This document shows, one piece after another, positions 1 to 26,204 of a stretch of 26,204 nt of DNA. The translations under genes and the position numbers were made by a program. Source of the stretch: a virus. Position 1 is the first letter of the stretch. Each line of letters begins with the position of its first letter. The stretch spans positions 1 to 26,204 of IMG/VR virus record IMGVR_UViG_3300022723_000125; one strand, written 5' to 3'. Below the pieces are notes generated by a model. It had not been told where the DNA came from and ran no database searches. It saw nothing but the letters and a program-made list of their open reading frames with translations.

Positions 1-182
1 AGCAGTGCGCCGACGATCAGCCAGATCAGCTTGCTCTGACGCTTGGCGTCCTGCTCCAATCGATCAAGACGGATCAGGATGCCGGGTTTCCCGTTGCCAC
101 GGATCGCTTCGTCGAGGCGATCGAGCTTGCGATTGATCGCTTCGAGTTGCTTCTGCGTGGTGTCGATGGTCGTGTCACTCAC
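1..182 (-). CDS. Partial coiled-coil membrane-anchored phage protein
   Basis: Only the first 60 residues are in the window; the gene runs off the left edge. A GTG start overlaps the stop of the upstream adaptor gene as GTGA, the same coupling used elsewhere in this genome, which fixes the start. Residues about 8-50 have heptad-like hydrophobic spacing (QLEAINRKLDRLDEAI, then LIRLDRLEQDAKRQ), separated by a short Gly/Asn/Pro turn. A hydrophobic run (LIWLIVGALL) begins near residue 51 and looks like the start of a membrane span. Small proteins with a coiled coil followed by one membrane span are common near phage head, tail and lysis genes. Without the C-terminus the role cannot be assigned. 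Confidence 0.6.
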   Translation of the reverse strand, partial: MSDTTIDTTQKQLEAINRKLDRLDEAIRGNGKPGILIRLDRLEQDAKRQSKLIWLIVGAL

Positions 183-544
183 GTCGTCGCTCTGATGTCC
201 TTCGTGTGAATCCGGTACGTCTGCCGGTATGGGTCGCTCCACCGCCAGCCCTTGATGTCGTCGCCGAGCGCCATGACTTCGTACCGCCTGCCGTTGGCGA
301 CAATCACGTCGCCCGGTTCCGGCTCGCCGACGGTCAGTTCCTCGGCGAGGATCAGGAAATCCCACACGTGCGACGCGATCGTGGTGCCCCCTTCATCCGC
401 GAGTTCGATCTCCGTTCGACCGAACGTCGCGTTGACGGTCACGGACTCGGTCGCCGGCGGCCTGCGATACTCGATAGGACTGGACATGTGCGTGGTGCGC
501 ATGCGCTCCAGCCAATCCGATCCTTGTTTGAGCAGGTCTGTCAC
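179..544 (-). CDS. Head-tail adaptor / head completion-type protein
   Basis: Protein of about 121 residues lying directly after the decoration protein gene, the usual place for a head-tail joining protein in lambda- and Mu-like head modules. The C-terminal half is beta-rich, with a pattern typical of these small proteins: G-D-V-I-V-A-N-G-R-R-Y-E-V followed by W-R-W-S-D-P-Y-R and Y-R-I-H-T-K near the end. An ATG at 550 sits immediately against the AGGAG ribosome site. The GTG two codons later, with six bases of spacing, is the better start and is used here. It would act at the portal-proximal vertex of the capsid. The assignment rests mainly on position and general pattern. Confidence 0.55.
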   Translation of the reverse strand: MTDLLKQGSDWLERMRTTHMSSPIEYRRPPATESVTVNATFGRTEIELADEGGTTIASHVWDFLILAEELTVGEPEPGDVIVANGRRYEVMALGDDIKGWRWSDPYRQTYRIHTKDIRATT

Positions 545-553
545 GACCATCTC

Positions 554-886
554 CTACTGGGTCAGTCGCACGCGGACGAAAGCGTCGTTGTCGCCGGCGG
601 CGGCAACGGTCTTGCCCAGCGGTTTGTTGGTCCCGGCGGTTGTGGTCACGACCTTGTTGGTTGCGTCCCAGTTCACCTTCTTCCCGAACGCGATCGCCGT
701 GCCGCTACCGGTCGCCTTGGGGAAGTCGAACACGCCGGTCACGTGCAGTGCGCCGAGCGTGTCTGCCGGGATGTCGCGCTTGGCCAAGCCGATCAGGTCT
801 TCCTGGACCACCACGTCGCCGGCGGCCACGTCAGCCGTGGGGGTGTAGTCGATGGCGTCACCGTCATGCACAAAGTTTGCGTTCAT
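554..886 (-). CDS. DUF2190 capsid decoration/stabilisation protein
   Basis: 110-residue protein matching the small DUF2190 family: an N-terminal H-D-G-D-A-I-D-Y-T-P segment, then A-G-D-V-V-V, G-V-F-D-F-P-K, and a final A-G-D-N-D-A-F-V-R-V-R-L. The family has a beta-sandwich fold and is thought to bind the outside of the assembled capsid, like lambda gpD. The start is supported by AAAGGA eight bases upstream. In related head modules it normally follows the major capsid gene directly. Here an HNH endonuclease gene is wedged between them. Confidence 0.8.
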   Translation of the reverse strand: MNANFVHDGDAIDYTPTADVAAGDVVVQEDLIGLAKRDIPADTLGALHVTGVFDFPKATGSGTAIAFGKKVNWDATNKVVTTTAGTNKPLGKTVAAAGDNDAFVRVRLTQ

Positions 887-899
887 GAGTAGTGTCCTT

Positions 900-1463
900 T
901 CAAGCGACGTGTTGCCACGTCTTGTAGTTGAGGATCAGGTTGATGCACTGCGTACTCACGCCGTGCTTGATGGCCAACTCACGCGCCGTCATGTCTCCGT
1001 GACTGACCCGGATGTTCCGCACTTGGGCGTTCGTCAGTTTGGATCGCCCGTGTCGTTCGCCTTGCACCTGTTCGGGCGTTCGCAGCCCTTTGTCCCACGC
1101 ATGTCGCACGTTCTCGCGACACGAGACGTACTCGAGATTGGCGACCGAGTTGTCCTCCTTGTCGCCGGAGATGTGGTTGATCTGCGCGCCCGGCGGACGA
1201 GGTCCGAGGAAGTTCAATGCGACGGCCCGGTGAACCTTCATCCGCAAGCGTCGGCTGCCGGGCAGCGACATCGCAAACTGCCGGTAGCCTTTGCTGTCGT
1301 GGCAACACGCCAGAACTCGAATACGGCCATGGAAGTGGCTCCGGATGCGCCCGTTGCTGCTGACGCTGTAGAGCCCGTCGGAGCCGGAGATCGTCCGCCA
1401 CGTTTCGGTGGCGGATGAGTCCTCGTCGATTGCTCCGGTGGATTGCAGGGTGTCATCGGTCAT
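900..1463 (-). CDS. NUMOD4-HNH free-standing homing endonuclease
   Basis: 187-residue protein with three parts. Residues about 21-42 are a NUMOD4 motif (WRTISGSDGLYSVSSNGRIR). The middle is an HNH_3-type nuclease: histidine in V-H-R-A-V-A, then I-N-H-I-S-G-D-K-E-D-N and N-L-E-Y-V-S. The C-terminus is a helix-turn-helix DNA-reading module (SKLTNAQVRNIR to GVSTQCINLI, ending W-Q-H-V-A). The ATG at 1472 touches the GGAGG site, so the ATG at 1463 with nine bases of spacing is preferred. Such enzymes cut a specific DNA site and spread by copying themselves into it. The gene sits between the capsid and decoration genes without interrupting either, so it is a free-standing insertion rather than an intron. 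Confidence 0.85.
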   Translation of the reverse strand: MTDDTLQSTGAIDEDSSATETWRTISGSDGLYSVSSNGRIRSHFHGRIRVLACCHDSKGYRQFAMSLPGSRRLRMKVHRAVALNFLGPRPPGAQINHISGDKEDNSVANLEYVSCRENVRHAWDKGLRTPEQVQGERHGRSKLTNAQVRNIRVSHGDMTARELAIKHGVSTQCINLILNYKTWQHVA

Positions 1464-1480
1464 CGCGATCATCCTCCGCC

Positions 1481-3562
1481 TCACTCGCCCTTCATCTTCA
1501 GAGCGCCGCGGTAGTCCTGTTCCTTCACGCCGAAGTCGAGGTAGCCGCGGAACTCGATGCCGAGCTTGTTGAAGACCATGTCGCCGCGCTCGACGGTGGG
1601 CACCTGCTTGCCGTTGAGGAACACGACCTCGATCGAAGGGATCGCGTTCGGCTCGGCCAGCAGATACCACGCCTTGGCGCTGGAGCCGGCGTAGTCCTCG
1701 TTATCGAGGTAGTCGCTGGACACGACCGTGAACTTGCTGGCGTGCGGGTTGCGGTTGCCCTTGGGCGTGGAGGTGTCCTGCTCCACGATCGTGGAGTTCA
1801 TCAGCACATCGGCCTGGATTTCGAGGGCGGCGGGCACCAGCAGCAGCTTCGGCTTGATGCCCAGCGGGTCCTTCTTGCCGTCGGCGGCGGGGCGGCGCTG
1901 CTTGCTGAACGTCTCGCGGGCCAGCGTCAGGCCGTCGATGCTCAGCGCGGTGTTCGCGCCGGTCTTGTAGTTCTTGTTGCCAGCTGAGAAGAAGCTGTTC
2001 GGGTTGCTCAGCCAGAGCGTCCAGAACACCTTGTTGATCGTGAGCGACGCGCCCTCGCCGATGCGGAACGGCACGTCCTTGAGCGCGTCGAGGTCGTCGT
2101 TGACGATGTCCCGGCGGTCGATGCCGAACATCTTTGCGTAGGTGTCGGCCTTGTTGGTGTACGACTCCTCGCCGACCTGACCGTGCTTGATCTCGCCGTG
2201 CGGCGGCAGCGGATCGAAACCGAAGCCGTCGATGAACCGGTAGCGGGTGACCGTCTTGAAGTCGCGCACCGAGCCGATCTTGGCGATGCGCCGCCAGGCG
2301 TTCTCGACGAACTCGAAGCCCGCGATCAGGCTCTTGTTGGCAATGTTGGACATGATGCCCGGAAGGCTCATCGTGCTGGCGGCCGCCTCGAGAATCTCGC
2401 TGGGCGAAGCGCCGACGGCCGGGATGTGGTGCCCCTCGGCGGCGGCGGCCAGACGGATCACACCCGCCACGCCGATGTCGCGGAACCGGTACGCCGCCTC
2501 CAGCGTCTGCTCGCCGTAGTCACGGACGAGCCGTTCATCCTCGAACATGTTCGTCGCCAGGCACGCGGCGGCCTCGATGACCTTGGGCGTGGTTTCGGTG
2601 CGGCGGGCGATCATGCCCGGGGCCTCGCCGCGCGATGCGCGCAGCAGTTCGAGTTCGCACCGGTTGACGTCCCAGCCCTCCTCGATGGCCTTGGCCTCGA
2701 CGTCGGGATGCCCGTTCCCCGCAGCCCCCCCGGACGGGTTGCAGAGCTTGCGAATCGCGGTGATCCGCTTCGACTCGTTCGCGGCGGCGGCGCGCATCTC
2801 GGCGATCGTGTCGTGCGCCGCCGGGTCGCCGTCGCCGGAGGCGTTGACCGTGTCGGGCGTCTTGGGCGCGGCCTTGCCTTCCTTGCCGGCGGGCGGATTC
2901 TGCGGCGCGCCCCCGGAAATGCGGGCCTGATCGGTGTCGGTCACGTTGTCGTTCGCTTTGACGGTGTCTTCCATGACGGTCCCTTCTGAACTGTTCTGGT
3001 TCGCTGCGATGGTGGCGCTGGTGCGCGTGTCGGCACCGCTGTCCACGAAGCTGATTTCCTTGAGGACGGACTTGCGGACCACGTGAACCGGCCCGGCGAA
3101 ATCCCGTCCGTTGACGATGACGGTGTGGCCCGTCGGGACGAACTCGGCCTCGATCACCGAAGCGCCGATGCTCGCCTGCCAGGGAAAGCCGTTGGTCCCG
3201 CTGCGGGCCACGTCCCGCGCCCAACTCGTGTCGCGGCTGATCAAGCCCTCCGCGACGACCTGGCCCTTGTCGATGGCGATGCGGGTCGTGTGGCCGACGC
3301 CCTGCGTGGGCCGGTGATCGAGGCGGATCGGCAGCGACTGGCTGTTGATCGCGACCCCCTCCAGGTCGACGACGACCGGGTGCGGGAATCCCGCGATACG
3401 CATCAGCCCGCCGGTATAGGCGACCATGCTGAATCGCGGCAGCCCACCCCCGGAAGCTGTCATGTCTCCACCGTGGCGAGCGGATTCGCTTCCGGGGGTG
3501 ATCTCCAGCGGCGCGATCATCCGCAGTTCGTCAGGCGGCTTGTTGTCGGTCTTGTTCGTCAC
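1481..3562 (-). CDS. Fused prohead protease / major capsid protein (gpT-like)
   Basis: 693-residue polypeptide. Residues about 45-190 are a phage prohead serine protease (U35/S78 type), with candidate catalytic His83 in L-D-H-R-P and Ser131 in Q-A-S-I-G-A. Residues about 190-300 are a low-complexity Ala/Asp/Pro/Lys linker suited to a scaffold (delta-domain) role. Residues about 330-693 are a major capsid protein of the Mu gpT-like type (F-L-N-G-K-Q-V-P-T-V-E-R and F-R-G-Y-L-D-F-G near the end). The protease would remove the scaffold segment during head maturation. The GTG start has GGAGG nine bases upstream and lies inside the end of the portal gene (32-nt overlap). An in-frame ATG at 2974 (Met197) with a good ribosome site could make scaffold plus capsid alone. 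Protease-capsid fusions are known, so the fusion itself is not novel. Confidence 0.88.
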   Translation of the reverse strand: MTNKTDNKPPDELRMIAPLEITPGSESARHGGDMTASGGGLPRFSMVAYTGGLMRIAGFPHPVVVDLEGVAINSQSLPIRLDHRPTQGVGHTTRIAIDKGQVVAEGLISRDTSWARDVARSGTNGFPWQASIGASVIEAEFVPTGHTVIVNGRDFAGPVHVVRKSVLKEISFVDSGADTRTSATIAANQNSSEGTVMEDTVKANDNVTDTDQARISGGAPQNPPAGKEGKAAPKTPDTVNASGDGDPAAHDTIAEMRAAAANESKRITAIRKLCNPSGGAAGNGHPDVEAKAIEEGWDVNRCELELLRASRGEAPGMIARRTETTPKVIEAAACLATNMFEDERLVRDYGEQTLEAAYRFRDIGVAGVIRLAAAAEGHHIPAVGASPSEILEAAASTMSLPGIMSNIANKSLIAGFEFVENAWRRIAKIGSVRDFKTVTRYRFIDGFGFDPLPPHGEIKHGQVGEESYTNKADTYAKMFGIDRRDIVNDDLDALKDVPFRIGEGASLTINKVFWTLWLSNPNSFFSAGNKNYKTGANTALSIDGLTLARETFSKQRRPAADGKKDPLGIKPKLLLVPAALEIQADVLMNSTIVEQDTSTPKGNRNPHASKFTVVSSDYLDNEDYAGSSAKAWYLLAEPNAIPSIEVVFLNGKQVPTVERGDMVFNKLGIEFRGYLDFGVKEQDYRGALKMKGE

Positions 3563-5015
3563 TCGGATCGACCTCCGTGTCTTCGGAATCGTCGGGTTCT
3601 TCGGGTTGAGGCGCGGCGGCCTGAGTCGTCAGGCCCAATTCGTCCATCAGCGCGCGTTCCTTCGCACGCTGGCGCAGTTCGGTCTCCCAGTCCTTGCCCT
3701 GTCGCGCGTACTCGTTGGCGAGCGTGGTGGTATGGCTGCTGAGGCGCGTCGCCTGCGCGCTGGCTTCCTTGGCCGGGTCGACGTGTTCCATGCCGTCCCA
3801 AAACCACTGGTGAGCGGGCACGGGCTGACCGCGCAGGAATGAGAACTCACCGGACGAGACCAGTTCCGCGAGCCAGGCGGTGAAGATGCGATCGAGCACG
3901 ACGGCGTTGCAGCCGGATTGCTCGACGCGGATGGACTTGAAGTAGGTTTGATGGTCCAGACGCCCGGAGGCGTAGTTGTAGCCCGACGAGTTACCCGCCG
4001 CGACGTTGAACGGCATGTTCAGGCAGCGGGCGATCTCGTTGAGCAGCTCGCGCTTGAACTCGCCGTAGGTCGTGCCGGGCTGCTCGGCTTTGATCTGACC
4101 CAGTTTCCAGCCGTCGGGCAGCGTGGTCGCCATGCGCTTCTCGAGCGCGACCACGTCCATCGGTTCGACAGCGGCGGCCTCGCCGTTGGCCGGCGCGTCG
4201 GTGTAGAGCACGGCGGCGAAGTCGGCGGCGGTCTCGGCCGCTGCCAACACCGCCAGCGTGTATCGCCGAAGTTGGGCGAACAGCGGCAGCGCCGGCGTGA
4301 TCTCCGGCACACCGCGATGCTGCTCGGGCCGGTCAGAGCGGAACCAGTGAATCACGGCGTTGGCGTCGTACGGCAGGTACTCGTCAGTGAGCGTCTCGAA
4401 CAGGCCGTCGCCTCCCGGATGCCCACGCAAGACGAAGTACGTCGCGGGCTTGTCGAAGCGGTCGAACTGAATGCCGTCGATGATTCCCTGACCGCCGAGC
4501 TTCGAGACGGGCGTCGCCACGCGGTCGGCTTCTACGATCCGGATGTCGAGCGTGCCGGGCGCGGCGAGTCGATGGTTGTTGATGAGGATCGCGAAAGCCT
4601 CGCCGTCGGCCGCCTTGGCCATCCGCATGGTGCGGAGTTTTTCCGGCAGTCGAATCTCGGTCGCCCACGCCATGAACGCCTGTTCGACCTGGTGGTTCGC
4701 GTCGGGGTCCTCGGTCAGCAGTTGCAACCGGGGACCGGTTCCGATTACGTCGTTGGCCAGCGTCAGGACGATGCCCTTGGCGTAGGAGTTGTTTGCGACC
4801 TCGTACCGGCTGCGGTTGCGGAGGATGCGCCGCACTTCGGCGGACGCGGCGGCGTCGGCGGACAGGCCGTCGGCGTTGGCCCAGTGCCGGGCGTTCTCCA
4901 CCGTGGTGACGGCGGCGTCGTATCGCGCCAGCAGGGCCATCGCACTTCCCGTCACCGGCGTCGCCGGGAGGGACCCATTCCGAAGGGCCTTCGCTTTTCT
5001 GCGGAACGGCCACAT
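3531..5015 (-). CDS. Lambda-type phage portal protein
   Basis: 494-residue portal protein of the lambda gpB class (Phage_portal_2). It forms the dodecameric ring through which DNA enters and leaves the head. Visible hallmarks are an N-terminal basic W-P-F-R-R-K, a long helical N-domain (NNSYAKGIVLTLANDVIGTG), the core segment V-I-H-W-F-R-S-D-R-P-E-Q-H-R-G-V-P, and the conserved L-N-M-P-F-N-V-A-A-G-N-S-S-G-Y-N-Y-A-S. The tail is acidic (EEPDDSEDTEVD). The ATG shares one base with the stop of the preceding gene (TGATG) and has AGGGA seven bases upstream. Longer upstream readings in this frame overrun the small upstream gene and lack a better start. Confidence 0.9.
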   Translation of the reverse strand: MWPFRRKAKALRNGSLPATPVTGSAMALLARYDAAVTTVENARHWANADGLSADAAASAEVRRILRNRSRYEVANNSYAKGIVLTLANDVIGTGPRLQLLTEDPDANHQVEQAFMAWATEIRLPEKLRTMRMAKAADGEAFAILINNHRLAAPGTLDIRIVEADRVATPVSKLGGQGIIDGIQFDRFDKPATYFVLRGHPGGDGLFETLTDEYLPYDANAVIHWFRSDRPEQHRGVPEITPALPLFAQLRRYTLAVLAAAETAADFAAVLYTDAPANGEAAAVEPMDVVALEKRMATTLPDGWKLGQIKAEQPGTTYGEFKRELLNEIARCLNMPFNVAAGNSSGYNYASGRLDHQTYFKSIRVEQSGCNAVVLDRIFTAWLAELVSSGEFSFLRGQPVPAHQWFWDGMEHVDPAKEASAQATRLSSHTTTLANEYARQGKDWETELRQRAKERALMDELGLTTQAAAPQPEEPDDSEDTEVDPSDEQDRQQAA

Positions 5016-5215
5016 CAGACGGTCCCTCCCGGTTCCACCTTGACCAGCTTGATGCCGAGTCCCTTCGACCGGCTGGCCTTCTTGGATTCGAGGTACTTGT
5101 CGGCGGCGATTTGGTCCGCAAGACCGTGCTGCTCGACCGCACCCGAATCCCCGCTGGCCTTCCGTGGCCCGGCGGCGTTGTCCTTGATCGTGTTGTCGAT
5201 GTCGTTGTCTGCCAT
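5015..5215 (-). CDS. Small gpW-like head joining protein
   Basis: 66-residue protein beginning MADNDIDNTIKDNAAGPRKA, with a C-terminal part (H-G-L-A-D-Q-I-A-A-D-K-Y-L-E-S-K-K-A) that fits one helix, followed by L-G-I-K-L-V-K-V-E-P-G-G. Size, position between the large terminase and portal, and the closing glycine-containing segment fit the lambda gpW group of small head-completion proteins. The family match is by pattern only. The frame stays open upstream to an ATG at 5335, but that extension runs through a repeat shared with the sigma-factor gene and into an opposite-strand promoter, so the ATG at 5215 is preferred. The ribosome site is weak. The stop overlaps the portal start. Confidence 0.6.
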   Translation of the reverse strand: MADNDIDNTIKDNAAGPRKASGDSGAVEQHGLADQIAADKYLESKKASRSKGLGIKLVKVEPGGTV

Positions 5216-5242
5216 GCGAGGGTCCGGTGGTTTCTGTCCGGC

Positions 5243-5279
5243 ACCCTCTACATCTGCAGTCGGGGAGAAAGTGTCCCAC
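5243..5279 (-). promoter_or_regulatory. 37-bp dispersed repeat, copy 1 (candidate phage promoter)
   Basis: Read on the minus strand, this is GTGGGACAC, 11 variable bases, then CTGCAGATGTAGAGGGT, ending 28 nt before the gpW-like start. Copy 2 (21022-21058) has the same boxes and spacing and ends 27 nt before the RecE-like start. Overall 32 of 37 positions agree. The GGGACA box and the GATGTA box are 17 bases apart, a promoter-like spacing. Recognition by the phage sigma factor is inferred. Confidence 0.4.
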
Positions 5280-5328
5280 GCTGGCCCATCGAGAATCGGA
5301 GATGCGGAGTCAAACAAGCACAACTTAC

Positions 5329-5357
5329 TTGACACTGTAAGTTACAGTGAATATAGT
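5329..5357 (+). promoter_or_regulatory. Sigma-70-type promoter with built-in palindromic operator
   Basis: TTGACA and TATAGT are separated by exactly 17 bases, near-consensus for a housekeeping promoter. The spacer and the end of the -35 box hold a perfect palindrome, CACTGTAA-G-TTACAGTG (5333-5349). A protein bound there would block RNA polymerase. The likely ligand is the HTH protein encoded just downstream, giving autorepression. The AAGGAG ribosome site lies at 5372-5377. Confidence 0.75.
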
Positions 5358-5383
5358 ATATCAACCTACTTAAGGAGTGCGTC

Positions 5384-6067
5384 ATGAACCAACTGCAAAA
5401 GGAAGTCCTAATGCCTGACGAGATCGCTGAAATCCTGCGAGTATCAGCCAACGACGTGGTCGCTGAACTGGAATCTGGCAGGTTAAACGGCTTTCGCGTG
5501 GGCAGTCACTGGAGGGTGACTAATGAATCGCTTCGGAGATTCATGGGAGGCGGCAATGATTCCCGCCCCCCTGGCGACCCCGTTGTTCCCGATGCAACCG
5601 GGGCGGACTGGTCAGAACGTGAGCCGTTCGAGTTTCGGTGGCCCGACGGGACGGTCGAGCGGTACGACTCGGCCTTCGAAGCTGACGTGACGCTGAAGAC
5701 AGGTACGAAGCATGTCGTGATTGGCTTGGGCAACCGTAAAGCGGCGGGTCAGGACCGCCGACGCGTGGTCGTGTTCTTCGGCGAACCGCCGAAGCTGGTG
5801 CCCGTCGTCGAGTTCACTGGAGCCAATGACTTCAACACGACGAAGCGAGTTGCCAGCGTGGTCAAGGACCGCACCGGGCACCACGTGCGATCCGAGTCGC
5901 AGTTGCCTACCGAATACATCGGAATGCCAACTGAAATCTATTCGGACGTTGTCGTGGGGCCTTATGCAGCGAGAAGCGTTGCCGTGGTCGTCACGGAAAA
6001 TGATCTGGACACCATGCTCAAGCACGCGTTGATTCGGGCTCTCTACAAGGGGTGGATCGGAGAATAG
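5384..6067 (+). CDS. Moron: excisionase-type HTH protein with unknown C-terminal domain
   Basis: 227-residue protein. Residues about 10-55 are an excisionase/MerR-like helix-turn-helix (LMPDEIAEILRVSANDV, then F-R-V-G-S-H-W-R-V). Residues about 80-227 form an alpha/beta domain I do not recognise (FEFRWPDGTVERYDSAF, H-V-V-I-G-L-G-N-R, FTGANDFNTTKR, EIYSDVVVGPYAARSVAVVV, ending H-A-L-I-R-A-L-Y-K-G). It is read against all its neighbours from a near-consensus promoter and inserted between the large terminase and gpW-like genes, so it behaves as a moron that a lysogen could express. Its upstream region is visibly more AT-rich than the phage genes. The N-terminus probably binds the palindrome in its own promoter. 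The role of the C-terminal domain is unknown. Confidence 0.8.
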   Translation: MNQLQKEVLMPDEIAEILRVSANDVVAELESGRLNGFRVGSHWRVTNESLRRFMGGGNDSRPPGDPVVPDATGADWSEREPFEFRWPDGTVERYDSAFEADVTLKTGTKHVVIGLGNRKAAGQDRRRVVVFFGEPPKLVPVVEFTGANDFNTTKRVASVVKDRTGHHVRSESQLPTEYIGMPTEIYSDVVVGPYAARSVAVVVTENDLDTMLKHALIRALYKGWIGE

Positions 6068-6071
6068 GAGT

Positions 6072-8351
6072 TCAGCCGCCGCGCGTGCGCTGAAGCGCCG
6101 ACAGCTTGACGCGCTGGGCGGGCGCACGGCTTGCGCCGGCCACGCCGTCGAGGCTTGCGCCCTGGATACTCGCGGCGACGGCGCAGCCGACGAGACAGTC
6201 GAACCAGTGGTTGTCGGGGCGGTTGGCGCGCAGCTTCCACTCGTCCACGACGCGATCGCGCGCCATCGTCTTGACGCGGAACTCGGCGGTCAGGTGATCG
6301 GCCAACAGGCGGTGCGCGCCACCGTCGCGGCCGAACAGACTCAGGCAGCCCGGATCGCCCATCGCCACGCCAAGACGCGCATGCACGAAGCTCTTCCAGT
6401 AGTTCGTGTCGACCAGCACGTGGCGAACCTGCCGCCGCCCGGTCGTGTTGGGGATGCGCCAGTGATGGCCGACGCGGTCGCCGCGCTTGCGCTTGTACTC
6501 GCTGAACGGGATGCTCGACGCGCCCACGTACTTGCCGTGGCTGGGCAACAGCACTGACGCGTGTCCGCTCTGGCGGCAGAACTGGTAGATGACGTCCGTC
6601 GACTGTCCCCAGTTGGCGTCGATCAGGCAGCGGTCAATGCGCATCTCGGCCCCGTCTTCGCGCCTATGGACGCGCGGCAGCATCTGCTCGGTCAACTGCT
6701 CAAGCCCGTGATAAATCTGGCCTTCAAGGCCGGCCCCGGGTTTGGCGCGGGCCAGCGTGTGCCGCATGTCGGTGAGCGTGAAGTACGGTCGCTTCTGATC
6801 CGGCCAGGTGCCGTAGTCGAGGACGCACCCGGTGAAGTCGTCCTCGAAGCCGCAGAGCATCCAGTACAGCGCCTTCTGCTGCACATCGATGAACATGGTG
6901 ACGTGATTGCAGCCGATGGGGATGCCGTTGCGCGGGTAACCGTTGGTCTTCGCGGCGATCTCGTCGGCCGAGAGCATCTCGTCGCCCTCGGTTTCGACCA
7001 TGGGTTCGTTCTGATACTCGGCCCAGAACGCCGCCTCGTCGCGGAGCTTGAGATTCATCGCGTGCTGGACGGCGCTGATCTCGTCCTCGTTGAACCGCTG
7101 CGACCAGGCGACGACCGCGCCGGCGTCCATGGTGTCGCGGTGGTCGCGGTAAAACGCGGTCGCTTCCGCGCCGTCTCCGTCGTTGCGCAGCGAATCAGCC
7201 CGCAATTCGGCGTACCTGGCCCAGAACTTCTCGTTGCTCGGGAAGCTGTAGACCATCTTCGTCCGCTCGCCTTGCCACTCCGGGTGCTTGTCCCGATCGA
7301 GCAAACGGTCGGCCATGTCGTCGGGGCGAATGACGGTGCAGGCCATCAAGCCCGCGATCTTCTTGCCCGGCCCGGCCATGCCCAGCACGTCGCCGGCGAG
7401 GATCGCCTCGCGGCGCTGGCTTTGCGACGGCGACCACGCCGACTCGGTGGTCTGCGGGTCGTCGACCATGACCAGCTGCGGGCGCACGACCTGGCCGTCG
7501 GCCCGTGCGTGGTTCTGGCCGCGGATGTCCGATCCCTTCATGCCCGAGCACGAGATCACCACGCCCGACGCTTTCGAGCCGGGGATCGTCGGCAGCACGA
7601 TCTTGTCCGACGCCCATTCGATCCGCGTCGGTTCGCCCTGGTACTTCTGACCCTTCTGCCGGTTCGTGATGCGCTCGAGCGCCTTGATCGGATGACAGAC
7701 CTCGGGGAAGTCCGCCTCAAGCAGCGGATTGGTCTCGAACCAGACCTTGATGTTCTCCAGCAGGTCCTTGGCGCGATCGGCGCTGGCGGCGATTAGGCAG
7801 ACGAACGGCGTCGCGCCGATCAGCGCCGACCAGAGACACGCCATCTGCATGAGCACCGTCTTGCCGCTGCCGCGCGGCATCGCCACGGCAAACAGTCCGC
7901 CGTTGAGTACGGCGCGCTCGATCTTTTCCATCACCTTGTCGTGGTCGGGTGACCAGGGCAGGTAGAACACGTCGGGAAAGTACGTCTCGCAGAAGCATCG
8001 GAACGATGCGCACGCTTTCGACTTGCGCTCGGGGTCGGCGACCTGCGGCAGCTCGCCGATGTCCTGCGCCGAACGAACCGACTCGGCGTTGCGCTCGGAC
8101 TGCCGCGCCTTCTGCTCGTCGTAACTGAGCGGCCCGTCCTTCGGCTCGAGATGTTCCAAGGTCAGCCACGCGGCGTAGCGGAACAGGTCGATCGTGTTCG
8201 CATCGCCGATCGTATAGCCGGCCTGGTTGCGCTGGCGGCGCAACTGCGACTCGGTCAGCACGCTGCCGAGGCCGGCGGCGTTGACCAGCCGAAGCAGTTC
8301 CGCGGGCCGCAACTTGCGCGGGTTCATGCGGGTGGTGCCGGGGTCAGCCAT
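6072..8351 (-). CDS. Terminase large subunit (GpA-type)
   Basis: 759-residue ATP-driven DNA packaging motor and nuclease. Residues about 10-70 are a helix-turn-helix-like segment resembling the small upstream protein. The ATPase has Walker A A-M-P-R-G-S-G-K-T (residues 157-165) and a Walker B L-V-M-V-D-D-P (293-299). The RNase-H-like nuclease has acidic positions in M-F-I-D-V (Asp489) and C-L-I-D-A-N-W-G (Asp578), followed by F-C-R-Q-S-G-H as in GpA proteins. GGGAGG lies six bases before the ATG, and the start overlaps the upstream stop by eight bases. It ends four bases from the convergent plus-strand moron, which cuts it off from the rest of the head operon. Confidence 0.92.
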   Translation of the reverse strand: MADPGTTRMNPRKLRPAELLRLVNAAGLGSVLTESQLRRQRNQAGYTIGDANTIDLFRYAAWLTLEHLEPKDGPLSYDEQKARQSERNAESVRSAQDIGELPQVADPERKSKACASFRCFCETYFPDVFYLPWSPDHDKVMEKIERAVLNGGLFAVAMPRGSGKTVLMQMACLWSALIGATPFVCLIAASADRAKDLLENIKVWFETNPLLEADFPEVCHPIKALERITNRQKGQKYQGEPTRIEWASDKIVLPTIPGSKASGVVISCSGMKGSDIRGQNHARADGQVVRPQLVMVDDPQTTESAWSPSQSQRREAILAGDVLGMAGPGKKIAGLMACTVIRPDDMADRLLDRDKHPEWQGERTKMVYSFPSNEKFWARYAELRADSLRNDGDGAEATAFYRDHRDTMDAGAVVAWSQRFNEDEISAVQHAMNLKLRDEAAFWAEYQNEPMVETEGDEMLSADEIAAKTNGYPRNGIPIGCNHVTMFIDVQQKALYWMLCGFEDDFTGCVLDYGTWPDQKRPYFTLTDMRHTLARAKPGAGLEGQIYHGLEQLTEQMLPRVHRREDGAEMRIDRCLIDANWGQSTDVIYQFCRQSGHASVLLPSHGKYVGASSIPFSEYKRKRGDRVGHHWRIPNTTGRRQVRHVLVDTNYWKSFVHARLGVAMGDPGCLSLFGRDGGAHRLLADHLTAEFRVKTMARDRVVDEWKLRANRPDNHWFDCLVGCAVAASIQGASLDGVAGASRAPAQRVKLSALQRTRGG

Positions 8352-8541
8352 GGGTCGCCTCCCGCGCCAAGTAGGCGACGTATTCGATGAGGCTGAACGT
8401 CCCGTCGGCGCGCAGCAGTTCGCCGGCCTCAGCGATCCGCCGGACCTGCTGCTCGGTGATGCGCCGCCCGTAGGCCGCCGCGAGAACCTTGGCGGCTTGC
8501 TGCGGCGTCAGGGCCGTAATTTTCAATGATTCGGCGGCCAT
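8344..8541 (-). CDS. Small terminase-like HTH protein
   Basis: 65-residue protein in the position of a terminase small subunit, overlapping the large subunit start. Most of it is one helical DNA-binding domain (LTPQQAAKVLAAAYGRRIT, then Q-Q-V-R-R-I-A-E-A-G, ending L-I-E-Y-V-A-Y-L). The pattern resembles Nu1-type winged helices that recognise the packaging site. It is short for a full small subunit, with no visible oligomerisation segment. The N-terminus of the large subunit carries a similar domain, so recognition may be shared between the two proteins. The ribosome site (AGAGA) is weak. Confidence 0.55.
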   Translation of the reverse strand: MAAESLKITALTPQQAAKVLAAAYGRRITEQQVRRIAEAGELLRADGTFSLIEYVAYLAREATHG

Positions 8542-8671
8542 ATCTCTAGCCCCACGGCATGCTTGCGAGAATCTGTCAGTTCTTTTGGGACAGGCGGTTA
8601 ATTGCCTTGATGTTCACGCGGAATGCTGGCTCAATGTGTGTGTAACGCAAGCCGCAACAAGGAGATACGCC
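8542..8671. promoter_or_regulatory. Divergent intergenic control region
   Basis: These 130 bases separate the minus-strand packaging genes from the plus-strand small-gene operon, so promoters for both are expected here. I see no convincing -35/-10 pair. On the plus strand, TTGGGACAG (8585-8593) followed by GATGTT (8609-8614) resembles the boxes of the 37-bp repeat, but with 16 rather than 17 bases between GGGACA and GATGT. That may be chance. Confidence 0.35.
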
Positions 8672-8890
8672 ATGCGGAACGCCCCGCGAAACAACGACGA
8701 TAACGCCACCCAACGCGACTGGCATGACCTCAAACCCGGCGACGTGATCTGGTTCGCCAACGACTGGTTCGAAGTCTTCGACGCCTACCCCAGCGACCGC
8801 GACACGGTCACGGTCAAGCTGATCGTCGACGGCCACATCGAGACGTACCGGGTCCGAACCAGCGGCGGCAAGGTCACCTGCCGCACCTGA
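8672..8890 (+). CDS. Small hypothetical protein (first gene of plus-strand operon)
   Basis: 72 residues, starting at an ATG with AAGGAG seven bases upstream; the frame is open further upstream but without a ribosome site. The sequence is polar at the start (MRNAPRNNDDNATQ), then appears as a small beta barrel: L-K-P-G-D-V-I-W-F-A-N-D-W-F-E-V, T-V-T-V-K-L-I-V-D-G, Y-R-V-R-T-S-G-G-K-V. The G-D-V-I-W-F and V-D-G pattern recalls small SH3-like folds, but I do not recognise a family. It opens a run of five closely spaced small genes that oppose the rest of the phage. Confidence 0.65.
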   Translation: MRNAPRNNDDNATQRDWHDLKPGDVIWFANDWFEVFDAYPSDRDTVTVKLIVDGHIETYRVRTSGGKVTCRT

Positions 8891-8926
8891 AACCAGCACC
8901 AAGAACCCCCGACCAAGGAGAACACC

Positions 8927-9124
8927 ATGACGACCTCCAAGACCAACCACGGCGACGCGAAGACCACGATGCTCCTGATGCTTCGCGCCTTTCAGACCGC
9001 CGATAGCCACATCCCCGACGGCGAGCGCCGCGAGAAGTTCGAGGCGATGCTCAAAGCCCAGGGCATCGACGACATCGACGCGCTGATCGGTGACTTCATC
9101 GAGCTGATGAACGCCGCCTGCTAA
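8927..9124 (+). CDS. Small helical hypothetical protein
   Basis: 65 residues with an AAGGAG site six bases before the ATG. After a polar N-terminus the protein is predicted helical: T-M-L-L-M-L-R-A-F-Q-T-A, then ERREKFEAMLKAQGIDDIDA and I-G-D-F-I-E-L-M-N. Leucine, methionine and isoleucine spacing suggests a compact helical bundle or dimer. There are no catalytic motifs or membrane span. The family is not recognised. Confidence 0.65.
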   Translation: MTTSKTNHGDAKTTMLLMLRAFQTADSHIPDGERREKFEAMLKAQGIDDIDALIGDFIELMNAAC

Positions 9125-9142
9125 CCACGAAAGGACCACACC

Positions 9143-9391
9143 ATGACCAAGCACACCCGGAAGCGGACCGCCCGCGAACGCTACGACGAACACCGCGAGG
9201 ACATTGCCCGCGTGATGGACTGGATCGAGCTCGAACTCGACAAGCACAAGACCAACGCGAAGGCCAACCCGACCGACTGGGGCTACGCCGGCGACCTCGG
9301 GCACGTCCGCGAAAAGTTGATCGAAACACTCGCCTTCCTCTCCAACGGCGAGCCGCAAGAGATCGAAGACCTGCTCAGCGAATGTCGCTGA
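9143..9391 (+). CDS. Small helical hypothetical protein
   Basis: 82 residues, preceded by AAAGGA nine bases before the ATG and only 18 bases after the previous stop. The N-terminus is basic (MTKHTRKRTARERYDEHRED), followed by the amphipathic helix I-A-R-V-M-D-W-I-E-L-E-L-D-K-H, an aromatic loop (P-T-D-W-G-Y-A-G-D-L-G-H) and a second helix ending L-L-S-E-C-R. The layout could suit a small nucleic-acid-associated or anti-host protein. No family is recognised and the function is unknown. Confidence 0.65.
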   Translation: MTKHTRKRTARERYDEHREDIARVMDWIELELDKHKTNAKANPTDWGYAGDLGHVREKLIETLAFLSNGEPQEIEDLLSECR

Positions 9392-9427
9392 GCTTATTTC
9401 TTTCACCCTCCTACAAGGAGACCCGCA

Positions 9428-9976
9428 ATGAAGAAGTCCGACGTACAGATTGGCGCGACCTACCTCGTGAAGGTCGCAAGCAACCTTGTGCCGGTGAAGA
9501 TCACCGCAGAGCACGACAACGGTGGATGGGAAGGCACCAGCGTCAAGACCGGCAAGACCATCCGGGTCAAGAGCGCCCAGCGCCTGCGTAAGCGTCTGGG
9601 CGACGTTCCCGACACGGCGGCCAAACCCGCTCAGGCGACCAAGGACGCCAAGCGCGGAAAGAAACGCGACACGGGCCAACGTCGGGCCAAGGGTGCCAAA
9701 CGCGACGGCTCCAAGGCCAAACCCCTGAGCCTTCTCAACGCGGCGGCACAGGTCCTGGCCGAATCGACCGAGCCGCTCAACACGCGCGAGATGGTCGCCC
9801 AGGCCACCGAGCGCGGGCTGTGGACGCCGCGCGCGGGCAAGACCCCGGCCAGCACGCTGTACGCCTCGATCTTGCGTGAGATGAACACCAAGGGCGCGGA
9901 CAGCCGGTTCGTGAAGGTCGAACGCGGCCGCTTCACGCTCAGCGCCGCCGCCCCCGGTAGCAAGAAGGGAGCGTGA
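9428..9976 (+). CDS. HARE-HTH winged-helix protein with N-terminal beta domain
   Basis: 182 residues. The N-terminal 60 residues form a small beta domain (DVQIGATYLVKVASNLVPVK). A very basic linker follows (K-R-G-K-K-R-D-T-G-Q-R-R-A-K-G-A-K-R). The C-terminal 75 residues match the HARE-HTH winged helix (SLLNAAAQVLAESTEPLNTR, M-V-A-Q-A-T-E-R-G-L-W, TLYASILREMN, then F-V-K-V-E-R-G-R-F-T-L). HARE-HTH domains occur in restriction systems and chromatin proteins and are proposed to read modified DNA. That could relate to the phage's own DNA methyltransferase, but the link is speculative. AAGGAG lies eight bases before the ATG. Confidence 0.8.
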   Translation: MKKSDVQIGATYLVKVASNLVPVKITAEHDNGGWEGTSVKTGKTIRVKSAQRLRKRLGDVPDTAAKPAQATKDAKRGKKRDTGQRRAKGAKRDGSKAKPLSLLNAAAQVLAESTEPLNTREMVAQATERGLWTPRAGKTPASTLYASILREMNTKGADSRFVKVERGRFTLSAAAPGSKKGA

Positions 9977-9979
9977 GCG

Positions 9980-10324
9980 ATGGCGACCCGGCACCGGCAA
10001 CGCAACGTGATCTTCGACGTCGTCGACGGCGTCCTCGAGCGGAAGGTGATCTTCCCCGATGGCCGGATGTACACGCACCGATGCACGCGCGAGGTGTACG
10101 AGGAGGTCGCCTACGCGATCGAGGAGCGCGCTGGCGATGGCGTCACGCTCGACCCACTGGCCAAGGCGCTCGACCTGCCCTTCACGCAGGTCAACGTCGC
10201 GCTCGAATTCATGAAAGAGCGCGGGTGTGTGGTCACGCGCGGCCGACGCAATTACCCCGCGTCGAACATCCTCTACGAGGACGCGATGATCGAGTTCACG
10301 TTCCTGGCTGAACTGCCGTACTGA
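9980..10324 (+). CDS. Hypothetical protein with winged-helix-like segment
   Basis: 114 residues, starting three bases after the preceding stop, so the pair is probably co-translated. The N-terminus looks beta-rich (V-I-F-D-V-V-D-G-V-L-E-R-K-V-I-F-P-D-G). The middle (T-L-D-P-L-A-K-A-L-D-L-P-F-T-Q-V-N-V-A-L, then M-K-E-R-G-C-V-V) has the helix-turn-helix-wing spacing of a winged helix. It ends beta/aromatic (F-T-F-L-A-E-L-P-Y). Together with the HARE-HTH neighbour it suggests a regulatory or DNA-binding pair at the end of this operon. No family is recognised. Confidence 0.7.
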   Translation: MATRHRQRNVIFDVVDGVLERKVIFPDGRMYTHRCTREVYEEVAYAIEERAGDGVTLDPLAKALDLPFTQVNVALEFMKERGCVVTRGRRNYPASNILYEDAMIEFTFLAELPY

Positions 10325-10329
10325 GATCA

Positions 10330-11751
10330 TCAATCCACCACCTCTTCCACCTCGGCCTCGTCGGCCGAGGTTTTCTGCGGCATCTCGGTTACCGGCGCGG
10401 CGATGCGTTCGGCCTTGCGCCCGGTGAATTGCTCCCAGCGCTGAACGATCACGTCGCAATACGCCTGGTCGATCTCCATCAGGAACGCGCGTCGGCCCGT
10501 CTGCTCGCAGCCGATGAGCGTCGAGCCGCTGCCGCCGAACAGGTCGAGCACGTTCCCGCCGGGCTTCGATGAGAACTGGATCGCCCGCACCGCCAGCTCG
10601 ACCGGCTTCTCGGTCAGGTGAACCATCGACTGCGGGTTGACCTTCTTGATGTGCCAGAGGTCGGTCGCGTTGTTCGGGCCGTAGAAGTGATGGCCCGCTC
10701 CTTCCTTCCAGCCGTAGAAGCAGATCTCGAACGCGCCCATGAAATCCTTGCGCGTCAGCACCGGGTGCTGCTTGTCCCACACGATGCCCTGGCTGAAGTA
10801 CAAGCCCGTCGCTTTGAGCGGGCCGGGATAGTTGCCGAGGTTGGCGTACCCGCCCCAGACGTAGAACGAACCGCCGGGCTTGAGCACGCGCGAGGCATTA
10901 CCAAACCACGCCAGGAGCATCTCGTCGAATGCCTCGGCCGTGACGAAATCGTTCTCCAGCGGCCGGTCCTTGGCCCGCATCTTCTTGTGCGTGCCCTTGG
11001 CCTTCTCCGGGTGCCGTTGCAGGTCGAACTTCTGATGATGCCCCCCGGATACGCCCGAACCTTTCGCGGCCTTGAACGACGAGTTGCCTGCGGCAATCGC
11101 GTTGTTGCTGCGCGGTTCGACGCGGACGTTATATGGCGGATCAGTATTGATCAGGTCGATGGTCGCGCCGTCCAGCAGCCGGTCGAGATCGTCGATGCTG
11201 GAACTGTCACCGCAGAGCAAGCGGTGATCACCGAGCACCCAGATGTCGCCGCGCTGCGTGATCGGGTCGTCCGGCGGCTCGGGCACCGAGTCCGGGTCGG
11301 TCAGCCCTTCGGTCACCCCCTCGGCGTCGTTGAGCAGCTTCGCCAGTTCCTCGTCGTCGAACGCGAGGACCTCCATGTCGAAACCGCCTTCGCGCAGCTC
11401 GTTCAGCTCGATCGGCAGAATTTCCAGGTCCCACTCGGCCAGCTCGCCGGTCTTGTTGTCGGCGATGCGGTAGGCGCGCACCTGATCCGGCGTCAGGTCG
11501 GTGGCGACGTGGACCGGCACTTTGGCCAGCCCCAGCTTCTGCGCCGCCTTCCAGCGCGTATGGCCGGCGATGATCACGCCGTCGGCGTCCACCACGATCG
11601 GCTGGCGGAACCCGAACTGCCGCAGCGAGTCGGCGACGGCGTCCACCGCGCCGTCGTTGATGCGCGGGTTGCGCTCGTAGGGCTTGATGTCGTTGATTTC
11701 ACGGAGCCTGACCGCGAATACAGTCTTTGCTGAATCCTTGACAACGTTCAT
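10330..11751 (-). CDS. ParB-domain DNA methyltransferase (beta class, N6-adenine or N4-cytosine)
   Basis: 473 residues. Residues about 10-110 are a ParB/Srx-like domain (V-I-I-A-G-H-T-R-W-K-A-A-Q, residues 59-71). The methyltransferase follows, with catalytic T-D-P-P-Y (203-207) before the SAM-binding D-L-F-G-G-S-G-S (403-410). This order defines the beta group of amino-methyltransferases. The region between, with G-H-H-Q-K-F and E-K-A-K-G-T-H-K-K, would include the target-recognition part. The enzyme probably marks phage DNA against host restriction or regulates replication. The ATG overlaps the upstream HNH stop (ATGA) and has GGAG six bases away. Its last codons also contain the terminator hairpin of the convergent operon. 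Confidence 0.9.
   Translation of the reverse strand: MNVVKDSAKTVFAVRLREINDIKPYERNPRINDGAVDAVADSLRQFGFRQPIVVDADGVIIAGHTRWKAAQKLGLAKVPVHVATDLTPDQVRAYRIADNKTGELAEWDLEILPIELNELREGGFDMEVLAFDDEELAKLLNDAEGVTEGLTDPDSVPEPPDDPITQRGDIWVLGDHRLLCGDSSSIDDLDRLLDGATIDLINTDPPYNVRVEPRSNNAIAAGNSSFKAAKGSGVSGGHHQKFDLQRHPEKAKGTHKKMRAKDRPLENDFVTAEAFDEMLLAWFGNASRVLKPGGSFYVWGGYANLGNYPGPLKATGLYFSQGIVWDKQHPVLTRKDFMGAFEICFYGWKEGAGHHFYGPNNATDLWHIKKVNPQSMVHLTEKPVELAVRAIQFSSKPGGNVLDLFGGSGSTLIGCEQTGRRAFLMEIDQAYCDVIVQRWEQFTGRKAERIAAPVTEMPQKTSADEAEVEEVVD
10350..10374 (+). terminator. Rho-independent terminator for the plus-strand operon
   Basis: CCTCGGCC-TCGTC-GGCCGAGG forms a perfect 8-bp stem followed by TTTT, read on the plus strand 26 bases after the last plus-strand stop. 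It lies inside the 3' coding end of the opposing methyltransferase gene. On the minus strand no T-run follows, so it should work in one direction only. Confidence 0.75.
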
Positions 11752-12044
11752 TGCGACTCCTTTCGCGCATCGTGGCGCTCGTTCCATCTGACGATCTCGC
11801 GGCACATGCCGACGAATTGCTCGTTGGTCAGCGAACCCTTGGCTCGGTTCACATCCTGATGCAGGACCTGTGCGTTCTCGATTGCATGCTCGCCGCCGCA
11901 ACGGATCGGGACGATGTGGTCCAGCGATGACGTCTCCGGCGTCAATTCACGGCCGGTCAATGCGCAGCGATACGCCTGGTATTCCAGCAGGCACATCACG
12001 TTCTTGGTTGACACCGTGCCGGTGGGCCTCGGGAGGCTTACCAC
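11748..12044 (-). CDS. HNH endonuclease
   Basis: 98 residues if started at GTG 12044, which overlaps the upstream stop by seven bases. The core is a compact HNH domain: Y-Q-A-Y-R-C-A-L-T-G, then S-L-D-H-I-V-P-I-R-C-G-G with the metal-site histidine, then E-N-A-Q-V-L-H-Q-D-V-N-R-A-K-G. The frame remains open further upstream, but that part has poor protein character, while the overlapping +1 frame looks coding there, so the longer reading is rejected. The exact start is uncertain (GTG at 12044, a second GTG or an ATG slightly downstream). Its stop is fused to the methyltransferase start (ATGA). The pair might be a simple restriction-modification or DNA-processing couple; HNH proteins also help some terminases cut. 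Confidence 0.75.
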   Translation of the reverse strand: MVSLPRPTGTVSTKNVMCLLEYQAYRCALTGRELTPETSSLDHIVPIRCGGEHAIENAQVLHQDVNRAKGSLTNEQFVGMCREIVRWNERHDARKESQ

Positions 12045-12394
12045 GTCCGCTTGCTCTTGGAGATGTAGCGACTGCCCGCGGTGACGCGACGGTTCGCCCA
12101 CAGCTTCCACTGGCTTTTCGCCGCGTGGTTCTTCTTGGAGGCCAAGACTCCGACTCCGCGCTGAGCGAAGGTTTTCCACGTCGGCCGTGGTGCGAGCCGT
12201 CTGTTCCCTCTGGCTGGCGGTCGGCTGAGCCGAATCCGCCATCCCTGCACCATGCTGTGAGCGGCCCGCGACCAGGGATCGTGAAGCATCCGCCCGTTGC
12301 CCAGGTCGATCTTGAGTCTGCTGGCCATGCGGCCGGCGGTACGTCGCCACTGCGAGTTTTTCTGTTGTGCATCCATGCATCTGTCATGCCTCAT
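12038..12394 (-). CDS. Small basic hypothetical protein upstream of HNH
   Basis: 118 residues from the ATG at 12394; an in-frame ATG at 12376 is equally possible, as neither has a strong ribosome site. The protein is strongly basic and tryptophan-rich (S-R-A-A-H-S-M-V-Q-G-W-R-I-R-L-S-R, P-T-W-K-T-F-A-Q-R, K-N-H-A-A-K-S-Q-W-K-L-W-A-N-R-R), suggesting nucleic-acid binding. Codon third positions are GC-rich in this frame and sensible through to the stop, whereas the alternative frame is not. It ends inside the HNH gene start. No family is recognised. Confidence 0.55.
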   Translation of the reverse strand: MRHDRCMDAQQKNSQWRRTAGRMASRLKIDLGNGRMLHDPWSRAAHSMVQGWRIRLSRPPARGNRRLAPRPTWKTFAQRGVGVLASKKNHAAKSQWKLWANRRVTAGSRYISKSKRTW

Positions 12395-12695
12395 CAGGTG
12401 GAATGTCGATTCGCCACGTTTCCTACAAACTCTGGCTCATACCCCGACTCGTTCCCGTGGCGTCAGCAGCGCCTCGCGCCGGGAAGGAACCGCGACTCAC
12501 TGACTTTTTGACTTTTTGACCCACCCCTCGCGTACACGCGCATGCGCACGCATGGGTGTGAGGGGGTGGGTAAAAAGTCAAAAAGTGTGTGTGTAGTAGT
12601 AAAAGCATTGTTCCTGCGCTCTCAGGGCCGTTTTTTGCCCAGACTTTTTGCCGACTTTTTGACCCTTCTTGCCGCCGGATCGGACATCTTGACCC
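12395..12695. repeat. Origin-like intergenic region: long inverted repeat plus GACTTTTTG boxes
   Basis: No supported gene in these 301 bases. The main element is an inverted repeat: left arm 12503-12527 and right arm 12563-12586, 24 matching positions with one bulged base, around a GC-rich loop containing GCGCATGCGC (12538-12547). The arms are built of tandem GACTTTTTG boxes (12502, 12510). More direct copies start at 12642 and 12653, with a degenerate pair (GACTTCTTGACTTGTTG) at 12718, inside the end of the primase gene. No T-run follows the hairpin on either strand, so it is not a standard terminator. Repeated boxes, a local AT-rich run and the adjacent primase-polymerase suggest a replication origin or partition-type binding site. 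Confidence 0.5.
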
Positions 12696-15059
12696 TTAGT
12701 TCGCCGGCTCACCGGCCGACTTCTTGACTTGTTGCGCCACTTCTTGCGCCTGCTTTTGCCCCCGCAACCGGTACTGGCGGGTCGGCCTGCCGCCGGTCGC
12801 CAGCTCCCGGTATTCGATCTCGTGCGAGTTGATCAGGGTCTGGCGGACGTCGTCGTGGACGCGCGGCGGCCATTTCAGCCGCTTGCTGATCCGCCAGAAC
12901 GGCATCCACTGCTCGCCGTGGCCGTCGCGCCACTGCCGCAGCACGCGCAGCATCTCCTTGCACATCGCGTCGAACTCGTTTCTCGCGACGTACTCGTTGG
13001 ACAGGTGCAGCATGCGACGGATCTGGTGCTCGCTGAACGCACGCGCCCACTCGGCCGCGTCGAGGTCGACCACCGGCTCGGCGCGGTTCTTGCTGCAGGC
13101 GTACAGCAGCGCCAGCTTGCGCGCGTTCTCGTTGCCCCGGCCCCACACCGTCCGCGTGACCTCGTCCTCGCGCGGGGCTTTGCGGTACTCGCCGTCGCAC
13201 AGCGCCCGAAACCCGTTCATCAGTTCGCGCGCGTCGTCGGTGTACGGCACGATCGCCGTCTTCGGGTGCTCGCCGCGCAGGTTGCCCGGCTCGGTGTAGG
13301 GCTGGTTCTCGTTCCACCACTTGGCCGTCTCGACCACGGCGGCGGGCAGGTCGTCGATGATCGCGCCGTCCTGACCCTCGCTGCGTTCAGCGACATCGAC
13401 CACGACCATGCGCGCAAAAAACCCGTTCGTGAGCATGCGCTCGCTGAGCGACTCGTAGTAGCTCTTGGGCGTGGCCGTGCCGTAGAGCGTGATGTGCGGC
13501 TGGTCGATGCTGCCGCCCGAATCCTTGCCCGCCTTGTGCCGGATCGGGTAGACCGAGTTGGCGTAGGAGTACATCGACAGCAGCGTGGTCATCATCGACT
13601 TGTGGTGATGCTCCTTGCCGGCCTTGATCGCCTGGAGCATGCCGTCGACCTCGTCGTTCTGATAGAGCGTGTTCGGGCACTTGGCCAGCTGGTCCTCGAT
13701 GCCCTCGCCGGATGAGAACTTGTCGCCGAGGCAGCGCGTCTGGTCGATCGTGAACAGGATGCGGTTGTTGATCTTCCGCGGGTGGTCCTTACCCGTGCCC
13801 GCGCCGGCCAGCGCCAGCAGGTAGATGTTGGTCCGCAGGTCGCTGCCGTCGCGTACCTTGCGGCCACACAGGAACGACTGCAGCGCGATCGCACCGCAGA
13901 ACGACAGGCCCACGTTCGGATACGGCGCGGTGCCCAGCGAAAACGCCATCACCTCGCCGATGAAGCCCGGCACCTCGAATAGCCGCTCAGGGATCGGACC
14001 GGGGTCGGGGAACGGATCGTCGTCGGCCGCGTCATCATCGTCGTCGCGGCCGCCGGTCACGATGCCGGAGATGTTGACATCACGATCGTCCGCCGGCTCC
14101 GTGCTGCCGTAGCCCTGCTCGGCTAGCGCCCGCGTCGCCGATGCGAAGTCGCCGCCGTGTTCGAGGTAGGCGTAGACGGCGAACGGCGAGTAGGCCTGAT
14201 TCGCCTCGAACGGCGCGGCGTTGGACGAGAAGACGTAGAACACCAGCCCGGTCGGGCACTGCTTCAGCGTCGCCGACGTGCCCGAGTTCTTGCCGGGCCG
14301 ACGCCAGTGCGCGTTCCCCCCGGAATCGCCATCGCTGACCCGGCACCAGCCGTGGGTTTCCAACACGGCCCGCACGTCGCCGCGTGTGTTGTAGTCGTCG
14401 CCGGGGCGATCCGTGGCCGCACCCGCGACCGGTCGCGACACGTGGCCAACGTGGGCGGACTGTGGCGAAGTCCGGGGATTCCGGGGCGTTTGGGGGCCGT
14501 CAACGACCGGGGGCACGTACTCGTTCAGTTCCCACGCCGCCTGCAGCAGAATGTCCCGATCCTGCTCGGTCAGCACGGGCAGGTCGCTGAAATCGCCCTG
14601 CGTGACCTCGTAGCCCTCGGTCGGCGCGCAGATGATCAGCCCGCCTTCGCCGCGCGTTTCGATCAATGTGATGACGCCGTCCTCGGTCATCCGTTGCGCG
14701 AGCTTCAGGTTGCCGCAGATGTCGATCACGCAGCGGTAGATGACGTGCCACCCGCCTGAGCGGGTCCGCTCGATGACGAGCTTCGCCCGCAGGCCCTCCG
14801 GCAGCTTCGCCCACCACGCGTCGAACAGCTCACCGGCCGCGTCGAAGTCCATCGCCTCGAGATTCCCCGACGCCTGCCCGCAGAGAATGCACAGCGCGTC
14901 GGGGTTGTTGGCGAACCACGCCGCCAGTTCCGCCTCGGTCGGCTTGCGCGTGCGGTACGGCTTCCACTTGCCGACCTGCCGGATCGGGCGCTTGTCCGCT
15001 CGGCTCGCCGGCAGGGCGCACAGACCCGCCTCGATATATCGCTGCGCCGTGTCGATCAT
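12696..15059 (-). CDS. Bifunctional primase-polymerase with DUF3987 helicase-like domain
   Basis: 787-residue replication protein. Residues about 5-180 are a prim-pol (AEP) domain: catalytic M-D-F-D (70-73), S-G-G-W-H-V-I-Y-R (101-109) and E-T-R-G-E-G-G-L (134-141). Residues about 215-320 are a linker domain often seen in these proteins (N-T-R-G-D-V-R-A-V-L-E-T-H-G-W). Residues about 340-360 are very acidic (DDDDDAADDD). Residues about 370-700 are a DUF3987 ATPase with Walker A G-A-G-T-G-K-D (419-425) and Walker B Y-Q-N-D-E-V-D (466-472). It should make primers and unwind or extend DNA at the phage origin. GGAGG lies seven bases before the ATG, which overlaps the previous stop (ATGA). The 3' end holds degenerate copies of the origin-like boxes. 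Confidence 0.9.
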   Translation of the reverse strand: MIDTAQRYIEAGLCALPASRADKRPIRQVGKWKPYRTRKPTEAELAAWFANNPDALCILCGQASGNLEAMDFDAAGELFDAWWAKLPEGLRAKLVIERTRSGGWHVIYRCVIDICGNLKLAQRMTEDGVITLIETRGEGGLIICAPTEGYEVTQGDFSDLPVLTEQDRDILLQAAWELNEYVPPVVDGPQTPRNPRTSPQSAHVGHVSRPVAGAATDRPGDDYNTRGDVRAVLETHGWCRVSDGDSGGNAHWRRPGKNSGTSATLKQCPTGLVFYVFSSNAAPFEANQAYSPFAVYAYLEHGGDFASATRALAEQGYGSTEPADDRDVNISGIVTGGRDDDDDAADDDPFPDPGPIPERLFEVPGFIGEVMAFSLGTAPYPNVGLSFCGAIALQSFLCGRKVRDGSDLRTNIYLLALAGAGTGKDHPRKINNRILFTIDQTRCLGDKFSSGEGIEDQLAKCPNTLYQNDEVDGMLQAIKAGKEHHHKSMMTTLLSMYSYANSVYPIRHKAGKDSGGSIDQPHITLYGTATPKSYYESLSERMLTNGFFARMVVVDVAERSEGQDGAIIDDLPAAVVETAKWWNENQPYTEPGNLRGEHPKTAIVPYTDDARELMNGFRALCDGEYRKAPREDEVTRTVWGRGNENARKLALLYACSKNRAEPVVDLDAAEWARAFSEHQIRRMLHLSNEYVARNEFDAMCKEMLRVLRQWRDGHGEQWMPFWRISKRLKWPPRVHDDVRQTLINSHEIEYRELATGGRPTRQYRLRGQKQAQEVAQQVKKSAGEPAN

Positions 15060-15298
15060 CCGTCCACCTCCGTGCGGATGTCGATCGCCTCGATGTTGCG
15101 CCGGAACATCCAGAACATGCGCAGCGCCTGCCGCGTGATCGGGAAGCGCTGCGGCGGATCATCCGTCGCATGGATGTCGCACTCGTGGGCGTGCTGCACC
15201 AAGCGCTCCAGGTCGTCGATGTCGATCGCCTTGACGTCGTCGAGCAGTTGCGCGACGCGGTCGACAAGCGGCGTGAGTTGGCGGACATCGCTGTGCAA
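15056..15298 (-). CDS. Small helical protein between helicase and primase (TTG start)
   Basis: 80 residues, assigned a TTG start because AAAGG lies about eight bases upstream and no ATG or GTG in this frame is suitably placed. The longer open frame runs through the helicase gene and is not used. Two helical segments are visible (LVDRVAQLLDDVKAIDIDDL and F-W-M-F-R-R-N-I-E-A-I-D-I-R), with charged residues and no catalytic motif. Its stop overlaps the primase start (ATGA), so it is co-translated with the replication proteins and may be an accessory or loader factor. No family is recognised. Confidence 0.6.
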   Translation of the reverse strand: MHSDVRQLTPLVDRVAQLLDDVKAIDIDDLERLVQHAHECDIHATDDPPQRFPITRQALRMFWMFRRNIEAIDIRTEVDG

Positions 15299-15317
15299 TG
15301 AAGCGTCCTTTCGTCGG

Positions 15318-17066
15318 TCAGAACGGGATGTCGTCGTCGGGCAGGTCGAACTCGGCGGATGCGGCGTCCAGTCCGCCGTCGGGGTCGTCCATGCGCGGCG
15401 GAATCGGGCCGAACCGGTAATCGACGAGGCGGTTGAACTTTTCGCCGGTGACATGGCGCACGGTGATCGCGTGAACAGGCGCGAGCGAACCGGCTTCCGC
15501 CAGTTCGACTGCTTCGTCGGCATCGGTGGGGCACGGCTCGTTCGATCGCGCGCGCCACCACGCCTCTGCCTTCTGCCTGGCATAACTGCCGAGCGGATGC
15601 TCGACGCAGACCCACTCGCTGCGGTGGTCGTTGAACCCGACGCGGTAATCGACCCGGAGCGTGCGCGGGTGCCCCTCGGGCGCATCGCGCTTGACGTGCG
15701 CCGAGTAGTAGACGCCCTGGACCTCGTATTCGGTCTCGGTCACCTCGCCGGAGATGATGCCGGCGGTCGACGCCTGCCGGTCGTGCTGCTCGCGCTTCGG
15801 CGGCGGAAACTCATATCCGCAGTCCGGGCAGACCGCGTAGGCGGCGTGGATCAGAGCGTTGCACTGCGGACATTCCTTCGCCGGCGCTTCGCCACCCCCG
15901 GAACTCGGGTCTTTGATCTGCAACGAATCGACGGGGCCGTGGCGCAGGATGTTGCCGCCGAAGTCGAGGACCAGGCAATTCTCCTTCGACGGGTGCAGCC
16001 GGAACCCTCGTCCGACCATCTGGTAGTAGAGACCCGGCGAGTTCGTCGGCCGCAGCATCGCCACGCAGTCAATGTTCGGCGCGTCGAACCCGGTGGTCAG
16101 CACGTTCACGTTGACCAGGTATTTCAGATCACCCGTCTTGAATCGCTGCAGCGTCTCGGCTCGCTCGAACGGCAGCGTGTCGCCGCAGACGAACCCGCAG
16201 TCGTGGCCCATCTCGCCGAGCACGCGCTGCACGTGCAGGGCGTGATGCACGCCGGCGGCGAAGATCAGCACGCTGTTGCGGTCCTGCGTGTGGCCGACGA
16301 TCTCCCTGCACGCCGAGGCGACCAGCGAGTCGTCGTCCATCAAGGCCTCAACTTCGCCTGCAATGAACTCGCCTCCCCGCAGGTGCAGCGATTCGAAGTC
16401 CGCTTTCCGTCGCCCGGCCTTGGTCTTCAGCGGGCACAGGTAGCCCTGCACGATCAATTCGCGCACGCCGACCTCGTAGCAGACGTGATTCAACAGGCCA
16501 TCGGGCGCAGGCGCACAGATCGTGCCGGTGGTCATGCGGTACGGCGTGGCGGTCAAGCCGATCAACCTGACGTTGGGATTGACAACCTTCGCGTCGCGCA
16601 GGAACCGTTGGTACATCCCATCGCCCGACGGCGGGATCATGTGCGCTTCGTCGATCAGGATCAGGTCGAACCGGTCGAGTTCGGCAGCGCGCCGGTACAC
16701 GCTCTGGATGCCGGCGACGATGATCGGGTGATCGGTGTCACGGCTTTTAAGGCCCGCCGAGTAGACACCGATCTGGTGCCACAAGTCTGGAGCCATCGCG
16801 TGCAGTTTGTCGGCGGCCTGCTCCAATAGTTCCTTCACGTGCGCCAGGATCAGCACGCGGCCATCCCACTGCTGCACCGCGTCGCGGCAGATCGTCGCCA
16901 TGACCGGCGTCTTGCCGCCCGCCGTGGGGATGACCACGCACGGGTTGTCCTCGCGCGTTCGAAGATGGTGATAAACCGCCTCGACCGCCTTGCGCTGATA
17001 CTCACGCAACGTGATCGTGGTGGCCGACGCTTCCGGGGGCGGGGCCTGTTCGGCTGCCGCGATCAT
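15318..17066 (-). CDS. DEAH-box superfamily 2 helicase with zinc ribbon and SSB-like C-terminal tip
   Basis: 582-residue helicase. Motif I is I-P-T-A-G-G-K-T (46-53), motif II D-E-A-H (139-142), motif III T-A-T-P-Y-R, and motif VI Y-Q-M-V-G-R-G-F-R (348-356). A four-cysteine zinc ribbon follows (Cys399, 402, 413, 416). A C-terminal region of about 160 residues includes D-Y-R-V-G-F-N-D-H-R. The last residues are F-D-L-P-D-D-D-I-P-F, essentially the conserved tip with which bacterial SSB recruits repair and replication proteins. It probably unwinds DNA for phage replication or recombination. The ATG at 17066 has GGAGG ten bases upstream and starts two bases after the RusA stop. The N-terminal extension in this frame overruns RusA and is rejected. 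Confidence 0.9.
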   Translation of the reverse strand: MIAAAEQAPPPEASATTITLREYQRKAVEAVYHHLRTREDNPCVVIPTAGGKTPVMATICRDAVQQWDGRVLILAHVKELLEQAADKLHAMAPDLWHQIGVYSAGLKSRDTDHPIIVAGIQSVYRRAAELDRFDLILIDEAHMIPPSGDGMYQRFLRDAKVVNPNVRLIGLTATPYRMTTGTICAPAPDGLLNHVCYEVGVRELIVQGYLCPLKTKAGRRKADFESLHLRGGEFIAGEVEALMDDDSLVASACREIVGHTQDRNSVLIFAAGVHHALHVQRVLGEMGHDCGFVCGDTLPFERAETLQRFKTGDLKYLVNVNVLTTGFDAPNIDCVAMLRPTNSPGLYYQMVGRGFRLHPSKENCLVLDFGGNILRHGPVDSLQIKDPSSGGGEAPAKECPQCNALIHAAYAVCPDCGYEFPPPKREQHDRQASTAGIISGEVTETEYEVQGVYYSAHVKRDAPEGHPRTLRVDYRVGFNDHRSEWVCVEHPLGSYARQKAEAWWRARSNEPCPTDADEAVELAEAGSLAPVHAITVRHVTGEKFNRLVDYRFGPIPPRMDDPDGGLDAASAEFDLPDDDIPF

Positions 17067-17068
17067 GT

Positions 17069-17488
17069 TCAGTTGTCCTCCGGGTTGACCAGCGCGCCGC
17101 ACGCCGGGCAGCGCCGAAGGGGCATGTCCTCGATCGTGACGATGATCTGTCCACCTTCGCGTCGTGCGCGACGCCGCGTGAGCAGCAGGTCGATCTGGCT
17201 GTCGTCGAGATAGACCCCCGCGTGCTCCATCGCGTCGAGCAGCGGCTTTTGAAGGTTGTCCAGATCGCGCCGACGACGATCCGGCGGGAACGCGTCCATG
17301 CACAGCGCGATCCGCCCGTCGCGGGGCGGCTCGTTGCCCTGGCCGGATGTCTGCGTCAGCAACTCGCACACCTCGGCGCGGAACCGCCGACCGTCGCGGC
17401 TGATCACCATGCGGTTGTTCCACTTCCGCCAGTAGTGGTTGATCGACGGAGGGAACGGCAGCGTGAATTTCCTCTCAGCGTTTTTCAT
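17069..17488 (-). CDS. rusA: RusA-family Holliday junction resolvase
   Basis: 139 residues from the ATG with AAGGA eight bases upstream; an ATG seven codons earlier lacks a ribosome site. The RusA signature is clear: F-P-P-S-I-N-H-Y-W-R near the start, then P-P-D-R-R-R-R-D-L-D-N-L-Q-K-P-L-L-D (68-85) and Y-L-D-D-S-Q-I-D (93-100), which carry the metal-binding aspartates and the lysine of the active site. RusA dimers cut four-way DNA junctions made during recombination. There is a C-terminal C-P-A-C-G with no visible second cysteine pair, probably the remnant of a zinc ribbon. It is coupled to the helicase gene downstream. Confidence 0.9.
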   Translation of the reverse strand: MKNAERKFTLPFPPSINHYWRKWNNRMVISRDGRRFRAEVCELLTQTSGQGNEPPRDGRIALCMDAFPPDRRRRDLDNLQKPLLDAMEHAGVYLDDSQIDLLLTRRRARREGGQIIVTIEDMPLRRCPACGALVNPEDN

Positions 17489-17569
17489 CAAAGTATCCTT
17501 GCATTGCATCGCCGTTGCGCACCTGGCGCGGGCGTGCTTAACCCAGCCGAGCCTTCCCGGACGAAGTAT

Positions 17570-18142
17570 TCATTCCCAGTGAGTAACCTTGAACTTTCCG
17601 AAAATGCCCCGGCGCTGAGGACGGAAATCGCACAACCCAATTCGGCTGCCGGCAATATCCACGAGCTCCCGGATCACCAACTCAGAGATGCTGTCAGTAT
17701 CGATGGCCAGGCTTGCCCGGATCGCCCAACGGTCGAAGCGTGGCCGGATGATACACACCGCCTCGCCGCCATTGGGATTGCGTCCTTGACGCATATCCAC
17801 CTCCCAACGAGCGGACTCACCATCGCCTTCGAGCGTCAGATACGGGTCTTCGATGGTCAGGAAGCCGGGGAGCAGGGTCGATTGTCTGGTGCTCATCTGC
17901 CGCTTGCCGTCGAGCTTGATGTACATGCCCGCGGATATCAGGCAGGCCATGAGGTTTTCGGTTGGCAGATACGGACGGCCATCGTGTGTCATGTAGAGCC
18001 GACCCGCCGCGACGTCGCGCGGCTGCTGTGGCGCTGAAAACTTGCGCTTTTCCTTCGTGTGCAAGGCGAGCAGTTGCTCGTCAGTCATTCGGTTCATCAG
18101 AAGGGGCGAAACGCCCTGCAGGGTTGTATGGATCGTCTTCAT
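17570..18142 (-). CDS. Conserved-looking phage protein of unknown function
   Basis: 190 residues with AAAGGA six to eight bases before the ATG. Distinctive parts are an opening V-S-P-L-L-M-N-R-M, a middle segment R-P-Y-L-P-T-E-N-L-M-A-C-L-I-S-A-G, and an ending C-D-F-R-P-Q-R-R-G-I-F-G-K-F-K-V-T-H-W. The alternation of beta strands with a Gly-rich C-terminus faintly resembles RRM-type folds such as Cas7-like proteins, but that is only an impression. Its place between the ssDNA-binding protein and RusA suggests a role in phage recombination. The family is not recognised. Confidence 0.8.
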   Translation of the reverse strand: MKTIHTTLQGVSPLLMNRMTDEQLLALHTKEKRKFSAPQQPRDVAAGRLYMTHDGRPYLPTENLMACLISAGMYIKLDGKRQMSTRQSTLLPGFLTIEDPYLTLEGDGESARWEVDMRQGRNPNGGEAVCIIRPRFDRWAIRASLAIDTDSISELVIRELVDIAGSRIGLCDFRPQRRGIFGKFKVTHWE

Positions 18143-18242
18143 TGCTGAGTCCTTTCAGTTGGTGCCTTGCCGTGCAATGCCGAGCGCTGCCCAGCCAAGG
18201 CCTGCCCCAGGCTGCGCTGCGATACCACTGTTCCAATTGCGA

Positions 18243-18710
18243 TCACCGCCGTTTCCACGGCGGCGTATTGCTGTCGGCCGGAGCCTGCGGTGGCGCTGCC
18301 GGCGCAGCGTTGGACTCGACGGCCTCGTATCCTTTAACCTCATTGGTGATCTCGCCGTTGTCCTCGCGCTTGCGGCACTTAACAGAGATCGTCAATGAGA
18401 TGTTGTGCAAGTCGGTCGAGTCGTTGGGCTGCAGCACGTCGACCGCCCGACAGATCGCCGACAGGTTGCCCCGCGCGATCTTCTGCGTCAGGTCGTTGGG
18501 GTGGTTGATGCAGAGCCGGTCCCAGACCTTGCGCCCCTGGTACGCACCCTCAAGCACGGTGTACTCGAGCTGGAGGTAACTGCCGTCACCCTTCTTCGTG
18601 GGCTTCATCTCGCTGGCGGTGATCGCCGCGACGTACTTGCCCGCGGGCAGCGGGTCGAAGGACATGGTGGGTTCGACTTCGTTGGCGTTGAATCCGGTGA
18701 GGTTAGCCAT
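18243..18710 (-). CDS. DUF669 single-stranded DNA-binding protein
   Basis: 155 residues matching DUF669: F-D-P-L-P-A-G-K-Y-V-A-A-I-T-A-S-E near the start, then S-Y-L-Q-L-E-Y-T-V-L-E-G and G-R-K-V-W-D-R-L-C-I-N-H-P-N, and N-I-S-L-T-I-S-V-K-C. This family supplies an SSB-like function beside Sak4- or Erf-type recombinases. The C-terminus is a Pro/Ala-rich tail ending P-P-W-K-R-R. It is basic and lacks the acidic tip of bacterial SSB, which is instead found on the helicase of this operon. The start overlaps the end of the ATPase gene by eight bases, with AAAGGA nine bases upstream. Confidence 0.85.
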   Translation of the reverse strand: MANLTGFNANEVEPTMSFDPLPAGKYVAAITASEMKPTKKGDGSYLQLEYTVLEGAYQGRKVWDRLCINHPNDLTQKIARGNLSAICRAVDVLQPNDSTDLHNISLTISVKCRKREDNGEITNEVKGYEAVESNAAPAAPPQAPADSNTPPWKRR

Positions 18711-19515
18711 TGGTGGTTTCCTTTTGCTGGCTGGTGGTGTTGGGGTTCGTCGTGTCGGTCGTGTTCGTCATCGCGTCCATCAGCGCCCGCCACGACAGCG
18801 ACAACTCGGCGGGCAGGCCGAAGCGGTTCTTCGCCACGCAGGACGGGCTGCCGACGCAGCGCAGCACACGGTCGCCGCCGTCCTTGCCGAGGCCGGACGC
18901 CAGCGTGCGCGTGCGGTTGAAGCCGGCGTCCTCGGTGCGCGTGATCACCTTGCGCGTGGCGAACAGCACCGCGTCCGCCCATTCGGTGACCACCGCGTTG
19001 GCGTGCTTGTGGAGCCGGGGCGAGAAGCGGTCGTAAGCGCCGACCTCGGGGTCGGAGAACGACTCGACCTTCGCGTGCGCCAGGACGATGACGCACATGC
19101 CGCGCTGGTTGCGCAGCACGTCGAGGCCCGACAGGATGCTGCGCCAGTGCGTCAGCGCGTGCGTGTAGCCCCGGGCGTAACCGCCGTCGACCTTCTCGAT
19201 GCTGTTGACGCCGTACTCCTTGCACAGCGCGTCCCAGATCAGGCGCTCCAGCCAGTCGAGCGAGTCGATGACGACGGTCTGGAACTCGTGCTTCTCCTTG
19301 ATCAGCGCGTCGATCGCGTTGATCACATCATCGAGCTTGTGTGCAAGTGGGAAGCTGGCGCAGTCGATCTCGCCGAGGCCGTCCTCGGTGGGGATGAAGA
19401 TCGCGCCCGGTGCCTGCGCCGCCGTGGTGGATTTACCGATCCCTTCGGTGCCGTAAACCAGCAGCCGGGGCGGCTTGTGCTTTCGACCGTGATGAACCTG
19501 TTTGATCAGTGACAT
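18703..19515 (-). CDS. Sak4/AAA_24-type RecA-like recombination ATPase
   Basis: 270 residues with a minimal RecA core: Walker A Y-G-T-E-G-I-G-K-S-T (21-30) and Walker B T-V-V-I-D-S-L-D-W-L-E (80-90), followed by V-I-V-L-A-H-A-K-V near residue 146. Phage proteins of this class anneal single strands together with an SSB-like partner, which is encoded next door. The C-terminal tail is Asn/Thr/Gln-rich (TNTTDTTNPNTTSQQ) and probably disordered. The ATG at 19515 has AGGAG eight bases upstream. A longer frame upstream would overlap the winged-helix gene fully and is rejected. Confidence 0.85.
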   Translation of the reverse strand: MSLIKQVHHGRKHKPPRLLVYGTEGIGKSTTAAQAPGAIFIPTEDGLGEIDCASFPLAHKLDDVINAIDALIKEKHEFQTVVIDSLDWLERLIWDALCKEYGVNSIEKVDGGYARGYTHALTHWRSILSGLDVLRNQRGMCVIVLAHAKVESFSDPEVGAYDRFSPRLHKHANAVVTEWADAVLFATRKVITRTEDAGFNRTRTLASGLGKDGGDRVLRCVGSPSCVAKNRFGLPAELSLSWRALMDAMTNTTDTTNPNTTSQQKETTNG

Positions 19516-19817
19516 CCGTGTGCTCCTGCGTTGGTGTTGCTGTGGTTGAGGGGAAGCCAGGTCATGGCGCGGCGACCGGTGACGCGGCAGGTGCGGATCG
19601 GACCGTTGACGACCAGCCCGGCCTCCCGCAGTTCCGGCAGCCGCTTGTGCGCCTTGACGTCGATGCGGTCTTCGATCTCGCGCGCCGTCTGGCCGGGCGT
19701 TTCGATCACCGCTTCGAGACAACGACTGCGCTGCATCCGGGCCACGCCGCTGGATTCGATTTGGCGGCCGGCCAATGCCGAAGTCGGTGGGTCGTTGTTG
19801 CGATGGTTCTGTGTCAT
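19506..19817 (-). CDS. Small winged-helix phage protein
   Basis: 103 residues. It opens with N-D-P-P-T-S-A-L-A-G, a motif seen in a group of small phage DNA-binding proteins. A winged helix follows: C-L-E-A-V-I-E-T-P-G-Q-T-A-R-E-I, then R-L-P-E-L-R-E-A-G-L-V and a wing ending G-R-R-A-M-T-W-L. It may control the recombination operon or help the recombinase. AGAGGA lies before the ATG, and its end overlaps the ATPase gene by 10 bases. Confidence 0.75.
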   Translation of the reverse strand: MTQNHRNNDPPTSALAGRQIESSGVARMQRSRCLEAVIETPGQTAREIEDRIDVKAHKRLPELREAGLVVNGPIRTCRVTGRRAMTWLPLNHSNTNAGAHGCH

Positions 19818-19867
19818 GGCTGTCCTCTTGGTCTTGCGTTTGTGCTGTCATTCACTGGCCGGCGAAT

Positions 19868-20159
19868 GCGACGGCCGGGGATCGAACCCGAGCGGGCCTT
19901 GAAGCTCACGGCAGCCAGCCCGACGTGGCGGCGAGGCGAAATCGCCGTGATTCACGCTCCCTCCGGCGGGAGCTTCCGTCGCAATGCGCCCGGCGAACCG
20001 GGCGCTTCGGGGTGGTCGCATCCGTGGATCGGCACCCGCTGCGACCGGGCGAGCGGAGAAGGGCCATGGTCAACCCCTGCCGTATCGCGCTCTCACGGCT
20101 TACGCGCCGGGCGGGCGCGGGGAGTCTCAGCGGCCGGGCCGCTACGCCATCCCGCCCGG
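19868..20159 (-). ncRNA. Candidate structured RNA with tRNA-like cloverleaf
   Basis: The 353 bases between the nuclease stop and the winged-helix gene (19818-20170) hold no supported gene but many strong stems. Read on the minus strand: nested stems at 20107-20115/20151-20159 (9 bp) and 20129-20134/20138-20143 (6 bp); 20014-20019/20041-20046 (6 bp); an 8-bp hairpin with a TTCG loop at 19986-20005; then a 115-nt cloverleaf, 19982 down to 19868. In the cloverleaf, GCGACGG pairs perfectly with CCGTCGC. GCTCCC pairs with GGGAGC. GGCGA-TTTCGCC-TCGCC is an anticodon-like arm (anticodon would be TCG). A long variable arm and a T-arm with loop TTCGATC follow. There are nine extra bases before the anticodon-like arm and no encoded CCA, so it is not an ordinary tRNA. 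Confidence 0.4.
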
Positions 20160-20170
20160 TCGGCACTGCG

Positions 20171-20995
20171 TCAGGGAACGTCGAGGAGGCGAATTTCCTC
20201 GTAGCCGGTCGGCCAGTGACCGTTCGCCTGACAGGAGATGAGCCGTCGGATGGCCGCTTCGTTCTCGCCCCGCGCGATGACCAGCGCGTCGTCGCTGACG
20301 CGCCAGACCCCGCAGCGGAACGGTTCCTTCTTCTCGACGGCCACGATGTGGACGGGGACATTCCGGGGGTACTCGCCGATCGCGCCGGCGAGCACGGCCT
20401 GGTAGAAACTGAGTTGGTGGACGTAGCGGTAGCGCTTGGCGTCGGCCTCGAACCACGTCAGGTCATCGCACGTCTTGAGATCGACGATGCCCCGGTGCGG
20501 GTGCGTCCAGTCGATGCGCACCTGGCACGGCGTGTCGCAGTACTCGTTGCGCACCACGCCCTCGGCGCGCCCGTAGAGCAGCAGATCGACCGCCTCGTCG
20601 TTCATCGAGACGCCGCTGGCCATGTTCTCGATGAGGTCGACCTGGTTGTGCGACAGGACCGGTTTGCCCTGTGCCTGCGCCCACTCGGCAAACGCCTTGG
20701 TGTTGGCACCGAACGGGCGCTGCGTCTTCGGGTTGATCGGCCCGCCGAGAGCGAACGACGTCCGGTAGGCGTCGTGCCCCTCGAGGATGCGGACGTGCGC
20801 CGCGCGGCCGATCAGGTAAGCCGGCGAATCCATGTCCTCGATCAGCCCGTTGCGCTTCTTGAAGTGCAGCCACGGGCACTTCATGAAATCGAGCAGTTGG
20901 TGGCTGCTCAGGAACTCGTTGGCCTTGGCGTGGTATGCCTCGGCCGGTTCGGCTTCGAGGACGTTGAGATCAATGTGGAGCGTGTCGCTGTTCAC
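20171..20995 (-). CDS. RecE-type exonuclease (PD-(D/E)XK, DUF3799-like)
   Basis: 274-residue nuclease with the lambda-exonuclease/RecE layout: histidine in G-R-A-A-H-V-R-I-L (63-71), metal-binding aspartate in Q-V-R-I-D-W (158-163), the V-D-L-K core (171-174), and Q-L-S-F-Y-Q-A-V-L (194-202). It should resect DNA ends to give the single strands used by the Sak4-like ATPase and DUF669 protein. The start is a GTG overlapping the sigma-factor stop (GTGA). A longer frame upstream is antisense-quality sequence and is rejected. The 37-bp repeat ends 27 nt before this start. The 3' end is followed at once by the structured region. Confidence 0.85.
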   Translation of the reverse strand: MNSDTLHIDLNVLEAEPAEAYHAKANEFLSSHQLLDFMKCPWLHFKKRNGLIEDMDSPAYLIGRAAHVRILEGHDAYRTSFALGGPINPKTQRPFGANTKAFAEWAQAQGKPVLSHNQVDLIENMASGVSMNDEAVDLLLYGRAEGVVRNEYCDTPCQVRIDWTHPHRGIVDLKTCDDLTWFEADAKRYRYVHQLSFYQAVLAGAIGEYPRNVPVHIVAVEKKEPFRCGVWRVSDDALVIARGENEAAIRRLISCQANGHWPTGYEEIRLLDVP

Positions 20996-21627
20996 TGGGG
21001 CACCTCGCCTTCGTTGGGGGTACCCTCTACATCTGCAGCCGGGACGGATGTGTCCCACCCGTTGTCGCCGACGCCGGCGTAGCCGAGCTTCCTGAAATGC
21101 TCGCGGATGTCGGCGACGGCGCGGTACAGCGTAGATTTGCCGATGCCCAGCTCCTTCGCCGCCGCGCGCCCCGACTTGTGTTTGAGCACGTGACAGATGC
21201 GCTGCAGGTCTTCGGGCAGCAGTGCGATCACGTCCGGCAGGTCGAGCCGCAGGTCGCGGTAACCCTGCTCGTCGCGCTCGCCGTGAGCGGGATCGTTTCC
21301 GCACGGCTGAAAGCCTGTGCTGACGTCATCGAAGCCCCTCGGGCTGTCGCACGAGCGCCGCATCTGCGTGCAGCGCTGTCGCATGACGTACAGCACGAAG
21401 CGGTCGAGCACGCGATTGATGAACGTTTCGCGTTTCGACTTGAGCGGGTCGAAGCGGTCGAACGCTTGAAGCAGTTCGACCACCATGTCGTTGCGCATGT
21501 CCTCCTGGTCATGTTCGGACAGGTCGAATTGGGAACGTAGCTTGCTCACTCGGAAATCGATCCGGGCGAGGGCGTAGTCGTCGATTGGGTTCTGAACGTG
21601 GTGATGCTTCTGAGTGGTGTCGCTCAC
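20992..21627 (-). CDS. Phage-encoded sigma-70 family factor
   Basis: 211 residues. Residues about 15-90 form region 2 (D-Y-A-L-A-R-I-D-F-R-V, then D-M-R-N-D-M-V-V-E-L-L-Q-A-F-D-R-F-D-P, F-I-N-R-V-L-D-R-F). Residues about 135-182 form a region 4 helix-turn-helix (A-L-L-P-E-D-L-Q-R-I-C, then S-G-R-A-A-A-K-E-L-G-I-G-K-S-T-L-Y-R-A). An 85-residue-class spacer lacks regions 1 and 3, as in small phage and ECF-like sigma factors. It probably directs host RNA polymerase to phage promoters. An ATG at 21642 is part of the ribosome site itself; the GTG at 21627 with AGGAG seven bases away is used. That ribosome site is inside a hairpin. The last 25 residues lie beyond region 4 and overlap the 37-bp repeat. 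Confidence 0.8.
   Translation of the reverse strand: MSDTTQKHHHVQNPIDDYALARIDFRVSKLRSQFDLSEHDQEDMRNDMVVELLQAFDRFDPLKSKRETFINRVLDRFVLYVMRQRCTQMRRSCDSPRGFDDVSTGFQPCGNDPAHGERDEQGYRDLRLDLPDVIALLPEDLQRICHVLKHKSGRAAAKELGIGKSTLYRAVADIREHFRKLGYAGVGDNGWDTSVPAADVEGTPNEGEVPQ
21022..21058 (-). promoter_or_regulatory. 37-bp dispersed repeat, copy 2 (candidate phage promoter)
   Basis: Minus-strand GTGGGACAC, 11 variable bases, then CTGCAGATGTAGAGGGT, within the last codons of the sigma-factor gene and 27 nt upstream of the RecE-like start. It matches copy 1 (5243-5279) in both boxes and in spacing. In this copy it also codes W-D-T-S-V-P-A-A-D-V-E-G, but the identical stretch keeps AT-ending codons (GCA, GAT, GTA, GGT) that are unusual here, suggesting selection at the DNA level. 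Confidence 0.4.
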
Positions 21628-21634
21628 GGGCGAG

Positions 21635-21653
21635 CTCCTCATGGGCCGAGGAG
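21635..21653 (-). promoter_or_regulatory. Hairpin covering the sigma-factor ribosome site
   Basis: In the minus-strand RNA, CUCCUC (21653-21648) pairs with GAGGAG (21640-21635) across a 7-nt loop. GAGGAG is the ribosome binding site for the GTG start at 21627, so the 6-bp stem would hide it. This could limit sigma-factor translation until the hairpin is opened. Confidence 0.45.
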
Positions 21654-21698
21654 GTCGCGCGGGTGTCGACGGAAAGAGCCGCAGGGCACAGGCAAACG

Positions 21699-21744
21699 AA
21701 AAAGGCGTTGCGAGTTCGCGGTTTCCCGCGACACCCGCAACGCC
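21699..21744 (-). terminator. Rho-independent terminator after the 108-residue gene
   Basis: On the minus strand GGCGTTGCG (21744-21736) pairs with CGCAACGCC (21712-21704), and a nested 6-bp stem (TCGCGG/CCGCGA) sits inside. The stem is followed by TTTTT. An outer perfect 10-bp pair, GGGCACAGGC (21684-21693) with GCCTGTGCCC (21789-21798), encloses it. The element lies between the 108-residue gene and the sigma-factor gene, so it could set how much transcription enters the recombination operon. Confidence 0.75.
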
Positions 21745-21798
21745 TCCGCTGTGCGGCCGGTTAGTTGCCTGATGTCTGGTAAGTTGTGGCCTGTGCCC

Positions 21799-22125
21799 TT
21801 ATGCGGCCTGGTGGTCTTCCTCGATGTCGATCGATGCGCCAGGCAGGCCGTGCGCGATCTTGACCTTCACGCGCGTGCCATCGGGCAGCGCTTCAAGGTG
21901 CGCCAGCAGCGCGATGTGCTCGCGCCGCAACTCGAAGTCGAGCCGGCCGAGTTCTGGCCTCGGCCCCTTGACGCCGCCGGCGAGCTTGAGCGTGCGCGTG
22001 GTGCGGTGGGGCCGGTCGAGGTCCGGCTCGCCGCCGCACACGTAGAGCGTGATGCTGCCGAAGTTGATCTGCTGGCACCGCTCGATCAGCCAGCGTTTCG
22101 GCCGTGACAACTGTCGCTTGTCCAT
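21799..22125 (-). CDS. Hypothetical 108-residue phage protein
   Basis: Starts at an ATG with AGGAG nine bases upstream. The protein begins basic (M-D-K-R-Q-L-S-R-P-K-R-W-L-I-E-R), followed by a beta-rich core (F-G-S-I-T-L-Y-V-C-G-G-E-P-D-L-D-R-P and T-L-K-L-A-G-G-V-K-G-P-R-P-E), a helix E-H-I-A-L-L-A-H-L-E-A-L-P-D-G, and a final strand region V-K-V-K-I-A-H-G-L-P. No catalytic motif is visible. It is the first gene after the boxed control region and is cut off from the sigma gene by a terminator, so it may be an early gene. The family is not recognised. Confidence 0.75.
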   Translation of the reverse strand: MDKRQLSRPKRWLIERCQQINFGSITLYVCGGEPDLDRPHRTTRTLKLAGGVKGPRPELGRLDFELRREHIALLAHLEALPDGTRVKVKIAHGLPGASIDIEEDHQAA

Positions 22126-22196
22126 GACTTGGACTCCTATGAAAGAGGCGTTGCGGACGCTTCAGCGGCCGCGATTCACAGGAGTCATTCCACAGC

Positions 22197-22318
22197 GATA
22201 TATGCGAACCTTGGAGGACAGGTCCGGCCGCAATGAGACAGGTTGACCCCGCGAACCCCTGAGAAATCGGGGGTTCGTCCGGGACTTAGCGACAGGTCTC
22301 AGATTCTTAAGACAGGTC
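22197..22318. promoter_or_regulatory. Control region with paired GACAGGTY boxes
   Basis: Four direct copies of GACAGGT(C/T) start at 22217, 22237, 22291 and 22311. Each pair is spaced exactly 20 bases start to start, about two helical turns. Between the pairs lies a hairpin, CGAACCCC (22252-22259) with GGGGTTCG (22270-22277). A short AT-rich spot (22198-22205) is a possible -10 region for minus-strand transcription into the 108-residue gene. The layout suggests a repressor or activator bound as cooperating dimers. No classic CI-type repressor gene is recognised nearby. Confidence 0.55.
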
Positions 22319-22326
22319 TGGTGCGT

Positions 22327-23499
22327 TCACGCCTGGAACGGGCGAATCGACACGGAAGATGGGTTGAGCCGGTAGCCGCCGGCGGTGTCCGCCTGACTGG
22401 CCGTGCGGCACGTCTGCACGATGTCCTCGCGGCTGATCGGCAGCCCAAGCTTGCGCTTTACGGCGGTCTCGATGTCGGACTGGAGGTTGTTGATCACCTT
22501 GCGCAGCGACGTCTCATCGTTGTAGCGGTGCCCTTCGTCCTCCATGAGCTTTAAAAGCCGACGCATGTTGATCGCGCGGAACTCATTTGCAGGCAGGCCC
22601 TTCGATAGGTCCTCGATGAAATGCTTCCACAAGATGCGGAACACTTTGAGACGCGGTCCCGCCTGCGGGTTGACAACGATCTCACCGTCAATTCGGACGA
22701 CGCCGTCACCGAGTTCGACATGGAAACGCCGTCCGGGATGCGGCGTCTCTTCAGGCTGGATGAGCACATGCCCCTTGGCGTACACGGGCAGGTCGGCCTT
22801 TCCGACCGAATTGGGCGGCGACGACTCTGCCACCGAGGACAGCAGTTTCCGCAGATCGGTGGTGCCGAGTATCAGGTCGACGAGCGTGGTCCGGCAGACC
22901 CAATCATCCTTGATGAACCGTCCCTCCGGAGCCTTGGGGTTGATGGTGATGTAGCAGATCGGGTTCGTGGCAGCGTAGTCGCGCGTGTTGAATTTGCTGT
23001 CCGGACGGCCGTCGGCATCCACGACGCAGACGATCACGCCGAGGTCGCCGAACCCGTCGACACGGAACGCGCCATCGCCGATGTCCCGCACGTCGCTGGA
23101 GATTCCCTCCAGCTTCGTCCGAATCCAGGCGACGGCACCGACCTGTTGCACGGATACCTGAAGCACACGATGGCGCAGCTTGTCGAGGCGATACGGATGA
23201 ACGGGCCGCTCGCACCGGGGGCAGCGAATATCATCGCCGTCCTCGTCCTGACCATCATCGAGAAAGATGCGTCCATCGCAGTGTCGATTGCGCGGTGGGA
23301 AATCCCGGTCGCGCGGTTCGGAGCAGCACACGTACTCACGCATCCGCGCCTCAATGAGGCCATCGTCCTGCAGTTGATTGGCCGCGCCGACGAGTGCGTC
23401 GCTGGGACCATCGATCCGCGCGCCGTCTTCCAACAGGGCAACCGCGTGTTCACGCGTTACGCGCGAACCGTTTTTCAGTCGAGAGGATCGGGATGCCAT
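22327..23499 (-). CDS. Unknown two-gene cassette, second gene (zinc-finger and HTH-like protein)
   Basis: 390 residues, AGGGA six bases before the ATG, starting inside the preceding gene (50-nt overlap), so the two are certainly co-translated. Residues about 15-50 are helical and could be a small HTH (VTREHAVALLEDGARIDGPS). Residues about 58-98 have a Cys/His cluster (C-C, then R-H-C-D-G-R, then C-P-R-C-E-R-P) like a zinc ribbon. Residues about 140-215 form an alpha/beta domain with V-I-V-C-V-V-D-A-D-G-R-P-D-S-K-F and I-C-Y-I-T-I-N-P. The C-terminus (R-L-L-K-L-M-E-D-E-G-H, S-L-R-K-V-I-N-N-L-Q-S-D-I) resembles a winged helix. No family is recognised. A nuclease or sensor role in a defence pair is possible but unproven. 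Confidence 0.8.
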   Translation of the reverse strand: MASRSSRLKNGSRVTREHAVALLEDGARIDGPSDALVGAANQLQDDGLIEARMREYVCCSEPRDRDFPPRNRHCDGRIFLDDGQDEDGDDIRCPRCERPVHPYRLDKLRHRVLQVSVQQVGAVAWIRTKLEGISSDVRDIGDGAFRVDGFGDLGVIVCVVDADGRPDSKFNTRDYAATNPICYITINPKAPEGRFIKDDWVCRTTLVDLILGTTDLRKLLSSVAESSPPNSVGKADLPVYAKGHVLIQPEETPHPGRRFHVELGDGVVRIDGEIVVNPQAGPRLKVFRILWKHFIEDLSKGLPANEFRAINMRRLLKLMEDEGHRYNDETSLRKVINNLQSDIETAVKRKLGLPISREDIVQTCRTASQADTAGGYRLNPSSVSIRPFQA

Positions 23500-24727
23500 G
23501 TGTGTCCCTCATGAAATCTTCAAATCGCTTTCGCATCGAAGCGTTCAACCGATGGTCCATGTACCGGACGATGTACTCGTCCCCATTCGGGGCCAACTGC
23601 TCAAACTTGATGTCGATCCGCTTGTCCAGGTAGATCAGCTTGACCTTGGCGATGCGGCCGATGTGAGCCGTCAGACTGCTGTGGTCACGCTCGAGGGCGG
23701 CGATCGCACGCTGCACCACGTCGGGATCGTCGTGCGCCAGGCGCAGGTCCGCACCGTGCAGAGGCGAGCCGTGGACATCGATGTCGACGAGCTGTAGTCC
23801 CTCACAATTGCCAGCCTTGAGCTGATCGAACAGGTTCTGAATCTGCTTCTCGTAGGTGATCTCGCACTCGTTGTCGTACTGAACATCCTTGCCGAAGTAT
23901 GCCGACGCGAGCGCGTTGGCGATCTGAAGCGGCACCTCATTGCTGTTCGATGAGATGTTGACGCGGCGCGCGTTGTCAGCGAAGTCAAGGATGATCCATT
24001 CGACACGATGCCCGTGAGCGATCCGCCCCTCGCGGATGATGTACTGATGGCGCTCCGGTCGGCGGATGAATACCAGATGGTGATGGTTGTGGCGGACGAT
24101 GTTCTTGAGCTGGCTCTGACGCAGATCTCGCTGTTGCTTGTCGAACGCTTCGAGAATCTGATTCGCCTGCTTCGGCTTGAGAAACTCCTCGAACGACTTG
24201 TCGGGCTGACGGACCTTCTGCTTCAGCGCCATTCGCGCAAAGCCGGACTTGTGAATCTTGTCTAGGTGAAACAGCTTCCGCAGGTTGTCAGGATCGGCGT
24301 TGAACAGCGCATACATCAGGGCAATCGTGTCATAGGTGCCCTCATTCTTACATCGGCACAAGTCAAGGGTGTCGGGACTGAGGGTGTTGGCGGCTAAGTC
24401 CGCAACAGTGAACTTGCCCTTGAATCGGGCGAAATGATCAATCAGGCAAAACGGCGTCAACTGGCCGTCACAACGCGCCAGCGCTGCTCGCTTGTCCTTG
24501 AATCGGCGGCCCCCGTCAACGCCGAGAACCTGGCACAGAACGTTGGTCTGCCTGCGCGTACGACTGTCGAGCCAAGTGCCCCGTTGGCCAGGGTCTTCAG
24601 CGCGACGCAAAGCGTCCGTAATGTCCAGTTCGAGTTCGTTTTCCCAGTAGTCGCGAGCAATAGATTCGGGACCGTTCTGGGCTGACGGTTGTCTGACCGA
24701 TGAGGCGGTTGCTGTATTGCTGGCCAT
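23450..24727 (-). CDS. Unknown two-gene cassette, first gene
   Basis: 425 residues with GGAGG five bases before the ATG. After a disordered N-terminus the protein is largely helical to residue about 205 (D-Y-W-E-N-E-L-E-L-D-I, Y-D-T-I-A-L-M-Y-A-L-F, KPKQANQILEAFDKQQRDLR). It continues alpha/beta: H-N-H-H-H-L-V-F-I-R-R, V-E-W-I-I-L-D-F-A-D-N-A-R-R-V, V-P-L-Q-I-A-N-A-L-A-S-A-Y-F-G, and a final Y-I-V-R-Y-M-D-H-R-L-N. The H-N-H-H-H stretch could bind metal but is not an HNH nuclease motif. No ATPase or membrane motif is seen. The cassette's base composition looks less GC-rich than the replication genes, and it sits beside the integrase, the usual slot for prophage cargo. The family is not recognised. 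Confidence 0.8.
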   Translation of the reverse strand: MASNTATASSVRQPSAQNGPESIARDYWENELELDITDALRRAEDPGQRGTWLDSRTRRQTNVLCQVLGVDGGRRFKDKRAALARCDGQLTPFCLIDHFARFKGKFTVADLAANTLSPDTLDLCRCKNEGTYDTIALMYALFNADPDNLRKLFHLDKIHKSGFARMALKQKVRQPDKSFEEFLKPKQANQILEAFDKQQRDLRQSQLKNIVRHNHHHLVFIRRPERHQYIIREGRIAHGHRVEWIILDFADNARRVNISSNSNEVPLQIANALASAYFGKDVQYDNECEITYEKQIQNLFDQLKAGNCEGLQLVDIDVHGSPLHGADLRLAHDDPDVVQRAIAALERDHSSLTAHIGRIAKVKLIYLDKRIDIKFEQLAPNGDEYIVRYMDHRLNASMRKRFEDFMRDTHGIPILSTEKRFARNA

Positions 24728-24932
24728 ATCAGCCTCCGTGCGCCGACCCCGAAGAGGCCAGACAGGTAGAAGGTGAGACGGGGCTCAGTCCTTGGCCCCA
24801 ACTCGGTGTTGATCGCAACTGGCGCGCCAGACTTGAGTTAGCGCGCAAGACATGGCTTTGCCGAAGCTTGCGGCGAAAGCGTGGGGCCGTCGGGGCTGTC
24901 TATTATGGTGTCACCACCGGAGCGGCTGTCAA
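24728..24932 (-). promoter_or_regulatory. Candidate cassette promoter and palindrome
   Basis: These 200 bases hold no gene. On the minus strand TTGACA (24932-24927) and CATAAT (24907-24902) are 19 bases apart, slightly long but otherwise promoter-like, about 175 nt before the cassette start. Downstream in the leader is a perfect 12-bp palindrome CTGGCGCGCCAG (24819-24830), a possible operator. The -35 box overlaps the end of the small HTH gene. Confidence 0.45.
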
Positions 24933-25339
24933 TGTGGCAGGCGGGTGGTGAGCTGCTCCCACATCTTCCGCTGCCTGGACCAGTTGTGTTCGGCGGCGAT
25001 CGCGCGGAGATGGGTTTCGGTGATCGGGTCCTTGCCGGACGTGACTGGCGGCAGGTGGAGAATGGCTTCCTGAATGTCAGGGGCGAGCGACAGCAGGTTC
25101 ATGATCTGCGTGACACGGGCGCGGGTGACGTGGCTGACGGCGGCGATTTCGGCTTGGTCGCGGACGAGGCCGTCGGCGATCATCCGGTCGAACTTGATCG
25201 CCAGCGCCATCAGGCGGGCGACACGGGGCACACGGGCGGACGACGTATCGCGCACTGGCGCGGGGCCGGGCCTGATCTCGCGGCGACCCTTGTTGGCCAG
25301 CGAGAAGTGAATCTTCTTCGTCACCGTCAGGTCGTTCAT
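24929..25339 (-). CDS. Small HTH/ParB-like partner of the serine recombinase
   Basis: 136 residues. The core R-V-A-R-L-M-A-L-A-I-K-F-D, then RDQAEIAAVSHVTRARVTQI and M-N-L-L-S-L-A-P-D-I-Q-E, is a helix-turn-helix of the KorB/ParB type. It is followed by H-L-P-P-V and a segment E-T-H-L-R-A-I-A-A-E-H-N-W ending in a Trp/Arg-rich helix. Proteins of this build are regularly found directly after large serine recombinases, notably in planctomycetes. The ATG overlaps the recombinase stop (ATGA) with AGGAGG seven bases upstream, so both are made together. It could regulate recombinase expression or act as a directionality factor for excision; neither is shown by sequence alone. Confidence 0.8.
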   Translation of the reverse strand: MNDLTVTKKIHFSLANKGRREIRPGPAPVRDTSSARVPRVARLMALAIKFDRMIADGLVRDQAEIAAVSHVTRARVTQIMNLLSLAPDIQEAILHLPPVTSGKDPITETHLRAIAAEHNWSRQRKMWEQLTTRLPH

Positions 25340-26204
25340 GCGTCAGCCTCCTGGTGCTGCTGAGTCAGCGTGCGGATGCCGGTGGGGTGGAAGGTCAGCG
25401 AGATCGACTCGTCCGCGCCGTCGTACTCGACGCGCTCGACCAGCAGGCGAATGAGCTTCTCCTTGTGCGCCGGCGGCAGCGATTCCCACAGCGGGTCGAA
25501 TGACTCGATCGCCCCGGCCAGTTCGTCCGGCTCAAGCATCCGCTGTTCGAGCACGGCGATCTTCTCGTTCAGCCCGCCGATGTCGGTCTGCCGCTCGCGG
25601 ATCAGGTCCTGCAGGCGTCCGAGTTGGCGCGTGGCGTCTTCATCGAAGCCCGCGCGCGGCGCGAGCTCGCCGACGGCGCGTCCGTGCTTGCGGACTTCGT
25701 TCTCGACCTGTTTCCGCTCGGCGACGAGCGCGTCGATCTCCGCTTGCATGTGCTGCTGCGTGGCGACCAGGCTGTCGGCCAGCACGCCGGGGTCGCGGCC
25801 GACGGACTTGATCTGCTCGACCACGAAGTCCTCGAGCTGGACTGCGGGCAGCGACGGGGCGGGGCACGCCGACCATCCGTTCTTCTGGGCGCGGATGCAG
25901 ACGTAGTAGCGATACCGCTTGTTGCCGCGCTGCGAGTAGTGGTGGCCCATCGCGCAGCCGCAGTGCTTGCAACGGACCAGCCCCTTGAGCAGCGCGCCGT
26001 ACTTGTTGCGGACGTGCTTGCCGCCGGTGTTGCGGTTGCGGGCGATCAGCCCCTGGACCCGCGCGAACAGGTCATCGTCGACGATCGCCTCGTGCTCGCC
26101 TTCGAACACGTCGCCCTTGTACGTGACCTTGCCGAGGTAGGTGACGTTGGTGAGCATCTTGTGCAGCGTCGCCTTGTCGAAGTCCGCGCCGCCGCGCCAT
26201 TTGC
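25336..26204 (-). CDS. Large serine recombinase (integrase), partial
   Basis: The C-terminal 288 residues are present; the catalytic serine domain lies beyond the right edge. The visible part begins with the end of the recombinase domain (K-W-R-G-G-A-D-F, L-T-N-V-T-Y-L-G-K-V), followed by the zinc beta ribbon (L-V-R-C-K-H-C-G-C-A-M, then Y-Y-V-C-I-R-A-Q-K and C-P-A-P). A long coiled coil follows (residues about 150-235: EIDALVAERKQVENEVRKHG and later helices), as in phiC31-type integrases, where it brings att sites together. The last part is beta-rich (V-E-Y-D-G-A-D-E-S-I-S-L-T-F). It would insert and excise the phage between attP and attB; attP is usually next to this gene and therefore outside the window. 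Confidence 0.92.
   Translation of the reverse strand, partial: KWRGGADFDKATLHKMLTNVTYLGKVTYKGDVFEGEHEAIVDDDLFARVQGLIARNRNTGGKHVRNKYGALLKGLVRCKHCGCAMGHHYSQRGNKRYRYYVCIRAQKNGWSACPAPSLPAVQLEDFVVEQIKSVGRDPGVLADSLVATQQHMQAEIDALVAERKQVENEVRKHGRAVGELAPRAGFDEDATRQLGRLQDLIRERQTDIGGLNEKIAVLEQRMLEPDELAGAIESFDPLWESLPPAHKEKLIRLLVERVEYDGADESISLTFHPTGIRTLTQQHQEADA

Follow-up and report, generated by a model that had tools for sequence, protein, structure and literature searches.

In bacteria, genome maintenance proteins dock mainly onto one peptide, the C-terminal tip of SSB. SSB tips dock into ExoI, RecO, RecQ, chi, PriA, PriC and RNase HI (PMC10238739). E. coli RadD (YejH), an SF2 repair ATPase, also binds the tip, in a pocket on its RecA-like domain 1 that consists of R21, R49 and R145 together with T16, L17, F20, L44, L113 and L147 (PMC10238739). 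The DUF669 SSB of phage HK620 ends in NDYPPF, and these six residues are needed for Sak4 (PMC5928155). In phage T7, the acidic C-terminal tails of gp4 contact basic patches on T7 polymerase, and their removal cuts processivity threefold (PMC8472574).

We analyzed a 26-kb virus record (26,204 nucleotides, hereafter the window) encoding a RadD-like helicase that ends in an SSB-like tip. The helicase resembles RadD in its SF2 core and zinc ribbon, with 26-28% identity in structural alignment. However, RadD receives the tip and has none of its own, whereas the phage helicase displays a tip and has lost one pocket arginine. This tip is the same hexapeptide, DDDIPF, as in bacterial SSB, and it likewise lies at the extreme C-terminus after a disordered linker, but it is carried by a motor enzyme instead of an OB-fold protein and occurs once per chain. 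As in HK620, a phage recombination module with DUF669 and Sak4 contains a C-terminal tip, which in HK620 controls an interaction (PMC5928155). In HK620, however, the tip is on the SSB, while the DUF669 protein of the window ends in PPWKRR and the helicase has the tip. Another phage helicase, the T7 gp4 helicase-primase, contacts its partner through an acidic tail at the C-terminus (PMC8472574), although gp4 is a hexameric replicative helicase whose partner is the phage's own polymerase, and the present helicase is a RadD-type motor. The two parts, the RadD-like helicase and the SSB tip, are known, and their combination is an unusual reversal: the cellular member of the family receives the tip and the phage members display it. 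In the literature that we searched, mostly papers available without subscription, phage RadD-like helicases with an SSB tip had not been described.

The helicase and its gene neighborhood

In the translation of the window, the minus-strand frame of the helicase reads ...DAASAEFDLPDDDIPF and then a stop codon, and the C-terminus of the protein (minus strand, 17066-15318) is ...EFDLPDDDIPF. This confirms the original prediction, made from the DNA alone, that the helicase ends in FDLPDDDIPF with the same tip as bacterial SSB. The interval given for this ending, 15318-15347, is at the right site but is one codon short, in that it covers the stop and nine residues only; the ten residues and the stop codon occupy 15318-15350. 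The DNA pattern for DDDIPF plus stop has one match in the window and none in 100 dinucleotide shuffles. The helicase most likely starts with the ATG at 17066, just past the RusA gene, which yields a protein of 582 aa. A 701-aa ORF starting at 17423 is a mechanical extension of the helicase frame.

The helicase has ResIII/DEAD and Helicase_C domains according to Pfam and is a member of phrog_16 in PHROGs. Its nearest solved homologue by sequence is E. coli RadD (E 3e-64), and RadD structures (7r7j, 8h5y and 6jde) are also the top Foldseek matches of its model (E 2.5e-38). The fold is thus that of the SF2 ResIII/DEAD family and not that of a RecA-like hexameric (DnaB-type) helicase, and the key motif residues are invariant among relatives. 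Searches with Pfam, PHROGs and Foldseek gave no match of the helicase to an SSB family and no OB-fold ssDNA-binding domain. The AlphaFold2 model, built from a 114-sequence alignment, has a mean pLDDT of 89, and its tail is predicted to be disordered (Table 1).

Table 1. Features of the window that are relevant to the helicase and its tip
Feature	Position	Strand	Details and basis
Primase-polymerase/helicase	12696..15059	-	Downstream, same gene cluster; PF09250, phrog_3022, phrog_19930
RadD-like SF2 DNA helicase, 582 aa	15318..17066	-	ResIII/DEAD, Helicase_C, zinc ribbon, C-terminal domain, disordered tail; Pfam, PHROGs, Foldseek
Tip DDDIPF (SSB-Ct-like)	15321..15338	-	Stop at 15318-15320; sequence, conservation, synonymous codon variation
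Disordered tail, residues 564-582 (linker and tip)	15321..15377	-	AlphaFold2 pLDDT <50; linker entropy about 3 bits
Zinc ribbon (C399, C402, C413, C416)	15819..15872	-	Follows the motor core; UPF0547 match; four Cys columns invariant in alignment of relatives
RusA-type Holliday junction resolvase	17069..17509	-	Directly upstream of helicase; Pfam, PHROGs
DUF669 single-strand-binding protein	18243..18710	-	Without acidic tip, ends in TPPWKRR; Pfam, PHROGs
Sak4-like annealing ATPase	18703..19512	-	phrog_124, AAA_24; possible alternative tip partner

Besides the primase-polymerase, RusA, DUF669 SSB and Sak4 genes listed in Table 1, the gene cluster of the helicase contains genes for a sigma-like protein and an exonuclease. 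In nearly all loci of relatives, Sak4 is found near DUF669 and near the helicase. Elsewhere in the window, we noticed an N6/N4 DNA methyltransferase fused to a ParB-N domain (10330-11901) and a ParB-HTH/recombinase-like gene (24929-26157). The latter adjoins an ORF at the end of the window that resembles the C-terminal part of a serine recombinase.

The close relatives of the helicase, which reach 88% identity, occur mostly in Planctomycetota genomes, mainly Phycisphaerae, and these include the complete chromosomes ZRK34 and syqfu. Given this distribution, the window most likely derives from a planctomycete phage or prophage. The chromosome of Planctomycetes bacterium syqfu (CP087563.1) has 13 RadD-like matches and at least nine helicase loci (L093, L095, L100, L101, L104, L105, L111, L112 and L115), which suggests that this one genome houses about twelve related prophages.

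Conservation of the tip

The SSB-like acidic-x-P-F tip is present in 144 of 145 non-redundant relatives from planctomycete phages and prophages, the single exception (L118) ending in NDISA. All 78 complete relatives in IMG/VR have a P-F end with acidic residues nearby, and nearly all relatives in GTDB also end in this way. In a separate de-replication that gave 146 non-redundant relatives, positions -6, -5 and -4 are acidic in 84%, 85% and 86%, respectively, and are followed by I, V or L, then by P (145/146) and F (144/146). The entropy is 0.06 bits for the final Pro and 0.12 bits for the final Phe, compared to about 3 bits per position in the linker. The occurrence of an SSB-like tip on the helicase is therefore far beyond chance across the relatives. 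A tip that is conserved in homologues while the linker varies had been expected in advance, and freely varying ends would have spoken against the idea; the expectation held.

The Pro codons of the relatives are CCG, CCC, CCT and CCA in 62, 37, 24 and 22 cases, and the Phe codons are TTC in 76 and TTT in 68. Since both codons vary synonymously, the tip is under selection as a peptide and not as DNA. We considered that the tip could be a by-product of an overlapping DNA signal, and the synonymous variation rules this out. The downstream ribosome-binding region of the window also falls beyond the helicase stop.

The tip stays at the end of the protein when the preceding region is rearranged. In three relatives (L122, L135 and L160), whose helicase cores are 71-79% identical to those of relatives, a cysteine-rich module (CPxCG...CAWCGRWLRWV) is inserted between the C-terminal domain and the tip, which is still last. 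In another (L064), an unrelated linker has been substituted and the tip is kept at the extreme end. A helicase on a Fimbriimonadales contig (L125:6883-8619) ends in EEEIPW, with Trp for Phe; the SSB frame of that genome seems to have another end than IPW.

The tip among phage proteins

We searched 21,724 ORFs of at least 70 aa from 243 loci and the window with a broad tip pattern. All 184 matches are the helicase; the loci contain 234 complete helicases. When whole records were scanned, a degenerate acidic-[IMV]PF pattern matched at the helicase in 16 records, one of which has a second match in another ORF. The reversed-pattern control gave no matches. No protein matched in the 20 records with tip-less helicases, for a pattern that misses some tips of other composition such as PDPDVPF of Vid5.

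The window's DUF669 protein ends in NTPPWKRR and has no acidic tip, as had been predicted. Yet it should not be treated as tail-less, because an A/P-P-W motif lies within the last 30 residues in 210 of 226 DUF669 ORFs. In the window (18243-18266) and related loci, this motif reads T/A-P-P-W followed by K/R or A. It is possible that the PPW motif itself serves for docking, with Sak4 as a conceivable partner. The DUF669 tail may then serve Sak4, and the helicase tip something else.

The original prediction also proposed that the helicase took over a recruiting role from the phage SSB. We reject such a transfer as a rule, since the DUF669 proteins in the relatives' loci lack an acidic tip whether or not the helicase has one. 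The 20 records with tip-less helicases also speak against a swap, in that the acidic-[IMV]PF scan finds no tip elsewhere in them. A record with a tip-less RadD-like helicase (L339:4828-7689) encodes a clamp-like processivity factor ending in EDDDIPF. This single selected case is perhaps an alternative tip carrier.

In an IMG/VR sample, at least 118 viral ORFs end in exactly DDDIPF. They include 33 bacterial-type SSBs and many members of other phage SSB families, as well as five RadD-like helicases, two Erf-like annealers, one clamp-like protein and one DnaB-type helicase. Among the matches listed, phages put DDDIPF on several replication proteins. Most of the recognized families among these matches bind ssDNA, the RadD-like helicase standing out as the chief exception that recurs.

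Distribution and evolution of the tip

Pseudomonas phage JG054 and its kin have a helicase at 38% identity that ends in DFDDDIPF, and the helicase of Pantoea phage Vid5 ends in PDPDVPF. The helicases of Variovorax phage VPv64 and many other relatives either stop where the folded domain does or carry different tails. E. coli RadD ends in AHELRG and has no tip. Given that the tip is present in the distant JG054 group and absent from other relatives and from E. coli RadD, it has been gained or lost several times in RadD-like helicases. On a tree calculated after removal of the last 45 residues, six or more changes in the tip are required; under a stricter definition of the tip there are eight, fewer than in any shuffle, although the uncertain root and long branches limit what the tree says on gain versus loss. 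Tentatively, and with slightly less than even confidence, we suggest that phage RadD-like helicases acquired the tip more than once, or early with repeated losses, and so became SSB-like hubs to which host proteins of repair and replication are drawn directly. A family of SSB-tip receivers would thereby have turned donor.

Host SSBs and candidate partners

The SSBs of 30 genomes that carry the helicase mostly have the same kind of end, such as EDDIPF, GDDIPF, DDDIPF or DDNVPF, and three are cut by contig ends. The proposed comparison with host SSB C-termini thus bears out the likeness. RecO, PriA, RecQ and ExoI had been named as possible partners. RecO and PriA were found in all ten planctomycete host genomes that we searched among these 30, and a full-length RecQ scored above the cut-off in seven. 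By contrast, ExoI is present in 0/10 and so cannot be the partner in these hosts. The polymerase chi subunit, found in 1/10, was rejected together with ExoI, the one being nearly absent and the other absent. In the host genome ZRK34, no RadD homologue was found other than the prophage helicase, so that at least this host seems to have no chromosomal RadD itself.

Possible functions of the tip

We consider it somewhat probable that the helicase carries a mimic of the SSB tip on a flexible leash and thereby recruits host proteins that bind SSB, among which PriA and RecO are the most plausible. The disordered, fast-evolving linker would present the sequence acidic-acidic-acidic-[I/V/L]-P-F, with its free carboxylate, at the extreme C-terminus. 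While the RadD-like motor acts on branched or forked phage DNA, the tip would dock in the conserved SSB-tip pocket of at least one host SSB-interacting protein. The docked host proteins would thus be brought to phage DNA, bypassing host SSB. PriA could restart replication on the recombination intermediates that are made with Sak4. RecO is the other most plausible planctomycete partner. We infer that the tip binds a partner, which partner this is, and that it recruits rather than blocks. The role of the tip is dispensable, as shown by tip-less relatives that have the same DUF669 and Sak4 neighbors. There is one tip per helicase chain versus four per SSB tetramer, and the affinity for the partner may therefore be modest.

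Since the helicase is homologous to RadD, itself an SSB-tip binder, the tail could instead fill the helicase's own RadD-type pocket, in the same or a neighboring molecule, as an autoinhibitory or oligomerizing latch that host SSB could displace. Among 145 relatives of the planctomycete group, the position of R145 is Arg in all and that of R21 in 138, and the hydrophobic positions of the pocket are mostly hydrophobic. However, R49, the arginine that in the top RadD model binds the carboxylate of the Phe, aligns to Val in 143/145 beside an insertion, the L17 position is Tyr in this group, and R21 is mostly lost in the tip-bearing JG054 group. E. coli RadD also has the pocket without a tip. Intramolecular docking is not seen in the AlphaFold model, which leaves the tail unplaced at pLDDT <50. 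On balance, self-docking seems unlikely. We likewise find it improbable that the partner of the tip is a phage protein of the same module (Sak4, the exonuclease, the primase-polymerase or RusA), bound in the manner of the HK620 NDYPPF tail. HK620 Sak4 does require the last six residues of its SSB (PMC5928155), and Sak4 is near the helicase in nearly all loci. But tip-less helicases have Sak4 and DUF669 beside them just as often, the conserved PPW tail of DUF669 could serve Sak4, and the tip closely matches host SSBs and is found again on many phage proteins of unrelated families.

By the same chemistry of docking, the tip would also compete with host SSB, and it might be a decoy that shields phage DNA by blocking host repair nucleases or recombinases at their SSB-tip pockets. 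However, host SSB is normally abundant, a tip tied to a helicase with invariant key motif residues would be a costly decoy, and the obvious target, ExoI, is missing from the hosts. We regard this as quite unlikely. A generic acidic tail could adjust solubility or the affinity for DNA and resemble SSB by chance; in SSBs, acidic tails are in competition with DNA, and tip-less relatives exist. Yet the final Pro and Phe are nearly invariant, so that more than an acidic composition is conserved, and in tip-bearing records the pattern falls on the helicase, with no matches in the reversed control. This explanation is largely refuted and very improbable.

Conclusions

The observation behind the original prediction is confirmed, and its interpretation as a whole is partly supported: a recruiting role would fit all the data. 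The final Phe is the single residue expected to switch the interaction off, and the JG054 group of Pseudomonas phages opens the question to a tractable laboratory host. A tip that is strongly selected on a phage motor and missing from the phage SSB points to the possibility that these phages directly capture host replication restart or recombination proteins.
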